Assembly (NCBI RefSeq): GCF_000166355.1
Contig: NC_014652.1
Span: 2,082,928 to 2,146,927 of the forward strand
DNA length: 64,000 nt
Direction: 5' to 3'
Origin: Caldicellulosiruptor hydrothermalis 108
Lineage (GTDB): Bacteria; Bacillota; Thermoanaerobacteria; Caldicellulosiruptorales; Caldicellulosiruptoraceae
Translations under genes and position numbers: made by a program
The notes under the pieces: model-generated
The model's database searches: none
What the model was told of the DNA's origin: nothing
The model's input: the letters and a program-made list of their open reading frames with translations, nothing else
Shown: positions 1-64,000 of the stretch, one piece after another
Layout: each line of letters begins with the position of its first letter
Position numbering within the stretch: the stretch's first letter is position 1

Positions 1-430
1 TGTCAATTTCATATAGTGGATTTCCCGGATGCCCTATACAGTGTATATACGGATTTTTGATTGCACCTATCAGTGCCCTGGTATGGTCAGAAACTGTCCC
101 ACTCGGGATACAAACGTCGTGCAGGCTTGCAATCACAAAATCAAGTCTTCTCAAGGCTGCTTCCGGAATGTCTATATTGCCTTCATAGTCAACTATATTC
201 GCCTCGCACCCTCTAAATACCATTATACCATTTATTTTTCTCGGTACAACCACCAGATTGTAAAAATATAAACTGCTACACGACCCTGGCATCTCAGGGC
301 CGTGGTCAGTTATACATATCCCTTTTAAACCTTTTCTTTGTGCCTCAAGTACCATCTCTTCCAAGGTATTGTAAGCATGACCGCTTGCAATGGTATGACA
401 GTGCGTCTCCACTTCCAAAAACATCTTCAT
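1..430 (-). CDS. PHP-domain phosphoesterase, C-terminally cut by window edge
   Basis: Reading the minus strand from ATG at 430 gives an open frame to the window edge (about 143 residues visible). It begins MKMFLEVETHCHT, followed by ICITDHGPEMPG and later CIGHPGNP. The HCHT and ITDHG histidine/aspartate clusters are metal-binding motifs of the PHP superfamily. The short stand-alone layout with the HP near residue 135 resembles the YcdX-like phosphatase branch, whose members are metal-dependent phosphoesterases. An in-frame ATG at 442 is a second possible start; neither has a strong Shine-Dalgarno. The C-terminal part lies outside the window, so branch and length are not certain. The isomerase gene lies 21-33 bases upstream (depending on the start), suggesting co-transcription. 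Confidence 0.75.
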   Translation of the reverse strand, partial: MKMFLEVETHCHTIASGHAYNTLEEMVLEAQRKGLKGICITDHGPEMPGSCSSLYFYNLVVVPRKINGIMVFRGCEANIVDYEGNIDIPEAALRRLDFVIASLHDVCIPSGTVSDHTRALIGAIKNPYIHCIGHPGNPLYEID

Positions 431-463
431 CTCAGCTCTCATCAAAAATTTTTGTTAACTACA

Positions 464-1528
464 TTAATCTTTAATCTCTGCAAGTTTGTTCTTTAAAATA
501 TCAATCTTTTTCACAGGAGTTGGGTCATTTTGGTAAAGTGTTGCGAGATAAAGTGATACATAGTCGCCTAAGTAGATTAGAGAAAACATTCTTGCAAGTC
601 TTGAATTTCCGATTGAGTATATATCATTTACTCCAGACACAACACCCTTTATAAGGTCTTTTGTAATATCCATTCTGATTGCATTTCTCTTGTGGTCTTC
701 TGTGTCATGGAGCATTACAATTTCAAAAAGTCCAAGAATATGTTTTGGCGACTCAGTTCCAACTATCTCGTTGTGGTTGAGTTCTGAAAACACATTGAAA
801 TATGCTGGTGACTTTGAATTTTCACAAATCTGCCCCTTCCATCTCTCTGCAATGACCTCTGTGGTTCCACTAATGCCATATATGATTGGGAGCTTGTTCC
901 AAAGTTTTAATGTGAGTCTCTTTGCAAGGTTTTTCTCTTCAGGCACCTCTGGTTTATATCTCTCTCTCAAGTCACTTAAAACCTTTACTGTCTCTTCTAT
1001 CTGGTCATCAACAGGTTCAATCAGGCCAAGTTTGACAAATAGCATCAAGAGTGGAATGAATGAGTATCCAAGTGCAGCTCTTGGCTGAAGCCCGCTTGGA
1101 ATTGTGATTACATCAAATCCATCTTTTTCGGCAAACTCTTTTAACTTTCCGCCTGTTGTGATTGCAATGATTTTTGCTCTTTTTGCCTTTGCATCCTGGT
1201 ATGCAGAAAGTGTCTCTTCGGTGTTACCTGAGTAGCTGGACGCTATGACAAGAGTTTTAGAGTCAACATACGCAGGAAGTACATAGTCTCTGTTAACAAT
1301 CACAGGAATTTTGCACTTGTCAAGGACAAATACTCTCAAAAGGTTCCCACCTATTGCTGAACCGCCAAGACCTGTAATCACAACCTTATCTATATCTTCT
1401 GCTTTTACATTCACGCTAATATTTTTGCCTATCTCGTATGCTTTTTGAATTTGCTCAGGAAGATTATACACTGCCTCAAACATACCGCTTGGGTCATTTT
1501 GTGCAATTGTTTCTAAATTATCAAGCAT
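464..1528 (-). CDS. Bifunctional phosphoglucose/phosphomannose isomerase
   Basis: This 354-residue protein has the double-SIS fold of the bifunctional PGI/PMI family, which interconverts glucose-6-P or mannose-6-P with fructose-6-P in the cytoplasm. Evidence is the sugar-phosphate loop VVITGLGGSAIGGNLLR near residue 50, VIASSYSGNTEETLSAY near 95, IIAITTGGKL near 120, a YGISGTTEVIAERWKGQICENSK segment in the second SIS domain, and FSELNHNEIVG, which carries the conserved catalytic Glu/His region. Length is normal for the family (about 320-360). It may act with the PHP gene downstream. Mannose isomerisation would fit import of mannan fragments, but that link is inference. Confidence 0.88.
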   Translation of the reverse strand: MLDNLETIAQNDPSGMFEAVYNLPEQIQKAYEIGKNISVNVKAEDIDKVVITGLGGSAIGGNLLRVFVLDKCKIPVIVNRDYVLPAYVDSKTLVIASSYSGNTEETLSAYQDAKAKRAKIIAITTGGKLKEFAEKDGFDVITIPSGLQPRAALGYSFIPLLMLFVKLGLIEPVDDQIEETVKVLSDLRERYKPEVPEEKNLAKRLTLKLWNKLPIIYGISGTTEVIAERWKGQICENSKSPAYFNVFSELNHNEIVGTESPKHILGLFEIVMLHDTEDHKRNAIRMDITKDLIKGVVSGVNDIYSIGNSRLARMFSLIYLGDYVSLYLATLYQNDPTPVKKIDILKNKLAEIKD

Positions 1529-1604
1529 TTTCCCTGACTCCTTTCTATAAAATTTTCTATTTCATAATATAACAATTTTTCAGTTTTTTCAACTTCAAAA
1601 CCAC

Positions 1605-1663
1605 ACAAAAAATAGGAAAGCACCACTTCCAAGAAAGTTTAAAACCTTCTTGTGGTGCTTTCC
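1605..1663 (-). terminator. Rho-independent terminator after the xylan operon
   Basis: A 12-bp perfect stem (1615-1626 with 1652-1663, GGAAAGCACCAC/GTGGTGCTTTCC) has partly paired inner arms. On the minus strand it is followed by a T-rich stretch (1608-1614). It lies just past the stop of the GH10 gene. Confidence 0.88.
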
Positions 1664-1678
1664 CATTCTATCTGCTTT

Positions 1679-3748
1679 TTATTCTTCTGGCACAACTGAC
1701 GGGTCTATTAAGCTCCAGAAAGCAAATTTTGGCTGATAATCTTTGTCAAACAAAAGTGGAAAATCACCTTTCAGCCATGAATAGTCATCTTTAAGCCCCC
1801 AGAAAGAAACACTTGTCACCACATTTTTGTATTTTTTGAAAACTTCAAAAAGATCTTTTAACTTTCTTGCCTGCTGAATCAAAAGATATCTTTTTGTTTC
1901 TTCATCTATATCTTCACCAAATTCTTTTGAGATACTTATATCAATTTCTGTGACATGTATCTTAATACCAGGAATGCTGCTAAAAAGTTTTATGGTTTTT
2001 TCCACCTCTTCAACGCTTGGCCAGCTCACAGAGATATGGCACTGAAGACCAACACCATGAATGGGTACTCCTTTTTCTTTTAGGTCTTTTATAAGCTTGT
2101 AAATGTATTCTCTCTTCACTGGATTTTCTGTGCTGTAGTCATTGTAAAAAAGCTGAGCGTTAGGGTCTGCCTGATGAGCGTATATGAACGCTTTTTCGAT
2201 ATACTCTGGACCTAATATATTGAACCAGTTGCTTCTTCTAAAACCGTCCGGCTGGTTTTCGTCAATAGCCTCATTAACAACATCCCAAGCATAAATTCGG
2301 CCCTTGTATCTTGAAACAACTGTCTGGATATATTTTTTTAACCTCTCCAAAAGTATCTTCTTGTCTTTTTCACTGTTTGTCAGCTTCTCCCCTGTCTGAG
2401 GGTTCTGGAAAAACCAGCTTGGCGTTTGCTGATGCCACACAAGAGTGTGTCCACGAATAGCTATATTATTCTTTTTGCAAAAATCCAAATACTCATCAGC
2501 AATTGAAAAGTTGAAAGTTCCTTCATACGGCTCAAGTGCTTCTGGCTTCATCTCGTTTTCTGCTGTAATGCTGTTAAAATGTCTCTTTATGAATGCAACA
2601 TCAACAGGATTTGTCAAAGCCTTGTAGGGTACAGCAACACCAACTTTAAAGTAGTTTTTGTATTTCTCACTTAAAGAAGGTAAATCTAAATCAGGCACAG
2701 CTGAATACCACCCATCATCTGAAATTGTGAAGTTGTCAAAATAATAATAGGAAATATCTGAAAGGGGTCTTATGAAAATCACAAAGTCTTTTATCTTTGA
2801 ATCCAAAGAGGGCGTATAACTTGCAAATACTTCTGTCCACTTATTCTTTGGAACAGTTACTTTCCCAAGCACAATCTCTTTCGTGTTCTTTCCATTTTCC
2901 AGAAACCTAACGCCAACTGCCAAGTTTAAACTCTTTAAAATGGGCTGATACACATAAAAAGATATTGAATAGCTCTTACCCTTTTCAAATGTACCTTTCA
3001 CCGGCAAAGTAACAGTTGTATTCTGCTTTTTTGCAATCTGCTGAAACTTTATGCTATATGTACCTTGATAAGCTTTTTCTTTTGAGACTGACAATTTACA
3101 TTTTTTATCCTGAGAAATAAATCCTGCTATGTTTTTGTCTTCAAAGCTTTCAAATTTTATGAGATGAGAGCTGTCGGCAACTTTGAGTGTAAAAAGGTCA
3201 ACGTAAAAATTTGTGGTTGAGGTTGGCACATATACCTTTAGCCAAACTTTTTTAATCCCTTTTAGCTCAGTCAAATTTAAACTTGCATCAAGTTTTTTCC
3301 AGCTATTTGGCATGATAACCTTCTCGCACAGCAGTTTATTTTCCTTTCCGCTTTTTGTCTCAATTTCGCTACTCACAACAAAACGCTGCAGCTTGCTGGA
3401 CTTGTGATAAACATATAGAGTAATTATATATTCATTTGCATAATCTATAAGATTGGTTACATCAAGCAAAACTCCATCATCTATTTGCTTTCGGCCACTT
3501 GCAAGAAGTGAAAAGGTTCCTTCTGCTGCGGTTGTACTGTCAATCTTTAAAGTCATAGATTTGCCCGATGCTTTAAACGGCGTTGCAAATTTATTTTCAA
3601 AATTAAATTCCACAAAACTCTTTTTTGTTGCTCCGCTAACTTTACTAACTTTAGCACTTTCTATGCCAATCAAGGTTGCAACCAAAAATAAAATTGCTAA
3701 AATCAATGTCGAAAACCTTTTCAATTTTCCATAAACACAACCTTTCAT
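1679..3748 (-). CDS. Secreted endo-1,4-beta-xylanase, CBM22-CBM22-GH10
   Basis: This 689-residue secreted enzyme hydrolyses internal beta-1,4-xylosidic bonds of xylan. It has a Sec signal (hydrophobic stretch about residues 12-30), then two tandem beta-sandwich modules of about 150 residues (roughly 44-190 and 195-345) that resemble CBM22, then a GH10 barrel from about 355 to the end. Conserved GH10 blocks are visible: ITAENEMKPE, RGHTLVWHQQTP, WDVVNEAI with acid/base E493, QCHISVSWP, and IHVTEIDIS with nucleophile E601. It has no SLH or sortase anchor, so it should be released. It starts 14 bases after the ROK repressor stop and is the last gene of the importer-repressor operon. The CBM family call is less certain than the GH10 call. 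Confidence 0.93.
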   Translation of the reverse strand: MKGCVYGKLKRFSTLILAILFLVATLIGIESAKVSKVSGATKKSFVEFNFENKFATPFKASGKSMTLKIDSTTAAEGTFSLLASGRKQIDDGVLLDVTNLIDYANEYIITLYVYHKSSKLQRFVVSSEIETKSGKENKLLCEKVIMPNSWKKLDASLNLTELKGIKKVWLKVYVPTSTTNFYVDLFTLKVADSSHLIKFESFEDKNIAGFISQDKKCKLSVSKEKAYQGTYSIKFQQIAKKQNTTVTLPVKGTFEKGKSYSISFYVYQPILKSLNLAVGVRFLENGKNTKEIVLGKVTVPKNKWTEVFASYTPSLDSKIKDFVIFIRPLSDISYYYFDNFTISDDGWYSAVPDLDLPSLSEKYKNYFKVGVAVPYKALTNPVDVAFIKRHFNSITAENEMKPEALEPYEGTFNFSIADEYLDFCKKNNIAIRGHTLVWHQQTPSWFFQNPQTGEKLTNSEKDKKILLERLKKYIQTVVSRYKGRIYAWDVVNEAIDENQPDGFRRSNWFNILGPEYIEKAFIYAHQADPNAQLFYNDYSTENPVKREYIYKLIKDLKEKGVPIHGVGLQCHISVSWPSVEEVEKTIKLFSSIPGIKIHVTEIDISISKEFGEDIDEETKRYLLIQQARKLKDLFEVFKKYKNVVTSVSFWGLKDDYSWLKGDFPLLFDKDYQPKFAFWSLIDPSVVPEE

Positions 3749-3762
3749 TTAATACTTCCTCC

Positions 3763-4962
3763 TCATGTATACTCTGGAAAAGAAAGCATATCAGAAATCA
3801 CCATAGCTATGCATCCCAACACTACAGCTCTGTCTTTCAGTTTTGAAACCTCAATCTTAAGATCATAAAACTGGGCGATAAAAGACTTTTGATTAACTAC
3901 CTCTCTCAATTTTTCCAAAAACAAATCACCAAAAAATGACACTTTGTTACCTATAATTACTATTTCAGGATTAAAAATGTTTACAAGATTCGCAATTCCT
4001 ATTGCCATCTTTTCAGCAACCTCAAGTACAGCCATCCTGCAAACTCTGCTTCCATCTTTTGCTGCTTGTATTATCTGAGAAGGAGTGATTTCATCTACAT
4101 TTTCACAGCTTATATACCTATCCTCTGCTCCTTCTTTTACAAGTTTTTTGATAACACTCAAAAGTGCCCTCTCAGATGCAAAGTTCTCAAGACAGCCGAT
4201 GTTGCCACAGCTGCAAACATCGTCTTGAAAGTTGATAGTGGTGTGTCCAACCTCACCTGCAAATCCTGCAGCACCTCTGAAAAGTTTGTTGTCGATAATA
4301 ATTCCTGCACCAAGCCCAATTCCAACACTCAAATAAATCAAATCAGTAACTTTTCCCCACTCTCCAAACCACTTTTCGCCCAGCGCTCCTGCATTTGCTT
4401 CGTTGTCAATATAAACAGGGAGGTTGAATCTTTGCTGAACAATCGACTTTAAGTGAACATTTTTCCACTTCAAATTTGGAGCAATAAGCACAATCCCAGA
4501 CTCTTTTTCCACAATACCTGGAACACCAATACCAATACCTAAAATTCCTTTGGGTGTTTGTGGAGCTCTATTTATTGCTCTTTCAATCAGGTCAAAAAGA
4601 AGATCCAAAAGTTTTTCTTTGTCCTCCCCCATCTTCATGTTGGCATATTCTTCAAAAATAACTTCTCCCACAAAGTTTGAGAGAATAATATGAATATAGT
4701 CGACACCTAAGTCAATTCCTATGATTGAACCTACATCCTTATTTACCTGCAAAAGGACAGGTCTTCTTCCGCCTTTGGACTTGCCATATCCTTTTTCTAC
4801 TACATAACCTTCTTTTATGAGCTCATCGGTGAGGTTCGACACTGTTGCTTTATTTAAATCCACAAGCCTTGATATTTTCGCGCGGGATATTATCTTGTTA
4901 TCTAAAATTGTTTTCAAAACTAAAAGCTTGTTTATCTGCTTTAGCAGCGTGTGGTTGCCCAT
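3763..4962 (-). CDS. xylR: ROK-family transcriptional repressor, probable XylR
   Basis: This 399-residue protein has an N-terminal winged helix (ISRAKISRLVDLNKATVSNL, about residues 25-45) and a ROK/sugar-kinase-like core: IIGIDLGVDYIHIILSN, GIGIGVPGIV, YIDNEANAGALGEKW and the zinc site CSCGNIGCLENFAS. This is the architecture of XylR/NagC-type repressors, where xylose or a related sugar releases DNA. Firmicute XylR operators have the form TTAGTTTGTT...AACAAACTAA; a perfect copy lies at the xylA promoter (28583-28607) and an imperfect one before this operon (8231-8254). Being encoded between a sugar importer and a GH10 xylanase also favours XylR. A TATAAT-like element about 35 bases upstream (near 4996) might be an internal promoter. 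The effector is inferred. Confidence 0.87.
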   Translation of the reverse strand: MGNHTLLKQINKLLVLKTILDNKIISRAKISRLVDLNKATVSNLTDELIKEGYVVEKGYGKSKGGRRPVLLQVNKDVGSIIGIDLGVDYIHIILSNFVGEVIFEEYANMKMGEDKEKLLDLLFDLIERAINRAPQTPKGILGIGIGVPGIVEKESGIVLIAPNLKWKNVHLKSIVQQRFNLPVYIDNEANAGALGEKWFGEWGKVTDLIYLSVGIGLGAGIIIDNKLFRGAAGFAGEVGHTTINFQDDVCSCGNIGCLENFASERALLSVIKKLVKEGAEDRYISCENVDEITPSQIIQAAKDGSRVCRMAVLEVAEKMAIGIANLVNIFNPEIVIIGNKVSFFGDLFLEKLREVVNQKSFIAQFYDLKIEVSKLKDRAVVLGCIAMVISDMLSFPEYT

Positions 4963-5054
4963 CTTGTCATTTTCCTTTACTAATTAAGCTTTGCAAATTA
5001 TTATACAACAAAAATAGGCTGTGGGAAAACAGTTTTTGACGTTAAAACATCTTT

Positions 5055-5882
5055 TTATCCTTTTACGGCACCTGCCATCATGCCTTTTATGATTTTGTCC
5101 TGACCCAAAATATACGCAATCAGCATTGGCAAAAGCGATAATGTCAAGAATGCCATGATGGCTGGAATGTCTGAACCATACTTTGTCTGGAAATCCCAAA
5201 TACCAAGAGGCAGAGTCCTCTTTTCAGGAGTGCTTGTCAAAACAAGTGCAAAGATAAACTCATTCCAAAGATAAGTACCGTTGTATATTCCCACAGTAAT
5301 CAGAGCTGGTCTTGAAAGAGGAAGAATTATGTTGGAATATAACCTGAACATAGAGCACCCATCTATTTTAGCTGCTTCTTCAAGTTCAATCGGAATCTCA
5401 CGCATAAACTCTGTTAGAATAAATATTGACATTGGAAGGCTCAAAGCCACATAAGGTCCAATTAACGCTAAAATGCTGTCATAAATTTTCATCTTGTTTG
5501 TGAGAATATAAATTGGAATTAATGTAACATGTATAGGAATTGCCATTCCTGCTATAATAAGAGAATACAAAACATTGTTAAGACCAAACTTCATTCTCGC
5601 AAATACAAATGCTGCCATAGATGATACAAGTAAGATTAAAACTACAGAAACTGAAACTGCAATTACACTGTTCTTGAGATAATTGAAAAAACTCCCCTCA
5701 AAAACAGTAAGATAATTTCCTATCGTAGGTTTTTTGGGTATTTGCCATGTATTGCCCATCAGAAGTTCCATCTGAGTTTTAAGCGATGTAAATGCCATAA
5801 ACAAAAATGGTATGTCAGCAATTAACGTCCAGATAGCTAAAAACGCAAAATACCATTTTTTTATTTCCTTACCTGTTGCCAT
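5055..5882 (-). CDS. Carbohydrate ABC transporter permease, MalG/CUT1 type
   Basis: This 275-residue inner-membrane protein has about six transmembrane helices. The EAA loop, EEAAKIDGCSMFRLYSNIIL, contacts the ATPase and defines the family. It ends in KGMMAGAVKG, typical of MalG-type subunits. It pairs with the MalF-type permease 35 bases upstream and with the binding protein at 6909-8216. No ATPase gene is in the operon, so a shared MsmK-like ATPase encoded elsewhere is expected, as is usual for CUT1 systems of Firmicutes. The substrate is probably xylo-oligosaccharides, judged from the downstream repressor and xylanase; this is inference. Confidence 0.92.
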   Translation of the reverse strand: MATGKEIKKWYFAFLAIWTLIADIPFLFMAFTSLKTQMELLMGNTWQIPKKPTIGNYLTVFEGSFFNYLKNSVIAVSVSVVLILLVSSMAAFVFARMKFGLNNVLYSLIIAGMAIPIHVTLIPIYILTNKMKIYDSILALIGPYVALSLPMSIFILTEFMREIPIELEEAAKIDGCSMFRLYSNIILPLSRPALITVGIYNGTYLWNEFIFALVLTSTPEKRTLPLGIWDFQTKYGSDIPAIMAFLTLSLLPMLIAYILGQDKIIKGMMAGAVKG

Positions 5883-5917
5883 TTGAATATTGCACCCTCC
5901 TTTGCTGTAAAGTTTAT

Positions 5918-6808
5918 TTATGCTTCTTTTTGCCGCGTCGCAAAATATGCCACAATTCCAGCTGTTGTAATGATTATAAACATTGCAGAGGCAATGGTAC
6001 TACCATATCCCATCTTAAAAGAAGCAAAAGCACTTTTGTACATATATGTTGCCATGAGCTCTGTTGCGTTTGAAGGACCACCTTCAGTCATTACATAAAT
6101 TAAATCAAAATATTTCAATGAACCAATCAAAGATAAAATACAAGCCGTTTTTATTGATGGTGAAAGAAGAGGAAGTTCAATTTTCCAGAAATACTGTCCC
6201 TGTGTTGCACCATCAATCTTAGCTGCTTCATAAAGTTCCTGCGGAATGTTTGAAAGAGCAGCAATAAAGAATATCATATAAAAAGGTATATACTGCCAGC
6301 AAATTACCGCAACTACTGAATAAAATGCAATCTTAGGGTCACCGAGCCAATCTTGTGCTAAAAAGTCAAGATGTAAAAAGTTTAAAATTCCGCTTAAAAG
6401 CCCAAATTGAGGGTCATATATATACTTAAAAAGAACACCTATTGCAACAGATGACATAAGCATCGGAAGATAAAACAACGATTTAAAAATGTCAAACTTC
6501 TTACCACCCCTGTCAAGTAACACTGCTAAAAGAATTGCTATTGGCATTTCAATAACAAGAGAAAGGATAATAAACTTTATATTGTTTCCTAAGGCGTGCC
6601 AAAAAATTGTATCATGCATTAAATCAATCCAATTCTTAAATCCAACATAAATCTTTTGGGGAGAAATACCATCCCAGTCGAATCTACTCAAGTTAAATGA
6701 CATTATAATGGGCCAGATTATATAAACCCCTATAAGAATTAATGCAGGTGCCAAAAAAAGAAGTATTCCCATATTGTGCCATAGCTTTGCTGACCTCTCT
6801 TTTCCCAT
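5918..6808 (-). CDS. Carbohydrate ABC transporter permease, MalF/CUT1 type
   Basis: This 296-residue permease has an N-terminal membrane helix (GILLFLAPALILIGVYII), about six helices in total and the EAA loop LYEAAKIDGATQGQYFWKI. It forms the translocation pore with the MalG-type partner downstream. I chose ATG at 6808 because GAGGGGGC lies 6 bases before it; an in-frame ATG at 6826 would add six residues but would overlap that ribosome site. A stem-loop (6850-6894) separates it from the binding-protein gene, which probably lets the binding protein accumulate in excess of the permeases. Confidence 0.91.
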   Translation of the reverse strand: MGKERSAKLWHNMGILLFLAPALILIGVYIIWPIIMSFNLSRFDWDGISPQKIYVGFKNWIDLMHDTIFWHALGNNIKFIILSLVIEMPIAILLAVLLDRGGKKFDIFKSLFYLPMLMSSVAIGVLFKYIYDPQFGLLSGILNFLHLDFLAQDWLGDPKIAFYSVVAVICWQYIPFYMIFFIAALSNIPQELYEAAKIDGATQGQYFWKIELPLLSPSIKTACILSLIGSLKYFDLIYVMTEGGPSNATELMATYMYKSAFASFKMGYGSTIASAMFIIITTAGIVAYFATRQKEA

Positions 6809-6849
6809 CTGTCTGCCCCCTCGCATGAATTCGAATTCACATTAAAAGT

Positions 6850-6894
6850 GAATTGGTATTAGCCCGGGGAAACATCCCAGACTAATACCAATTC
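6850..6894 (-). other. Intercistronic stem-loop between binding protein and permease genes
   Basis: A 13-bp perfect inverted repeat (GAATTGGTATTAG at 6850-6862, CTAATACCAATTC at 6882-6894) has a partly paired GC-rich loop. There is no T-run after it on the minus strand. It is better read as a 3'-end-stabilising or attenuating hairpin inside the operon than as a full terminator. Confidence 0.7.
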
Positions 6895-6908
6895 CAAAGT
6901 CCCGTCAA

Positions 6909-8216
6909 TTATTTCTTAAAGTAATCCTTTGCAGCCTTTTCCATCTTTTCAGCAGCAGCTTTTGGTGTAATTGTCAAACCAAAGAGAGATTGAACAATAT
7001 CCTTGTGTACCTCTGCAAGCTGAGGCGGCAAGTACTGGTCCCACCAAAGCTGAACACTTTTTGCTTTAGCAATCAAGTTATAAACTTTTTGTAACATTGG
7101 GTCAGTAAACTTCAAACCTTTTACAGGTGGTATCTGACCATAAGCAATTCTTTCTTTTACTGCCTGGTCATCTATGAGATACTGAATCATCTTAAATGCT
7201 TCTTTTGGATACTTGCATGTAGTGGTTACTGCGTAGTAGTTAGAAGATGCCATTCCTATTAAGTTGCTTGGGTCACCTTTTCCACCCTTGATTGCAGGGA
7301 ATGGGAAGAAATCAAGGTTATTCTCATAGAATTTCTTGTTTTCAGCTTTCATAATTGGTATCTGCCATGTGCCCATTAGCTCCATTGCAGCCTTTCCAGA
7401 ATACAGAAGCATTCTTGATTGCCCTGTATCATAATCAAGTCCATTAAAACCTTTTACAAATGCACCCATTTTGACAAGGTTTTGGAGCATTTCTCCTGCC
7501 TTTATAAACGTTGGGTCTGCAAAACTTCCTCCATTTCTCTCTGCAGCCTTTTCAAATACTGAAGGACCGCCCAGTCTATCAACCAAATACCAATACCATT
7601 CACATCCAGGCCATTTTGTTTTGTTTGCAAGAGAAATTGGTGTTATACCTTTTGCTTTCAGCTTTTTAATCAGGTCTAAAAACTCATCATAAGTTGTTGG
7701 AACTTTTAAATTGTATTTTTTGAAAATCTCCTTGTTGTACCAGACAAGTGCAACACCCGCACCCTCAACTGGAACTGCCCAAATCTTGTTGTTGTAAGTA
7801 ATTGGTCCAAATGATGCATCAATAAACCTGTTTTTATAACCATTTTCGTTCATGTATACTGTTATGTCTTTTACCTTTCCACCTTTGACATATTCAAAGA
7901 AAGGACCGCCACCCCATGTAACAAATACGTCTGGTGCTTGATTTGAACCCATAGCAATCTTCAGCTTTGTCTTAAATGCATCATTTTGAAGAGGAACAAC
8001 TTCAACCTTGAAACCAGGATTTGCCTTCATAAAGCGATTTACCTGATTCTGAATCATCTGTTTGCCGACAGCATCAGTTGTGATGTGCCAAAATACAATC
8101 TTCTTTGTTCCACCAGCTGAGCTGAAAGCCTTTTCAGATGGTGAGAAAACTAAAACTAAGCTCAACATGAAAACAACCAAAGTCACCACTGCTACAATTC
8201 TTCCAAACCTCTTCAC
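6909..8216 (-). CDS. Sugar ABC transporter extracellular binding protein
   Basis: This 435-residue protein of solute-binding family 1 starts with a signal peptide (RIVAVVTLVVFMLSLVLVF) and continues KKIVFWHITTDAVGKQMIQN, the usual first strand of the family. Aromatic-rich segments such as WPGCEWYWYLVDRLGG and MELMGTWQIP are typical of oligosaccharide-binding clefts. No lipobox cysteine is visible after the signal, so anchoring may rely on an uncleaved helix. It is the first gene of the operon binding protein-permease-permease-ROK-GH10 and has an AAGGAGTGGTG ribosome site. The -10 region and an imperfect XylR box lie directly upstream, so induction by xylose or xylo-oligosaccharides is likely. 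Confidence 0.9.
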   Translation of the reverse strand: MKRFGRIVAVVTLVVFMLSLVLVFSPSEKAFSSAGGTKKIVFWHITTDAVGKQMIQNQVNRFMKANPGFKVEVVPLQNDAFKTKLKIAMGSNQAPDVFVTWGGGPFFEYVKGGKVKDITVYMNENGYKNRFIDASFGPITYNNKIWAVPVEGAGVALVWYNKEIFKKYNLKVPTTYDEFLDLIKKLKAKGITPISLANKTKWPGCEWYWYLVDRLGGPSVFEKAAERNGGSFADPTFIKAGEMLQNLVKMGAFVKGFNGLDYDTGQSRMLLYSGKAAMELMGTWQIPIMKAENKKFYENNLDFFPFPAIKGGKGDPSNLIGMASSNYYAVTTTCKYPKEAFKMIQYLIDDQAVKERIAYGQIPPVKGLKFTDPMLQKVYNLIAKAKSVQLWWDQYLPPQLAEVHKDIVQSLFGLTITPKAAAEKMEKAAKDYFKK

Positions 8217-8230
8217 ATTACACCACTCCT

Positions 8231-8254
8231 TTTTGTTTATTTATTAAACAAACT
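8231..8254 (-). promoter_or_regulatory. Imperfect XylR (ROK) operator before the xylan operon
   Basis: The minus strand reads TAGTTTGTTTA, five bases, then TAAACAAA, immediately downstream of a TATAAA -10 candidate. The first half matches the perfect xylA box at 28583-28607 exactly. The second half is kept but shifted by four bases, so affinity may be lower or binding may use one strong half. Confidence 0.6.
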
Positions 8255-8458
8255 ATTTATATATTTCGCTGCAAATTTTAAAATTCCTTCTTTGATTTTT
8301 TAATCTATTGTCGATTATTTCTAAATAATTCGGCAAAATTCAATATATTTTTATGAGACATGTATTAGATGTCATACTGAAATTTGCAGCTTTATTTTGT
8401 CAGATATATGTAATTTAAAGATCTGCTTTTTAAAGCTGATTTTTTAAGTGAAATACTA

Positions 8459-8477
8459 TATAATCTAATTAGATTAT
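8459..8477 (+). promoter_or_regulatory. Promoter -10 overlapped by an 18-bp perfect palindrome
   Basis: TATAAT at 8459-8464 runs into ATAATCTAATTAGATTAT (8460-8477), a perfect inverted repeat positioned over the expected start point of the operon starting at 8517. It looks like the operator of an unidentified dimeric repressor. The -35 (CTGATT, 8436-8441) is weak. Confidence 0.5.
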
Positions 8478-8516
8478 TTTATGTAATGAAATTTTTATTT
8501 AGGAGACCATAAAGCT

Positions 8517-9212
8517 ATGAATAGGACAATAGTAAAACTTTTTACCATTCTTGCGTTTTTGCTTGTACCTATGTATATCATAACTACTATTGTTAACAAC
8601 GTTAAGCTAAAAAATGAGGTTCAGCCTTCTTCTAACCGGCAATATTATATAACAGTTCCAGACAAAATTTCTGATAAGAGCTCACAACTTCCGGCTGTTG
8701 TGTACTCGAAGCCGTATGAAAGCCAACAGGTAAGTGAAAATCTTACCATCTCCGATGCCGTTTACACTCAAAAAGTTTCAGATTCTATATATATTGTAAG
8801 CAGTAAAAACTCAAATGGAACCACAACTCAGAAAATTTATTATAAAAACAAGGTTTCTACATCTGAAATGAAATATTACAATCCTGTCATAAGCTTTATC
8901 AAGTCTCAAATATTGATGTCAAATGTCTTTGAAAGAGGAATTTACGATGTGTACATTGAAAAGATTGACGTTGCATCAAAGTACATAAACGCTGCTGTTA
9001 TGTTTTACCCTTTAGAAAAGATTGAAAGTAGCAAAAATTCGCTAATTGATGGTGAAATGATTGTCCTTACAGTCTTTGTTGACAGAAACAAAAAACCAGA
9101 GGAATATTCACTCTTATCTGTGATAAAAGACCACAGCCCAAATGACTTTTTTAATGTGTTTTTAAAGTCGGTTTATAAATTTACTGTGATAAAGAAAGGA
9201 GAAGAGAATTAG
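8517..9212 (+). CDS. Membrane-anchored protein of unknown function
   Basis: I do not recognise this 231-residue protein. One N-terminal transmembrane helix (about residues 7-26, KLFTILAFLLVPMYIITTIV) precedes an extracytoplasmic domain of about 200 residues with no cysteines and many Ser, Lys and Tyr residues. A linker about 30-70 residues in is followed by beta-rich stretches (VYTQKVSDSIYIVSSKNSNG; IYDVYIEKIDVASKYINAAVMFYP). A good AGGAG ribosome site lies 8 bases before the ATG. It is nine bases upstream of the endonuclease III-like gene and shares its promoter. No function can be assigned. A DNA-repair role is unlikely given its location; the pairing may only be transcriptional. Confidence 0.8.
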   Translation: MNRTIVKLFTILAFLLVPMYIITTIVNNVKLKNEVQPSSNRQYYITVPDKISDKSSQLPAVVYSKPYESQQVSENLTISDAVYTQKVSDSIYIVSSKNSNGTTTQKIYYKNKVSTSEMKYYNPVISFIKSQILMSNVFERGIYDVYIEKIDVASKYINAAVMFYPLEKIESSKNSLIDGEMIVLTVFVDRNKKPEEYSLLSVIKDHSPNDFFNVFLKSVYKFTVIKKGEEN

Positions 9213-9221
9213 AAAAGCGCT

Positions 9222-9929
9222 ATGAAACAAGACATTACAAAATTAGCTTCCTCTAATGACATTTCGCAATTTCTTTACAATATTTATAACAAGCTTTATG
9301 AATTTTGGGGCCCTCAACACTGGTGGCCTGCTGAAACCAAATTTGAGATGGTAATAGGCGCTATCTTAGCTCAAAATATCTCTTGGAACTCCGTGGAAAA
9401 GGCTATTTGTAATCTAAAAAGAGCAAATATCCTGTCAATTGAAGGAATTTTACAGACTTCTGATGAAAAGTTGTCTGAATTAATCAAACCAGCAGGTTAT
9501 TATAACCAAAAAGCCAAAAGGTTGAAGGAATTTTGCAACTTTTTGAAAAGAGAATTTAACTCTGACTTAGAAAAATTGTTTGCTCTTGATATCTCAAGTT
9601 TGAGACAGGTTCTACTTTCTCAAAAAGGTATAGGATTTGAAACAGCTGATAGCATAATTTTGTACGGTGCTGAAAAACCCATCTTTGTGGTAGACAGTTA
9701 TACAAAAAGACTTTTTTATAGGCTGGGTTTAATAGAAAGCGAAAAAGCAAAATATGAAGATATACAAAACCTTGTTATGCAAAATCTTGAGTTAGATACA
9801 TATATTTTTAATGAGTTTCATGCTTTAATTGTAAAACATTGTAAGGAGAGATGTAAATCCAAAAAACCGATGTGCAAGAATTGTTGCTTAAGCGCTTTTT
9901 GCATTTATCTTTCCCATGGTCAAAACTAA
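9222..9929 (+). CDS. Endonuclease III-related HhH-GPD protein, [4Fe-4S], lysine-lacking
   Basis: This 235-residue base-excision-repair-like protein has the HhH-GPD fold: EMVIGAILAQNISWNSVEKA near residue 45, hairpin QKGIGFETADSIILYG near 128, and FVVDSYTKRLFYRLG containing the conserved catalytic Asp. The C-terminus carries C-X6-C-X2-C-X5-C (CKSKKPMCKNCCLSAFC), the endonuclease III iron-sulphur loop. Where Nth has GVGRKTA, this protein has GIGFETA, so the AP-lyase lysine is replaced by Glu. That predicts a monofunctional glycosylase or a different lesion, as in the 'endonuclease III-related' family (COG2231). It sits behind a membrane protein rather than repair genes. Confidence 0.85.
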   Translation: MKQDITKLASSNDISQFLYNIYNKLYEFWGPQHWWPAETKFEMVIGAILAQNISWNSVEKAICNLKRANILSIEGILQTSDEKLSELIKPAGYYNQKAKRLKEFCNFLKREFNSDLEKLFALDISSLRQVLLSQKGIGFETADSIILYGAEKPIFVVDSYTKRLFYRLGLIESEKAKYEDIQNLVMQNLELDTYIFNEFHALIVKHCKERCKSKKPMCKNCCLSAFCIYLSHGQN

Positions 9930-9957
9930 GAAAAGTTGAAAAGGGTTTATTTCTTTT

Positions 9958-9994
9958 AACCACCCTGCACTTACTTTTAAAGCGCAGGGTGGTT
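9958..9994. terminator. Convergent stem-loop between nth-like gene and pullulanase
   Basis: An 11-bp perfect stem (AACCACCCTGC at 9958-9968 with GCAGGGTGGTT at 9984-9994) sits between convergent genes. Neither strand has a clear T-run after it, so termination may be weak or act in both directions. Confidence 0.6.
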
Positions 9995-10011
9995 CAGAAA
10001 AACAGAAAAGT

Positions 10012-13000
10012 TTATTTATCAGCCCAATTTAGAACAGTATCATTTATGGTCATCTTGCCACTTCCATCATCTTTGACTGTAAGTTTCCTGTTTTCAATCT
10101 CTTCTTTGTTTGCACCTTTTTCAACCGTTGACCAGCTACCTCTTGTGTACTTGTACTCAAAAGTATCACCACTATTGAGTTTTAGAGTAACAGTGTATGT
10201 TCCATCTTGTGTTTTCACAAGTTCAATTGCACCATCTTTGTCGCCTGGATTCCAGTCAGCAAGCCCAGCTTTCCCAAACGAACCTGCCAGGTATATAACA
10301 TCGTCGTCTGTGCCGGCTGGAACTTTTACGTTGAATGTAACAGCCACATTACCTGTTCCATAGACTTTTGGTGTTAAAACAGACTGTGCTGTTTCAAGTG
10401 AAACTGGGTCTTTACCAACAACCTTCACAAGGCCCTGTGGGAATTCATCACTCTTGTACGCAACAAACATAGAAATTGGAGCAACTAAAGCCTTGCCTGA
10501 TACAAAGTTTGTAAGATTCTTAATTGGTGTTGTGCCAACCTCATCACCGTTTGCAACAACAACCCAGTTTCCTCCTGGTAATGTTATCTCTTGAACCTTC
10601 TTTGTTGAGTTATAAACAACAATGATGTCATTCCATGTATCTTTTGGATATGTGAGTCTAAATCCTAATGTTCCTTTTGGTGTTTGGATAAATGTAAGAT
10701 ATTTCTGTATGTCTTCTGCAGTTGTCATTCTGAAGGCTGGATGAGCTTTTCTTAGTGCAATCAGCCCCTGATAGTACTTGAAAGTATTGTTCCACTTTAC
10801 TTTCAAGTTCCAGTCATACTTGTTAATCTTGTCACCTGCATTGTATGAGTTGCTGTTCATAAACTTTGTCCTGTTGAACTCAACACCGCCATGTAAGAAT
10901 GGTACACCCTGTGCTGTCAAAACAATCGCATTTGCCAGCCTACCCATTTTATCTTTGATATAATCCGGTTCATTTGGAACACTCTTTTGAAGTTTATCCC
11001 ACAGAGTCAAATTGTCGTGGGCAGAAACATAGTTTATACACTCGTCAGGGTCTTTAGCAAAATCACCAAGCCCACCTTGAATGCCTCTTTTGAGGTCTTC
11101 AAGCCTAAATGAGTAGTTCCCCTGCATGAATCCCTTAGATTCATTGTCAAGGTTTCCTCTTATTGCCTCTCTTATTCTGTCATTGAAAAGTCCTATGTGA
11201 AGGCCTGCCTGATTAAATGAGCCTATTTCCATTCTAAGTGAGCTATCAAGCGGTGTTGAACCTGCAAGCCATCCCTCGCCATAGATAACTGCCGATGGAT
11301 TTATCTTTCTCACTGCTTCTTGAGCTTTTGCCATTGTAACTCTATCTATTGCTGCCATTAAGTCAAATCTAAAACCATCTATGTGATACTCTTTTGTAAG
11401 GTATGTCAAGGTATCAATTATAAACTTTCTTACCATCGGCTTTTCTGTTGCAATTTCATTGCCCACACCTGAGCCATTTGAGTAGTTACCGTCTTTGTCT
11501 TTTCTGTAGAAGTATCCTGGTACTACCTTGTCAAATATCGAAAATTTCGCATCGCCAATCTGGAATGTGTGATTAAAAACAACGTCTTGAATAATACCTA
11601 TGCCAGCCTTGTGCAGTGCCATGACCATTTGTTTGTACTCTTTTATTCTCGCAATTGTGTTTGGATTTGTGGCATAGGACCCTTCAACGTTTTGATATAA
11701 AACAGGATCATATCCCCAGTTATAGCCTTTATCAGGATTGGTCTCATCTACCGAACCAAAGTCATATGTTGGAAGCAAATGAACATGGGTTATTCCAAGT
11801 TCTTTCAAATGGTCAATACCTGTTTTTACGTCATTTGGTCCTTTTGTTCCCGTTTGAGTAAATCCTAAGTACTTGCCTCTAAACTCTGGCCTTACTCCAC
11901 TCGAAGCATCTATTGTAAAGTCTCTTACGTGCGTCTCATAAATTATTGCATCCTCTTGATTTTTTAGCGTCACAAAAGTATCTTTTTCCCAGCCAACAGG
12001 GTTTGTATCCTTGGGATCAAAGATTAAAGTCCTTTCAGAATTTGCAGATGTTGCTCTTGAATATGGGTCTGGCACAACATATTTTCTGATTGTATCGTCG
12101 GTTATAGAGTTAGAAGCATGCCAAACTTCATATTGGTAGTATTTACCTTTCAAATCTCCATTTATCTTAAGATACCATGTTCCGTTTACCGACTGCTGCA
12201 TTTCATACTCTTTGTATTTTGTAGTCTTATAATCGTCGTAGAGTCTCAATATAACTCCAATTGCTGTTGGAGCCCAAAGTCTGAACGCTGAATAAGCTTT
12301 TGTATATGTGCATCCTAAATCATTGCCTTTGTAGTAGTACTTTGGATTGTCTAAAATATTTCTTGCCTGTGCAACTGTTGGTTTGAAGCCATCTTTTGAC
12401 ACAACATAAGGAACTTGTGGTTCTAACTCATCTTCAGTTGTGATTTTAAAAGTGTCAACCTTTGTTATCTTCTCATTACCTGTATAAAGCTCTTCAATAA
12501 CCTTGTCATTTCCCATTCCATCTGGATACCACTTTGCAGATGTCCCATCCCATGAGGTGAACTTGAACTTAGCACCAATTACAACACCGTCTTTGCCAAG
12601 CTCTTTTACAAGTTCATAGTAACCTTTCTGTGCATTCCATGTCATTTTCCATGCAGGAAGTGGTTTGTACTTTCCTTCAGAAGAAGCCGTTCCGCCCCAG
12701 TCGTTCATAGTTCCAGAGACATATACCTCAAGCTTGCCAGATGTGTCTGTAAATTTAAAATCACCTGCACCAGGTTTTAATATAAATCTCACTTTTGTGC
12801 CGCCATCAATTAGCTCATACCCTGCATCCTCTGGTTTAAAATTCTTGTTTATCTTCGGCAAAACTGGTTCAACCTTTTTGATAGGAACTTCATCATAAAA
12901 AGCTGTCACTTTAAAACCTTGAGTTTTATTATTCGAAAGAATGTCTGCTTTCTTTGCAAGCCTTACAACGATCGTATTAAGACCATCAACAAAAGCTGTC

Positions 13001-13422
13001 ATTTTCGGAGTTTTCTGGGGCTGAGATGTATAGATTTGCTCTTCACCTTCTATCAGCCAAACCTCTTTTGAACCGCTGATTCCTGAGATGAACCTGTCAA
13101 CGGCAACATCTTTTGCTTCCCAGTTACCTTTTCTAACTATGATACCTACTTTTGTTACTTTCCCAGGAAGTTCAACTACTGCTTTTACTCCAAAGTCATC
13201 CTTGGAAGTAAACTCATAAGCTTTGCCTTCTGCACCAACTGGCTCAACAGGCCATATCCACAAATTCCAACCCTGATAGTCTTCATTGTACCTGTAGTAG
13301 TGAATGATGAGAGTTGTTTTTTCATCTGCCCCCAGAATAGAAATTGGAAAAATTAGAGTAGCAATAAATAGGACCACCATCAAAAGGCTTATAAAACGTT
13401 TGCTCTCAAAATATTTCACCAT
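10012..13422 (-). CDS. pulA: Secreted type I pullulanase (GH13) with starch-binding modules
   Basis: This 1136-residue secreted enzyme cleaves alpha-1,6 links of pullulan and branched starch. After the signal peptide (about 1-31), a CBM41-like module starts with [21 protein letters not shown]. Next come linking beta-domains, a CBM48-like region ([20 protein letters not shown]) and a GH13 barrel with the type I signature YNWGYDP. Catalytic blocks are [15 protein letters not shown] (nucleophile D687), YGEGWLAG (acid/base E716) and YVSAHDN (D803). The last 100 or so residues ([19 protein letters not shown]) resemble a CBM20-type starch-binding domain. There is no SLH, but the next gene upstream encodes an SLH protein, so surface association could be indirect. 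It has its own leader (13423-13680) behind a terminator. Confidence 0.93.
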
Positions 13423-13607
13423 CTTTCTTACCTCCTAGTTAATTTAATTAGTTTTTTTGAAACAACGCAACAAATAATAAACCCGAAACTCTAAAATGTC
13501 TTTTATGAATGCAAAGGTTTGCCTTAACTTTGTAATGATTATATATCTTTTTATTAAAATTGTCAATATGCTGCAATTTGAATAAATTAAAGACTTGAAT
13601 TTATGAA

Positions 13608-13650
13608 AAGTAAATAAAAATAGCAGCCTCCACACACTGTGAAGACTGCC
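13608..13650 (-). terminator. Terminator after the SLH protein gene
   Basis: A stem of 12 pairs with two G-U pairs (13623-13634 with 13638-13649) is followed on the minus strand by TATTTTTATTT. It separates the SLH gene from the pullulanase leader. Confidence 0.8.
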
Positions 13651-13678
13651 GTATAGAAAAGTTGTAAAGTTTATTTTT

Positions 13679-15322
13679 TTATTCCCATTTGAAAAATATC
13701 CTGAACAAAAGCTGAGCTGCTTCTGCACGAGTTGCAAACTTTCGCGGCAGTATTTGACTTTTATCATTTCCTTTTATTAAATCATTTGCAACCAACACGG
13801 AAATGCTATCTTGAGCATACGAAGATATATCAGATGAATCAGAAAATTTAGTTGCAAGGTTACTTTTTGTTTTTACCATCGGTTTGTTTGCAACCTCTAA
13901 TGCTCTTTGTACAAGTACCATCATATCTTGCCTTGTTATATAATCTTCTGGTTTAAATTTATTTGCATAACCTTTTGCAATGCCAAGTACTTTTGCAATT
14001 GCAACTTCACGCCAGTAAATGCTATCCTTTTTCACATCTTCAAAGTTCGAAGAATACTGAACATCAAAACCAAAAGTATTTACCAGCCACTTGACAAACT
14101 CTCCACGCTTTATATATTCTTGAGGTCTAAAACTATTTTGGTCAATACCACTTATAATATTTCTTGCAGCCAGGGAAGACACAGCTTTTTCAGCCCACGA
14201 ATAATTCTTCAAATCGTCAAATTTTCTGGTAACATACCCTATTGCAAACTTGCTAAAGCTTTTCACGCTTGCAACAACATATTTCGATGTCCTTACATAT
14301 TTACTATTTGATAAAATCTCTACTTCCCCGTCCTCTTTTATATGCAGCAATACCAAGTTTTCAATACCGCTTAGCTCATCTACTCCAGGAGTATAAGCAA
14401 TAGATATTTTTATGGAATTTGTAGGGCTTCCAACATTTACCTTTTTTAAATCTTGATGAAGCTCAACTTCATATATTGGTCTTTTCCCAACTGCCGTGCG
14501 AAGCTCTGAAGGTATATTAGAATTTTCTACTTTCTTTATAAATATCTCAATTTGCTTGTTATTGTCTATGCTCTTTCCCTTTAATAAGTCAGTTGGAAGT
14601 TTTAAGCTTAATTCATTTGTATTAACTAAAACTTCTTTTACATCAAAAGAGGCTGTAAATATTTTTGATGGAAGCGCAATATTGTACTGTATTAAAGGCT
14701 TGTTGCTTTTTAGATCCAATATTAAAGTTTTGTCTTTCGACACCTGCTTCTGCAGTGCTTTTTGTGCTAAAGACTCATCTATTCTAACGTCTAATCTTCC
14801 CTCTGACAGCTGAAATATTTTGGGCTTAATTATTCCATTATTATCAATCGTAATTTCAGGCAAAACCTCTTTATCACTTTGTTTAATATCTTCCTTTTGA
14901 GATGATTGACTACCTATCTGCCTTTCAGCTTCTTTAAACTCAGGGGTTAAAATCTCAAAGGATGAAGAAGACAAAGATGGCTGTTTCCTTATTACATTGA
15001 AAGTTTTTATATCCACAATAGACCCTCTACCTGCTACAATCGTGTAAGTACCCTCAGGCGAGTCTGCTGGTAAAGTAACTTTGTCATTGAAGTTTTTTCC
15101 CTTGAGTGTATTTATATAAAGCATGGTAGAATTTGGTCTCAATACTTTGATAACAATCTCATCAAACACTGTTTGCCCAGAAATTATAACGTCTTCACCT
15201 GGACTTTTATCAGGTATGGAATTTAAAATAACTTCCTGGGCAGAAAATCCCACAGATAATAAGGAGAATAAAAACACAAAAACAATCAATATACTTGAAA
15301 CTATCTTTGTTCTTTCCTTCAT
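13679..15322 (-). CDS. S-layer homology (SLH) protein with N-terminal adhesion-like domain
   Basis: This 547-residue secreted protein has a signal peptide (about 1-28, ending VGFSAQE) and an Ig-like domain (SPEGTYTIVAGRGSIVDIKTF, about 30-115). A low-complexity linker and a beta-rich middle domain follow (about 150-350, VASVKSFSKFAIGYVTRKF). Three SLH repeats form the C-terminus: WAEKAVSSLAARNIISG, YWREVAIAKVLGIAKGY and YAQDSISVLVANDLIKG, each followed by the RGEF/RQDM/RAEA-type signature. SLH triplets bind pyruvylated cell-wall polymer. No catalytic domain is recognised. It may bind substrate or present another protein at the surface. Its location between pullulanase and galactanase suggests a carbohydrate-related role, which is inference. 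Confidence 0.88.
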   Translation of the reverse strand: MKERTKIVSSILIVFVFLFSLLSVGFSAQEVILNSIPDKSPGEDVIISGQTVFDEIVIKVLRPNSTMLYINTLKGKNFNDKVTLPADSPEGTYTIVAGRGSIVDIKTFNVIRKQPSLSSSSFEILTPEFKEAERQIGSQSSQKEDIKQSDKEVLPEITIDNNGIIKPKIFQLSEGRLDVRIDESLAQKALQKQVSKDKTLILDLKSNKPLIQYNIALPSKIFTASFDVKEVLVNTNELSLKLPTDLLKGKSIDNNKQIEIFIKKVENSNIPSELRTAVGKRPIYEVELHQDLKKVNVGSPTNSIKISIAYTPGVDELSGIENLVLLHIKEDGEVEILSNSKYVRTSKYVVASVKSFSKFAIGYVTRKFDDLKNYSWAEKAVSSLAARNIISGIDQNSFRPQEYIKRGEFVKWLVNTFGFDVQYSSNFEDVKKDSIYWREVAIAKVLGIAKGYANKFKPEDYITRQDMMVLVQRALEVANKPMVKTKSNLATKFSDSSDISSYAQDSISVLVANDLIKGNDKSQILPRKFATRAEAAQLLFRIFFKWE

Positions 15323-15372
15323 TATTAAAATCCTCCTTTTGGGTTTATAGCCTTATAAAACCTTTATAATCT

Positions 15373-15403
15373 GCCCGGCAACCACTAAAAATAGTTGCCG
15401 GGC
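15373..15403 (-). terminator. GC-rich stem-loop after the galactanase gene
   Basis: A perfect 10-bp stem (GCCCGGCAAC at 15373-15382, GTTGCCGGGC at 15394-15403) lies 10 bases past the GH53 stop. The minus-strand tail AGATTATAAA is not a classical T-run, so read-through into the SLH gene is possible. Confidence 0.65.
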
Positions 15404-15412
15404 ATTTATTAT

Positions 15413-18400
15413 TCATCTAAGTTCAACAGGCTCAGCAAGACTATTTGGAGTAGTACGGCTTGCGTCAAACTTGTCAAATACAAATACTTTTATCCTGTAA
15501 TCAGAACTAAGATAATCATTTACATTAAAGTATGCCTTGAAATCTTCAGCATCTATTATATCTTTTTCAACAGCAACAATTGAAACAGGAGTTGTCCCTT
15601 TAAGTAGCTCAAATACAATGGCCTCTTTCCCCTCATGTTGGATACCTTCTGATTGTTTCACTGTAACACTCGCAACAATTCCTTTATCCTTTTGCAGATT
15701 TGCATTTAAAATTTTAAATTCACTGTCAGCAACCTTGAAAAATTCAACATCGTCAAGGTTGCACCATGTACCTCCTGCATTCTCTGAATCTGAATAAAGC
15801 CCTATTGTAACGCGTCCGGTCGTAACTTTTATGTTTGCAATTACCATGCTGTGCCACTCAGCAACCCATGTAGTTGGCATATTTATTCTCAATTCTTCTC
15901 CACCATAGTCTTTTACAAACAGGTAGTTAGCATTCTGACCGCCTCCTCCATTTGCAAAGGCTCTGAAAATGTAGATACCATTTGGTATATTTTCTATTGC
16001 CTGATATGTCACCACTTTGTAAGGCTTGTCACTCCAGTGAGTAAGCTGCGTTCCTCCAGAATGCCCTCCACTTTCAGTTTTGACTGCATTTGTATTTCCT
16101 TCGCTTACCCAATACTTTAGTCCTTCTTCAAAACTGTAATTTTTTACAATGTTTTTGCTGTTGATAACCTTGACTTTGGCATATGCTTTTAGAGTTGTGC
16201 CTTTTACAACACCTGTAACAGTAAATTCACCAATCGCTGAGTATTTACTCTCATCAATAGCTTCCCATGTAACATTTGCCTCAGAGGATGTATCATCATC
16301 ATAAACCACCATGACAGTTGGCGGAAGCTGAGGCTTTTGTCCTACCTCTGTTGTAATATCTAATCTTTGAACACTCACTATATTCTTTTCGATATCTGGG
16401 TCCTGGCGATAGAACAGAACATCGTCTATTGCACACCAAAAACCTGAATCAGCAGCAATTTCAAATGAAATTGTGCACTTTCCTGTTGTCACATTAATAT
16501 CATTTATTTCAGCAGGTGTCCAAGCATCCCATGAAGCTGATTGTGGAATCTGTATTCTTATCTCCTGCCCCCCGTAGTCTTTTATCACAAGATCACGTTT
16601 TTGAGCACTTCCAGTGTTAACAAACCATGCTTTAAATGTATACTTGCCTTGCCCTAAGCCTGTAATTGTCTGAGATATTACAAGATTGTATGGCGATCCA
16701 TACCAAATATTTAATTTCTTGTTTCCAGAGCGGACAGGAGCGCTGCTGTTTGCATTCGCTGCTCCAGTCTGCCCCTCTATATTCCAACCAGTTAAATCCT
16801 CTTCAAATCCAGAATTTTGTATTAGATTAGCTACTTTTACTTTTGCAACAGGTGTAACCTCACTTCCTTCAACATGACCGTAAACTTCAAAGCTACCAGC
16901 TTGAGCATATTTTGACGGGTCAACGCTATCCCATACCACATCAACCTCTTTTGTAAGACCATTGCTCAAAATGGCTGTGATTTTAACAGGAAGTTTTGGC
17001 ATCTCACCTGGAGCTGTTCCAACAACAACTGGTTTATAATCTACAATCATGATGTTATTGAGCATTTTGAATACATACAGAGAATCCAAAGCATTTCCAT
17101 TAAAATCAAACATAGCTTGGTTATCCCATCCATTTCCCTCACCTGTCTTCCAGCCAGCACCTTCAACAGGTATCCAATCTGGCTCCCAATAGAATATGCC
17201 AAGTCCTTTGCCACCTGGAACTTGTGCTACAGCGTTTGCAATGTTTCTAATAACCAGTGCTTGATTTTGGACTGATGGCTCATACCCGGCTGTTGCAGCT
17301 TCACTTGTGCCAAAGATATTATTCAGTCCATCTCCATTTTCTAAAGTGTACGCATATGCTGTTTCTGCAATAACTACCTCTTTGTTATATCTTTTGCTAA
17401 TATCATTCATATTGTAGATTAAATCACTAAGCTTTCCATGCCAGTATGGGTAATATGAAAGTCCAATTACATCAAACTCAACACCGCGCTGGGTCAAATT
17501 GTCAAATACTCTTCTGTATAGTTCATTGTCCCCTCCGTTAGCAAGGTGAATCATAATCTTCACCTGATTATCAGGACCAGCTGCATCTTTTACACCTCTA
17601 ATCCCTGCCTTTAGAAGCTCTGCAAAATTGTCATATCCTCCAGCATCTTCGCCCCATGTTTTTCCGTCCGGCCAGAGCATACCGCCATTAACCTCATTTC
17701 CAACCTGAACCATGTCAGGAAGTGCACCTTGATCTTTGTACATTTTTATGACGTCATAAGTATACTGGTAAACTGCCTGTTTTAGTTCATCAAATGAAAG
17801 ATTTGCCCATGCTTTCGGTTTGTCTTGTTTTCCTGGGTCTGCCCAAAAGTCACTATAATGAAAATCAAGTAATAGTTTCATACCTAAAGCCTTTGCCCTT
17901 TTTGCAATCACAAGCATATTCTCCGCACTGCAATTTCCACCTCCCAATGGATTACCATTGACATCTTTTGGGTCATTCCATATTCTAAGCCTTATCCAGT
18001 TAACTCCAAAATATTTCAAAATCTCAAGTGCATCCATCTGGACTCCGTTCAAATAGAACTTACCGCCACAATCTTCTATTTGTTTTAGCATTGACACATC
18101 TGCGCCCTTTATGAAAGTATCATCAACCATTTTGTATACCTTGAACTCCTTTATTGAAGCTGGCTGATTGTTTGGTGTTGAGGTGATTGTGACACGGATA
18201 TATCTTATCCCTGAGGCAGGTGGTATGAACTTGTTATACTGCGTTTGTGAAGTGTCAGTATTGTTTGATTTGTCTACTAATACTGTCCACCTATTGTCAT
18301 CTATTGAATATTCAATTTTATACTGATAGCTCCCATTACCATTAAAAACTATTTCGGTTGCAAAGAGATTTGCATAAACATCTCCCAAATCAATCTTCAG

Positions 18401-18661
18401 CCAATGAATGCCTGCATCCTGTGCACTCCAAAAAGTAGTCTCATCACCGTCATTTGCAAGGGTTGCCTGATTTGTTGGGGCTTCACTGTCAGAAAAAATA
18501 TTTTTGCCTACAGCTATATTAGGACCAATTGGGTCAACTTTTATCCCAATTTGCTTCTTTACCTGAGCTGAATTCTGTGCAAAGACCTTGGTTGGCAACA
18601 AAGGAAAAGCAAAAGAAATGACAAAAATGAGCAATACAAAAATGGCAAACACTCTTTTCAT
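15413..18661 (-). CDS. Secreted arabinogalactan endo-beta-1,4-galactanase (GH53) with CBMs
   Basis: This secreted enzyme of 1082 residues degrades beta-1,4-galactan side chains of pectin. I chose ATG at 18661: it has AAAGGGGTGG upstream and yields a clean signal peptide (MKRVFAIFVLLIFVISFAF). An upstream in-frame start at 18724 would add 21 non-signal residues. Domains in order are an F5/8-type (CBM32-like) module (about 45-180), a GH53 barrel (about 185-540), then two repeats each of an Ig-like fold (LSNGLTKEVDVVWDSVDPSKY) and a CBM61-like beta-sandwich (LIQNSGFEEDLTGW; IVKNYSFEEGLKYW). Catalytic residues are acid/base E323 (VQVGNEVNGG) and nucleophile E433 (VVIAETAYAY). It lies downstream of a YesMN-controlled importer, forming a galactan-use module. 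Confidence 0.93.
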   Translation of the reverse strand: MKRVFAIFVLLIFVISFAFPLLPTKVFAQNSAQVKKQIGIKVDPIGPNIAVGKNIFSDSEAPTNQATLANDGDETTFWSAQDAGIHWLKIDLGDVYANLFATEIVFNGNGSYQYKIEYSIDDNRWTVLVDKSNNTDTSQTQYNKFIPPASGIRYIRVTITSTPNNQPASIKEFKVYKMVDDTFIKGADVSMLKQIEDCGGKFYLNGVQMDALEILKYFGVNWIRLRIWNDPKDVNGNPLGGGNCSAENMLVIAKRAKALGMKLLLDFHYSDFWADPGKQDKPKAWANLSFDELKQAVYQYTYDVIKMYKDQGALPDMVQVGNEVNGGMLWPDGKTWGEDAGGYDNFAELLKAGIRGVKDAAGPDNQVKIMIHLANGGDNELYRRVFDNLTQRGVEFDVIGLSYYPYWHGKLSDLIYNMNDISKRYNKEVVIAETAYAYTLENGDGLNNIFGTSEAATAGYEPSVQNQALVIRNIANAVAQVPGGKGLGIFYWEPDWIPVEGAGWKTGEGNGWDNQAMFDFNGNALDSLYVFKMLNNIMIVDYKPVVVGTAPGEMPKLPVKITAILSNGLTKEVDVVWDSVDPSKYAQAGSFEVYGHVEGSEVTPVAKVKVANLIQNSGFEEDLTGWNIEGQTGAANANSSAPVRSGNKKLNIWYGSPYNLVISQTITGLGQGKYTFKAWFVNTGSAQKRDLVIKDYGGQEIRIQIPQSASWDAWTPAEINDINVTTGKCTISFEIAADSGFWCAIDDVLFYRQDPDIEKNIVSVQRLDITTEVGQKPQLPPTVMVVYDDDTSSEANVTWEAIDESKYSAIGEFTVTGVVKGTTLKAYAKVKVINSKNIVKNYSFEEGLKYWVSEGNTNAVKTESGGHSGGTQLTHWSDKPYKVVTYQAIENIPNGIYIFRAFANGGGGQNANYLFVKDYGGEELRINMPTTWVAEWHSMVIANIKVTTGRVTIGLYSDSENAGGTWCNLDDVEFFKVADSEFKILNANLQKDKGIVASVTVKQSEGIQHEGKEAIVFELLKGTTPVSIVAVEKDIIDAEDFKAYFNVNDYLSSDYRIKVFVFDKFDASRTTPNSLAEPVELR

Positions 18662-18795
18662 TTTTTGTTCCACCCCTTTATTGTTGTTTAAAAGCAGGCA
18701 AGAACTTGCCTCAAAAATTTGCATTTCACAATAAGCTACTCTATAATTTAATTTATAAAACTCCTTTATGCTCTATTTTCTAACTAAATTAGGGT

Positions 18796-18843
18796 AGAGG
18801 CTACCAGCAAAGCACCACACTTTTCAGAGCACTGGTAGCCTCT
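18796..18843 (-). terminator. Stem-loop between binding protein and galactanase genes
   Basis: A 12-bp perfect stem (18796-18807 AGAGGCTACCAG with 18832-18843) has a 24-base loop and no T-run on the minus strand. It likely marks a processed 3' end of the binding-protein message, with partial read-through to GH53. Confidence 0.7.
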
Positions 18844-18871
18844 TTCTTTTTCAAAAAACTATTTTATAAAC

Positions 18872-20461
18872 CTACTGATTTCTCTCCCTGAAGTACTGCT
18901 CAAGCTGTCTGAGTGCCTCAGCTTTAACCTTGTCAACACCTGCTGCTTTGAGCTTCTTGTCAAGTGTTGCAAAAGCTTCATCCACGTTCTTTACCATACC
19001 CAAACATATTGGATTGTAATACTGTGTCATAACACTGTTGAGGTTTGCAATCTCTGTTTTTACCTTTGTCTGGTCAAGTGAGAATGAAGATAGTGGTGAG
19101 CTTACAAGCGCCTTCTTGATTGTGTTTCTGAGTGCAATGTAGTTATCATCCCAGCTTGCAAGTGGCAAGAACTGGTCTTTATTTGTAAACCAGAATCCTG
19201 CTGCATCTGGTGGATATGTGTTGTTCTCAGCTGTTACACCTTTTGGCAGGTCAATCTTGTTGTTCTTGATTATATAGTTTTTGCCTTGAATACCAAAGTA
19301 AACAAGATAGTTATATGATTTTTCTTCCATAATCAAGTCAAGGGCCATAAGTGTTCTTTCTGCATTTTTTGTCTTTGCAACAAGAGCAACACCATTGTTT
19401 ATATATGGGTCTGCTGGTCTGTGGCCTCTTTTATCAAATATTGGAATAACCTCAACCTTCCAACCTTTAGCTTTTGCATTTGCAAGATTGGACTGGATGT
19501 CTTGGCTATTTCCAAACGCAACAGCAGACTTCCCTTGGTCAAAAGCATCTTTGCTTCTCACCTTATTAGCATAAGCATTTCTGTTGATGTATCCTTTGTC
19601 GTACCATGACTTTACTTTCTTTGCTGCCTCTTTGAATGCAGGAAGTATTTCTTTGTCCATAATATAGTAAACTTTTGGTTTGGTGTCGTATATGGTTGTG
19701 AAAAGTCCTGTACCGCCTGTTGATACTCTTGCAACATCCTCCAAGTAATCTGTTTTTTCAACTAAAAGTCTCCACATAACTGAGTTCAAATCATATTGGT
19801 TGTCCAAGTTCATTGGCATCAAGCCTTTTTCGTTCTTCTTTACTGCAGCAAGGAATGGCTCAATATCATTGTATTTTTTGATTGGAGGCAACTTATATTT
19901 TTCTCTCAAATCGCCTCTTATAATTACAACGTCAGCTTTCCTGTCAGGTGTTGCAGTAGGAATCATGTAAATCTTGCCTTTTACCTTTGCCTCTTGCCAA
20001 GCAACAGGTGGTGTTGCTTTGTAGTGTCTTGGCATGTATTTTTTGATCATATCCATTGTAAGTTCCTTAAATCCACCTTTTGCAGCTTCCTGGAAGTAGA
20101 AGCACCAGTTCGCTGCATACATCCAGTCAACATTTTCTCCAGATGCCAAGATAAGCGGATATTTGTAGTTCAAATCTCCCCATCCAATGTAGTTAATCTC
20201 CATTGTTGCGTTGATGTCTTTTTGAAGCTTTTTGTTGAGCTCTTTCATAACGTTTGGAAATTCAGCTGGTGCATCACCCAAAAGATAACCAACAATCTTG
20301 ACAGGTTTTGACACATCAATGCTCGGGTCAAAACCGGGTGCAGTTCTTTTCGCCTTTGTTTGCGCACCAAAACCAACCGCAAACATTGAAATTAAAAGAG
20401 TTGAGAGGACAAAACATACTGTCAAGGTGATCGCTAAAAGCCTGAAGTTCTTTTTCATCAC
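18872..20461 (-). CDS. Extracellular binding protein of LplA-type sugar ABC importer
   Basis: This 529-residue solute-binding protein has a signal peptide (LLAITLTVCFVLSTLLISMF), and the mature part starts near PGFDPSIDVSKPVKIVGYLLG. Its large size and segments such as VDWMYAANWCFYFQEAAKGG and NSQDIQSNLANAKAKGWKVE are typical of the LplA/YtcQ family that works with LplB and YtcP permeases. It probably captures galacto-oligosaccharides released by the GH53 enzyme encoded next; this is inferred from position. There is no lipobox after the signal. A stem-loop precedes the gene (20493-20526) and another follows it (18796-18843), which may raise its mRNA level over the permeases. Confidence 0.9.
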   Translation of the reverse strand: MMKKNFRLLAITLTVCFVLSTLLISMFAVGFGAQTKAKRTAPGFDPSIDVSKPVKIVGYLLGDAPAEFPNVMKELNKKLQKDINATMEINYIGWGDLNYKYPLILASGENVDWMYAANWCFYFQEAAKGGFKELTMDMIKKYMPRHYKATPPVAWQEAKVKGKIYMIPTATPDRKADVVIIRGDLREKYKLPPIKKYNDIEPFLAAVKKNEKGLMPMNLDNQYDLNSVMWRLLVEKTDYLEDVARVSTGGTGLFTTIYDTKPKVYYIMDKEILPAFKEAAKKVKSWYDKGYINRNAYANKVRSKDAFDQGKSAVAFGNSQDIQSNLANAKAKGWKVEVIPIFDKRGHRPADPYINNGVALVAKTKNAERTLMALDLIMEEKSYNYLVYFGIQGKNYIIKNNKIDLPKGVTAENNTYPPDAAGFWFTNKDQFLPLASWDDNYIALRNTIKKALVSSPLSSFSLDQTKVKTEIANLNSVMTQYYNPICLGMVKNVDEAFATLDKKLKAAGVDKVKAEALRQLEQYFRERNQ

Positions 20462-20492
20462 GCAATCAACCTCCCTGATTCATTTTAATCTA

Positions 20493-20526
20493 TACCAACA
20501 GGCATTATAAAAAGTACCTGTTGATA
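20493..20526 (-). other. Intercistronic stem-loop before LplA-type binding protein gene
   Basis: TACCAACAGG (20493-20502) pairs with CCTGTTGATA (20517-20526), ten pairs with one wobble. It lies between the LplC-type permease stop and the binding-protein start, so it may protect the 5' end of a processed binding-protein message. Confidence 0.55.
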
Positions 20527-20533
20527 CCATTTT

Positions 20534-21412
20534 TTAGCCTTTTACAGCACCAAGTGTAATGCCTTTGACAAAATACCTTTGAACAAACGGGTACAAGAAA
20601 ATTATTGGACCTGTTGCAACAACTGTCATCGCAAGCTTTAAAGTCTCTTTTGGCATGTCTATTCGCACAACATTTTGCAGAATATTTGCCGCAACATTGA
20701 CACTTGACAGGATTAAATACAGCGTATACTGTAGAGGATACAAGCTCTGTTTTTCGATGAACATCATCGGCGTCCACCAGTCGTTCCAGTAATTGAGAGC
20801 TATAAAAAGTCCAATAGATGCCAAAGCTGGTTTTGAAAGTGGCAAAACAATTCTCAAGAATATTGTAAAATCTCCTGCGCCGTCAATCTTTGCTGACTCT
20901 ATCAAAGAGTCTGGAATAGAACCTCTAATAAAGTTGCGGAGAATCAAAATGTAAAACACATTGAAAAGTGGCACAAGTATGAGAACAAGTACATTGTTTT
21001 TTAAATGATAGTAATTTGCCAATATTATATAGTACGGAGCAAGGCCGCCGTTAAAAAGTGTTGTGAAGTACAGGAAGAAAGCTAATATATTTCTATATTT
21101 TACATCTTTTCTGTACATAACATACGCAGCCATTGTGGAAAGAAACAACGACAAACTTGTGCCAACGCTTGTTACTACAATGGTTACCAAGTAAGCTCTG
21201 AAAATTCTTTGAGGGTTTTGGAAAATGAGCTTATATGCACTGAGTGAAAATTCTCGTGGAATTAGAGTGTAACCGTGGTTTATGATATAGTTTTCTGAAG
21301 CAAACGAACTTACCACAAGCACAACAAAAGGTATGAAGGTAAATAGCCCGATTATTGTTATAAATATATATCCGACAATGTTAAAGAGGATATAATCCTT
21401 ACCCTTTCTCAA
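20534..21412 (-). CDS. ABC permease, LplC/YtcP type
   Basis: This 292-residue permease has about six membrane helices (IVGYIFITIIGLFTFIPFVVLVV at the N-terminus). The EAA-type loop IESAKIDGAGDFTIFLRIVL is followed by PLSKPALASIGLF, and the end FVKGITLGAVKG matches the LplC/YtcP family. It pairs with the LplB-type permease 26 bases upstream and the binding protein downstream. It is almost certainly powered by an ATPase encoded elsewhere. The cargo is probably galacto-oligosaccharide, from context. Confidence 0.92.
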   Translation of the reverse strand: MRKGKDYILFNIVGYIFITIIGLFTFIPFVVLVVSSFASENYIINHGYTLIPREFSLSAYKLIFQNPQRIFRAYLVTIVVTSVGTSLSLFLSTMAAYVMYRKDVKYRNILAFFLYFTTLFNGGLAPYYIILANYYHLKNNVLVLILVPLFNVFYILILRNFIRGSIPDSLIESAKIDGAGDFTIFLRIVLPLSKPALASIGLFIALNYWNDWWTPMMFIEKQSLYPLQYTLYLILSSVNVAANILQNVVRIDMPKETLKLAMTVVATGPIIFLYPFVQRYFVKGITLGAVKG

Positions 21413-21438
21413 CGTTCTCTCCCCTTTTAAGTCAAGAT

Positions 21439-22359
21439 TTAGAACAGTGCATAGTCTTTGTCATATCTTCTGACAAGCCAGTTGACAAGCATTATAATCA
21501 CAAAGCACAGCACAGACTGATAAGCACCTGCTGCTGACGCCATCCCAATATCCTGAACCTGCATGAGACTTCTGAACACAAGAGTGTCTATGATATCTGT
21601 ATAGTCAAGCAAAAGACCGTTATTACCTATTATCTGATAAAACATATCAAACTCGCCACGTAAAATTCTTCCAAGCGCAAGTAAAATTAATATTATCATT
21701 GTTGGTTTTAACATCGGGATTGTGATATAAAAGATTCTCTGGAAGATATTTGCGCCATCAATTATTGCTGCCTCATAACACTCTTCGTCAAATCCCATTA
21801 TAGCTGCAAGATATAAAACGCTTCCGTAACCTACCCATTTCCATACATATAACATTGGCAAAAGGAAATACCAGTAAGTAGGATTTGAGTAGATATCTAT
21901 AGGCTCACCACCAAGGTTTTTTATCAAGGTGTTAATAAGACCATAATCATAGTTGAAAAAGTTATACATCATAGCTGCCACAACAACCCATGATACAAAA
22001 TACGGTAAAAACATGACAGACTGGATGAACTTTTTAAATATCTTACCTGCAAGCTCGGCTATAAAAATTGCGCACGCAACTGAAAATACTGTGTATGCAG
22101 CTAAAAAAGCTAAGTTGTAAAGAATAGTGTTTTTTGTGACAAGCCAAGCTCTGCCCGAAGCAAAGAAATACTCAAAGTTTTTGAAGCCGTTCCATGGACT
22201 GAAAAGTATTCCATCTCGATAGTTGAACTCTTTAAAAGCAAGAACAATTCCACCCATCGGTATGTAGGCAAACAGAATGTAGTAAATTGCTACTGGTAAG
22301 AACATGGCATAAAGTACCTTGTTCTTTTTTATTTCATACCAAAAACCATTCTTTTTCAA
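21439..22359 (-). CDS. ABC permease, LplB type
   Basis: This 306-residue permease is the first gene after the two-component pair. Its N-terminus LYAMFLPVAIYYILFAYIPMGGIVLAFKEFNYRDGI is diagnostic of the LplB branch, and the EAA loop reads CYEAAIIDGANIFQRIFYITI. It ends VRRYDKDYALF, as LplB proteins usually do. It forms the pore with the LplC-type protein. A TATAAT element without a good -35 lies about 60 bases upstream (22421-22426), as expected for a promoter that needs an AraC-type activator such as the YesN protein encoded next door. Confidence 0.92.
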   Translation of the reverse strand: MKKNGFWYEIKKNKVLYAMFLPVAIYYILFAYIPMGGIVLAFKEFNYRDGILFSPWNGFKNFEYFFASGRAWLVTKNTILYNLAFLAAYTVFSVACAIFIAELAGKIFKKFIQSVMFLPYFVSWVVVAAMMYNFFNYDYGLINTLIKNLGGEPIDIYSNPTYWYFLLPMLYVWKWVGYGSVLYLAAIMGFDEECYEAAIIDGANIFQRIFYITIPMLKPTMIILILLALGRILRGEFDMFYQIIGNNGLLLDYTDIIDTLVFRSLMQVQDIGMASAAGAYQSVLCFVIIMLVNWLVRRYDKDYALF

Positions 22360-22420
22360 TTTCTGCCACTCCCTTTGTAGTGATTGAACAAATCATTTAT
22401 TTTCGCTTCTTCTATTTCTT

Positions 22421-22426
22421 ATTATA
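22421..22426 (-). promoter_or_regulatory. Candidate -10 of the LplB-type importer operon
   Basis: The minus strand has TATAAT with no recognisable -35 at 16-18 bases. This suits activation by the upstream AraC-type regulator and suggests the importer has its own inducible start behind the 22490-22533 terminator. Confidence 0.4.
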
Positions 22427-22489
22427 AAAGGTCAGTTAAAAATTCATATCAGACAAAATTAATATTTTCTTTGTAAAATTAAGATGATA

Positions 22490-22533
22490 AAAATTGCAAA
22501 AAAATAAAAGCTGGCCTTTCAAAACCAGCTTTC
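22490..22533 (-). terminator. Terminator after the YesM-type kinase gene
   Basis: On the minus strand AAAGCTGG pairs with CCAGCTTT (stem 22507-22532) and is followed by TATTTTTTTGC. It uncouples the regulator pair from the importer operon. Confidence 0.88.
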
Positions 22534-22581
22534 CTATCTTTTTGAGCATTGCAAGGAGAAAAAATTATAATGCTGCTGTGG

Positions 22582-24366
22582 CTATTCTTCCACAGGAAAC
22601 AGGACTTTTGCAACTGTTTTCTCGTTGATTTTGCTCTCGTAAAACAGTCCAGCTTCATTTCCAAAATAGATTTTCAATCTCTCGTTTATATTTTTTATAC
22701 CAAAACCATGTCCTTTTGACGTCTCAACCTCTCCCTTCTTTATCTTTTCAAGAACTTCTTTAGAGATTCCAACGCCATCATCAATAACATATATCGCAGC
22801 CATTTTGTCATCTATTATTTCGCCTTTTATGATTATAGTACCTTTCTGCTCGTCTTTTTCCAAAATTCCATGGTGAATAGAATTTTCAACAAGCGGCTGA
22901 AGTGTCAGTTTTGGTATCCGCGCTTGTAGGAGTTTTTGTGGAACATCTATCTTAAGGTCAATGCAGTTGTCAAACCTGTAATTTTGAATCATCACATAGG
23001 CTTTTACATGTTCTATCTCATTTTCCACTGTTACAACATCCTCACCCTTGCTAAGACTTAACTTATAAAACTGAGAAAGAGAGGTTACAAGCCTTGAAAT
23101 ATCTTCATTTTTGTTCTTAATTGCAATCCAGTTTATAAGGTCAAGGGTGTTGTACAAAAAATGAGGATTTATCTGTGACTGAAGAGCTTTGAGTTCCAAA
23201 TTTTTCTTCTCCTTGCCAAGCTGGTACTGCTCATGCAAAAGTTCTTTTATCTTCTTTAGCATATAGTTGAAGGTATATATGAGCTGCCCCACCTCATCTT
23301 GAGAGTGGGAATCCAGCTCTATATTGAAATCACCTTTTTCGATAACCTTTTTCATATTATGAGTAAGTCTTTTAATTCTTGATGTGCTTGACGTCGCTGC
23401 CCAGAAAGCAAATATCAATGTAAAAGGTGCAATCAAGAATATCATGAAAAAGACCTGTTTAATAGTCTTTATATTAAGCTCATGAATCTCTTTGTAAGGT
23501 GTAACCAGTACAAGATACCAATCTGTATCACTAATACTCCTTGTTCGAACAAGAAGTTTCTCTCCCCCTACCTCCATCTCAACAACATTTGCCTCTTGAG
23601 ATGATATATTCTTTTCTATCCCTTTTATTATCTCCCCAATGGATAAATTTGTTCTATTTAAAGAACGTGCAACCACTTCACCATTTGAATTGACAATAAA
23701 AGCAAGTGTTCTGCTTGTAAACAAAGCCTGATTTAGAATTCTTTCAATTTCAGCAATTGAGATATCCGCTCTGAGCGCAGCTCTGTATTCACTAATATTC
23801 TTAGGGTCTGGAATCAGTCTTATCAAAGACACAACATCTTTTCGCGCAACATTTAGCATTTTGGGAGTAACCCAAGCAAAAAGCTCCCCTTTTAAAACCA
23901 TCTGCTGATACCATGGAAGCTTTTCAATCCGCTCAAAGAGAAAATAGCTATCTGTCTCGCTGAGCTTAGCCAATCCCTGTGTCATATAAATTGAGATGCT
24001 GAGTATGTCAAAATTTTGGCATGTGCTGTAAAAAAGTCTTGTAAATCTCTGGGAGTCTACAAGCCAGTTACCTATATTTTCGTAGTAATAGTCATCAGGC
24101 CTGTTTACAAGCTCTTGCACAGTTGAATCAAGAGCTAAAATGTTCAGTACATTTTTGACTGATGACACCCTGTTTTCTAAGAAAGAAGCTGTCTGGTCCA
24201 CAATCTTGCCAGAAGAATAAATAGCCTGTTTTTCGACATCCCTTCCAACAATAACGTAGTTCATAAAAGAAAATATGCCAAATGATATTAAAATAACAAA
24301 CATATATGAAGCAAACAATTTGTATTTTATACTCATATTTGAAAAAGTATTTGCAATCCTTTTCAT
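22582..24366 (-). CDS. YesM-type sensor histidine kinase
   Basis: This 594-residue membrane kinase has two transmembrane helices (about 16-36 and 290-312) bracketing an extracellular sensing domain of roughly 250 residues (dCache-like). A HAMP segment (TSSTSRIKRLTHNMKKVIEKGDF), a coiled coil, the His_kinase block LQSQINPHFLYNTLDLIN with the phospho-accepting His, and an HATPase with VIDDGVGIS and GHGFGIKNINERL follow. It phosphorylates the YesN-type regulator, whose gene overlaps its start by four bases. The likely signal is an oligosaccharide of galactan, given the importer and GH53 gene downstream; that is inference. Confidence 0.92.
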   Translation of the reverse strand: MKRIANTFSNMSIKYKLFASYMFVILISFGIFSFMNYVIVGRDVEKQAIYSSGKIVDQTASFLENRVSSVKNVLNILALDSTVQELVNRPDDYYYENIGNWLVDSQRFTRLFYSTCQNFDILSISIYMTQGLAKLSETDSYFLFERIEKLPWYQQMVLKGELFAWVTPKMLNVARKDVVSLIRLIPDPKNISEYRAALRADISIAEIERILNQALFTSRTLAFIVNSNGEVVARSLNRTNLSIGEIIKGIEKNISSQEANVVEMEVGGEKLLVRTRSISDTDWYLVLVTPYKEIHELNIKTIKQVFFMIFLIAPFTLIFAFWAATSSTSRIKRLTHNMKKVIEKGDFNIELDSHSQDEVGQLIYTFNYMLKKIKELLHEQYQLGKEKKNLELKALQSQINPHFLYNTLDLINWIAIKNKNEDISRLVTSLSQFYKLSLSKGEDVVTVENEIEHVKAYVMIQNYRFDNCIDLKIDVPQKLLQARIPKLTLQPLVENSIHHGILEKDEQKGTIIIKGEIIDDKMAAIYVIDDGVGISKEVLEKIKKGEVETSKGHGFGIKNINERLKIYFGNEAGLFYESKINEKTVAKVLFPVEE

Positions 24367-25925
24367 ACATAATACCTCTCTCTAAATTCAGATGGAGTCA
24401 TTCCAACCTTCTTTTTGAACAGGGCTGAGAAATAATTCGGGTCTCCAAATCCAACTCTCTCTGCAATCTCATATAGCTTGATGCTATTATCTTTTAGAAG
24501 CTGCTTGGCTTTTTCAATTCTGACTTCAGTTATATAATCGTTGAGTGTCTTACCAGTTGCTTTTTTGAACATACTACACAAATAATTTGGACTGAAATAA
24601 AAATGGTTAGCTATCTTTTGAACACTCAGATGCTTGTCATAGAAGTTTTCTTCAATAAACCTCATTATCTGATACACCTTTCGATTTAAATTGCCACGTG
24701 TTGTAAATAGCTCAAATATTCCATCAAGCGTCTCATAAATAACCTCTTTTAACTGGTTTAAAGTAAGCTTTTGTTCTATTTCGCGCCATTTTTTTGCTCT
24801 CCCAGCTTCATCTAAAAGCTGTGTTATTTTTCTTTGTCTCCCTACTTGGTATGCAATCAAGAGCATCTCAAAAAATATATTTTTTACCTTTTCAATCTCA
24901 ACGCCTTGATTTGACTTAAGCCAAAAATACAGCTTCTCTATCTCATCTTTAGCCCTCTTTACATCATCCCTTTTTAGATATTCCTCAAATTTTTCAAAGT
25001 CAAAATTAATTTCCTGTTCTCTTTTGTCTACAAAATCCTCATATGTATACGAATTGCCAAAACCATTATAAAATACATTTTTCTTGAGTATCTTGAGCAT
25101 ATTTTCAATGCTCTCTTTTACTTGACTTGCCTTTATCGAGGTAGCAACCATCAGGCAAATCTCTCCTTTTTGTAAAAAAACCTCTTTTAGTATATTCGCT
25201 GCCTTGTTTATATCAATCTCACTTTTTTCGCTGTAAATAAGAACAAAACTGTTCTGTGATAAAAACGAAAATAACACAGCAATTCTTGATGTAAAGTCTT
25301 GACCCAAAACTTGGTTATATATTTCTTTTGATACTATTCCATCCAGATGGTCCTCTTCAGCCTTCCAGTCTACAAATCCTACAATAACATCTAATGTTGA
25401 GGTTAAAAAATGTTCGGCAGCATACTTTTGGAAAATGCTATAATCTGTGTGGTCTTTTAACAGCTGCTGAACAAGCTGTGTAGCAGCGTAATATATACTC
25501 TCATTGTAATGTTCTTTCAGCCTTTCTTTTTCTTCCTCTTCTTTTCTCTCAAACTCTATAATCTTCACAACTTTTTTCATTGTGCTTTTAATCTTTTCTA
25601 TATCGAGAGGTTTTTCAATGTAGTCAATTGCATTCAAACGGATGGCTGACAAAAGATACTCCTTTTCTGCATAGCCACTTATAAAGACTATTTTACATTT
25701 TGGAAAAATATTTTTTAACCTCTTTGAAAATTCAATGCCATCCATCCGTGGCATTCTTACATCGCACAGCAGAATATCGGGAGTGTAACTTTTTACAATT
25801 TCCAAAGCTTCTTGACCATTTTTAGCACTCTTAATTTCTCCAATCCCAAGCTCATTCCATGGTATCAATGTTTCAAGACTTTCTCGGGTTATCCTCTCAT
25901 CTTCTACAATCAAAAGCTTAAACAT
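24363..25925 (-). CDS. YesN-type response regulator with AraC output domain
   Basis: This 520-residue regulator has a receiver (about 1-120; KLLIVEDERITRESL, phospho-acceptor Asp in LLCDVRMPRMDG, Lys in YIEKPLD), a middle helical region and a C-terminal AraC double HTH (VQKIANHFYFSPNYLCSMFK and LYEIAERVGFGDPNYFSALFKK). All receiver residues are intact. It forms a four-base-overlap pair with the kinase, so the two are translationally coupled. A minus-strand TATAAT lies upstream near 25996-26001. The probable targets are the importer and galactanase genes directly downstream. Confidence 0.92.
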   Translation of the reverse strand: MFKLLIVEDERITRESLETLIPWNELGIGEIKSAKNGQEALEIVKSYTPDILLCDVRMPRMDGIEFSKRLKNIFPKCKIVFISGYAEKEYLLSAIRLNAIDYIEKPLDIEKIKSTMKKVVKIIEFERKEEEEKERLKEHYNESIYYAATQLVQQLLKDHTDYSIFQKYAAEHFLTSTLDVIVGFVDWKAEEDHLDGIVSKEIYNQVLGQDFTSRIAVLFSFLSQNSFVLIYSEKSEIDINKAANILKEVFLQKGEICLMVATSIKASQVKESIENMLKILKKNVFYNGFGNSYTYEDFVDKREQEINFDFEKFEEYLKRDDVKRAKDEIEKLYFWLKSNQGVEIEKVKNIFFEMLLIAYQVGRQRKITQLLDEAGRAKKWREIEQKLTLNQLKEVIYETLDGIFELFTTRGNLNRKVYQIMRFIEENFYDKHLSVQKIANHFYFSPNYLCSMFKKATGKTLNDYITEVRIEKAKQLLKDNSIKLYEIAERVGFGDPNYFSALFKKKVGMTPSEFRERYYV

Positions 25926-26029
25926 TTTATTAGCTTTCCTCCCAACAGAGAAAAAAGGTTAAACTTGCACAACTTTTTGTAGGCTTTCTACTTGAATATT
26001 ATACACCATGTGAACTCTTTAAGTAGCTA

Positions 26030-26083
26030 AAAAATAAAAAAAAGCCTGTCCATCTTCCTTTGCACCTTATAAAGTGGACAGGC
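26030..26083 (-). terminator. Terminator after the small winged-helix gene
   Basis: GCCTGTCCA (26044-26052) pairs with TGGACAGGC (26075-26083). On the minus strand the stem is followed by TTTTTTTTATTTTT, a very strong T-run. Confidence 0.9.
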
Positions 26084-26101
26084 AACAAGTTTTTTAAGTG
26101 C

Positions 26102-26278
26102 TTATTTTGCTTTGTAAAAGCAACGTTTTGGTGACTCTATCAGACCTTCACTTTTTAGTTCCTTGATAGCTTTTTCAACCTCTTTTTTGTCAAGCCCTGT
26201 CTTTTGAACAATATCCTGAGTTTTCATCGGCTCTGGAGAACTCTTCAAAGCCTCTAAGACCATCTCTCTTGCGCTCAT
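26102..26278 (-). CDS. Small stand-alone winged-helix protein
   Basis: This 58-residue protein consists of one winged helix-turn-helix: SAREMVLEALKSSPEPMKTQDIVQKTG, then DKKEVEKAIKELKSEGLIESP. It resembles the small MarR/FaeA-like winged helices used for DNA or protein contact. I chose ATG at 26278 since AGAGGGGAG lies nine bases before it; the in-frame ATG at 26287 abuts that site. It is monocistronic, with a strong terminator. Target and role are unknown. It is not obviously tied to the galactan regulators next to it. Confidence 0.75.
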   Translation of the reverse strand: MSAREMVLEALKSSPEPMKTQDIVQKTGLDKKEVEKAIKELKSEGLIESPKRCFYKAK

Positions 26279-26430
26279 AAAAGTCATCTCCCCTCTAATA
26301 TAAATTCCTTACAGTATCTTTTGCTTTCAATACATTTTTATACCACCATTTTGCTTCTTTATAACAGCATCTTCACCTTAAAGTGATATAATTATATATG
26401 TAAACTCTGCAAAAGAAGGAGATGATGAGC

Positions 26431-27138
26431 ATGAAAAGCTTATTATCTTCTTCATACATTTTGATGTTTGATGAGTATTATTCTTTTCAGCCAAGACTTA
26501 AAGAGATGTGCACTTGCATTGACCTCAAAGACCTTTCTTCAATTAGATACATGTGTTCAAAAAAGGTGCTTGACTCAATCTCAGAAAAGATAAAAAAAGT
26601 TGAAAATTCCTTGTTCTTTCTTGGCGCTGGCGAATATCATCACTTTACATATATGCTCTTAAAAAAATTTGATAAAACCCTTTCTTTAATAGTCATAGAC
26701 AAACACGTTGACTATTCAGATACATACCAAGGATTTATAACATGCGGTTCATGGTTAAAAGATGCAGCAGGATTAAATCAAATTGTCGAAATCTTTGTTC
26801 TCTCAGAGGAGAAAAAAAATGTGCACAACAGTAAAATCAAAATTTTTTCACCACTTGAATACAAAAAAATAAAACCTCGCCTACCAGTTTATATAAGCAT
26901 TGACAAAGACATCTTGACAAAGTCCTCAATAAACACAACTTGGGACCAGGGACACTGCCAGCCAAAAACCTTAATCGAAATAGTTTCACATTTCTCATCA
27001 GCTTTTGAAATAGTTGGAGCAGATATTTGTGGTGAACCACCTGCGCAGTTTTTCTCACCTGAACACAAAAAAAGCGAAGATATAAATTTAAAACTCCTTC
27101 TACTGCTCACAGCAAAATCTCAAAGTATTGTCGCATGA
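26431..27138 (+). CDS. Divergent arginase-fold (ureohydrolase family) protein
   Basis: This 235-residue protein has the metal-site pattern of the arginase/agmatinase superfamily: GAGEYHHFTY near residue 68, VIDKHVDYSD near 91 (the D-x-H-x-D motif), YISIDKDIL near 158 (S-x-D-x-D) and VGADICGEPP near 207. All expected metal ligands (His, Asp, His, Asp, Asp, Asp) are present, so it should be an Mn-dependent hydrolase, but the substrate loops differ from known arginases and the chain is short (usual length 280-310). I chose ATG at 26431: AAGGAG ends nine bases before it, while ATGs at 26422 and 26425 are too close. It is monocistronic and convergent with xylA. The substrate is unknown. Confidence 0.78.
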   Translation: MKSLLSSSYILMFDEYYSFQPRLKEMCTCIDLKDLSSIRYMCSKKVLDSISEKIKKVENSLFFLGAGEYHHFTYMLLKKFDKTLSLIVIDKHVDYSDTYQGFITCGSWLKDAAGLNQIVEIFVLSEEKKNVHNSKIKIFSPLEYKKIKPRLPVYISIDKDILTKSSINTTWDQGHCQPKTLIEIVSHFSSAFEIVGADICGEPPAQFFSPEHKKSEDINLKLLLLLTAKSQSIVA

Positions 27139-27166
27139 AAAAAGCTGGAAGGAGCTTCCTTCCAGC
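27130..27166. terminator. Terminator of xylA, shared with the convergent arginase-like gene
   Basis: GCTGGAAGGA (27144-27153) pairs with TCCTTCCAGC (27157-27166). The minus strand continues TTTTTTCATGC, a good T-run for xylA. The plus strand continues CTTTAGTTT and could also stop the arginase-like gene. Confidence 0.85.
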
Positions 27167-27187
27167 CTTTAGTTTACAATATTGGTC

Positions 27188-28504
27188 TTATTCAGTGAAC
27201 ATATATTTATTTAAAATCATCTCAAGAAGTTCTTGCTTGCCAGATTTATTTTCTATCTTGTCAAGAGACAGAGCATATTCCTCTAACATCTTGAAGTTTG
27301 CTTCACCGCTTACAATCTTAGCGCCGATTCCTTCTTTGTAGCTCTTGTATCTCTCATCTATAAATTTATCAAATACGCCATTTTTAACAAGCTTATACGC
27401 AATCTTGAAGCCTTTAGCAAAAGCATCCATACCAGCAATGTGACCAATTACTAAATCTTCAAGCTCAAATGAACCTCTTCTTACCTTTGCGTCAAAGTTG
27501 AGTCCGCCTTTGTCAAAGCCGCCCATCTTGATAACCTCATACATAGCAAGCGTGGTAAGTCTTACATCTGTTGGGAACTGGTCTGTATCCCAGCCCAAAA
27601 GCAAATCGCCCATGTTAGCATCAATTGAACCAAGCATGTTGTTTATTCGCGCAAATCTCAACTCATGGTGGAAATCATGTCCTGCTAAAGTTGCATGGTT
27701 TACCTCTATGTTGAGCTTGAAGTATTTGTCAAGATCATACTTTTTCAAAAATCCATATACATGAGCAGCATCAAAATCGTACTGATGTTTAGTTGGTTCT
27801 TTTGGCTTTGGTTCAATCAAAAACTGACCGTCAAACCCTATCTCTTTTGCATAGTCAACTGCCATGCGCAAAAATCTTGCCAAGTTGTCAAGCTCAAGCT
27901 CCATGTCGGTGTTCAAAAGTGTCTCATAACCTTCTCTTCCGCCCCAGAACACATAGTTTTCGCCGCCAAGCTCCTTTGTAACCTCTAACGCCTTTTTCAC
28001 CTGCGCTGCTGCATATGCAAAAACATCGGCATTGCAGGATGTTGCAGCACCATGAACATATCGCGGATGTGAAAATAGGTTTGCTGTTCCCCACAAAACT
28101 TTTGTTTTGCTTGTCTTTAAGTATTCTTTGATCATAGAAACTATCTCATCCAAGTTCTTGTTTGTTTCTCTTAAATTTTCTCCTTCAGGTGCAATGTCTC
28201 TGTCGTGGAAGCAGAAAAATGGAACATTTAGCTTTTCAAAAAACTCAAATGCGGCTTCAACTCTTGCCTTTGCGTTGTCCATTGGATTTGAGAACCTGTC
28301 CCACGGACGAACAATTGTAGGTTGTCCAAACGGGTCAGCTCCAGTTGCACAGAATGTATGCCAGTAAGCAACTGCAAAACGAAGGTGGTCTTTTAAAGGC
28401 TTGCCGTCAATGATTTCGTCAGGATTGTAATACTTGAAAGCAAATGGATTGTCTGATTGTGGACCCTCGTACTTTACTCCTGGAATATCTTTGAAGTACT
28501 TCAT
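27188..28504 (-). CDS. xylA: Xylose isomerase
   Basis: This 438-residue cytoplasmic enzyme converts D-xylose to D-xylulose. Hallmarks are [13 protein letters not shown] with catalytic base H100, [37 protein letters not shown] with metal ligands, [19 protein letters not shown]-like residues (here [18 protein letters not shown]), and [19 protein letters not shown]. Length and motifs match group II (long) xylose isomerases of thermophilic Clostridia. It is monocistronic between a strong promoter/XylR box and a terminator. The kinase gene xylB is not here but about 28 kb away, under a different regulator. The leader is about 100 bases. Confidence 0.97.
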
Positions 28505-28582
28505 TTTATAAATTCACTCTCCTTCTATAATAAATAATTTTTTTAACTAAACCTTATTTTTTAAACATGCCAGTACGCGTAC

Positions 28583-28607
28583 TTAGTTTGTTTATTAAAC
28601 AAACTAA
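28583..28607 (-). promoter_or_regulatory. Perfect XylR (ROK) operator on the xylA start site
   Basis: This 25-bp perfect palindrome has arms TTAGTTTGTTTA and TAAACAAACTAA around a central T. It matches the known form of Firmicute XylR boxes. It begins four bases downstream of the xylA -10 and covers the expected start point, which suggests repression by blocking polymerase. Confidence 0.88.
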
Positions 28608-28611
28608 CATC

Positions 28612-28640
28612 ATTATAATATATATTCTTCATTTTTTCAA
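28612..28640 (-). promoter_or_regulatory. xylA promoter (sigma-A type)
   Basis: On the minus strand, -35 TTGAAA (28635-28640) and -10 TATAAT (28612-28617) are separated by exactly 17 bases. The XylR box follows directly. Confidence 0.88.
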
Positions 28641-28702
28641 AAAATCCTTCTTTCAAAACAAAGATTATTTTGCAAAAAATAATGGCAGATTGTCAGTTCA
28701 AC

Positions 28703-28731
28703 TTGCACGATGAATGTATTTTGTTTATAAT
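28703..28731 (+). promoter_or_regulatory. Promoter of the HTH/amphi-Trp and MFS genes
   Basis: -35 TTGCAC (28703-28708) and -10 TATAAT (28726-28731) have a 17-base spacer. It faces away from the xylA promoter, about 65 bases from it, with no XylR box of its own. Confidence 0.75.
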
Positions 28732-28778
28732 ATAACTATAAATTGAATAGAATTTAGGTGTAATATGAGGTGATACAA

Positions 28779-29207
28779 ATGGAAAAAGAGGTTTTAAACT
28801 TTGAAGAAGCGGCTGAGTTTCTGGAAATCTCCACAAAAACGCTCAATCAAATTTTAAAAGATGAAGATATACCAGCAAGAAAGATAGGCAGAGAGTGGCG
28901 TTTTTCTAAACACGCTTTGCTTGATTGGCTTGGAAGAGGATCATCAAAAGATTATTTTAAAAACCAGACCATATCTCGTTTTGAAGAGACAAGAAAAGGA
29001 AAGACTGAAAACCTCATTTCTCATGCAAAAGAGATTCTTGACACAATTTCCCGTGAAAAGTCAATTACCATTGAAGATCGAAAGTTTGATTTTCCAGATA
29101 ATGTGGAAATGGAAGTCAAAATCAAGAAAAGAAGCGACAGTATAAAGTTTGAGCTCGAATTTGAATGGCAAACTGATGAGAAAGGAGAGATTGAGAGTGA
29201 AGAATGA
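28779..29207 (+). CDS. Excisionase-type HTH fused to an amphi-Trp domain
   Basis: This 142-residue protein has an N-terminal MerR/excisionase-like winged helix (NFEEAAEFLEISTKTLNQIL ... IPARKIGREWRFSKHALLDWL, residues 5-52). Its C-terminal segment, SITIEDRKFDFPDNVEMEV through FELEFEWQTD, matches the small amphi-Trp domain found in many archaea and Firmicutes. I chose ATG at 28779 because TGAGGTGAT lies six bases before it; a GTG at 28770 is within that site. There is no phage context, so it is not an excisionase for an element here. It overlaps the MFS gene by 11 bases and could be its regulator. Confidence 0.75.
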   Translation: MEKEVLNFEEAAEFLEISTKTLNQILKDEDIPARKIGREWRFSKHALLDWLGRGSSKDYFKNQTISRFEETRKGKTENLISHAKEILDTISREKSITIEDRKFDFPDNVEMEVKIKKRSDSIKFELEFEWQTDEKGEIESEE

Positions 29208-30417
29208 AAAGAACAATCTTGAGGAAAAGAAGATTCTTGGCATACCCTGGAACGCTTTTATATTCGGTTTTGTAAGTTTTCTCAACGACTTCTCAAGTGA
29301 ACTGACAATCAGAGCTCTCCCTCTCTTTTTGAAAAACGTTTTAAATGCAAAAACCTCTGTAATAGGTCTTATTGAAGGTGTAGCAGATTCGACCGCAACA
29401 ATCCTAAAAATCTTTTCAGGGTACCTTTCAGACAAGCTAAATCAACGAAAGTGGCTTGTAACCATAGGTTATGGTCTTTCTGCACTTTCAAAACCACTTT
29501 TATATTTTGCTAACAGCTGGGTATTTGTTTTGGTAATAAGGTTTCTGGACAGGGTTGGAAAAGGCATAAGGACCTCTCCTCGTGATGCCTTGATTGCCAA
29601 CACAACCAGAAAAGAGGAACTTGGAAAGGCATTTGGATTTAACAGAGCAATGGATCCGGCAGGGGCAATTTTAGCTTTGATTGTTGGTAGTTTTATAATA
29701 TACCATACATCTAAAAACACCTTGAAACTCACAGAGCATCTATTTCAGATTCTTGTTTTAGTATCAATTTTTCCAGTCTTTATTGCACTTTTTTTAATAA
29801 TTGCATTTGCAGTAGATAGCAAAACTCAAAATCATTCTGCAGCAAAGGTCAACCTGTCTTTGAAAGGATTTGATAGAAAATTCAAATTATACCTTCTAAC
29901 AATCTCCATCTTTACCCTTGGAAATTCTTCAGATGCTTTTTTAATCTTGCAGGCTCAAAACAGAGGATTGACAGTTTTAGAGATATTTTTGATGCTGGCT
30001 GCCTTCAATTTGATAACAACTCTTAGCGCTTACCCTGCTGGAATTTTGTCAGATCGAATAAAACGCCAATATTTGATTGTGATGGGCTGGATTGTATATG
30101 CCTTGATATACTTAGGCTTTGGACTTGCAACGAAGACATATCAAATAGTTGCTCTGTACATTTTGTACGGTCTTTACTATGGACTTACAGAAGGTGTTGA
30201 AAAGGCACTTGTTGCAGATTTAGTTCCCCCTGAAAAAAGAGGTACAGCTTACGGTCTTTACAATGGCGCTGTCGGAATTTTCGCATTTCCAGCAAGTTTG
30301 GTTGCAGGACTTTTGTGGCAATATATAAGTCCTTCTTCACCATTTATATTTGGTGCTATCCTTGCTATTTTTGCCTCAATGATGCTACTGAAAGTAGTGA
30401 ACATGAAGCAAGAATAA
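29197..30417 (+). CDS. Major facilitator superfamily transporter
   Basis: This roughly 406-residue transporter has 12 predicted helices. Loop motifs are FSGYLSDKLNQRKW between helices 2 and 3 (G-x-x-x-D-R-x-x-R-like) and FLDRVGKGIRTSPRDALIA, typical of the uncharacterised YxiO/MdfA-like bacterial MFS group that includes the 'RTSPRDA' proteins. GTG at 29197 is chosen: GGAGAG ends six bases before it and it overlaps the preceding stop. An ATG at 29149 would lie well inside the upstream gene. Substrate is unknown; sugar, drug or osmolyte export are all possible. A bidirectional terminator follows. Confidence 0.85.
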   Translation: MKNEKNNLEEKKILGIPWNAFIFGFVSFLNDFSSELTIRALPLFLKNVLNAKTSVIGLIEGVADSTATILKIFSGYLSDKLNQRKWLVTIGYGLSALSKPLLYFANSWVFVLVIRFLDRVGKGIRTSPRDALIANTTRKEELGKAFGFNRAMDPAGAILALIVGSFIIYHTSKNTLKLTEHLFQILVLVSIFPVFIALFLIIAFAVDSKTQNHSAAKVNLSLKGFDRKFKLYLLTISIFTLGNSSDAFLILQAQNRGLTVLEIFLMLAAFNLITTLSAYPAGILSDRIKRQYLIVMGWIVYALIYLGFGLATKTYQIVALYILYGLYYGLTEGVEKALVADLVPPEKRGTAYGLYNGAVGIFAFPASLVAGLLWQYISPSSPFIFGAILAIFASMMLLKVVNMKQE

Positions 30418-30426
30418 TTTTAAGTT

Positions 30427-30473
30427 CAAAAAAATGAGAGGGGCTATTTCTTGCGTGCCCCTCTTTTTATTCG
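30427..30473. terminator. Bidirectional terminator between MFS and YesN genes
   Basis: AGAGGGGC (30437-30444) pairs with GCCCCTCT (30457-30464). TTTTTATT follows on the plus strand and ATTTTTTT on the minus strand, serving both convergent genes. Confidence 0.9.
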
Positions 30474-32107
30474 CTTACTTTTTCACCTTTTAGTTTTGCA
30501 CCTTCTTTGTATTCAGAAGGGCTGTAGCCAGTGTAGCGTTTAAAAAGCCTTGAAAAGTAGTGCGGGTCTGGAATACCAACCCTGTCTGCAACTTCGTACG
30601 TTTTAAGGTCGGTTGTGAGCAAAAGCTGTTTTGCCTTTTCTATTCTATACTCATTTATAAAGTCTGAAAGGTTTTTTCCTGTCTCTTTCTTGAACAGCCT
30701 GCTCAAATATGAAGGACTTACAAAAAATTTCTCTGAAATCTCGCTGAGTGAAATCTCGCCTGAGTTGTAGTTTTCTTTTATGTAATCTATTACCTTTTTT
30801 ATTAAACTGCCCATTTTGTTTAGGTTGTGTTTTTGGACTTCTTCAATTGTACGCTGGATAGATATTCGCAAGATGCTACTTAGTTCTGACAAACTTTTGC
30901 ATTTTATAATATCATTAAAATAATCAATGTGTTCAAACATCTCTGGATTGTCAGGTTTATTGATGGCCGAAGAAAGCTGAGCTTTTATCATATTTATTTC
31001 AATGAGCAGAAGATAGTAAAAATTGAAGATATACTGTTTATCTGCTTTTGACTTTTTCAAGGTCTCTTCGAGCTCAAGCAAGAGACTATTTATATTTGAA
31101 TAATTTCCGTATCTGACGCTCAATAAGATTTCGTTTTTCAGGTTTTTCAACTTTCTGTCATCAACATACATAAAAAAGTGAGAAAGGTCCTTGTAATATA
31201 TGATATCTTCTTCATCAAAGTAAAATCTGTAATTTATCGCATCTATGCATTCCTTATATTTGTCTGGAAGCTGCACAATGCCCCTGCCCCACGTACTTAC
31301 TGCAAGTGTCAAATCAATATTAAAACACTCCACTGCTGCTTTTTTTAGCTGGCTCAAAAGCTCAAAGAACCTCTTCTCTTCTTCTTTTTCAAGTTCTTTC
31401 TTTGAGCTTACAATATACACTGCCTGAGAGTTATTTAAATAAATAGTATAGATGGTAAAATCGTGGCTCAAAAAATCATTTAGCATATTTGATATTCCCA
31501 AAAGGTACAAATGAGTATTCTGTCTTCCTCTTTCTTCTTTTGTACTGCACTCAGCTAAAATCATCAAGAAACTGCCAATCTCAATCTCATAGAACGAAGC
31601 CATCTGAAGAATTTCATCTTCATTTGAAATCATCTCAAATATGACATTGAACAAGAAATTCTCTCTTAAGATTGGTAGTTTTTCTTTCAAAATGCTATTT
31701 ATCTTTTCCAGCTCCTCAACTATTGTCTTTTCTTTCTTTATCTCGTTTATAGCTTTTTGCACCACATTTATTATATCTTCTACCTTGGTTGGTTTTAGAA
31801 GAAAATCAAAAGCACCGTATTTTATAGCTCTCTGGGCATATTCGAACTCTCTGTAAGCTGTCAAAATTACAATCTTGCACTGGGGAATAATCTTTCTAAT
31901 CCTATCAATGAGTTCAATTCCGTCCATATTGGGCATTTTGATGTCTGTAATAACAATGTCAGGTTTTATCTCTTCAATCACCTTTAAAGCCTCATCCCCG
32001 CTTGAAGCTTCAGCGCAAATTTCACACTCCAAATCTTTCCATCTTATTACATTTCTAATTCCTTTTCGAATAAGCATGTCATCGTCAACTATTACAATTT
32101 TATACAT
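30467..32107 (-). CDS. YesN-type response regulator with AraC output domain (second system)
   Basis: This 546-residue regulator has an intact receiver (KIVIVDDDMLIRKG, Asp in VITDIKMPNMDG, Lys in FLLKPTKVED) and a long middle region. A C-terminal AraC double HTH follows (LSEISEKFFVSPSYLSRLFKKE; YEVADRVGIPDPHYFSRLFKR). Its start overlaps the kinase gene by eight bases, and it ends the operon of binding protein, kinase and regulator. Likely targets are the LplB/LplC/LplA-type genes at 35468-38999 and perhaps the GH5 gene at 41487. These are inferences from position. Confidence 0.92.
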   Translation of the reverse strand: MYKIVIVDDDMLIRKGIRNVIRWKDLECEICAEASSGDEALKVIEEIKPDIVITDIKMPNMDGIELIDRIRKIIPQCKIVILTAYREFEYAQRAIKYGAFDFLLKPTKVEDIINVVQKAINEIKKEKTIVEELEKINSILKEKLPILRENFLFNVIFEMISNEDEILQMASFYEIEIGSFLMILAECSTKEERGRQNTHLYLLGISNMLNDFLSHDFTIYTIYLNNSQAVYIVSSKKELEKEEEKRFFELLSQLKKAAVECFNIDLTLAVSTWGRGIVQLPDKYKECIDAINYRFYFDEEDIIYYKDLSHFFMYVDDRKLKNLKNEILLSVRYGNYSNINSLLLELEETLKKSKADKQYIFNFYYLLLIEINMIKAQLSSAINKPDNPEMFEHIDYFNDIIKCKSLSELSSILRISIQRTIEEVQKHNLNKMGSLIKKVIDYIKENYNSGEISLSEISEKFFVSPSYLSRLFKKETGKNLSDFINEYRIEKAKQLLLTTDLKTYEVADRVGIPDPHYFSRLFKRYTGYSPSEYKEGAKLKGEKVSE

Positions 32108-33971
32108 CTTCCTCTTCCCCTTCGCCAGAAAATTCCTGTAAGCTTTCTTCTACCGCTCTGCTGAGCGCATCTAACAGAATTTCAATTTTTATAGTAGTGC
32201 CTCTCTGTGGTAGGCTTTCAATTGAAAAGCTTGCATCCTTCCCATAGATGAGCTTTAGTCTCTTTACCACATTTACAAGCCCTATTCTTGTATAGGACCT
32301 TTCCTCCTGTTCAAGCAAGACCTCACTGTTATCTTCTAAATCTTGACGTATCCCCTTTAATTTTTCAGGTGGTATTCCCACACCATCATCTCTTACAATT
32401 ATGGCAAGCTTATCGTTCCAAATATAACCACCCACAAATATTCTGCCAAAACCTTTTGGACGTATACCGTGAAAAATGGAATTTTCTACAAGAGGCTGTA
32501 TAAGAAGTTTGGGAATTCTAAGTTTTAAAGCTTTTCTGTCCACATCCACTTCAAGTTTTAAATTCTCTTCACCGAAGTTTATCTTCAAAATTGAAATATA
32601 AGAGGTTATGTATTTTATCTCTTCCTCTAAGGTTAAAAACTTCTCTTCTTTTAGATTCACCTCTAAAAGCTTTGAAAGCGCAATTACAACATCGCTTATT
32701 TGGGATACGCCATTTAGCTGTGCAAGCCAGTTAATCGATTCCAAAATGTTAAACAAAAAATGGGGATTTAGCTGGGTTTGCAAAACTTTTAGCTCAGCCT
32801 CTTTTCGTGTTATCTGTTCCTTGTAAATTGAATTTATCAGATGATTTATTTTTACCACCATACTATTAAAGTTATCAATTAGAATACCAAGTTCATCCTT
32901 TCTGTCAAGATTCTCTATTATCTTGTATTCTCCTTTTCTTATTCTCTTTGTTGCTTCCACGATAGCATTAATTGGTTTTAAAAAGTCCATTGAAAGCATC
33001 AGCGACATTGCTGATGTTATCACAAACGACAAAAAACACAAAACTATAAGCCACATCCTGAGTTTGTCTATATCTCTGAGCAATACTTTAACTGGAATAG
33101 AAGTAACTATGTACCAGTCTACCTGTTTTATTGGCAGAATATTGACAATGTACTCGTTAGAAGTATATGTAACAACGCCGTTTTTATTTTTTACTTGAGA
33201 CATAAACTTGAGTATTTTTTCTCTTTTTATTTCACCCTTTGTTGAAATAAATATGCCATTTCCTACCACCGCAATTGCCTGACTTTTTTCTGCAACAAGT
33301 TCAGAAAATGTCTTGTCAAAAAGCTCTGTGTTTATCATGACAGCTAAAATTCCTTCAAACTTTAATGTCTGGGGATTGTTTATGCACCTTGTTATCAAAA
33401 CTGCCACTTTGCTTTCTTTGTCTTTTTTCAGTAAAGCTACATACCAAATAGGCTTTCCACTTCCTTTTGCAGCTATGTCATATACTTTTTCTAAAGAAAT
33501 CTGAGACGGTATTATTTCGTCAAGTCCTATTTCTTTTGAAGTGTTATCAACTATACACAGCTTCTTCTCTTTTGTAAATACTCCTATTGACTGTACATCC
33601 AAATGCCCTAAGATTATTTTTCGAAACTTGTTTGTAAGTGAAGCAACATCATCATAGTAATCCACATTTTTCATTGATTTGTCCAAAACATTGTAAAGTT
33701 CTGTTTGATACAAAATATCCTGAGTTATGCTATTGAGTTCGTTTATCTTGTCAACAATGCGCAGTCTTGCTGTTTTTATAACATCAGAGGTGTATCCTAC
33801 ATATTTTTTGAATATCAAATCTGACGAAATTCTAAAGCTCAAAACCCCAATGAGGATTATTGGAATAAATATTTGAATGTATGAAACTGCTAAAAATTTT
33901 TTGTCTATGGAAATGGTACGATAATATTTTATTAAATTTCTAAAAATTGGCTTTATTTTAAACATTCTCAT
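32100..33971 (-). CDS. YesM-type sensor histidine kinase (second system)
   Basis: This 623-residue kinase has transmembrane helices at about 29-49 and 308-330, an extracellular domain between them (about 260 residues), and HAMP (VEATKRIRKGEYKIIENLDRKDE). A coiled coil, the phospho-acceptor block LQTQLNPHFLFNILESINWL, and an HATPase ending with VRDDGVGIPPEKLKG and TRIGLVNVVKRLKLIYG follow. Its acidic tail (residues about 605-623, GEGEEEDV) is unusual. It overlaps both neighbours, four bases with the binding protein upstream and eight with the regulator downstream, so all three should be made in fixed ratio. Confidence 0.92.
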   Translation of the reverse strand: MRMFKIKPIFRNLIKYYRTISIDKKFLAVSYIQIFIPIILIGVLSFRISSDLIFKKYVGYTSDVIKTARLRIVDKINELNSITQDILYQTELYNVLDKSMKNVDYYDDVASLTNKFRKIILGHLDVQSIGVFTKEKKLCIVDNTSKEIGLDEIIPSQISLEKVYDIAAKGSGKPIWYVALLKKDKESKVAVLITRCINNPQTLKFEGILAVMINTELFDKTFSELVAEKSQAIAVVGNGIFISTKGEIKREKILKFMSQVKNKNGVVTYTSNEYIVNILPIKQVDWYIVTSIPVKVLLRDIDKLRMWLIVLCFLSFVITSAMSLMLSMDFLKPINAIVEATKRIRKGEYKIIENLDRKDELGILIDNFNSMVVKINHLINSIYKEQITRKEAELKVLQTQLNPHFLFNILESINWLAQLNGVSQISDVVIALSKLLEVNLKEEKFLTLEEEIKYITSYISILKINFGEENLKLEVDVDRKALKLRIPKLLIQPLVENSIFHGIRPKGFGRIFVGGYIWNDKLAIIVRDDGVGIPPEKLKGIRQDLEDNSEVLLEQEERSYTRIGLVNVVKRLKLIYGKDASFSIESLPQRGTTIKIEILLDALSRAVEESLQEFSGEGEEEDV

Positions 33972-35308
33972 TCACCCAATTTTTCCATATTCTCTTCCCA
34001 CGCTTTGATTGCTCTTTCCCAAAATAACTTTGAAGAAATTGTTCCCTGTAGATAATAAGGAATATTTTTGGTTATAACCTCTTCCCAAACCATTCTGTCA
34101 ACAAAATGGTCAGGCGGTGCAACAAGCACATCAGCTTCTTTTATAAGCCTTTCCACTTTTGAACGCAGAGGATTTTTGACATTGGGCGGGTCTTTTATCT
34201 TTACATTTGAAATCAATCCCGTTCTTTCAACAAATATTCTTGCAACCTTTTCGGAGGTCAAAAATTTTAAAAGTTTTATCGCCCAGCTTCTCTTTGTTCT
34301 ATCTTGCCAGGCTTGACTGCTGACATAAAATGTCCCCGCACCAAGACCATAAATCAAATGCTTTTTTCCAGTATCATTTACCTGGGGGAAAAAATATATG
34401 TCAACTGTTTGTGGGTCACATTTTGGTATGAACCATGAACCCTGAACAATCATTGCTGCCTTCTTTGTCAAAAACAAATCATTTCGTTGTTTGCTGGTAA
34501 GTGAATAGTAGTTTGCTGGAAAGGCACCTGCCTTGTAAAGAACTTTTAAATAGTCAAGGGCTTTTATGTAAGGTGATGAAAATTCACCACTCTTGATCGG
34601 ATTTTCTACATCATGCTTTGTTCCTATCGAAACAATAATGTTCTGGTATATGTATGTCCCCTCTGGCTGGGCATTGAAAGCAATTGGAATAATCCCTTTG
34701 CTCTTTAGTATTTTTGAGACACTTATCAGCTCAGCTAATGTTTGAGGAACTTTTAAATTGTATCTTTCAAATATATCCTTGTTAACAAATAGGCACTCAA
34801 CTATTGTTTCAAGCGGAACACCATAAATTCTTTTATTGAAAGTTACATACTTCCACATGTTTGGATAAAAACTTTGATACCATCTTATATCTTTTTTAAG
34901 TACATCCGTTAAATCAGTTATTTGGTGCCTTTGAATTAGTAAGTCTCTAATAGATCCTGGAAAAAGACCAAAAATATCTGGAGGGTTGCCAGATGCAAAG
35001 TCTGTCTGAAGTTTTATCAAAAAATCATCACCAAACAGAGATTCATTGACGATAGTTATGCCGGCATTTTCTTCTTGAAACTTTTGAAGTACAAACGAGA
35101 GTGTGTCGGCATAAGGGTCACTCCCACCCCATGGACTTAAAAATCTTATTTTTGTATTAACTTCTAACTCTTCATTTTCAATAGTCACACTTTCTTCCAC
35201 AGTTTTTTGAGTATTCAAAATTAACACAATTATTAGCACAAGAGTAGTTACAAGAGGTACAAAAAAACTTATCGATAGAATATGTCTTTTATTAAATGAA
35301 TCTTTCAT
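33968..35308 (-). CDS. Membrane-anchored sugar-binding protein coupled to a sensor kinase
   Basis: This 446-residue solute-binding family 1 protein carries an N-terminal hydrophobic helix (SISFFVPLVTTLVLIIVLIL) with no lipobox or clear cleavage site, so it is probably tethered. Its core (KIRFLSPWGGSDPYADTLSF; YGVPLETIVECLFVNKDIF; AAMIVQGSWFIPKCDP) is like sugar-binding proteins of CUT1 importers. No permease is in its operon. Instead its gene overlaps a YesM-type kinase by four bases. A precedent is XylFII-LytS in clostridia, where a binding protein feeds a kinase. I chose ATG at 35308 (AGGG upstream, start of the helix); an upstream non-ATG start at 35344 is possible. Ligand unknown. Confidence 0.85.
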   Translation of the reverse strand: MKDSFNKRHILSISFFVPLVTTLVLIIVLILNTQKTVEESVTIENEELEVNTKIRFLSPWGGSDPYADTLSFVLQKFQEENAGITIVNESLFGDDFLIKLQTDFASGNPPDIFGLFPGSIRDLLIQRHQITDLTDVLKKDIRWYQSFYPNMWKYVTFNKRIYGVPLETIVECLFVNKDIFERYNLKVPQTLAELISVSKILKSKGIIPIAFNAQPEGTYIYQNIIVSIGTKHDVENPIKSGEFSSPYIKALDYLKVLYKAGAFPANYYSLTSKQRNDLFLTKKAAMIVQGSWFIPKCDPQTVDIYFFPQVNDTGKKHLIYGLGAGTFYVSSQAWQDRTKRSWAIKLLKFLTSEKVARIFVERTGLISNVKIKDPPNVKNPLRSKVERLIKEADVLVAPPDHFVDRMVWEEVITKNIPYYLQGTISSKLFWERAIKAWEENMEKLGE

Positions 35309-35412
35309 AAAAATCACAACCCTAAAAACTTTAAATATGAGCACTTTTACTTTTATTTTAGCTCATATTGATACAAAATCACAATCTATTTCTTTTCAAA
35401 TATTAGCAACAA

Positions 35413-35452
35413 ACGGGATACCGGTGCTCTAACTTTAGCACCAGCATCCCGT
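35413..35452 (-). terminator. Terminator/stem-loop after the second LplA-type gene
   Basis: ACGGGAT-x-CCGGTGCT pairs with AGCACC-x-G-x-ATCCCGT (35413-35452). The minus-strand tail TTGTTTGC is moderately T-rich. It separates the importer from the sensory trio. Confidence 0.75.
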
Positions 35453-35467
35453 CTATAAATTTTTTAA

Positions 35468-36979
35468 CTATTTCTTTCTTCCTGTCTTCTTAAGAAACTC
35501 ATCATACTGTCTTTGTGCTTCTTTTATAATAATGTCAACACCTGCTTTTTTGAACTTGTCAATTGCCTGTGGAATGTATCTGTCTGGATCAACGCTACCT
35601 GTTTCAAGCATTGGTATATATTGTTTCCATACATTCTTGCATGCTGCAACCTGTGTTTTTACCTTTGAGTCATCAAAGTTGAATCCAAGGCTAAGAAGAG
35701 GTAATGCTTTCTTATTATACTCTTCAAAGTTCTTCCACTTGTTCGGGTCTTCATTTTCATAGATGTAGTTTATAAACTGATTTCCAAACATCCAGCCAAG
35801 ACCAGGGCTATAGTCTTTTGCTTTTGGTCCCGGAGCAATAATGCCTTTTGCCTTGTCTTTAAATACGTAGTGCTGACCTTCAATACCGAAGTTTACAAGG
35901 TTGTTAAGATACTTGTCTGTGTTGAAAAGTTCAAGGAACATTAAAGCTCTTTCTGGATTCTTGGATTTTGCATTGATTGCCTGCATAGAACCAATAGCTT
36001 CTCTTGTTGACATAACAGGTGGTGTGATGTCTATCTGTTTCCACTGGTACCCTGTTGAGATGGACATTTCAGCATCTTTGCCAGGCTTTAGCGATTGTGG
36101 CATTACAAAAACTTTTCCAGCTTTCAAATCAGACATCCAGTCTGTTACACTTGCTGCATCTTTTCTTATATAACCAGCTAAGTAATATTTTCTTACAGTC
36201 TTAAAGAGTGCCTTTGTATTTGGCTGCTCAAGCTCATTAACAATTTTTGTGCTCTTGTTGTTCGGGTAAAGTGATACAGGAACATCATCGTCAACAACCT
36301 TATCCCAGTCCAAAAGAAATCTTGGGGACTCACCAGCATATGCTCCAAGTGGATATATACCTGGCTCTTTTTGCTTGATTACTTTAAGATATGGCTCTAA
36401 ATCTTCTAATTTTTTGACTTTTTTAAACATGTCTTCTAACTTATACTTCTTTACCAAGTCCATTCTAACAATGAATCCCCAGTTGTGAGCTTTCTCTTTA
36501 TTTGCTGGAATTGCATACAGAATTCCATTAATGGATGCACCTTTTATAAAATCATCGCCAAGAAGTTTCTTTGTCTTTGGTGCATACTTTGAAAGAAGGT
36601 CATTTCCAGGTTTATTGAGCGGCAAAAAAGCACCTTTTGCCACATTTGTTCTGTAATTGTTTGTCCATATTGCTGTAAAACAGATATCAAATGGCTCACC
36701 TGCTGCAATCTTTGTCTGGAGCTTATCATTGTACTCGCCCCAGTCAAACATTGTCATCTTGATTTCAGCATTGAGCTTTGGTTTGATGTACTCATTAACC
36801 TTTTGATTGATTAAATCCCAGTCTTTTTGCGGAGTTCCGATGACATACCAAGTAAGCTTCACATAAGGAAGCTTTGAAGAAGATGCACCAAATCCTGTCA
36901 TAACTCCAATCACACTTGTGAGCACAAAAGCCACAACAAGCATCCCTACAAGAAGTTTTTTGGGCTTCACAAAAATCAA
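35468..36979 (-). CDS. Extracellular binding protein of LplA-type importer (second system)
   Basis: This 503-residue solute-binding protein starts with a signal peptide (LLVGMLVVAFVLTSVIGVMTGFGAS) and continues VKLTWYVIGTPQKDWDLINQ, typical of the LplA/YtcQ family. Trp and Tyr residues (WTNNYRTNVAKGAFLPL; KAHNWGFIVRMDLVKKY) probably line the sugar cleft. It is a paralogue in type and arrangement of the galactan binding protein at 18872-20461. Being near a GH5-CBM28 enzyme and a second YesMN system, it may bind glucan or mannan oligosaccharides; substrate is not provable here. It ends the permease-permease-binding protein operon. Confidence 0.9.
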   Translation of the reverse strand: MIFVKPKKLLVGMLVVAFVLTSVIGVMTGFGASSSKLPYVKLTWYVIGTPQKDWDLINQKVNEYIKPKLNAEIKMTMFDWGEYNDKLQTKIAAGEPFDICFTAIWTNNYRTNVAKGAFLPLNKPGNDLLSKYAPKTKKLLGDDFIKGASINGILYAIPANKEKAHNWGFIVRMDLVKKYKLEDMFKKVKKLEDLEPYLKVIKQKEPGIYPLGAYAGESPRFLLDWDKVVDDDVPVSLYPNNKSTKIVNELEQPNTKALFKTVRKYYLAGYIRKDAASVTDWMSDLKAGKVFVMPQSLKPGKDAEMSISTGYQWKQIDITPPVMSTREAIGSMQAINAKSKNPERALMFLELFNTDKYLNNLVNFGIEGQHYVFKDKAKGIIAPGPKAKDYSPGLGWMFGNQFINYIYENEDPNKWKNFEEYNKKALPLLSLGFNFDDSKVKTQVAACKNVWKQYIPMLETGSVDPDRYIPQAIDKFKKAGVDIIIKEAQRQYDEFLKKTGRKK

Positions 36980-37000
36980 CCTCCCGCCTTTTATTTTTTT

Positions 37001-37052
37001 GTATATAAGCTTCAGCTTGCTGCAACCAAAACTGCAGCTCTGAAGCTTATAC
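37001..37052 (-). other. Intercistronic stem-loop before second LplA-type gene
   Basis: GTATA-TAAGCTTCAG (37001-37015) pairs with CTGAAGCTTATAC (37040-37052). The minus-strand tail is ACAAAAAAAT, with no T-run, so it is not a terminator. It sits in the same place as the 20493-20526 hairpin of the galactan operon. Confidence 0.65.
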
Positions 37053-37073
37053 CCGTTTTAATACCATTACATA

Positions 37074-37982
37074 TCAGCCTTTGATAGCACCAATGGTAAG
37101 CCCTTTTACAAAATAGCGCTGGAAGAATGGATAAGCTAAAACTATAGGACCCATACCCAAAACAGCCATTGCCATTCGCGCAGACTCTGCCGGCAAATCT
37201 TTGAACGGACTGTTACTTACAACAGAAATTTTTGCAGCTATTTCTGCTAAATACTGAATCTTTTGTTGAACTCTGTACATAAGATATTGAAGATTATACA
37301 GTTTTTCACTCTCCACTAGCATGAACGGAAGCCACCAGTCGTTCCAGTATGTGATAGCTGCAAACAGAGCAATTGTTGCAAGTCCAGGCTTTACAAGCGG
37401 CACAACAATTCTGAAAAATGTTGTAAACTCTCCTGCACCGTCAATTTTTGCAGACTCTATGATGGAATCAGGTAAAGACATCGAAAGATATGTCCTGAAA
37501 ATCAGCACATACCACATATTCATCACATAGGGTAGAATCAACGCATATATAGTATCTTTTAAGCGAAGGACATTTACGCACACTATATACCAGGGAACAA
37601 GCCCGGCATTGATTAACATTGTGAAAAAACCGAAGAATGTGAAAAACTTTCTGTATTTAAAATCTTTTCTGAATAAAACATAGGCATACAATGAAACAAC
37701 AAGAACACATAATATTGTACCTACAACTGTAACAAAAATAGTTAGAGCATAAGCGTGAACAATTGCTGCACCTTGTGCTAAAACGAACTCATATGATTTT
37801 ACACTCCATTTAACAGGCCACAGTCTATATCCACTTTGTCTAATTTTGTTATCATCACTAAGAGAAATTGATATAACAGCCCACAGTGGAACCAGACACG
37901 CAAGTGTTACAATCCCGAAAAAGATGTGTAAAATTGCTTCTGAAACTGTAGATATTTGCAAAAATCTGCTCTTTGACTGCAT
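37074..37982 (-). CDS. ABC permease, LplC/YtcP type (second system)
   Basis: This 302-residue permease has about six helices (FFGIVTLACLVPLWAVISISL near the N-terminus), the EAA-type loop IESAKIDGAGEFTTFFRIVV, PLVKPGLATIALF and the family C-terminus YFVKGLTIGAIKG. It partners the LplB-type protein encoded 51 bases upstream. It has no cognate ATPase gene nearby. It is nearly the same in architecture as the permease at 20534-21412, pointing to an old duplication of the whole cassette. Confidence 0.92.
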   Translation of the reverse strand: MQSKSRFLQISTVSEAILHIFFGIVTLACLVPLWAVISISLSDDNKIRQSGYRLWPVKWSVKSYEFVLAQGAAIVHAYALTIFVTVVGTILCVLVVSLYAYVLFRKDFKYRKFFTFFGFFTMLINAGLVPWYIVCVNVLRLKDTIYALILPYVMNMWYVLIFRTYLSMSLPDSIIESAKIDGAGEFTTFFRIVVPLVKPGLATIALFAAITYWNDWWLPFMLVESEKLYNLQYLMYRVQQKIQYLAEIAAKISVVSNSPFKDLPAESARMAMAVLGMGPIVLAYPFFQRYFVKGLTIGAIKG

Positions 37983-38033
37983 ATCTTATCATCACCTTTC
38001 TAAGCTGTTTGTTTGTCAATAAAAGTTTTTTCA

Positions 38034-38999
38034 TTAAAACAGTGCTTTTTCCGGGTCAAGTCTGCGAACGATGAGATTGGATGTGAGCACCAGAATAAAT
38101 CCCATTATTGATTGATAAAAGCTTGCGGCAGATGCCATTCCTATATCGTTCATGCCCATGAGAGTCCTATAAACATAAGTGTCAATCACATTTGTGACAT
38201 CAAAAAGAGCACCGCTGTTCATTGGAAGCTGATAAAAAAGTCCAAAGTCTGCATAAAAGATTCTGCCAATACCCAAAAGGACAAGCACAACAACAAGCGG
38301 TGACAAAAGCGGAATTGTAATGTGTCTTATCTGTTGCCATTTTGATGCACCATCAATCAAAGCAGCTTCATAATATTCAGGGTCAATTCCTGTAATTGCT
38401 GCCAAATATATGACTGCATTGTAACCTGTATATTTCCACAAATTTGCAAGTATTAATATCACCGGCCACGGTTTTGTTTCAAAATACCAGGCAATTGGCT
38501 GCAAGCCCAGCTTCGGAAGAATCATTGTGTTGAGAATCCCCAAGTCTATACTCAAAAACGCAAATGCCATATATGCAACAACAACCCACGACAAAAAATA
38601 TGGTAAAAACATTACTGACTGGTAGAACTTTGCCATAAATCTTGCTCTCATTTCACTCAGAGAGATAGCCGTTGCAATTGCTGCCAAGTTCCCAAAGACT
38701 ATAAATGCAAAGTTGTAAAGAAGGGTGTTTCTTGTAATAATAAAAGCATCAGGTGTTTTGAAAAGAAACTCAAAATTCTTTAAGCCCACCCACGGACTTT
38801 TGAGTATACCCAAATCATAGTGTACATCTTTGAATGCAATGATGAGTCCAAACAGAGGTAAGTATGAAAATGCTATCAAAAGAACAACCCCTGGCAATGC
38901 CATTAAAAATAGAGGAAAGTTCTTGTTAAGTTCTCTCAAAAACCCGCTTCGATATGTGCGCTGACCGTTTGCCATTTTTGATGCCGTCTCCTTTCTCAA
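38034..38999 (-). CDS. ABC permease, LplB type (second system)
   Basis: This 321-residue permease has a longer N-terminal tail than its paralogue and then FPLFLMALPGVVLLIAFSYLPLFGLIIAFKD. The EAA loop YYEAALIDGASKWQQIRHITI and the end VRRLDPEKALF place it in the LplB branch. It is the first gene of its operon, with a promoter at 39044-39071. An earlier internal ATG (residue 9) is possible, but CTTTCTC-type ribosome complementarity (GAGAAAGGAG upstream) supports 38999. Confidence 0.92.
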   Translation of the reverse strand: MRKETASKMANGQRTYRSGFLRELNKNFPLFLMALPGVVLLIAFSYLPLFGLIIAFKDVHYDLGILKSPWVGLKNFEFLFKTPDAFIITRNTLLYNFAFIVFGNLAAIATAISLSEMRARFMAKFYQSVMFLPYFLSWVVVAYMAFAFLSIDLGILNTMILPKLGLQPIAWYFETKPWPVILILANLWKYTGYNAVIYLAAITGIDPEYYEAALIDGASKWQQIRHITIPLLSPLVVVLVLLGIGRIFYADFGLFYQLPMNSGALFDVTNVIDTYVYRTLMGMNDIGMASAASFYQSIMGFILVLTSNLIVRRLDPEKALF

Positions 39000-39043
39000 C
39001 TTTTTTATTGAAACTTTTGACTTAGTTTTTCTTGAGGTTTTCG

Positions 39044-39071
39044 ATTATAGTTTACATCCTATTTTTCTCAA
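39044..39071 (-). promoter_or_regulatory. Promoter of the second LplB-type importer operon
   Basis: The minus strand reads TTGAGA (39066-39071), a 16-base spacer, and TATAAT (39044-39049), about 45 bases before the LplB start. The upstream 80 bases are AT-rich and could hold YesN sites. Confidence 0.7.
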
Positions 39072-39149
39072 AATGAATTGACAAAATTGCAGTCTTTTTG
39101 TGAATTGTTGATATTAAAATGTGCAATATTTTGTCATATTGGAGTGTCA

Positions 39150-39188
39150 AAATAATATAAAAATAGCTGCCAGCATTTAGCCAGCAGC
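39150..39188 (-). terminator. Terminator after the GH5 gene
   Basis: Nine pairs with two wobbles (39166-39174 with 39180-39188) are followed on the minus strand by TATTTTTATATTATTTTG. It sits 31 bases past the GH5 stop. Confidence 0.82.
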
Positions 39189-39219
39189 ATTTGTTAAAAA
39201 TTTTTTTCAATTTCATGTA

Positions 39220-41487
39220 TCATAGCTTGCCTGCTAAGTTCAAGAGGTTATAGAAAATTGTTGCCGCCTCCCCTCTTGAAACGCTCTTACTTGGTGCAAA
39301 TGTTCCGTCTGAATACAGGTCAATAATACCGAGCTGAATAGCTAACTTCACGCTTTCTCTGTATTGAGGATTTATAAGCCCTTCATCGGCAATTTGAATA
39401 TCGTCTGTGCTAACTTCTATTTTACCTGTCAATCTTCTGTACACTTCAATTGCCAAAGTTGCTGCTTCTTCTCTTTTCATAATCCTTTCAGGAAAGATTC
39501 TATTTTTCTCTTGTTCAAACAAACCATTTTTAAACGCCGTATAAACCACATCCGAATACCAGGCATCATTCTTTACATCAGAAAACCTGCCGTCATACTT
39601 TTCGATTTTCAGGTTCAATGCCCTGACACAAAGTGCAGCAAATTCAGCCCTTGTAATGTTTTTATCTGGCAAGTACTTAAATGCTGAAATTCCTTTTATG
39701 ATTCCTTTAGAATAAAGTTTGGCGACAGCATCATAAAGGCTGCTCTCAAAATTGATATCTTCAAAAAGGACATTGGTACATCTAACATTATCTATAAACA
39801 TTTTTCCCTTAAAATCGCTATTGCCATCTGCGATGACTACTATTACATCTCTCAAAAGTGTATCTTTGCCCAAGATTTTACCATCCTGTATTTTATCTAA
39901 GTCAAAAAATACATTGAATTTGTAAATTCCGTCTTCTATCTTTTTTGCACTTGAAAGTTTTGCCAAGTCGATATTAAAACTGTCTTGTACTTGAGCCCAG
40001 TAACCTAAGGAAGGTGGTGAAAAAGCTAAAAATATCTGAATCATACCTTTTGAAGCTCTATCTGGCTTTAAATAAAAATCAAAAGCTAAATATTTGTTAT
40101 CTTCCCTTTTGGCATTTATCTCTTTAAGTATAAGTCTTGCAGCTGTTGCCCAGCCATCTTGTGGTTTTTTCTCTGGATACTCAATCTCAAAAGATAGCGC
40201 TTTTGAACCATTTACACTTTCGATGGTAATAGGGCCTTTCACACCAGACGGACTATCCCAGTCCCAGCCCTGACGCGTGTCATCTTCAAACGTGGATGGT
40301 AAGACTTTTTCGCCTAAAGGTGCACTTTGTCCTTCTTTTATTTGGCTATCCCTCTCAATTGGCTTATATGCAATTCCTTTTATCCTTGCTCTCACATACT
40401 CTCCAGATATACTCAGCTCCTTTATATCCCACACTTTATCATCGCCAGGATCAAGTGATGTGGCATCATGCATGCCACTTATATACGGAACAAAAGCAGC
40501 TGATGTTTCATTTTTGTTTGACAGTGACCAGTTCACCCAGCTAATATAGTTTGCATTTAAATACTCAAGCCACTTATCCGCCTCATCAAGATATGGTCCA
40601 CCATCACCGCTTGCCAAACTTGTTCCCCATTCACTCACGAAAATTGGTACACCATTTTCAAATGCCTTTTTCATGTTTTCAAAAACATACCCATCAACCT
40701 TGTGAGTTCCAGAGTAAAAATGAACTGAATACATAACATTTTTATCATTTATAGGATCTTGAATTGCAAAGTCAGGTCTTTGGCTCCAATTGGGCGAACC
40801 TACAATTATAATGTTCTGATTCCCCAAACTTCTGAGCATTTGTATAATGAGCTGTGCATAAGCCTTTACCTTTTTCCAACCATCCAAACTATTTTCTACT
40901 CCCGGTTCATTTGGATTTGGTTCATTGCAAAGTTCATATATTATGTGATAGTCATTGGGAAACATCATAGCTATCTCTTTGAAAAAGTCTTTTGCTCCTT
41001 TATAAATTTCAGCATTCGGGTCACCGGGATTTAACACGTGCCAATCAACAATTACATACATGTCATTCTCAATAGCAAGCTTAATCCCTTCTATAACTTT
41101 TTCTTTGATACTCGGATTTGAAGCATAGCCGCCCTCACCAACATACATCGCAAGCCTTACAACATTGCACTCCCAATCTTTTGAAAGAGCCTCAAATGCA
41201 TTTTTGTTTATAATATCACCATACCATTGAAGTCCATGTGTACTCATGCCACGAAGCTGGATTATTTCACCTTTCTGGTCAGCTAAATACTTTTTCCCGT
41301 CCTTTTCAATAATCTGCAGTCTGCCGGCAACCGATGGTTTTTTAACTGCCTGATTGCCAAGAAGATTTGGATATTTTTCCTTTTCATACGGTATGCTCTG
41401 GGCAAATACAGGTAAAACTCGTAAAATAGAAACAATCAAAATAACCACTATCAAGAGTAGACCAGACTTTAAAATAATTTCTCTCAT
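39220..41487 (-). CDS. S-layer-anchored GH5 glycanase, GH5-CBM28-SLHx3
   Basis: This 755-residue secreted enzyme hydrolyses beta-1,4-glucans or glucomannan at the cell surface. It has a signal peptide (1-29) and a GH5 barrel (about 55-345: GMSTHGLQWYG, VIVDWHVLNPGDPN, IYELCNEPNPNEPG with acid/base E189, YSVHFYSGTH, IFVSEWGTS with nucleophile E286). A CBM28-like module follows (about 395-575, LPSTFEDDTRQGWDWDSPSG). Three SLH repeats end the protein (DAVAKLYSKGIIKG, DVVYTAFKNGLFEQ, ESVKLAIQLGIIDLYSDG). It resembles the cellulase-type GH5 with CBM17/28. An exact match to the LacI/cre consensus sits between promoter and ribosome site. It is monocistronic. Confidence 0.93.
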   Translation of the reverse strand: MREIILKSGLLLIVVILIVSILRVLPVFAQSIPYEKEKYPNLLGNQAVKKPSVAGRLQIIEKDGKKYLADQKGEIIQLRGMSTHGLQWYGDIINKNAFEALSKDWECNVVRLAMYVGEGGYASNPSIKEKVIEGIKLAIENDMYVIVDWHVLNPGDPNAEIYKGAKDFFKEIAMMFPNDYHIIYELCNEPNPNEPGVENSLDGWKKVKAYAQLIIQMLRSLGNQNIIIVGSPNWSQRPDFAIQDPINDKNVMYSVHFYSGTHKVDGYVFENMKKAFENGVPIFVSEWGTSLASGDGGPYLDEADKWLEYLNANYISWVNWSLSNKNETSAAFVPYISGMHDATSLDPGDDKVWDIKELSISGEYVRARIKGIAYKPIERDSQIKEGQSAPLGEKVLPSTFEDDTRQGWDWDSPSGVKGPITIESVNGSKALSFEIEYPEKKPQDGWATAARLILKEINAKREDNKYLAFDFYLKPDRASKGMIQIFLAFSPPSLGYWAQVQDSFNIDLAKLSSAKKIEDGIYKFNVFFDLDKIQDGKILGKDTLLRDVIVVIADGNSDFKGKMFIDNVRCTNVLFEDINFESSLYDAVAKLYSKGIIKGISAFKYLPDKNITRAEFAALCVRALNLKIEKYDGRFSDVKNDAWYSDVVYTAFKNGLFEQEKNRIFPERIMKREEAATLAIEVYRRLTGKIEVSTDDIQIADEGLINPQYRESVKLAIQLGIIDLYSDGTFAPSKSVSRGEAATIFYNLLNLAGKL

Positions 41488-41504
41488 AATGTGAATCCCT
41501 CCTA

Positions 41505-41518
41505 TGTAATCGTTATCA
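41505..41518. promoter_or_regulatory. LacI/CcpA-type operator upstream of the GH5 gene
   Basis: TGTAATCGTTATCA matches the cre/LacI consensus TGWNANCGNTNWCA at every defined position, in both orientations. It lies 17 bases before the GH5 start codon, within the likely leader, next to the GGAGGG ribosome site. Binding would block transcription. Confidence 0.7.
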
Positions 41519-41640
41519 TTTTGTTATAAAATTAATATATTCCATGCTCAGGAAGTTTTAAATTAAAAAAATTTCATATCTGTTTTAAATTTTTGACCTG
41601 ATATTTGTAGCATCTTGCTCTAAGACAAGGTAAAAATTTT

Positions 41641-41698
41641 GCAAAAAATAAGGCTCCTGTCCCAACAAAAATCTTTAACTATTTTAGGACATGGAGCC
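41641..41698 (-). terminator. Terminator of the hisS-aspS operon
   Basis: GGCTCC-x-GTCC (41652-41662) pairs with GGAC-xx-GGAGCC (41687-41698). The minus-strand tail is TTATTTTTTGC. Confidence 0.9.
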
Positions 41699-41714
41699 GC
41701 AAAAAATTCTTTTT

Positions 41715-43499
41715 TTATTTTACAACATCAACCTTGATGTGAAGCTCTCTGAGCTGTTTTGGTTCAACCTCAGAGGGTGCATCAGTCAGCGGGCACGACG
41801 AATCTTTTACCTTCGGGAACGCAATTGTGTCTCTGATAGAATCCAAACCCAAAAGCAGCATGCAAAGCCTATCAAATCCATAAGCTATACCACCGTGTGG
41901 TGGTGTACCGTACTTGAAAGCTTCAAGCAAAAAGCCAAACCTATCCTGTGCCTTTTCCTCTGTAAATCCAAGGGCTTTGAACATTCTCTTTTGAATCTCA
42001 GGTGAGTGAATTCTGATAGAACCACCGCCAATTTCTGTACCGTTTAACACAATATCGTATGCTTTTGATCTTACTTTTGCTGGATCAGTTTCTAAATATT
42101 CTAAATCTTCATCCATTGGCGAAGTAAATGGATGGTGTTTTGCAACAAACCTGCCCTCTTCCTCTGAATATTCAAAAAGTGGAAACTCTACTACCCACAA
42201 AAGATTAAACTTTGACTTGTCAAGAAGGTTTAACTTTCTTGCTATCTCAAGTCTCAAGTTTCCAAGAACATCAAAGACAATTTCATCCTTATCAGCAGAA
42301 AATAGCAGCAAATCTCCAACCTCTGCACCAAGTCTCTTTAGAATTTCATTTATCTCCTCTTCTTTTAAAAACTTAACAATAGGAGATTTCAGACCATCAC
42401 TTTCAACTGCAATCCATGCAAGACCTTTTGCTTTAAAGTTTTTTGCAAACTCAACAAGTGCATCAATCTCACGCCTTGAAAATGTAGCCGCACAGCCCTT
42501 TGCATTGATAGCTCTTACTGACCCACCTTTGTTTGCTGCATCAGAAAATACTTTAAATTCGCAGTTTTTTACAATGTCAGTAATATCAACAAGTTCCATT
42601 CCAAAACGAGTATCTGGTTTGTCTGAGCCAAACCTTTCCATTGCTTCCTTGTAGGTAAGTCTTGGAAGAGGAAGTTTTAAGTCTATCCCCAGCATCTCTC
42701 CAAAAATGGTCTTGAGAAGTTTTTCATTTATCTCAATAACATCGTCAACATCAACAAACGACATCTCAATGTCTATCTGGGTAAACTCAGGTTGTCTGTC
42801 TGCTCGCAGGTCTTCATCTCTAAAACATTTTACAATCTGAAAATATCTGTCAAACCCTGCAACCATCAAAAGCTGTTTAAAAAGCTGCGGTGACTGTGGC
42901 AGCGCAAAAAATTTTCCCGGAAATATTCTGCTTGGAACTAAGTAGTCTCTTGCACCTTCTGGAGTGGATTTTGTGAGCATGGGTGTTTCTATCTCTATAA
43001 ACCCATTTTGAGAAAGAAAATTTCGCACAACCTGATAGAGCTTGTGTCTGAACATCAAATTTCTCTGCATATCAGGTCTTCTTAAGTCCAAATACCTGTA
43101 TTTTAATCTTACTGCTTCATTTACATTTATCCCCTCTTCAATCGGAAAAGGAGGCGTCTCAGACTTGTTAAATATCCTCAGTTCTGTTGCTCTTACTTCT
43201 ACCTCGCCTGTTTTTATCTTTGGATTTACTGTCTCAGGTGGTCTTTTCTCCACAATACCTCTAACACCGATACAGTATTCGGACCTTAATGAGTCAGCCT
43301 TGTCTAAAAGTTCTTCTCCCATCTTCTCATCAAACACAACCTGTACAATACCTGTTCTGTCCCTCAAATCAACAAAGATTATCCCGCCAAGGTCACGTCT
43401 TGTATCAACCCAACCTGTTAGCACAACTTCTTTTCCAACATCCTCAAGCGATACTTCTGCACAGTATTTTGTTCTTTTAAACCCCTTAATACCTTCCAC
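41715..43499 (-). CDS. aspS: Aspartyl-tRNA synthetase
   Basis: This roughly 594-residue class II synthetase charges tRNA-Asp. An OB-fold anticodon domain (VVLTGWVDTRRDLGGIIFVDLRDRTG) is followed by motif 1-3 regions (FIEIETPMLTKSTPEGARDYLVPSR, FRDEDLRADRQPEFTQIDIEMSF, PHGGIAYGFDRLCMLLLG) and the bacterial GAD insertion (about 300-420). The GTG at 43499 is preferred: AGAAGG ends eight bases before it, while the GTG at 43508 sits inside that site. It follows hisS by 47 bases. hisS-aspS is a common Firmicute pair. No T-box leader is seen. Confidence 0.97.
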   Translation of the reverse strand: MEGIKGFKRTKYCAEVSLEDVGKEVVLTGWVDTRRDLGGIIFVDLRDRTGIVQVVFDEKMGEELLDKADSLRSEYCIGVRGIVEKRPPETVNPKIKTGEVEVRATELRIFNKSETPPFPIEEGINVNEAVRLKYRYLDLRRPDMQRNLMFRHKLYQVVRNFLSQNGFIEIETPMLTKSTPEGARDYLVPSRIFPGKFFALPQSPQLFKQLLMVAGFDRYFQIVKCFRDEDLRADRQPEFTQIDIEMSFVDVDDVIEINEKLLKTIFGEMLGIDLKLPLPRLTYKEAMERFGSDKPDTRFGMELVDITDIVKNCEFKVFSDAANKGGSVRAINAKGCAATFSRREIDALVEFAKNFKAKGLAWIAVESDGLKSPIVKFLKEEEINEILKRLGAEVGDLLLFSADKDEIVFDVLGNLRLEIARKLNLLDKSKFNLLWVVEFPLFEYSEEEGRFVAKHHPFTSPMDEDLEYLETDPAKVRSKAYDIVLNGTEIGGGSIRIHSPEIQKRMFKALGFTEEKAQDRFGFLLEAFKYGTPPHGGIAYGFDRLCMLLLGLDSIRDTIAFPKVKDSSCPLTDAPSEVEPKQLRELHIKVDVVK

Positions 43500-43546
43500 A
43501 CCTATCACCTTCTTTTAAATTTTTTAAAGTTATAAAAACATCCTTG

Positions 43547-44812
43547 TTATTTTTGAAGTTTTTCTTTTAAATACTGACAAACATTTTCTATTTCTACTAT
43601 TTCCTCTGAAGATGTCTTCATATTTCTAATCTTACAAACACCTTTTGTAATCTCGTCATCTCCGATGATTATAGAAAACTGACAGCCAATCTTGTCAGCA
43701 TATTTCATCTGGGATTTTAAGCTTCTTCCCATCTCTTCAATTATAGTGGAAATTCCTTCAAATCTGAGTCTACTTGCAATCTCAAAAGCTTTTTTGAGGC
43801 TATTTTCTCCTACTGTTGCCACAAACACTTCTGGGACCCGCGGTTTTGCAGGAAGAAGACCATTTTGCTCAAGCAGCATCAAGAGTCTCTCAACACCAAT
43901 TGCAAAACCAATTCCTGGAATAGAATTCCCACCTATCTGTTCTATTAAATTGTCGTACCTTCCACCGCCACAGATTGCAAGCTCTTTATCAGAGACAGTA
44001 GCCACAATCTCAAAAACTGTCTTTGTGTAGTAGTCCAAGCCGCGAACAATAAATGGGTCAACCTTGTATAAAACCTTTGCCGAATCTAAATAAGTTTTCA
44101 CACTTTCGAAATGGCTTTTACAATCATCACAAAGATAATCAATTGGTTTTGGTGCATCTTTTGCAACCAGCTTGCAACCCTCTTCTTTGCAGTCCAAAAT
44201 TCTCATTGGATTTTTGTCAAGCCTCTGGTGGCATGTGGTGCAGAGCTTTTGAGAATTTGCCGAAAAATACTCCTTTAAATTTTTCACATACTCCTTCCTG
44301 CACACAGGACACCCGATGCTGTTGATATTCACAGTAATATTGTCAAGCCCAATGCTTGTAAAAAAATTGTAAGCAAGTGAAATTACTTCAGCATCTGTCA
44401 CAGGCGAAGAAGAACCAAAATTCTCAATTCCAAACTGGTGAAACTCTCTAAACCTTCCGCCTTGCGTATTCTCATACCTGAAAGCTGAAATAATGTAGTA
44501 AAACCTTTGGGGCATCGGACGTGACGCAAAACCATGCTCGATAAATAGTCTTGCTGTGGATGCTGTCCCTTCTGGCCTTAAAGTGATGCTCCTTCCACCC
44601 TTGTCCAAAAAGGTATACATCTCTTTTTGGACAATATCAGTGGTCTCGCCTACACCTCTTTGGAAAAGCTCTGTGTACTCAAATGTGGGAAATCTAACTT
44701 CCTGATATCCATAAAGCTTGCAAACCTCTCTGAATTTATTCTCAACATATTGCCACATATAACTTTCTTCCGGAAGCACATCCTTTGTTCCTTTTGGTGC
44801 TTGGATTTTCAT
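43547..44812 (-). CDS. hisS: Histidyl-tRNA synthetase
   Basis: This 421-residue class II synthetase charges tRNA-His. It begins IQAPKGTKDVLPEES and has motif 2 RYENTQGGRFREFHQFGIE, the His-binding signatures GLDYYTKTVFEI and AICGGGRYDNLIEQIGG, GIGFAIGVERLLMLLE (motif 3) and a C-terminal anticodon domain. A cysteine-bearing segment (CPVCRKEYVKN, CTTCHQRL, CKEEGCKLV, CDDCKSHF) suggests an inserted zinc-ribbon, which is common in clostridial HisS. It heads the hisS-aspS operon. The 5' region (44813-44932) shows no T-box. Confidence 0.96.
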   Translation of the reverse strand: MKIQAPKGTKDVLPEESYMWQYVENKFREVCKLYGYQEVRFPTFEYTELFQRGVGETTDIVQKEMYTFLDKGGRSITLRPEGTASTARLFIEHGFASRPMPQRFYYIISAFRYENTQGGRFREFHQFGIENFGSSSPVTDAEVISLAYNFFTSIGLDNITVNINSIGCPVCRKEYVKNLKEYFSANSQKLCTTCHQRLDKNPMRILDCKEEGCKLVAKDAPKPIDYLCDDCKSHFESVKTYLDSAKVLYKVDPFIVRGLDYYTKTVFEIVATVSDKELAICGGGRYDNLIEQIGGNSIPGIGFAIGVERLLMLLEQNGLLPAKPRVPEVFVATVGENSLKKAFEIASRLRFEGISTIIEEMGRSLKSQMKYADKIGCQFSIIIGDDEITKGVCKIRNMKTSSEEIVEIENVCQYLKEKLQK

Positions 44813-44932
44813 TTCCTACTCTCTCCTCAAAATAATTAAAAAGATTAGAATTTGCAATATTTAAATTATATATTAATTCAATTTGGGGTTTCAAGTGATG
44901 AGACCTAAAAAATAATCAAAATATAGTAATAC

Positions 44933-45289
44933 TTAGACAAAGCTTGCTAACCAAATTCCCACACCAGCTGCAACTATTCCAAAAATGATAGAGACAAGTA
45001 CATAAATAAAGGCTTTCATGTGTTTTTCTCTCTTTATATACCTTGATGTTTCAAGCATAAACGTAGAGTATGTGGTGAACCCGCCAAGAAGACCAGTCAT
45101 CAGAAAAAGTTTGTATTCACTCGAAAGATGCTTTGTTGACAAATATCCTATTAAAAAACTCCCTATCACGTTTATAAACAATGTAGCAACAGGATGGTCT
45201 TTGTCCATTACCTCTCTAAATATTTTCCCAACTATATATCTCAAGATTGCTCCAATGATACCACCTGCTCCAACAATCAGATAGTTCAT
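44933..45289 (-). CDS. fluC: Fluoride channel subunit FluC/CrcB (second of tandem pair)
   Basis: This 118-residue membrane protein has four helices. Family marks are GGIIGAILRYIVGK, HPVATLFINVIGSFLIGYL, the polar break GLLGGFTTYSTFMLE and a final GIVAAGVGIWLASF. Fluc channels are dual-topology dimers that expel fluoride down its gradient. Two adjacent genes usually encode a heterodimer of fixed opposite orientations. It overlaps its partner by four bases (ATGA) and is the last gene under the fluoride riboswitch. Confidence 0.94.
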   Translation of the reverse strand: MNYLIVGAGGIIGAILRYIVGKIFREVMDKDHPVATLFINVIGSFLIGYLSTKHLSSEYKLFLMTGLLGGFTTYSTFMLETSRYIKREKHMKAFIYVLVSIIFGIVAAGVGIWLASFV

Positions 45290-45684
45290 GCTGCCTCGTA
45301 CTCCTCTTTTTGCTGTCTTTCTGAAATAACCCTTGCAAGTTCAAAGCCAAAAATTGAAGCTAAAAGCCCAAGTACAATGGATAAAAGAGGATAGACAATC
45401 GCAACAGTAAATTCTCCTTTCATTAAAAACCTCACAATTTCAAGTACAAATGTAGAAAAGGTTGTAAAGCTGCTTATAAAACCTGTTGTTATCAAGTGTC
45501 TTAAGGCGGTTGAAATCTTTATGTGTTCTACCGTTATCTCTGCAACAAAGCACAAAACAAAACTGCCAATAACGTTTATAAAAAGTGTTGCAAATGGAAA
45601 GCTGCCAAGGCTCAGCTGAGATATAAAAAATCTACAAATAGCACCAAAAAAAGCTCCAATAGCAATTGCAACAATGTTTTTCAT
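45286..45684 (-). CDS. fluC: Fluoride channel subunit FluC/CrcB (first of tandem pair)
   Basis: This 132-residue protein has four helices: IGAFFGAICRFFISQLS, FPFATLFINVIGSFVLCFV with the conserved Asn, TTGFISSFTTFSTFVLEIVRF with the Ser/Phe filter and Thr, and SIVLGLLASIFGFELARVI. It forms the fluoride exporter with the protein encoded next. It is the first gene after a fluoride riboswitch and its terminator, so expression should rise when fluoride enters the cell. The charged C-terminal tail (RVISERQQKEEYEAA) is absent from its partner and may help set topology. Confidence 0.95.
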   Translation of the reverse strand: MKNIVAIAIGAFFGAICRFFISQLSLGSFPFATLFINVIGSFVLCFVAEITVEHIKISTALRHLITTGFISSFTTFSTFVLEIVRFLMKGEFTVAIVYPLLSIVLGLLASIFGFELARVISERQQKEEYEAA

Positions 45685-45738
45685 ATACCTTTGCCTCCTT
45701 CAGTAAAATCAAAGTAATCAGCAGGAAATTAGGCCTAT

Positions 45739-45788
45739 AAAATACAAAAACTCCTACAGATGTTGCTCTTTTGCAGCATCTGTAGGAG
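45739..45788 (-). terminator. Riboswitch-controlled terminator of the fluC operon
   Basis: CTCCTACAGATG (45751-45762) pairs with CATCTGTAGGAG (45777-45788), followed on the minus strand by TTTTTGTATTTT. Its 5' arm contains the CTCCTAC end of the fluoride aptamer, so ligand binding would stop terminator formation. Confidence 0.93.
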
Positions 45789-45835
45789 TCATCAGCCCTC
45801 ATTGGCATTTGTACGGCGGACTCCATCGCCGTTAG
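45781..45835 (-). ncRNA. Fluoride riboswitch (crcB motif) aptamer
   Basis: On the minus strand it reads AACGGCGATGGAGTCCGCC, a loop, and GGGCTGATGACTCCTAC. It carries the crcB-motif hallmarks GGCGATGG, TCCGCC and TGATGACTCCTAC in the right order and spacing. It lies about 100 bases before two fluC genes. Confidence 0.95.
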
Positions 45836-45839
45836 CAAT

Positions 45840-45868
45840 ATTATATCATCGAACACAGTGGATTTCAA
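45840..45868 (-). promoter_or_regulatory. Promoter of the fluoride riboswitch transcript
   Basis: On the minus strand, TTGAAA (45863-45868), a 17-base spacer and TATAAT (45840-45845) lie directly upstream of the aptamer, between it and the end of the CDF gene. Confidence 0.88.
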
Positions 45869-45890
45869 TATAGACTTTTTGTGACTCTTC

Positions 45891-46748
45891 CTACTTCTCA
45901 TCCTCAGGTTCAATGTGGATTGTAATATACGAATTTGGCAGAACTGATTTTATATCCTTTTCTATCTGGTTACAAAGGTTGTGAGCGTCGATTAAAGTAG
46001 TTGAATTTTCCATTCTAATGTGAACATCAATCTCGCGCCTGTCTCCACTTTTCCTGGTTCTGAGCTTGTGAAAGCTTGTAACCTGAGAGTATCTTCTTAT
46101 TATATTCTCAATTATCTCAATCTCGTTTTGAGGAAGACTCTTGTCAACAAGATCACATAGAGCTTTTTTAGTCAAATCAACAGAAGCTTTTATTATCATC
46201 AGGGCAACAATGATAGCAATTATCGGGTCTATAATGTACATATGTGTAAGTTTTATTGCAACAAGCCCTAAGAATACTCCAAATGAGGTAAACACATCTG
46301 TGAAAAGATGCATTGCATCTGCTTCCAAAGCCACAGAATCTGTTTTTTTAGCCACTTTAAAAAGTTTTGTGGATATAAAAAGGTTTATAACGGCCGAGAT
46401 TAGCATAACCAAAAGCCCTGTTTCTATTTTCTCAATTTCTCCCCTATTTATAATCTTTTTTATCGCTTCATAAATAATCATAGCTGCTGCTAAAAATATT
46501 AATATTGCCTCAAATGCACCAGAAACATTTTCAAACTTGCCATGACCAAAAGGATGGTCACTATCTGCTGGTTTTCTTGCCTGTTTGATGGAAAAATATG
46601 CAACCAAGCTTGCTAAAAGGTCAATGCCAGAGTGAATTGCCTCTGATATAACAGACACAGAACCCATAATGCTACCTGCAATAAGTTTGAATAAAACCAA
46701 GGCTGTATTAGAAAAAACTGATAAAAGTGCCGCACCCTGCTTTTCCAT
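45891..46748 (-). CDS. Cation diffusion facilitator metal exporter
   Basis: This 285-residue membrane protein exports divalent metal (Co, Ni, Zn, Fe or Mn) in exchange for protons. It has six helices with the CDF site residues EAIHSGIDLLAS (helix 2, H-x-x-x-D) and ADAMHLFTDVFTS (helix 5, H-x-x-x-D), the loop SDHPFGHGKFENVSG, and a cytoplasmic C-terminal ferredoxin-like domain (TRKSGDRREIDVHIRMENSTT). The preceding NiCo-type riboswitch points to cobalt/nickel export, although sequence alone cannot fix metal choice. Confidence 0.93.
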   Translation of the reverse strand: MEKQGAALLSVFSNTALVLFKLIAGSIMGSVSVISEAIHSGIDLLASLVAYFSIKQARKPADSDHPFGHGKFENVSGAFEAILIFLAAAMIIYEAIKKIINRGEIEKIETGLLVMLISAVINLFISTKLFKVAKKTDSVALEADAMHLFTDVFTSFGVFLGLVAIKLTHMYIIDPIIAIIVALMIIKASVDLTKKALCDLVDKSLPQNEIEIIENIIRRYSQVTSFHKLRTRKSGDRREIDVHIRMENSTTLIDAHNLCNQIEKDIKSVLPNSYITIHIEPEDEK

Positions 46749-46801
46749 ATACCTTCACTAAAACCCCTTTCATCATAAGCTTCTTCGCCAACACTATTAA
46801 A

Positions 46802-46861
46802 ACAATAAAAAAATCCTGCCAAGACTCATGTTTTGTGTAAAAACATGGGTCCCGCAGGATT
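46802..46861 (-). terminator. Terminator linked to the NiCo riboswitch
   Basis: AAATCCTGC on the minus strand pairs with GCAGGATTT (outer arms 46812-46819 and 46854-46861), with an inner CATG stem, then TTTTTTTATTG. The 5' arm is the ATCCTGC strand used in the aptamer. Confidence 0.85.
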
Positions 46862-46934
46862 TTTTCATCCCTGCTGCCTGGTAAAATTCCCAGGCCCGAA
46901 AAGAGCTTTTGAGCGCTCTTTTCTGACCACTTCG
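46845..46934 (-). ncRNA. Probable NiCo (czcD-motif) riboswitch aptamer
   Basis: The minus strand holds a multi-stem junction: P2 AAAAGAGC/GCTCTTTT, then CGGGC, P3 CCTGG/CCAGG, then CAGCAG, P4 GGAT/ATCC, then CTGCGGGACC. The CGGGC, CAGCAG and CTGCGGGAC joints match conserved parts of the NiCo motif as I recall it. The first joint is less similar. Position before a CDF gene agrees. Confidence 0.75.
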
Positions 46935-46951
46935 AAAATATTAAATTTTTC

Positions 46952-46980
46952 ATATTACTTGAGCTTTATTTTAACATCAA
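46952..46980 (-). promoter_or_regulatory. Promoter of the NiCo riboswitch transcript inside an upstream gene end
   Basis: On the minus strand, TTGATG (46975-46980), a 17-base spacer and TAATAT (46952-46957) have the -10 overlapping the stop codon of the preceding gene. The start point would fall just 5' of the aptamer. Confidence 0.7.
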
Positions 46981-47824
46981 AGAGGTCTTTTGTAAAGACA
47001 TTTTTGGCATCTGAAAAACTATTTATGGTTGTAAAAAGAAGCTTTTCACAAATGATTTCAACCATGTTAATAGGCAAATTGATAAAGGGTGTCACGTTAT
47101 ATATACATATATCTTTCAGAGGAAGAAAATCAACACAAATCTCAGAAAGAAAAAAGAACTTCTTCAAAAATTCAAAATCTTCTACCACACCCTTTTCAGG
47201 ATAGCACACTATCCCTCTTTTTAACGCATAAGCTGTCTTGTCTAACTCTCTGAACACAAACACTATATCCGCATTTTCAAACAATTTCTCTTCTTCCCAG
47301 CAGTTTATTATAACTGTTCCGAACTCTCCCAAAAGTTCATCAGCTATTTTTGTCTCTTGAAATGAAGCAAATGAAGTATAAAGAATATCTGTATTTTCCG
47401 CAAGCTCATATAAAAGTCCATTTTTTTTAGCTTTTTCAAGTCCAATTATTCCTATTTTTCTATTTTTTAAACGTTGACCGTATTTTTTTAATATTTCTCT
47501 TACAATATAATATGCAATAAAACAATTAATGTTAATATTTTGTTCATATGTCCAATCAAAGTGTATTACTCTTCCTCTTCTTTGCTGGTCAATAAAATGT
47601 TTTATTTTTTTATGTTTCTTTGAAACCTTTTCCATTTTCGGAAATATGAAAAATTCTAATCTCATCTCTATTCCACTAATTAGCCTTATATACTCTTCGA
47701 ACTTAGGCTGGGAATTTGCAACTAAAATTTTTCTTAAAAATAGAGGAAAAAACCTTGCATATTCTGGAAGAAAAATTCTACGTTCACCTTCTAACACAAA
47801 AGTAATAGTATAAATTTTTATCAA
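46955..47824 (-). CDS. Uncharacterised protein with possible Rossmann-like core
   Basis: I do not recognise this 289-residue protein. It is cytoplasmic (no signal or membrane segment), lysine-rich and has a central region with strand-turn-helix features: LKNRKIGIIGLEKAKKNGLLYE (about 117-138), DILYTSFASFQE, GTVIINCWEEEKLFENADIVFVFRE and KRGIVCYPEKGVVEDFEF. That pattern resembles a nucleotide- or cofactor-binding Rossmann-type fold, but the glycine motif is incomplete. It is the third gene of an operon, 19 bases after the 303-residue protein, with an HTH protein first. It may act on the same unknown substrate. Confidence 0.7.
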   Translation of the reverse strand: MIKIYTITFVLEGERRIFLPEYARFFPLFLRKILVANSQPKFEEYIRLISGIEMRLEFFIFPKMEKVSKKHKKIKHFIDQQRRGRVIHFDWTYEQNININCFIAYYIVREILKKYGQRLKNRKIGIIGLEKAKKNGLLYELAENTDILYTSFASFQETKIADELLGEFGTVIINCWEEEKLFENADIVFVFRELDKTAYALKRGIVCYPEKGVVEDFEFLKKFFFLSEICVDFLPLKDICIYNVTPFINLPINMVEIICEKLLFTTINSFSDAKNVFTKDLFDVKIKLK

Positions 47825-47843
47825 CCCAAGAAAATATCTTCTA

Positions 47844-48755
47844 CTAATAGAATATTTCTACCCTGGGTTTAAAATCAATCTCTTTTATGAGCTTTTCTAT
47901 CTCTTCTTGACTCATATTTTCCAACTTTTTACCTGTTAGAGCAACTAAAATTGCCTCAACAACATTTGTCCCAAAAGATCTTCCGTCAAACTCAGGCGTT
48001 GTAGTAACAAGCATCTTTAGCTTTCTTCTTTTAAGCTCTTCAACATCCTCTTTTGTAATGGTATTTGTGATAATTATCTTTCCTTCCAAACTATCTGGCA
48101 TGTACTTTTGAATGTATTTATAATCTCCCGCAATGATGTCTGCTATTTCAAAATATTTCCAATACTTTCTAAGCTTTTTAGGGTTTTCTTCTTTTTTGTC
48201 ATCATTGGGATACAACATCCTAAATGGTAATTTTATTATCAATGGGACAAGCAAAGCTGCAAGATAGTAAAATACCTTGAGACTCTTTATCATAAGTGGA
48301 ATTCCTAAGGCAAACAGGGCATCACCAAGCAAAAGCTTACATCCAGCTTCATATAGTCCCTCTGCAAGCTTGTATCTATCAAGCGCGCATACAACAAGTG
48401 CAGTTTTTCCTTTGAAATCTATTATGCTGTTGTCTTGAAGATATTTTATAACCCATTTTTCAAAGGTATTTTTAACACCTGTGCCATCAACAAGAGGCGT
48501 CTTTTTAGCAGCATTTTTTATAGGAATAGCCTCTCTTATGACATAATTTTTACCTCCACCGTAAAGTACAATGTCAATTCCTCCCATACCAAAGGCATCT
48601 ACCTTGCCATCTAAGGACTTTATAATCTCTATTGCCTTTTTTATATCTCCATCTGTCCCTATTCTTTCAATCTCAAAGTCAATACCCATTATTTTGGCTT
48701 GGGTTTTGTGATCTCTCTTGCTCGAACCAATGCTGACACTCACTACCCTTTTCAT
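47844..48755 (-). CDS. Conserved protein of the family often labelled 'quinate 5-dehydrogenase'
   Basis: This 303-residue protein starts VVSVSIGSSKRDHKTQAKIMG and contains DAFGMGGIDIVLYGGGKNYVIR, LVDGTGVKNTFEKW, ALVVCALDRYKLAEGLYEAG, a hydrophobic stretch VFYYLAALLVPLIIKLPFRMLY (about 158-179), and MLVTTTPEFDGRSFGTNVVEA. The family occurs in thermophilic Clostridia, where automated labels call it quinate 5-dehydrogenase. I see no support for that reaction, and no quinate or shikimate genes are adjacent. The GxGGxD and GTGVKNT loops suggest nucleotide or phosphate binding. It is the middle gene of the HTH-led operon. Confidence 0.72.
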   Translation of the reverse strand: MKRVVSVSIGSSKRDHKTQAKIMGIDFEIERIGTDGDIKKAIEIIKSLDGKVDAFGMGGIDIVLYGGGKNYVIREAIPIKNAAKKTPLVDGTGVKNTFEKWVIKYLQDNSIIDFKGKTALVVCALDRYKLAEGLYEAGCKLLLGDALFALGIPLMIKSLKVFYYLAALLVPLIIKLPFRMLYPNDDKKEENPKKLRKYWKYFEIADIIAGDYKYIQKYMPDSLEGKIIITNTITKEDVEELKRRKLKMLVTTTPEFDGRSFGTNVVEAILVALTGKKLENMSQEEIEKLIKEIDFKPRVEIFY

Positions 48756-48782
48756 GCAAAAAACATCTCCTTTTCCTTCTTG

Positions 48783-49331
48783 CTACTTCACAATAGAATC
48801 TAAGATTTTTTTCAGCTCTTCAACATCAACTTCAACATCATATTTGAGCGGAGATTTTCCCAGAGGTATTGTAATGACCTCACAATCAAGAAAAGCTTTG
48901 AACCAGTTTAGTCTAAAGTCCGAACCCATGGCAATTACAATGTCAAACATTTTAAAATTATTTATATATTCACCCATGATATTCAAAAGTTGAGCAGCAG
49001 AAAGGGAGTTTATAAAACTATTTCTTTCTTCTTCTGTCATTAAAAGATAGTAGTTTATTCCGTAGCTCTTCAATACCTGTTCTACTTCATCTTTGTTTTT
49101 TACAGGAAATCCGATTGCAGCAATATTTTTGCCCTTGCGTACTTCTCCAAGCCCTTCAAGCTTTGAGATAAAAGACCTATCTATTTTCAGCTTTTCGGAA
49201 ACCTCAATCTGCGAAAATCCTTTTTGACGAAGGTCCAATATCTTCTTGACTTCATCCACTATTTTTTGAAGACTTAAGACCTTATCACCAATCCTGTAAA
49301 AGTCCATTTCTTCATCACACTCAACCGCCAT
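48783..49331 (-). CDS. HTH protein with a C-terminal sensor-like domain
   Basis: This protein (182 residues from the ATG at 49331) has an XRE/sigma-like HTH: LDLRQKGFSQIEVSEKLKIDRSFISKLE (about 33-60). A separate alpha/beta domain follows (NIAAIGFPVKNKDEVEQVL, FDIVIAMGSDFRLNWFKAFLDCEVITIPLG). It probably regulates its own operon, with the second domain reading the effector. The promoter lies only 12 bases before this ATG, so the transcript would be almost leaderless; an in-frame ATG at 49307 (MDFYRIG) is a second start, though with weak ribosome pairing. The 182-aa length assumes the first start. Confidence 0.7.
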   Translation of the reverse strand: MAVECDEEMDFYRIGDKVLSLQKIVDEVKKILDLRQKGFSQIEVSEKLKIDRSFISKLEGLGEVRKGKNIAAIGFPVKNKDEVEQVLKSYGINYYLLMTEEERNSFINSLSAAQLLNIMGEYINNFKMFDIVIAMGSDFRLNWFKAFLDCEVITIPLGKSPLKYDVEVDVEELKKILDSIVK

Positions 49332-49343
49332 TTGTTTTATTCT

Positions 49344-49372
49344 ATATTATCACAAAAGCCTTTTTATGTTAA
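49344..49372 (-). promoter_or_regulatory. Promoter of the uncharacterised three-gene operon
   Basis: On the minus strand, TTAACA (49367-49372), a 17-base spacer and TAATAT (49344-49349) lie so close to the coding start that the first codon is near the transcription start. Confidence 0.7.
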
Positions 49373-49403
49373 CATTTTTGTGCACACAGTTTTTAAAAAA
49401 ATT

Positions 49404-50036
49404 TTAGCTTAGCAGTTTTTTAATATCCTCTTCAGAGACCTGTGAAAAGTCGAGGTAAAACTGTCCAACTGCCCAAAATGGCTCGCTACTTACAATATAA
49501 AAAATGCCATCACATTCTTTTTCCAGCTCTTTTAACGTCGAAGGTGCAATTACCGGTGTTGCAACGTATATTTTTTTAGGATTTAGTTTTGAAAGAAACC
49601 TTATGCATGCTTTTGTTGTTGCACCTGTTGCAATTCCATCATCCACTATTATTGCCACCTTGTTTTCCAAGCTTTTATACTCAACAGATCCCCTGTACCT
49701 AATTATTTGGTCTTTTAAGCTTTCTAAGACTCTTTTCTTTTGGTGTTCTATATATTCGTCTCTCATAGAGAAATATTCTACATATTCATTATTTAAAACC
49801 ACATCTCCATTTATATCCACTGCGGCAATAGCAAACTCTTTGTTAAAAGGGACACCTATCTTTTTTGCCAACACAATATCCAAAGGGATTTTGAGCCTAT
49901 CTGCAATTACTTTTGCGACAACCACCCCACCTCTTGGAACTGCAAAAAGAACCACATCCTGCCTTTCTTTAAATAGCCTCAGCTTTTCTGTGAGCTTCTC
50001 ACCCGCATCAACTCTATCTTTGAAGAGCATTTTCAA
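49404..50036 (-). CDS. Phosphoribosyltransferase-family protein
   Basis: This 210-residue type I PRTase-fold protein has the PRPP loop VAIIVDDGIATGATTKACI near residue 128 and an N-terminal block FAVPRGGVVVAKVIADRLKIPLDIVLAKKIGVP. That is the 'ATGATTKA' family of stand-alone PRTases also called predicted phosphoribosyltransferases (ComF/YajF-like group). The exact base or substrate is unknown. TTG at 50036 is favoured by AAGGAG six bases before it; an ATG follows two codons later. It has its own terminator-bounded unit downstream of the cyclase terminator. Confidence 0.83.
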   Translation of the reverse strand: MKMLFKDRVDAGEKLTEKLRLFKERQDVVLFAVPRGGVVVAKVIADRLKIPLDIVLAKKIGVPFNKEFAIAAVDINGDVVLNNEYVEYFSMRDEYIEHQKKRVLESLKDQIIRYRGSVEYKSLENKVAIIVDDGIATGATTKACIRFLSKLNPKKIYVATPVIAPSTLKELEKECDGIFYIVSSEPFWAVGQFYLDFSQVSEEDIKKLLS

Positions 50037-50077
50037 AATTCACTCCTTTTTTATAAAAAAACAAGCTATTGATTACA

Positions 50078-50118
50078 ACAAAAAAAGGCACCTACATTTA
50101 TTTTACCACATTGGTGCC
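50078..50118 (-). terminator. Terminator between cyclase-family and phosphoribosyltransferase genes
   Basis: GGCACC (50087-50092) pairs with GGTGCC (50113-50118), followed on the minus strand by TTTTTTTGTTG. It stops the cyclase-family transcript. Confidence 0.85.
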
Positions 50119-50173
50119 TTCTAAAAATCGCTTTAATTTTGAAACCCATAATTTTACACTTTAACAAAGAAAC

Positions 50174-50803
50174 TTAGTCTTCAATCAACACCACCCTTGC
50201 AGGTGCACCGTCACAGTCTTTTAGTTTCAATGGTAATGCCACATACCTGTATTTCCCTCTACATACCTGTGAAAGGTCTAAACCTTCAATAATCACCACA
50301 TCATTGGAAAGAAGTAGCTTGTGAACAGCAAAATCGTTTGAGTTAAATTCCTCTATCGAAAGACAATCAATCCCCACAACCTGAACTTTCTTTTCGATGA
50401 GAAACTGGGCTGCATCTAAGCTCAAATAAACATACTTTTCACAGAACTCTGAGGTGTTGCTAAGATACTGAGAATTTTTGGTCTTGAAAAATATCCTATC
50501 ACCATACTCTATATCCTTGCTTTCAAGAAACTCTCTGGTTATACTATCGTCTTCATACACCTCGAAAACCTTGACTTCTCCTATCAAGTATTCCAAAGGA
50601 ATCTGGTCAACTGTCTTACCATCCTTTATAAAATGAGCTGGTGCATCAATGTGCGTCCCTGTGTGGGATGAAAGTATGAGCTTGCTGACATTTGCCACTT
50701 CTCCTTTTTCAATGCTATAAACCCTTGATATTTGCGGATTTGGGTCACCAGGAAAATATACCATACTATTAGAAATTGGAATACTGACATCTATAATCCT
50801 CAT
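50174..50803 (-). CDS. Cyclase-family metal hydrolase (kynurenine formamidase-like)
   Basis: This 209-residue protein carries the metal signature SSHTGTHIDAPAHF (about 45-58), DVSIPISNSMVYFPGDP at the start and GIDCLSIEEFNS later. These are features of the Cyclase/KynB family of Mn- or Zn-dependent hydrolases, which act on formylkynurenine or related amides. No tryptophan catabolism genes are nearby, so the substrate remains open. ATG at 50803 is chosen because AAGGAGGG lies seven bases before it; an upstream start at 50830 would overlap it. Confidence 0.88.
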   Translation of the reverse strand: MRIIDVSIPISNSMVYFPGDPNPQISRVYSIEKGEVANVSKLILSSHTGTHIDAPAHFIKDGKTVDQIPLEYLIGEVKVFEVYEDDSITREFLESKDIEYGDRIFFKTKNSQYLSNTSEFCEKYVYLSLDAAQFLIEKKVQVVGIDCLSIEEFNSNDFAVHKLLLSNDVVIIEGLDLSQVCRGKYRYVALPLKLKDCDGAPARVVLIED

Positions 50804-50839
50804 TTTCAAGCCCTCCTTGAAATTTAACATTTTTTAAAA

Positions 50840-50876
50840 TAATAAAAAGGGGCTTCTGTCTAAAGCCCCTTTTGCT
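50840..50876 (-). terminator. Terminator after proS
   Basis: AAAAGGGGCTT pairs with AAGCCCCTTTT around a short loop, with TTATTATTTT following on the minus strand. It lies between the proS stop and the cyclase-family gene. Confidence 0.85.
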
Positions 50877-50892
50877 GACAAACATTTCAAAC

Positions 50893-52611
50893 TTATATTT
50901 GGTATTTTGCTTTTTCTTCCTTGATTAGATTCATTACAAACTCTATTGCTTTCTCAATTTCAACTTCAAAAGATTCTTTTGTTCTTCTATTTCTAATCTC
51001 GAGCTTTCCTTCTGATATTTTCTTCCCAACAGTAACTCTGAACGGAATTCCTATCAAATCTGCATCCTTGAACTTAACACCCGCTCTTTCATCTCTGTCA
51101 TCAATCAAAACCTCAACTCCATTTTTCTGAAGGTTTTCATAAATCTCAAATGCAATCTTGTTCTGATTTTCATCCTTTACATTTACAGGCACAACAATTA
51201 CCTCATACGGTGCGACTGTAATTGGCCAGATTATACCGTCCTCATCGTGCATCTGTTCAATGATAGCTGCAGCTGTCCTGTTAATACCAATACCATAACA
51301 TCCCATTATCATGAGCTTCTTTTCGCCTTTTTCATCTGTGTACACGCAGTTAAATGCCTGTGTATACTTTGTACCAAGCTTAAATATGTGTCCAACCTCA
51401 ATTCCTCTTTCAATTGTCACCTTTTGAGAGCGGCATTTTGGACAAAGGTCGTCTTGGGTTATATTCCTGAGGTCTGCAAACTTTGTTACTTTAAAATCTG
51501 AGAGATTAACATTCTTTATATGATAATCTGTCTTATTTGCGCCCACCACAAAGTTTTTGAGATATTTTATCTCGTTGTCTGCATACACATCTATCGAAAG
51601 GGCAATTGGTCCGGCAAATCCCACCTTTGCACCTGTAATTCTTTCTACATCCTCTGCCGATGCAAGCTCAAGGTCTGTAGCTCCTAAAAGATTTTTTAGC
51701 TTTGTCTCATTTACCTCTCTATCTCCCCTCACCAGCACTGCAACAAACTTGTCATCTGCCTTGTAAATCATTGTCTTTACAAACCTTGTGCTGTCAATGC
51801 CCAGGAAGTTCACAAGCTCCTCAATTGTCCTCACATTTGGAGTGTAGACTTCCTGTTTTTCTTTAAGCTCCTCATTGTTTTCAACAGGCTCATCCAAACA
51901 CTCTGCCTTTTCCAAGTTTGCAGCATATCCGCACGCTTTGCAATATGCAATCTCTGCCTCACCAACAGAAGATGGAACCATGAACTCGTGTGAGCTTGCT
52001 CCGCCCATTGCACCTGTGTCTGCTTCCACAATCTTTACATCAAGCCCACATCTCTTGAATATCCTCACATACGCATCATACATCTTCTGATATGATATGT
52101 CCAAGCCTTTTTCATCAATGTCAAAAGAATAAGCATCTTTCATTGTAAATTCTCGGCAGCGCATAACACCAAACCGCGGCCTTCTTTCATCGCGAAACTT
52201 TGTTTGAATTTGATACAAAATTTTTGGAAGGTCCCTGTAAGATGAAATCTCATTCCTGACTATATAAGTAAATGCTTCTTCGTGAGTAGGTCCCAAACAG
52301 TACTCCCTTTCATTTCTATCTTTTATTCTAAACATCTCTGGTCCAAATACTGCCCATCTACCAGACTCTTCCCAAAGCTCTTTTGGCATAAGTGCAGACA
52401 TATGAACCTCTTGAGCTCCGCTTCTATCCATCTCTTCTCTGACAATGTTTTCTATTTTTCTTAAAACTCTGTAGCCAAGCGGAAGATACACATATATGCC
52501 AGAGGAGAGCTGTCTCATAAAACCAGATCTTAACATAAGCTTATGTGATTCTATCTCTGCATCTGAAGGTGTTTCTTTTAGAGTTGGCATGAAAAGCTCT
52601 GAAACTTTCAT
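50893..52611 (-). CDS. proS: Prolyl-tRNA synthetase, bacterial type
   Basis: This 572-residue class II synthetase charges tRNA-Pro. Motif 1 is [22 protein letters not shown], motif 2 [25 protein letters not shown], and motif 3 [24 protein letters not shown]. An inserted YbaK-like editing domain (about 240-380, [28 protein letters not shown]) makes this the bacterial form, which removes mischarged Ala. It lies 37 bases downstream of the mscS gene and may be read from the same promoter. Confidence 0.97.
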
Positions 52612-52648
52612 CTTCCCTTGTTACTACCCCTTTCTAAACTTTAGTTTT

Positions 52649-53437
52649 TTAGCTTACAAAAAGCTTTTCAATTATCTTTTTTCTCATCGCCCTCTCTAAA
52701 TCCCAGTGGCGAAGAGGTTTTGTCTCTGTCACAATTCTGAGTGTATATTCTATCCAGTTTGTGTCCACAATACCCACAATCTGTGGTGGTGTTACAATGT
52801 CTTCTTTGAATTCTTCTTCAATCTCTTTGAACACCTCTTGGAGCTTCAAAGACACCTCATCAAAGTTCATCTTTGTGTTGAGCTTAACATCCACAATTGC
52901 CTTTGAGTTGTGTCTCGACCAGTTTGTAATGGCACCTATGGAACCATTTGGAATAATATGGATTGAGCCGTTGTAGTCCTGAATTTTAATTGTCTTTATT
53001 CCCATTTCTTTTACAGTACCACTTCTTCCATCGATGGTAACATAGTCACCGACAGACAGCTGATCTTCTATAATCAAAAAAAGACCTGCTATCACGTCGC
53101 GAATTAAACTCTGTGCACCAAAACCTATCGCAAGTCCACCTATCCCTGCAACAGCTAAGATTGTTTTGATTGAAACGTTAAAGTTTTCAAGAATGAGCAC
53201 AATCACTAAAAAGTATATAGAGTATTTTATAATACTTTTGAAAAGTGCTGCAAGAGTGTCTATCCTCTTTTGATTAATTGGAAATACAGAACTTCTCTGT
53301 TTTTTCTTCCATTTTTCCAGTATTTTGTTAGAAAACTTTAAAAACAAAAAACCAATAACCAAGATGACTATCGAATAAATTATTTTCCCACTATATTTCA
53401 AAATTATTTCAGACAGCTCCCCAATACTCAAATACAT
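52649..53437 (-). CDS. Small-conductance mechanosensitive channel (MscS family)
   Basis: This 262-residue membrane protein has about three helices and the MscS core: AVAGIGGLAIGFGAQSLIRDVIAGLFLIIEDQ (pore helix) followed by the beta domain QLSVGDYVTIDGRSGTVKEMGIKTIKI and IPNGSIGAITNWSR. It opens under membrane tension to release solutes on hypo-osmotic shock. The ATG at 53437 shares its A with the TGA stop of the amidotransferase gene, so the two are translationally coupled. Confidence 0.93.
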   Translation of the reverse strand: MYLSIGELSEIILKYSGKIIYSIVILVIGFLFLKFSNKILEKWKKKQRSSVFPINQKRIDTLAALFKSIIKYSIYFLVIVLILENFNVSIKTILAVAGIGGLAIGFGAQSLIRDVIAGLFLIIEDQLSVGDYVTIDGRSGTVKEMGIKTIKIQDYNGSIHIIPNGSIGAITNWSRHNSKAIVDVKLNTKMNFDEVSLKLQEVFKEIEEEFKEDIVTPPQIVGIVDTNWIEYTLRIVTETKPLRHWDLERAMRKKIIEKLFVS

Positions 53438-54120
53438 CACCCTTTCAAAAACCTCTCAAAAAGCCTTTTTTGAAGAAGATCATCCTTTACCATAAGCTCG
53501 GGATGCCACTGCACACCTACAAAAAAGCTTCTGTCTTTTTTTGAAATTGCCTCCACAATGCCATCTGTTGATACTGCCTCTATTTCAAACCCAGGTGCTA
53601 CCTCTTCTATTGCCTGATGGTGAAAAGAGTTTACCAGAATCTTTCGGCATCCAAAGATGCGAGTGAATAACCCTCCAACAACTTCTACAGTGTGATATCC
53701 ATACATACCATCAAGATTCTGGTAATGAGAGATGGAGGATTTTCTCTCTATGTCCTGTATCAAAGTCCCACCAAACGCAACATTCATAACCTGCACGCCC
53801 CTGCAGATTGCCAAAACTCTTCTGTCCATCTCATATGAAATTCTCATTGCTTCAAACTCTATTCTATCTCTCAAAAGATTGATTCTTCTTATTCCTACTT
53901 GAGGTTCTCTGCCATAAAATTTAGGGTGAACATCCTCACCTCCGCAAAAAAGAACACACTCACACATCTGTATGTACTCTCTTAAAAGCTCGGTTGATAA
54001 GACACTTATAGGAAAAATTATGGGTTTTGCATTTAACATTAAAAGTACTTCTATGTACTCATTCATAACATAAAGTTTTCTATTGTCTGCATCAAACCCG
54101 CCAAATATAAGAACTTTCAT
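53437..54120 (-). CDS. Class I glutamine amidotransferase-like peptidase C26
   Basis: This 227-residue protein of the PuuD/gamma-glutamyl-GABA hydrolase type hydrolyses gamma-glutamyl amides in the cytoplasm. It shows VLFCGGEDVHPKFYGREP, the nucleophile region RVLAICRGVQVMNVAFGGTL with its Cys, VNSFHHQAIEEVAPGFE and VGVQWHPELM with the catalytic His. ATG at 54120 is chosen: AAGG precedes it by eight bases and it lies 14 bases after the ANTAR stop. A start at 54159 would overlap that gene by 25 bases. It is coupled to mscS. The substrate, a polyamine or another gamma-glutamyl compound, is not certain. Confidence 0.86.
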   Translation of the reverse strand: MKVLIFGGFDADNRKLYVMNEYIEVLLMLNAKPIIFPISVLSTELLREYIQMCECVLFCGGEDVHPKFYGREPQVGIRRINLLRDRIEFEAMRISYEMDRRVLAICRGVQVMNVAFGGTLIQDIERKSSISHYQNLDGMYGYHTVEVVGGLFTRIFGCRKILVNSFHHQAIEEVAPGFEIEAVSTDGIVEAISKKDRSFFVGVQWHPELMVKDDLLQKRLFERFLKG

Positions 54121-54134
54121 TTGACTTGCCTTAT

Positions 54135-54722
54135 TCACTTTGAGTTCTTTAATTTCCATTCTATGATTCTCTTTGCCACTTCTTTAATAGGCATCTGGTG
54201 GTCCATACTGAGCTTTTGAAGCTTTTTCATAGCACTTTCCTCATCAAGCTTTAGCTCCTTCATCAAAATCCCTTTTGCCCTTTCAACAAGCTTTCTTGTT
54301 TCCAAATCATCCTGAAGCTTTCTTATTTGCTCTTCTAACTTTCTTAATCTCATCCAATTTTTTACAATAGTCTCAACAAAAGATATGAATGCCCATTTAT
54401 TAAATGGACTGTACAAGAAAATGTTGAACTCATCATCTTCTAAGATTACACTTTCTATATTAGACCTTTGTGCCTGGTTTGCCAAGATGACAACAGGACA
54501 TATTCTATCATTTTTTAGAATATCTATCATCTCCACCATACTGCCAACACTAAATCCATACTCCATAACAACAATATCTGGTTTTAAAACCCTTATCTTT
54601 CTTAGGCAATCTGCAAAGTCCGAAGCAGTGTCAGCAATGGTATAGCCATTTTCAATAAGGGTACTTTTTACAACAGAAAATAATTTTTGGTTCTTTATAG
54701 CCAAAATGACCTTGAACATCTC
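54135..54722 (-). CDS. ANTAR-domain regulator with a degenerate receiver
   Basis: This roughly 195-residue protein has a receiver-like domain, a coiled coil (RKLEEQIRKLQDDLETRKLVERAKGILMKE) and an ANTAR RNA-binding domain (KLDEESAMKKLQKLSMDHQMPIKEVAKRIIEW). ANTAR proteins bind paired hairpins to prevent termination. The receiver keeps the fold (DIVVMEYGFSVGSM), but the phospho-acceptor Asp is Glu, the N-terminal acidic pair is absent (VILAIKNQ) and the K-P-F motif reads YSPFN. It should therefore not be phosphorylated in the normal way. ATG at 54722 gives the receiver start; a GTG at 54764 is possible. No ANTAR hairpin pair was found nearby. Confidence 0.85.
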   Translation of the reverse strand, partial: EMFKVILAIKNQKLFSVVKSTLIENGYTIADTASDFADCLRKIRVLKPDIVVMEYGFSVGSMVEMIDILKNDRICPVVILANQAQRSNIESVILEDDEFNIFLYSPFNKWAFISFVETIVKNWMRLRKLEEQIRKLQDDLETRKLVERAKGILMKELKLDEESAMKKLQKLSMDHQMPIKEVAKRIIEWKLKNSK

Positions 54723-54780
54723 TATTCTTTGCTCCCTATCAAGCTTATTTAATAATTTTAACACACTCCTTTTTCTTTTT

Positions 54781-56268
54781 CTATAAAAACATCACTAAAC
54801 CTTTTTGGGCTAAATTAATCAGTTTTTCCACTATAGTAGTATCGAACTGGCTGCCGGCACACCTTTTCATCTCGCTTAAAGCTGTCTCCTTATCAAAAGC
54901 TTTTCTATAGGGTCTATCAGAAGTCATTGCATCATAAGCATCGGCAACAGCTACAATCTTTGCAAGAAGGTCTATTTCTTCATCTTTCAATCCAAACGGA
55001 TAACCTCTGCCATCCACCCTTTCATGGTGCTGAAGCACAACCTTTTTGATTCTGTCCGTAAACTCTAAATCTTTTAAAATGTTGTAACCTATTAAAGGAT
55101 GTTTTTGTATTTCCTCATACTCATGAGCTTCTAAAGAACCTTTCTTGTTCAGTATATCCTCTTTCACACCAATCTTTCCTATATCATGAAGCAAACACGC
55201 AACCTTTAGAACATCTTTTTCTTCCTCTGAAAGCGAAAGCTCATCGGCAATCTTTAAAGCAATGCTTTGCACTCTTTCGCAGTGTCCTTTTGTATACACA
55301 TCCTTGTACTCAATTGCTTTGGACAAGCATAAGATTGTTTCATAGAAGAACTTTTCAATTTCTTGATTTTTCTTCTCCAGTTCTGCCTTTGATTTATTTA
55401 ACTCCTCAATTGTCTCTTTCAGTTTTTCGTTCATGTAAGTGCTTTTTTCATACAAATCTTCTATTTCTGATTTCTGTTTTTTGAGATTTGAATAATAAAT
55501 GGCATTTTTTATGGCTATAGTAATAAAATTGCACAGGCTGATATAATATTCAACATCTTCGCTTGAAGTGCTTTTGCATTCAATTCCATAAAAACAAATA
55601 CCTTCACATCTCTCTTCTGAAACAATCGGAATAGCTACTTTTACCAAGTTATTATTTTCTATCTTGTAAGCAATATTGATATCCTCTCTTGCTCTGCTCA
55701 GAAGCAGCTGTTCATGTACATCTTTTTGCCCAAACTCGCTCAAGATTTTGAATCTTTTATAATCACTATCATGATAAATGCTCATGCGAAAAAATCTTAA
55801 ACTTCCATGGCTATACTCACCTATAACCTCAACTATATTTTCTACATTCGAAAGACTAATAATCTTAGTTGAGAGCTCAAAAAAATTTTTAAACCATTCA
55901 TTTTTTTCTCTTAAGTCCCTTTCTGTCTCAATTAATCTTTTTACAATATTTGTCATCTCTTTGTTCAGTCGGATACTATCAATATAATTTTTTTCAATAC
56001 TATCTTTTTCCTCTTTTAGCTTTTTAATTATGACCTTTTGTTTTTTCTCAAACACTCTATATCTTTTCAATATACTGCCATATCTGAGAATATAAAAGAC
56101 TGTAAAAAATACCATCGCAAAGAACAGAGTTACAATTTGAAGATATTCAATGATAGGTTTTTTAACATGAAAAAAAATTTCGGCAACCTGAACTGCCAGT
56201 GGAAAACATATCAAGAAGAAGAGAAAAAACTCAAAAATCCTCATCCATAAATTCTTTTGTAGTTTCAA
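54781..56268 (-). CDS. Membrane HD-GYP phosphodiesterase with GAF domain
   Basis: This 495-residue protein degrades cyclic dinucleotides or relays a signal. Two membrane helices (about 9-29 and 40-60) are followed by a coiled coil (about 70-115), a GAF-like domain (about 120-260), a second coiled coil and a complete HD-GYP domain (about 320-495). Its key residues are GHCERVQ, CLLHDIGKIGV (HD), HPLIGYNIL, HHERVDGRGYP (GYP) and ADAYDAMTSDRPYR. All catalytic metal ligands are present. It is first in the operon HD-GYP, ANTAR, amidotransferase, mscS, suggesting osmotic or nitrogen signalling. Confidence 0.92.
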   Translation of the reverse strand: MKLQKNLWMRIFEFFLFFLICFPLAVQVAEIFFHVKKPIIEYLQIVTLFFAMVFFTVFYILRYGSILKRYRVFEKKQKVIIKKLKEEKDSIEKNYIDSIRLNKEMTNIVKRLIETERDLREKNEWFKNFFELSTKIISLSNVENIVEVIGEYSHGSLRFFRMSIYHDSDYKRFKILSEFGQKDVHEQLLLSRAREDINIAYKIENNNLVKVAIPIVSEERCEGICFYGIECKSTSSEDVEYYISLCNFITIAIKNAIYYSNLKKQKSEIEDLYEKSTYMNEKLKETIEELNKSKAELEKKNQEIEKFFYETILCLSKAIEYKDVYTKGHCERVQSIALKIADELSLSEEEKDVLKVACLLHDIGKIGVKEDILNKKGSLEAHEYEEIQKHPLIGYNILKDLEFTDRIKKVVLQHHERVDGRGYPFGLKDEEIDLLAKIVAVADAYDAMTSDRPYRKAFDKETALSEMKRCAGSQFDTTIVEKLINLAQKGLVMFL

Positions 56269-56345
56269 TCTTCAGTCCCCCTGTCAAAAAAGTCACACAC
56301 CTTATTATTTCGACAAAAGGCACAAAAATCCTTCAAACAAAATGA

Positions 56346-56373
56346 CAAAAAAGAGAGCCAAACACGGCTCTCT
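56346..56373 (-). terminator. Terminator of xylB overlapping its stop
   Basis: AGAGAGCC (56352-56359) pairs with GGCTCTCT (56366-56373). The minus-strand tail is TTTTTTGTC. The 5' arm begins at the xylB stop codon. Confidence 0.88.
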
Positions 56374-57881
56374 TACATGTTAAATAAATCTTTTACTCTT
56401 GGATATATGCTATTATAAAGTTTATAAGTCTTTCTATATACTTCAAATAAGTCTTTATTTGGACTACAGCTTTCAACCTTCTGAATCATAGTATCGCAAG
56501 CCTCTTCGACCTTATTATACACCCCTGCACCAACAGTTGCCAAGATAGCCGCACCAAACGCAGGTCCTTCTTTGGAATTCAGTGTCCATACATCCATCTC
56601 AAATATGTCTGCCTGCATCTGTCTCCAGAGCTTGCTCTTTGCACCACCACCTGAAACTCTCACCTCTTTTACCTCAATGCCCATCTCATGTAAAATATCA
56701 AGACAGTTTTTAAGTGAAAATACAACACCTTCCATGACAGCTCTAATGAACTCTCTTCGTGTATGCTTTGCCGTTATCCCAAAGAATATCCCCTTTGCGT
56801 ACGGGTCCAAAATGGGCGTTCTTTCCCCCATCAAATATGGCAGGAAGACAAGTCCATCTGAACCAGGGTTTGCAAGTTCTGCCTCCTGGTCCATCAAAAT
56901 GTATGGGTCTTTGTCAATAAACTCAAACGCAGCCTTTTCGATATGAGCAAAGTTGTCTCTAAACCACTTAAGAGAAAGTCCGGCACCTTGTGTTACACCC
57001 ATAACGTGCCATTTTCCCGGCACTGCATGACAAAATGTGTGAACCCTTCCCTGTGGGTCAATCTTAAACTCGTCAAGATGGGCAAAAACAACGCCAGACG
57101 AACCAATTGTAGATGAAATCACACCCGTCTTTACTATGCCATTTCCAACAGCACCTGCTGCCTGATCTCCTCCACCTGCAACAACAAGCGTCCCTTCCCA
57201 AAGACCTGTAATCTCACTTGCTTGCCTGCTCACTTTTCCTGTAACCTCTGGCGACTCATAGACTTTTCCAAGAAGATCTTTGTCTATCTCAAGCTTTTCA
57301 AGTACCTCATCAGACCAGCACCTGTTTTTAATGTCCAAAAGCTGCATACCGGATGCATCCGACACATCTGTTGCAAACTCGCCTGTAAGCTTAAATCTTA
57401 TATAGTCTTTGGGAAGCAAAATCTTGTAGACCTTCTCATAGTTTTGGGGCTCGTTGTTCCTCACCCACAAAATCTTTGACGCTGTAAAACCTGTCAGTGC
57501 AGGGTTTGCTGTAATTTCAATAAGTCTTTCCTTGCCAATCTTTTCTGTTATTTCATCACATTCTTTTGCCGTTCTCTGGTCACACCAGATGATTGATGGT
57601 CTTATAACGTTGTAGTTTTTGTCAAGCATCACAAGCCCGTGCATCTGCCCGGTAAGTCCCACAGCCTTAACTTCCTTGGGATCTACCTTTGACTTTTCAA
57701 GCACAGCTTTAATTCCTTTAACGCTTGCATCCCACCAGTCTTCTGGATTTTGCTCAGCCCAGCCAATCTGAGGCTGATAAAGAGGATACTCAAATGTTGC
57801 TGTTGCCAAGATGTTCCCTTTGGAGTCAGTTAAAATGGTCTTTGTCCCAGATGTTCCAACGTCAATTCCAATAAAATACAT
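56373..57881 (-). CDS. xylB: Xylulokinase
   Basis: This 502-residue FGGY sugar kinase phosphorylates D-xylulose to xylulose-5-P. Motifs are YFIGIDVGTSGTKTIL at the N-terminus, GLTGQMHGLVMLD, the substrate-binding SIIWCDQRTAKE, GGGDQAAGAVGNG with the catalytic Asp, and VRVSGGGAKSKLWRQMQADI. ATG at 57881 is chosen since AAAGGAAGG lies upstream; an earlier GTG at 57890 overlaps that site. It is 56 bases downstream of a LacI-type repressor gene and co-transcribed with it, not with xylA. Confidence 0.95.
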   Translation of the reverse strand: MYFIGIDVGTSGTKTILTDSKGNILATATFEYPLYQPQIGWAEQNPEDWWDASVKGIKAVLEKSKVDPKEVKAVGLTGQMHGLVMLDKNYNVIRPSIIWCDQRTAKECDEITEKIGKERLIEITANPALTGFTASKILWVRNNEPQNYEKVYKILLPKDYIRFKLTGEFATDVSDASGMQLLDIKNRCWSDEVLEKLEIDKDLLGKVYESPEVTGKVSRQASEITGLWEGTLVVAGGGDQAAGAVGNGIVKTGVISSTIGSSGVVFAHLDEFKIDPQGRVHTFCHAVPGKWHVMGVTQGAGLSLKWFRDNFAHIEKAAFEFIDKDPYILMDQEAELANPGSDGLVFLPYLMGERTPILDPYAKGIFFGITAKHTRREFIRAVMEGVVFSLKNCLDILHEMGIEVKEVRVSGGGAKSKLWRQMQADIFEMDVWTLNSKEGPAFGAAILATVGAGVYNKVEEACDTMIQKVESCSPNKDLFEVYRKTYKLYNSIYPRVKDLFNM

Positions 57882-57937
57882 CCAAAACACCTTCCTTTCT
57901 TGAATTTTTTCTTGAATTTTTATATTGAAAATATATT

Positions 57938-58924
57938 TTACGCAGACTGTCTTATTATAAGCTGAGTGTCAAGAATATATTCACTTTCAAATTTTTTGGT
58001 CGGGTCATCTATTTTTTCAAAAAGAATATCACAAGCTGTCTTTGCCATAAGGTCAATTGGCTGGCGAACTGTTGTAAGTCTTGGCATTTTGCTGAGCTGA
58101 AGCCCTACCAAATCCACATCGTCAAACCCGACTACCTTCACATCATTTGGAACAGATATTCCCATCTCATCCAATGCGTACATGCTTGCATATGCCATAA
58201 GGTCGTTTGCTGCAAATATGCCATCTATTCTTTTGTTTTGTAAAAGCTTTTTCGTATTTTCATATGCCTTTTGAAACATAAAATCTCCCTCGATGACAAG
58301 TTCCTGATCAAATTCTACTCCAAAGTCTCTTAATGCTGCCTTGTATCCCTCATATCTTGCAACACTTTCAAAAGACTCAAGTGGACCTGATATATGTACG
58401 ATTTTCCTGCAACCTTTTTCGATAAGGTACTTTGTTGCAATGTAGCCACCTTGCAGGTTATTTACATTTATCCTCGGAACATTTGTAAATTCAGTGTTGT
58501 TTTCTGCAAGAACAACTGGAACATTGTTAGCATGCAAAAGTTTTAACGCTTGCTTATCAATGCTTTTATATCCAAAAACTATGACTCCATCCACTCTACC
58601 TACCAAGAATTTGAAGTAGTCAATATTGTCTATCAGCTGACAAAATATAGCCCCGTATCCCCGCTGGGTTATATATTGGTTGAGTAAACCCACAACTTCA
58701 CTGTAAAACCAGCTGCTGAGCTGTTGGATTATGATTCCTATTGTATCTGTCTTTCTTCTTGCTAAATTTTTAGCTGTTACATTTGGAGTGTAATTTAAAG
58801 CTTTAATAGCTTCCAAAACAGCCTTTTTCTTTTTCTCAGATACATTCGCTGTTCCATTTATAACTCTTGATACAGTTGCCTTTGAAACACCAGCTCTTTT
58901 TGCAACATCCTCAATTGACGGCAA
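57938..58924 (-). CDS. LacI-family transcriptional repressor
   Basis: This 328-residue regulator has the LacI HTH (SIEDVAKRAGVSKATVSRVINGTANVS, residues 3-29), hinge (NYTPNVTAKNLARRKTDTIG) and a periplasmic-binding-protein-like sugar domain (about 60-328; IDGIFAANDLMAYASMYALDEMGISVPNDVKVVGFDDVD). The start is TTG at 58924 with GGGGGCAG upstream. It heads the lacI-xylB unit, so it probably senses a pentose or related sugar. A near-match to its consensus lies upstream of its own gene (58976-58990), and an exact match lies at the GH5 gene. Confidence 0.92.
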   Translation of the reverse strand: MPSIEDVAKRAGVSKATVSRVINGTANVSEKKKKAVLEAIKALNYTPNVTAKNLARRKTDTIGIIIQQLSSWFYSEVVGLLNQYITQRGYGAIFCQLIDNIDYFKFLVGRVDGVIVFGYKSIDKQALKLLHANNVPVVLAENNTEFTNVPRINVNNLQGGYIATKYLIEKGCRKIVHISGPLESFESVARYEGYKAALRDFGVEFDQELVIEGDFMFQKAYENTKKLLQNKRIDGIFAANDLMAYASMYALDEMGISVPNDVKVVGFDDVDLVGLQLSKMPRLTTVRQPIDLMAKTACDILFEKIDDPTKKFESEYILDTQLIIRQSA

Positions 58925-58975
58925 ATACTCTGCCCCCTTTCATTTTACTTTTTTAATTTTATCAAATACAGGTGT

Positions 58976-58990
58976 TGTAAGCGATTTCGA
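58976..58990. promoter_or_regulatory. Candidate LacI-family operator before lacI-xylB
   Basis: TGTAAGCGATTTCGA matches TGWNANCGNTNWCA except for the final A (G here). It lies in the leader of the lacI-xylB transcript, downstream of a possible TTGAAA/GATAAA promoter near 59012-59036. It is likely autoregulatory. No other features are visible in 58925-59184. Confidence 0.55.
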
Positions 58991-59184
58991 TTATTCTTTG
59001 ATATATACTTTATCACATTGGTAGTTGGTTTTTCAACAAAAATTAATAAATGATATCTAAGGATACTAAAAAATTTGAGCAAAGAAGTGATATTGATAAT
59101 TGCGGATATTTCTTTTTTTAAATAAAATGGAAGTAAACATAATACAGCAGAAGTTTTTCACACGCTTTGTAGGAGGATTTTTAA

Positions 59185-59547
59185 ATGAATGAAAAACTAA
59201 TTAAAATTTATAGAATATTTTTCTATTCTCTTGCTACATTAGCAGTTATTGGTTCGGTGATTAGTTCAGTTTTTGCAAAAAATGTTTTCTATACTTTAGG
59301 AACCATTGTTTTGGCTATCGTTTTAATTGCAATGATAGAATTTATTCTTTTCCCTTTTGTTTTTGGAACAAAGTTTACGAAAAATTTTAAAAAATTTTTA
59401 GGGTTATTTTTAGCTTTTGGCATAATTTTGAGTATAATTGTGTTTTTGATTGTAGGAATTACAAGCAAAAAATTCGAACTAATTTATCTTGGCCTTCCAT
59501 TGTTGGCCTTAAGCCTTGCTGTAGTTTACAAAGTTTGGATAAGGTAA
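59185..59547 (+). CDS. Small four-helix membrane protein, unknown
   Basis: I do not recognise this 120-residue protein. It has four hydrophobic helices (about 12-32 FSLATLAVIGSVISSVF-like, 36-58, 70-92, 98-118) with short charged loops, and no signature cysteines, histidines or acidic pairs. It has a GTAGGAGG ribosome site eight bases before the ATG and appears monocistronic. It sits between lacI and the riboflavin operon, transcribed towards the latter. The riboflavin promoter (59557-59585) starts ten bases past its stop, so the operons are separate. Confidence 0.75.
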   Translation: MNEKLIKIYRIFFYSLATLAVIGSVISSVFAKNVFYTLGTIVLAIVLIAMIEFILFPFVFGTKFTKNFKKFLGLFLAFGIILSIIVFLIVGITSKKFELIYLGLPLLALSLAVVYKVWIR

Positions 59548-59556
59548 ATTTTGCTA

Positions 59557-59585
59557 TTGAAATTTTGAAAACTTATGAATATAAT
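59557..59585 (+). promoter_or_regulatory. Riboflavin operon promoter
   Basis: TTGAAA (59557-59562) and TATAAT (59580-59585) have a 17-base spacer, about 25 bases before the FMN riboswitch. Confidence 0.88.
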
Positions 59586-59612
59586 GAAGTATAAAATCGA
59601 ATATAAGCTAAT

Positions 59613-59755
59613 GGTAAAAGTCCATCCTTCGGGGCGGGGTGAAATTCCCCACTGGCGGTAAAAGCCCGCGAGCAAAAGCTGTCCTACTTGCAGCTTTTGC
59701 AGAACCGGTGAAATTCCGGTGCCAACGGTTACAGTCCGGATGGGAGAAGGAGTGG
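59613..59755 (+). ncRNA. FMN riboswitch (RFN element)
   Basis: The conserved blocks are in order: TTCGGGGCGGGGTGAAATTC, CACTGGCGGT, AAGCCCGCGAGC, a variable hairpin (AAAAGCTG...CAGCTTTT), CCGGTGAAATTCCGG, CCAACGG and CAGTCCGGATGGGAGAAGG. The terminator at 59801-59845 gives a transcription-off switch ahead of ribD. Confidence 0.97.
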
Positions 59756-59800
59756 ATGTGTAAGGAAGATTTTCTTATACATCATAAAACACAAGCTTGC

Positions 59801-59845
59801 AAGCCTCGAAGGTGGAAAAACACTTTCGAGGCTTTAATTTTTTTG
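59801..59845 (+). terminator. FMN-riboswitch terminator
   Basis: AAGCCTCGAAGGTG (59801-59814) pairs with CACTTTCGAGGCTT (59821-59834) with one G-T wobble, followed by TAATTTTTTTG. It ends 33 bases before the ribD start. Confidence 0.92.
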
Positions 59846-59877
59846 TGTACAAATTTCTGGCAGAGGGGAGGATACTT

Positions 59878-60993
59878 TTGAGGTCCCTTTCGCACAGTTA
59901 TTACATGAACATGGCACTTGAGCTTGCAAAGAAAGCCTCACCTTTGGTGCTGCCTAACCCAAGAGTGGGATGCGTGATTGTAAAAAACGGAACAATAATT
60001 GGAAAAGGATATCATCAAAAGTATGGTGAAAAGCATGCAGAAGTTTTGGCAATCGAGGATGCAATAAAAAATGGCTATAGTCTCAAAAACGCAACAATGT
60101 ATGTCTCTTTAGAGCCCTGCTGTCATTTTGGCAAACAGCCACCTTGTACAGAAGCAATTATAAAAAGTGGGATTAAAAAGGTTGTGATTGCCACAAGAGA
60201 CCCAAATCCCTTTGTCAATGGCAAGGGTATACAAATTTTAAAACAACATGGAATTGAGGTTGTAGAAGGCGTGTTGGAAAAAGAAGCAGAAAGTATCAAC
60301 AAAGATTTTTTTAAGTACATGAAGACAGGCATTCCCTATATCGCTATAAAAGTTGCCCACAGTATTGATGGAAAAATTGCAACACCCTCAAATAAGAGAT
60401 TTCTGTTTAATACTGAAGAAGAAAACGTCTTTGTGCACAGCCTTCGTCAGAAATATATGGCCACTTTGGTGTCTGTAAATACTGTAATTTCAGATAATCC
60501 AATTTTAAATGCAAGGTATGGCCAGATTGTAAGGCAGCCCATAAGAGTTGTGCTTGATTCAAAACTTCGAATTCCTTTTGAATGCAATATTGTAAAAACC
60601 TCTGATGAGTATTCTACCTACATTGTGTGCAGCGAAAATGTAAATGATACTCAAAAAATAGATCTTCTTTCTCAAAAAGGAATAAAAATAATTTTTGCAA
60701 AGTCGTCAGAAGATGGTCATCTTGAACTTTCAGATGTGTTTTCAAAACTTGCACAGCAAAAGATAGTATCAGTCCTTGTTGAGGGAGGAAGTTTATTAAA
60801 CTTTTCTCTTTTGAAACAAAGAATTGCAGATTACTGGTATTCATTGATATTCAATGTTTTCATTGGTGGGCAGCACACAAAAGGTGTGGTAGGCTCAGAA
60901 GGCTTTGAAGACCTTTTCCCAAAGCTTGTAAATACAAAAGTCACAACCTTTAAAAACTCTACCATTATTGAAGGAGATATAAGTTATGTTTAG
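59878..60993 (+). CDS. ribD: Bifunctional riboflavin deaminase/reductase RibD
   Basis: This 371-residue two-domain enzyme deaminates and then reduces the pyrimidine intermediate of riboflavin synthesis. The N-terminal zinc deaminase has GKGYHQKYGEKHAEVLAIEDA and SLEPCCHFGKQPPC. The C-terminal reductase has VAHSIDGKIATPSNKRF and VSVLVEGGSLLNFSLL. TTG at 59878 is chosen because AGAGGGGAGG ends six bases before it and translation then begins near the usual N-terminus; an ATG at 59797 would lie inside the terminator. It overlaps ribE by eight bases. Confidence 0.95.
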   Translation: MRSLSHSYYMNMALELAKKASPLVLPNPRVGCVIVKNGTIIGKGYHQKYGEKHAEVLAIEDAIKNGYSLKNATMYVSLEPCCHFGKQPPCTEAIIKSGIKKVVIATRDPNPFVNGKGIQILKQHGIEVVEGVLEKEAESINKDFFKYMKTGIPYIAIKVAHSIDGKIATPSNKRFLFNTEEENVFVHSLRQKYMATLVSVNTVISDNPILNARYGQIVRQPIRVVLDSKLRIPFECNIVKTSDEYSTYIVCSENVNDTQKIDLLSQKGIKIIFAKSSEDGHLELSDVFSKLAQQKIVSVLVEGGSLLNFSLLKQRIADYWYSLIFNVFIGGQHTKGVVGSEGFEDLFPKLVNTKVTTFKNSTIIEGDISYV

Positions 60994-61564
60994 CGGTATT
61001 GTTGAAGAGGTTGGCAGGGTTGTTTCAATAAGAAAAATTGAGGATATTGTAAAGCTGAGTATAGAAGTGAAAAAGATAGATGCAAAAATTGGTGACAGTA
61101 TAGCAGTTGATGGTGTGTGCTTGACAGTTACAAATATTTCAAATAGAATTTTTGATTTTGACCTGTCACCTGAAACAATTGAAAGAACAACACTTAAATT
61201 TTTAAAAGAGGGGATGCCTGTAAACTTACAACCTGCTTTGAAGATGGGAGACAGAATTGGCGGTCATATTGTTCTTGGCCATGTTGACTGTATTGGCACA
61301 ATCTGTATGCAAAAAATTCAGGGAAAAAGTAGAATAATTGGGATAAAGCCATCTGAAGATTTCAAAGGCCTTGTTATCAAAAAAGGTTCTGTTGCAATTG
61401 ACGGTATTTCTCTTACAGTTGTAGATGTCTTTGACACATACTTTACAATATCTTTGATTCCACACACTATTGAAAATACTACCTTGAAGTACAAAAAGGT
61501 TGGTGACTGGGTAAACATTGAATTTGACTACATTGCAAAGATTGTGAAAGAAAATTTGAGGTGA
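60986..61564 (+). CDS. ribE: Riboflavin synthase alpha subunit
   Basis: This 192-residue enzyme makes riboflavin by dismutating two lumazine molecules. It has the internal duplication of the family: MFSGIVEEVGRV, GDSIAVDGVCLTVTNI, GHIVLGHVDCIGTI, and then the second copy KGSVAIDGISLTVVDV with PHTIENTTLKYKKVGD. It sits between ribD and ribBA with short overlaps or gaps (8 overlap, 5 gap), all under the FMN riboswitch. Confidence 0.96.
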   Translation: MFSGIVEEVGRVVSIRKIEDIVKLSIEVKKIDAKIGDSIAVDGVCLTVTNISNRIFDFDLSPETIERTTLKFLKEGMPVNLQPALKMGDRIGGHIVLGHVDCIGTICMQKIQGKSRIIGIKPSEDFKGLVIKKGSVAIDGISLTVVDVFDTYFTISLIPHTIENTTLKYKKVGDWVNIEFDYIAKIVKENLR

Positions 61565-61569
61565 TATAA

Positions 61570-62778
61570 ATGTACGGCTTGAAAAATGTAATAGAAAGTT
61601 TTAAAAATGGAGAATTTGTCATAGTATTTGACAGCCAAAACCGTGAAGATGAGGCAGACTTAATTCTGCCCGCTCAGTTTTCAACACCTGAAAAGATAAG
61701 TTTTGTCTTAAATCACGCTAAGGGAATGTTCTGTGTTGCTATAGACAAAGAAATTCAAGAGCGCTTGAATTTATACGTTCCTTATAACACTAAAGACAGT
61801 TGCACTTTCACAGTTACAGTTGACCACAAAGACACAAAAACAGGTATAACTGCTAAAGAAAGGAGCAAAACAAGCAAAGAGCTTGCAAATCCAAATGCAA
61901 CGGCTTCTGACTTTAAAATTCCTGGGCATGTAAACCCTGTTGTTGCTCATGAAGGAGGTGTTCTTGCAAGAAAAGGTCATACAGAGGCTGCTGTAGAACT
62001 TTGCAGAATCTCAAAGCTTTTTCCTGCTGCAGTGATGATTGAAATCTTAGACGAAAAAGGAGACAGTCATAACAAAGAGTATGTAAAAAGCTTGGCAAAG
62101 AGGTTTTCAATACCTGTTACCACAATTGATGAGATTGAAAAATATATTCTATTAAGCCACTCCACAGTCCAAAAAGAAGCTGAGGCAGACCTTCCCACAC
62201 AGTATGGAAAGTTTAAAATTTTTGCTTTCAAAAACTATTTTTCTCAAAAAGAACATGCTGTGCTAATAAATGAGACCTTTAATCCAAGCCAGCCGGTAAA
62301 TGTAAGAATACACTCTTCGTGCAAAACGGGAGATGTTTTTCACAGTTTAAGGTGCGACTGTCATCAGCAGCTTGAATTTTTCTTGCAGTTTATGGCAGAG
62401 AACAAAAACTGCATGCTCATTTATCTTGACCAGGAAGGAAGAGGAATTGGATTTGCCAATAAAATAAAGGCATATGCACTTCAACAGCAAGGTTTTGATA
62501 CCTATGAGGCAAACAATCTACTGGGCTTTGACGATGATTTAAGAGATTACTTCGATGCTCTGCATATTTTAAGGTTCTTTGGTATAAGCAAAATTAATCT
62601 TGCAACATCCAATCCTGAAAAGGTTTCTTTTTTGCAGGATTGCGGAATTGAGATTTTAAAGAGAATATCTATTCCGATTGTTATAAATCCATATAATAGG
62701 AAATATATACATTCGAAAATATTAAAGAAAAAGCATGAAATCTTAATAAAAGGAGAGGATGGCTTTGAGAACTTTTGA
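61570..62778 (+). CDS. ribBA: Bifunctional DHBP synthase / GTP cyclohydrolase II
   Basis: This 402-residue fusion makes both riboflavin precursors. The N-terminal DHBP synthase has [30 protein letters not shown]-type loop and [21 protein letters not shown]. The C-terminal GTP cyclohydrolase II has the zinc cysteines [37 protein letters not shown] and TNNPxK-like LATSNPEKV. The metal ligands and arginine of the GCHII site are present, so both activities should be real. It overlaps ribH. Confidence 0.95.
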
Positions 62779-63232
62779 AGGTAGCTTTCAAGGAAAAGAT
62801 TTGAAATTTGCAATTGTCATTTCAAGGTTTAACTCATTTATCACAGATGAGCTTTTAAAAGGATGCTTAGATGGTCTTAAGCGGCATGATGTGGACAGTG
62901 AAAATATCGACGTATATTATGTACCAGGTGCTTTTGAAATACCACTTGTTGCTAAAAAGCTTGCAAAGTCAAAAAAATACAATGCAATAATTGTACTTGG
63001 TGCAGTGATTCGCGGCAGCACACCACATTTTGAGTATGTAAGCGCAGAAGTATCAAAAGGCATTGCAAACGTCTCCTTAGAACAAGAAGTTCCAGTCATA
63101 TTTGGTGTTCTGACATGCGACACAGTTGACCAGGCAATCGAAAGAGCGGGCACGAAAGCAGGAAACAAAGGATTTGACGCAGCTCTGTCTGCCCTGGAGA
63201 TGGCAAATTTGATGAAAAATATTTCTTTTTAG
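62765..63232 (+). CDS. ribH: 6,7-Dimethyl-8-ribityllumazine synthase
   Basis: This 155-residue subunit assembles into a capsid-like or pentameric lumazine synthase that condenses the pyrimidine with DHBP. It shows [56 protein letters not shown] and [27 protein letters not shown] at 62765 is favoured (AGGAGAGG ends six bases before it, and family N-termini are short); the in-frame ATG at 62759 directly abuts the site. It overlaps the end of ribBA. Confidence 0.95.
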
Positions 63233-63235
63233 AGA

Positions 63236-63272
63236 AAAAGTTGGCTCAATAAAAGAGCCAACTTTTCTTTTA
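63236..63272 (+). terminator. Terminator of the riboflavin operon
   Basis: AAAAGTTGGCTC (63236-63247) pairs with GAGCCAACTTTT (63255-63266), then CTTTTATAC. It follows the ribH stop by a few bases. Confidence 0.92.
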
Positions 63273-63315
63273 TACTTTTAAAAATGACATTTGGTCACTT
63301 TGGAAAGTATTTCAT

Positions 63316-63345
63316 TTGAGCTGAATAAAAACCTGGCTTTATAAT
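63316..63345 (+). promoter_or_regulatory. Promoter of the LysM protein gene
   Basis: TTGAGC (63316-63321) and TATAAT (63340-63345) have an 18-base spacer and lie about 40 bases before the ATG at 63384. Confidence 0.65.
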
Positions 63346-63383
63346 GAAAATATATTAAAACTTTTGAAAGAGGCGGGGTTTTT

Positions 63384-64000
63384 ATGAAAAGATTATTGAG
63401 ACTTTGGCTGTTTGTTACTACTGCTATAGTCTTATCTTTAGTCATAGTTTCTCCTTCGTTTGCCTCTGATATTCAAAAAGAAGAAGCTCTATTTTTTGAT
63501 GCAAATGGCAACCCATCTTATATCACCATTATTAACAAAAGTTCAGTAGCATATCTCTCTCCTTATGAACTTTCAAGGATACTGGGTGGAAGTTTTGCTT
63601 TCGATCCAAAAGACTATAACTTTCTTCAGTCAAAGCTTATCGTTGACCAAAATGAACTTATATTCAAGCTCGATAGCAATGTGGTGACATTCAATGGAAA
63701 AAACTTTTATATGGACGGACCAATGCAAATCATACAAAATAGAATTTGTGTACCTTATTCTACTTTCAAAACTTACTTGAATTTATTTGAATATCGTCAT
63801 TATACATCAGGAAAACGAATGATATTCAAGCCAAACGGAAACTACATAGTCTACAGTGTTCAAAGCGGTGACTCTCTCTGGATATTGTCTCAAACTTTCG
63901 GAACATCTATTGAAACTATTAAAAGCCTCAATAGCCTTACAAGCGACACACTCTATGTTGGACAAAAGCTAATTGTAAAAAAGGTAAGTATTAACCCTGT
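63384..64000 (+). CDS. Secreted LysM cell-wall protein, C-terminus cut by window edge
   Basis: The first 205 residues are visible. A signal peptide (LWLFVTTAIVLSLVIVSPSFA) is followed by a copper-amine-oxidase-N-like domain (about 30-145, YLSPYELSRILGGSFAFDP), then a LysM motif (YSVQSGDSLWILSQTFGTSIETIKSLNSL, about 155-185). LysM binds peptidoglycan, so this is a wall-associated protein, perhaps a hydrolase whose catalytic part lies outside the window. The GAGGCGGGG site before the ATG supports this start. Confidence 0.8.
   Translation, partial: MKRLLRLWLFVTTAIVLSLVIVSPSFASDIQKEEALFFDANGNPSYITIINKSSVAYLSPYELSRILGGSFAFDPKDYNFLQSKLIVDQNELIFKLDSNVVTFNGKNFYMDGPMQIIQNRICVPYSTFKTYLNLFEYRHYTSGKRMIFKPNGNYIVYSVQSGDSLWILSQTFGTSIETIKSLNSLTSDTLYVGQKLIVKKVSINP

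Follow-up and report, generated by a model that had tools for sequence, protein, structure and literature searches.

A sole ANTAR regulator with a fully altered receiver as a candidate nitrogen antiterminator in Caldicellulosiruptor

The described systems closest to the gene considered here are EutV, AmiR, NasT, the glnA-linked REC-ANTAR proteins of Clostridia and Asp-less pseudo-receivers with Glu. EutV, of the EutV-EutW pair (PDB 6wsh/6ww6), is phosphorylated and reads dual hairpins with an A1/G4 hexaloop that overlaps a terminator; its RNA-contacting residues include the aromatic Tyr164, which stacks on loop base G4 (PMC8934654). Taken singly, the two hairpins are bound by EutV about equally well, yet antitermination needs both (PMC8934654), and in the eut system the P1 hairpin and the linker length matter, loss of P1 having harmed induction. 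Published ANTAR targets are likewise dual hairpins (PMC3369931, PMC8164766). AmiR, of the AmiR-AmiC pair (PDB 1qo0), joins a pseudo-receiver to an ANTAR domain and operates independently of phosphorylation, while NasT, of the NasS-NasT pair, is an RNA-binding protein released from a partner, in its case NasS in nitrate/nitrite sensing (PMC3795266). In pseudo-receivers lacking the phospho-site Asp, replacement of D by Glu and of T by Ala is common, and the DD2 position is commonly Asn (PMC12632262). Finally, glnA-linked REC-ANTAR proteins of Clostridia are represented by nitR of C. acetobutylicum and by Clo1313_2030 (PMC4676874). Our literature search found nothing joining ANTAR with glnA leaders or with Thermoanaerobacter hexaloops, and a search for Caldicellulosiruptor together with the ANTAR domain gave one match, which concerned C. 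thermocellum; in a further search, none of the matches listed dealt with ANTAR domains by title. The main text of PMC3369931 does not name the genus Caldicellulosiruptor, and that of PMC12632262 mentions neither ANTAR nor AmiR.

The window, a stretch of 64,000 nucleotides of the 2.77 Mb genome of Caldicellulosiruptor hydrothermalis 108 (G000), contains a gene for a putative REC-ANTAR antiterminator at 54135..54719 on the minus strand, identified from its open reading frame and its Pfam match. Read from the ATG at 54719, the start used by most relatives in the genus and the origin of all residue numbers given below, the gene encodes 194 aa, comprising a pseudo-receiver (residues ~1-118) followed by a coiled coil and the ANTAR domain (~119-194). 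An alternative GTG start at 54764 would yield a product of 209 aa, with the same stop at 54135. The initial annotation, which gave no strand, placed the end of the gene at 54722, one codon ahead of the ATG. Its assignment of the product to the ANTAR regulators is borne out by the ANTAR profile (PF03861), which scored 69.9 bits against a curated cut-off of 27.3; the Response_reg profile scored 20 bits on the same protein, below its cut-off of 30.2. A genome search found this to be the sole ANTAR gene of G000. All 11 relatives searched in the genus possess an ortholog and have one ANTAR match each above the cut-off, with a further, sub-threshold match in G002.

Directly upstream of the gene lies that of an HD-domain (HD-GYP-type) protein (54781..56268, minus strand), and downstream, overlapping the ANTAR gene by 25 nt, that of a Peptidase_C26/GATase protein (53437..54159, minus strand), followed in the conserved run by an MscS-type channel gene (52649..53440, minus strand); all three were assigned from Pfam matches and conserved order. 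The order HD-GYP-type, ANTAR, C26, MscS, proS is kept in the window, in 11/11 relatives of the genus and in the sister genus G012, so that the neighbours named by the initial annotation, an HD-GYP protein upstream and a glutamine amidotransferase downstream, are present as claimed and are conserved. As conserved neighbours, the HD-GYP-type and C26 genes are candidate inputs to the regulator. Unlike AmiR, the protein has no AmiC-like ligand-binding gene adjoining its own, where HD-GYP-type, C26, MscS and proS stand instead, and its putative targets are other than those of AmiR. The glnA gene lies ~79 kb away in G000 and is not adjacent; in many other Clostridia the ANTAR gene adjoins glnA. Elsewhere in the window, Rfam models detected an FMN riboswitch at 59621-59755 (plus strand), ahead of apparent riboflavin genes, and a fluoride riboswitch at 45776-45839 (minus strand).

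Alignment showed that all five active-site positions of the receiver are replaced: the acidic DD pair by I8-K9 (codons 54693..54698, minus strand, as for the codons that follow), the phospho-acceptor Asp by E53 (54561..54563), the conserved Thr/Ser by A80 (54480..54482) and the conserved Lys by S104 (54408..54410). The absence of the N-terminal acidic residues, the Glu at the phospho-acceptor site and the change of Lys to Ser had each been read correctly at the outset. Close relatives could have retained an Asp at the aligned position; instead, Glu53 is present in 12/12 genomes of the genus (11 distinct proteins, that of G008 being identical to that of G005) and in the sister genus G012. Identical proteins and frames longer than 260 aa were dropped before residues were counted. 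Among 79 other ANTAR rows, the phospho-site is Asp in 67 and another residue in 12, with Glu in none. The remaining positions vary little in the family. DD2 is occupied by Lys or Arg throughout (the pair reads IR instead of IK in G005, G008 and G011), position 80 is Ala in all rows, and position 104 is Ser across the genus except for Asn in G001, with Lys in G012. The Asp-to-Glu and Thr-to-Ala changes are those common in Asp-less pseudo-receivers; the Lys/Arg at DD2 differs from the Asn common there. On these residues, phosphorylation at the usual Asp is excluded and control of the protein would be phosphorylation-independent. The usual phosphate-operated switch appears to have been replaced, so that another signal would have to control the protein.

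The altered receiver does not have the appearance of a decaying domain. Among pairs of genomes in the genus, the median dN/dS was 0.067 for the receiver and 0.05 for the ANTAR domain (30/66 pairs, the other 36/66 lying outside the usable dS range), and 73/118 receiver positions are invariant among the 12 genomes. Together with the genus-wide retention of Glu53, the low receiver dN/dS indicates that the altered receiver looks selected rather than decayed. The predicted structure has a mean pLDDT of 88.5 and a single long helix spanning residues 108-156. In a Foldseek search, the best full-length solved folds were EutV (TM 0.73, the top match), AmiR (0.71 and 0.65 for two chains) and Rv1626 (0.56). 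The predicted model hints at, without proving, an extended, active-like form.

A tree of 91 ANTAR rows placed these changes in context. A group of 48 rows split off at 100/99, and 45 of its rows retain both acidic residues. The window's family falls outside that group, within a 14-row set (97/80) that includes two glnA-linked rows; both of these sit on long branches, and the tree software flags the joining of L038 with the family as possibly spurious. The full acidic pair is kept in 0/26 glnA-linked ANTARs versus 45/53 of the non-linked rows outside the family, indicating that weak or lost phosphorylation chemistry is common in glnA-linked ANTARs, although most of the 26 retain the phospho-site Asp. 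These glnA-linked rows are presumably NitR's kin. The window's protein resembles them in its REC-ANTAR architecture, its glnA leader hairpin, its tentative tree position beside two of them and its incomplete acidic pair (incomplete in 26/26 of them), and differs in its location within an HD-GYP/C26 run, its Glu phospho-site, its Met at position 164 and its additional, putative amt-nif targets. By this comparison, the window's family is an extreme case among ANTARs of the glnA-linked type with respect to loss of phosphorylation. The sister genus also carries a second, long-branched REC-ANTAR (L112, G012:C2) with both the Asp and the Tyr.

The ANTAR domain had initially been described as looking intact, which holds in part. 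The equivalents of EutV residues R142, K143, K149, E160 and M172 are kept, that of E160 being invariant in the ANTAR alignment, and Arg147, Gln168, Asp173, Gln175 and Pro177 are each also found among other ANTARs. In contrast, M164 (codon 54228..54230, minus strand) takes the place of the aromatic residue with which EutV stacks on loop base G4. Position 164 is Met in all 13 rows of the family, the window being counted twice, whereas it is Tyr in 65, Phe in 11 and His in 3 of the 79 other ANTAR rows. Since Met164 is found in the whole family, we regard its ANTAR domain as a variant, not as a textbook member.

Candidate RNA targets were sought in leaders of nitrogen genes. The glnA leader carries the hairpin AGGAC-AAAGGC-GTCCT in 12/12 genomes of the genus, with GTTCT as the 3' arm in G005 and G008. 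Its hexaloop has A1 and G4, and its 5' portion is common to a strong terminator. The leader of C. hydrothermalis itself folds as the terminator (-28.1 kcal/mol, z -7.0), and folds into the hexaloop hairpin when ended before the 3' arm of the terminator, an arrangement similar to the A1/G4 hexaloop overlapping a terminator in the EutV system. A second leader, combining the 7-bp hairpin GAAAGGC-AAAGGC-GCCTTTC with a terminator, lies in G000 ahead of amt, glnB, nifH and two P-II (nifI) genes. A 7-bp AAAGGC hairpin with terminator precedes this amt in 9/9 genomes that have it, all 9 of which also have nifH. Although without this amt and the additional P-II genes, G003, G007 and G009 retain the ANTAR gene. 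In G000 two ORFs on the opposite strand that read as transposase-like (G000:C1:2208910-2210340 and 2211036-2212385; L220) split the nif cluster, standing after the second nifI-like P-II gene and before the nif-like gene that comes next. By reading, a nifE-like gene is followed by a nifB-like gene in this genome with no nifN between them (L361, 13881-15972); Caldicellulosiruptor has been described as lacking nifN (PMC8209448).

Several searches bear on the specificity of these two leaders. A core-pattern search of G000 found 109 matches, of which 100 were listed; among the matches listed, 42 were stem-compatible and only the glnA and amt leaders overlapped a terminator. A stricter pattern with a fixed stem matched only the glnA leader (on both strands) and missed the amt leader because the amt stem differs. 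Two look-alikes were dropped for want of a terminator, one in a coding region (G000:C1:456830) and one recurring in a long open frame (G000:C1:2178465). A hairpin model was built from 16 hairpins outside the genus. With 150 of 587-804 first-look candidates scored per genome, it ranked the glnA leader first in 10/12 genomes and, in the remaining 2, the amt leader; both leaders were recovered in all nine amt-nif genomes. The shortness of the motif left the best matches with weak E-values (0.08-0.31), and in G005 the glnA hairpin was outscored by several of the other sites among the 150 scored. Compensatory changes were found in 12 cells altered on both sides versus 2.9 in shuffles; since pairing was how the hairpins had been detected, this count is biased towards the stem. 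A1 and G4 occur in 19/19 distinct hairpins, which were partly selected for those two bases. The same 14-nt hairpin core, GGACAAAGGCGTCC, occurs with a terminator-like tract on an Omnitrophota contig (L100:4334-4351).

The glnA hairpin also tracks the presence of an ANTAR gene outside the genus. Among 13 relatives that lack ANTAR, 10 of which have a Gln-synt_C match, the hairpin was found in 0/11 loci scanned; three weaker Gln-synt_C matches, in G041 and G019, lay outside that scan. Of six ANTAR-bearing relatives scanned, G012, G039, G049 and G059 have the hairpin, G039 with no obvious terminator. No A1/G4 hairpin was found at glnA in G044, where one locus offered just 237 bp of upstream sequence, and G058, excluded from the count, showed a hairpin with loop ACAGAG alone and no terminator in sight.

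As for paired hexaloop hairpins near nitrogen genes, hairpins do stand ahead of glnA and amt-nif, but they are single. Scanning the nitrogen loci for dual hairpins gave no match at strict settings; relaxed settings gave weak matches, the most conspicuous being the lone glnA hairpin with its terminator. A second A1/G4 hairpin (P1) within 75 nt upstream was found in 0/21 leaders of the genus (12 glnA and 9 amt), and in 2/43 leaders scanned overall (L124, L308). In the glnA leaders of G005, G006, G008, G011 and G012, the called -10 box ends 9-10 nt before the stem. For the other eight glnA leaders of the genus our script called no promoter at the stem because the -35 box is poorer; by eye, the window's own genome has a TATAAT equally close to its glnA stem. 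A -10 box so near the stem leaves little space for P1. All 9 amt leaders carry a perfect TTGACA-17-TATAAT whose end lies 28 nt upstream of the stem. EutV, by comparison, is phosphorylated, has Tyr164 and reads dual hairpins.

Further leaders emerged from a first covariance model, in which hairpins of the genus were included: two more terminator leaders appeared among its 8 matches in G000, both of them missed by the core pattern. One precedes a Peripla_BP_6 gene that is followed by genes for aconitase and isocitrate dehydrogenase, the enzymes leading to 2-oxoglutarate. In 7/7 genomes in which the gene was located, its leader has a terminator and contains GGCAAAGG; the examined stretches of G008 and G011 lacked the gene. 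Folding predicts the hexaloop in 4/7, with a 7-bp stem in G000 and G010 and a 3-bp stem in G004 and G002. In G001, G005 and G006 (L348, L349, L351) folding predicts a different hairpin, and a reading of these three as 7-nt loops was dropped on that ground. This third leader is therefore less surely an ANTAR target. The other (G000:C1:489590-489607; L313, L360) has an A1/G4 hexaloop and a terminator ahead of MCP-like and PYC_OADA carboxylase genes; it was found in G000 only, and the gene was not located in the examined stretches of the other genomes. Across 296,518 bases of loci scanned with a 5-bp stem required, one doubtful match (L355) turned up beyond these leaders, and none in the window.

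Taken together, the lost active site, the conserved Glu, the sole ANTAR gene and the conserved hairpin/terminator leaders, all of them legible in the sequence, lead us to favor a reading in which the REC-ANTAR protein is the nitrogen-regulon antiterminator of the genus, its receiver serving as a docking module and its activity being inhibited by a partner or metabolite (probability roughly 0.6). We infer that the ANTAR domain binds the single A1/G4 hairpin in the glnA and amt-glnB-nif leader RNAs and perhaps also that in the leader of the binding-protein/aconitase/isocitrate-dehydrogenase operon. Since the 5' arm of the terminator includes the 5' stem and the loop of the hairpin, bound protein would block terminator formation, and the genes would be read through. 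The receiver would take no phosphoryl group and would act in dimerisation and docking. A signal of nitrogen excess, a partner protein or metabolite, would most likely inhibit a protein otherwise competent to bind RNA, following the logic of AmiR and NasT. The protein would resemble AmiR in combining a pseudo-receiver with an ANTAR domain, independence from phosphorylation and overall fold, and NasT in being an RNA-binding protein released from a partner, the nitrate/nitrite sensing and the NasS partner being peculiar to NasT. The odds of the antiterminator reading rest on the glnA and amt leaders; counting against it are the loss of the G4-stacking aromatic and the single hairpins, published targets being dual.

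The main competitor, less probable but to be taken seriously, holds that the antiterminator is constitutively active, E53 and K9 locking the receiver in an active-like state, with control exerted by the amount of protein or not at all. PhoB D10A/D53E, titled constitutively active, appeared at Foldseek rank 19; phospho-site D-to-E substitutions and CheY D13K have led to constitutive activity (PMC4671073), a precedent matched here by a basic DD2 in every row of the family; and Glu, which occupies the phospho-site of Asp-less receivers more often than any other residue, can be a partial phosphomimetic (PMC12632262). The T and K suggested in the latter source as holding the Glu phosphomimic are, however, Ala and Ser here, and EpsW was activated by neither D13K nor D58E (PMC4671073). 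Ammonium did not completely suppress the nitrogenase activity of Caldicellulosiruptor strains, and nifA is absent (PMC8209448), but a leaky nitrogenase can arise in other ways, and the strains studied there may differ from the genomes used here. We prefer partner control over constitutive activity by about two to one. A bolder version is rather doubtful: a receiver frozen by Glu53 and the Lys at DD2 would drive a one-hairpin regulon spanning ammonia assimilation, nitrogenase and 2-oxoglutarate, tied to c-di-GMP through the HD-GYP protein, and its ANTAR domain would read G4 despite lacking the aromatic residue.

A view that we consider improbable takes the leader hairpins for ordinary terminators or attenuators to which something else responds, the ANTAR protein having other targets or none. 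The loss of the ANTAR aromatic (Met164) and the distance of ~79 kb between the ANTAR gene and glnA would fit such a view, but the out-of-genus hairpin model ranks glnA or amt first in 12/12 genomes (150 candidates scored per genome), the glnA hairpin co-occurs with ANTAR across relatives, and A1 and G4 are found in all 19 distinct hairpins, albeit in part through selection. That the receiver is a vestige without a role, fused to a working ANTAR domain, is the least credible view, its sub-threshold Response_reg score and five replaced active-site residues being outweighed by purifying selection nearly equal to that on the ANTAR domain, by the invariant positions and by a confidently predicted fold.

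Partner-inhibited antitermination thus remains our preferred reading, and the locus as sequenced combines a glnA-type ANTAR, a fully altered receiver, an unusual Met on the RNA face and putative one-hairpin targets. The findings suggest that single-hairpin leaders in Clostridia would escape target searches that demand two. A 2025 review terms the switching of pseudo-receivers a mystery (PMC12632262), and transcriptional work has been called for on how Caldicellulosiruptor diazotrophs respond to ammonium (PMC8209448). Both questions could be tested compactly at this locus, which has a single ANTAR gene and two or three leaders and which varies naturally among genomes: position 104 is Lys or Ser, nif is present or absent, and the loop of the third leader is altered in some. 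If a receiver frozen by its Glu and Lys did prove to drive the regulon, it would explain ammonium-insensitive nitrogen fixation in a lineage that lacks nifA.
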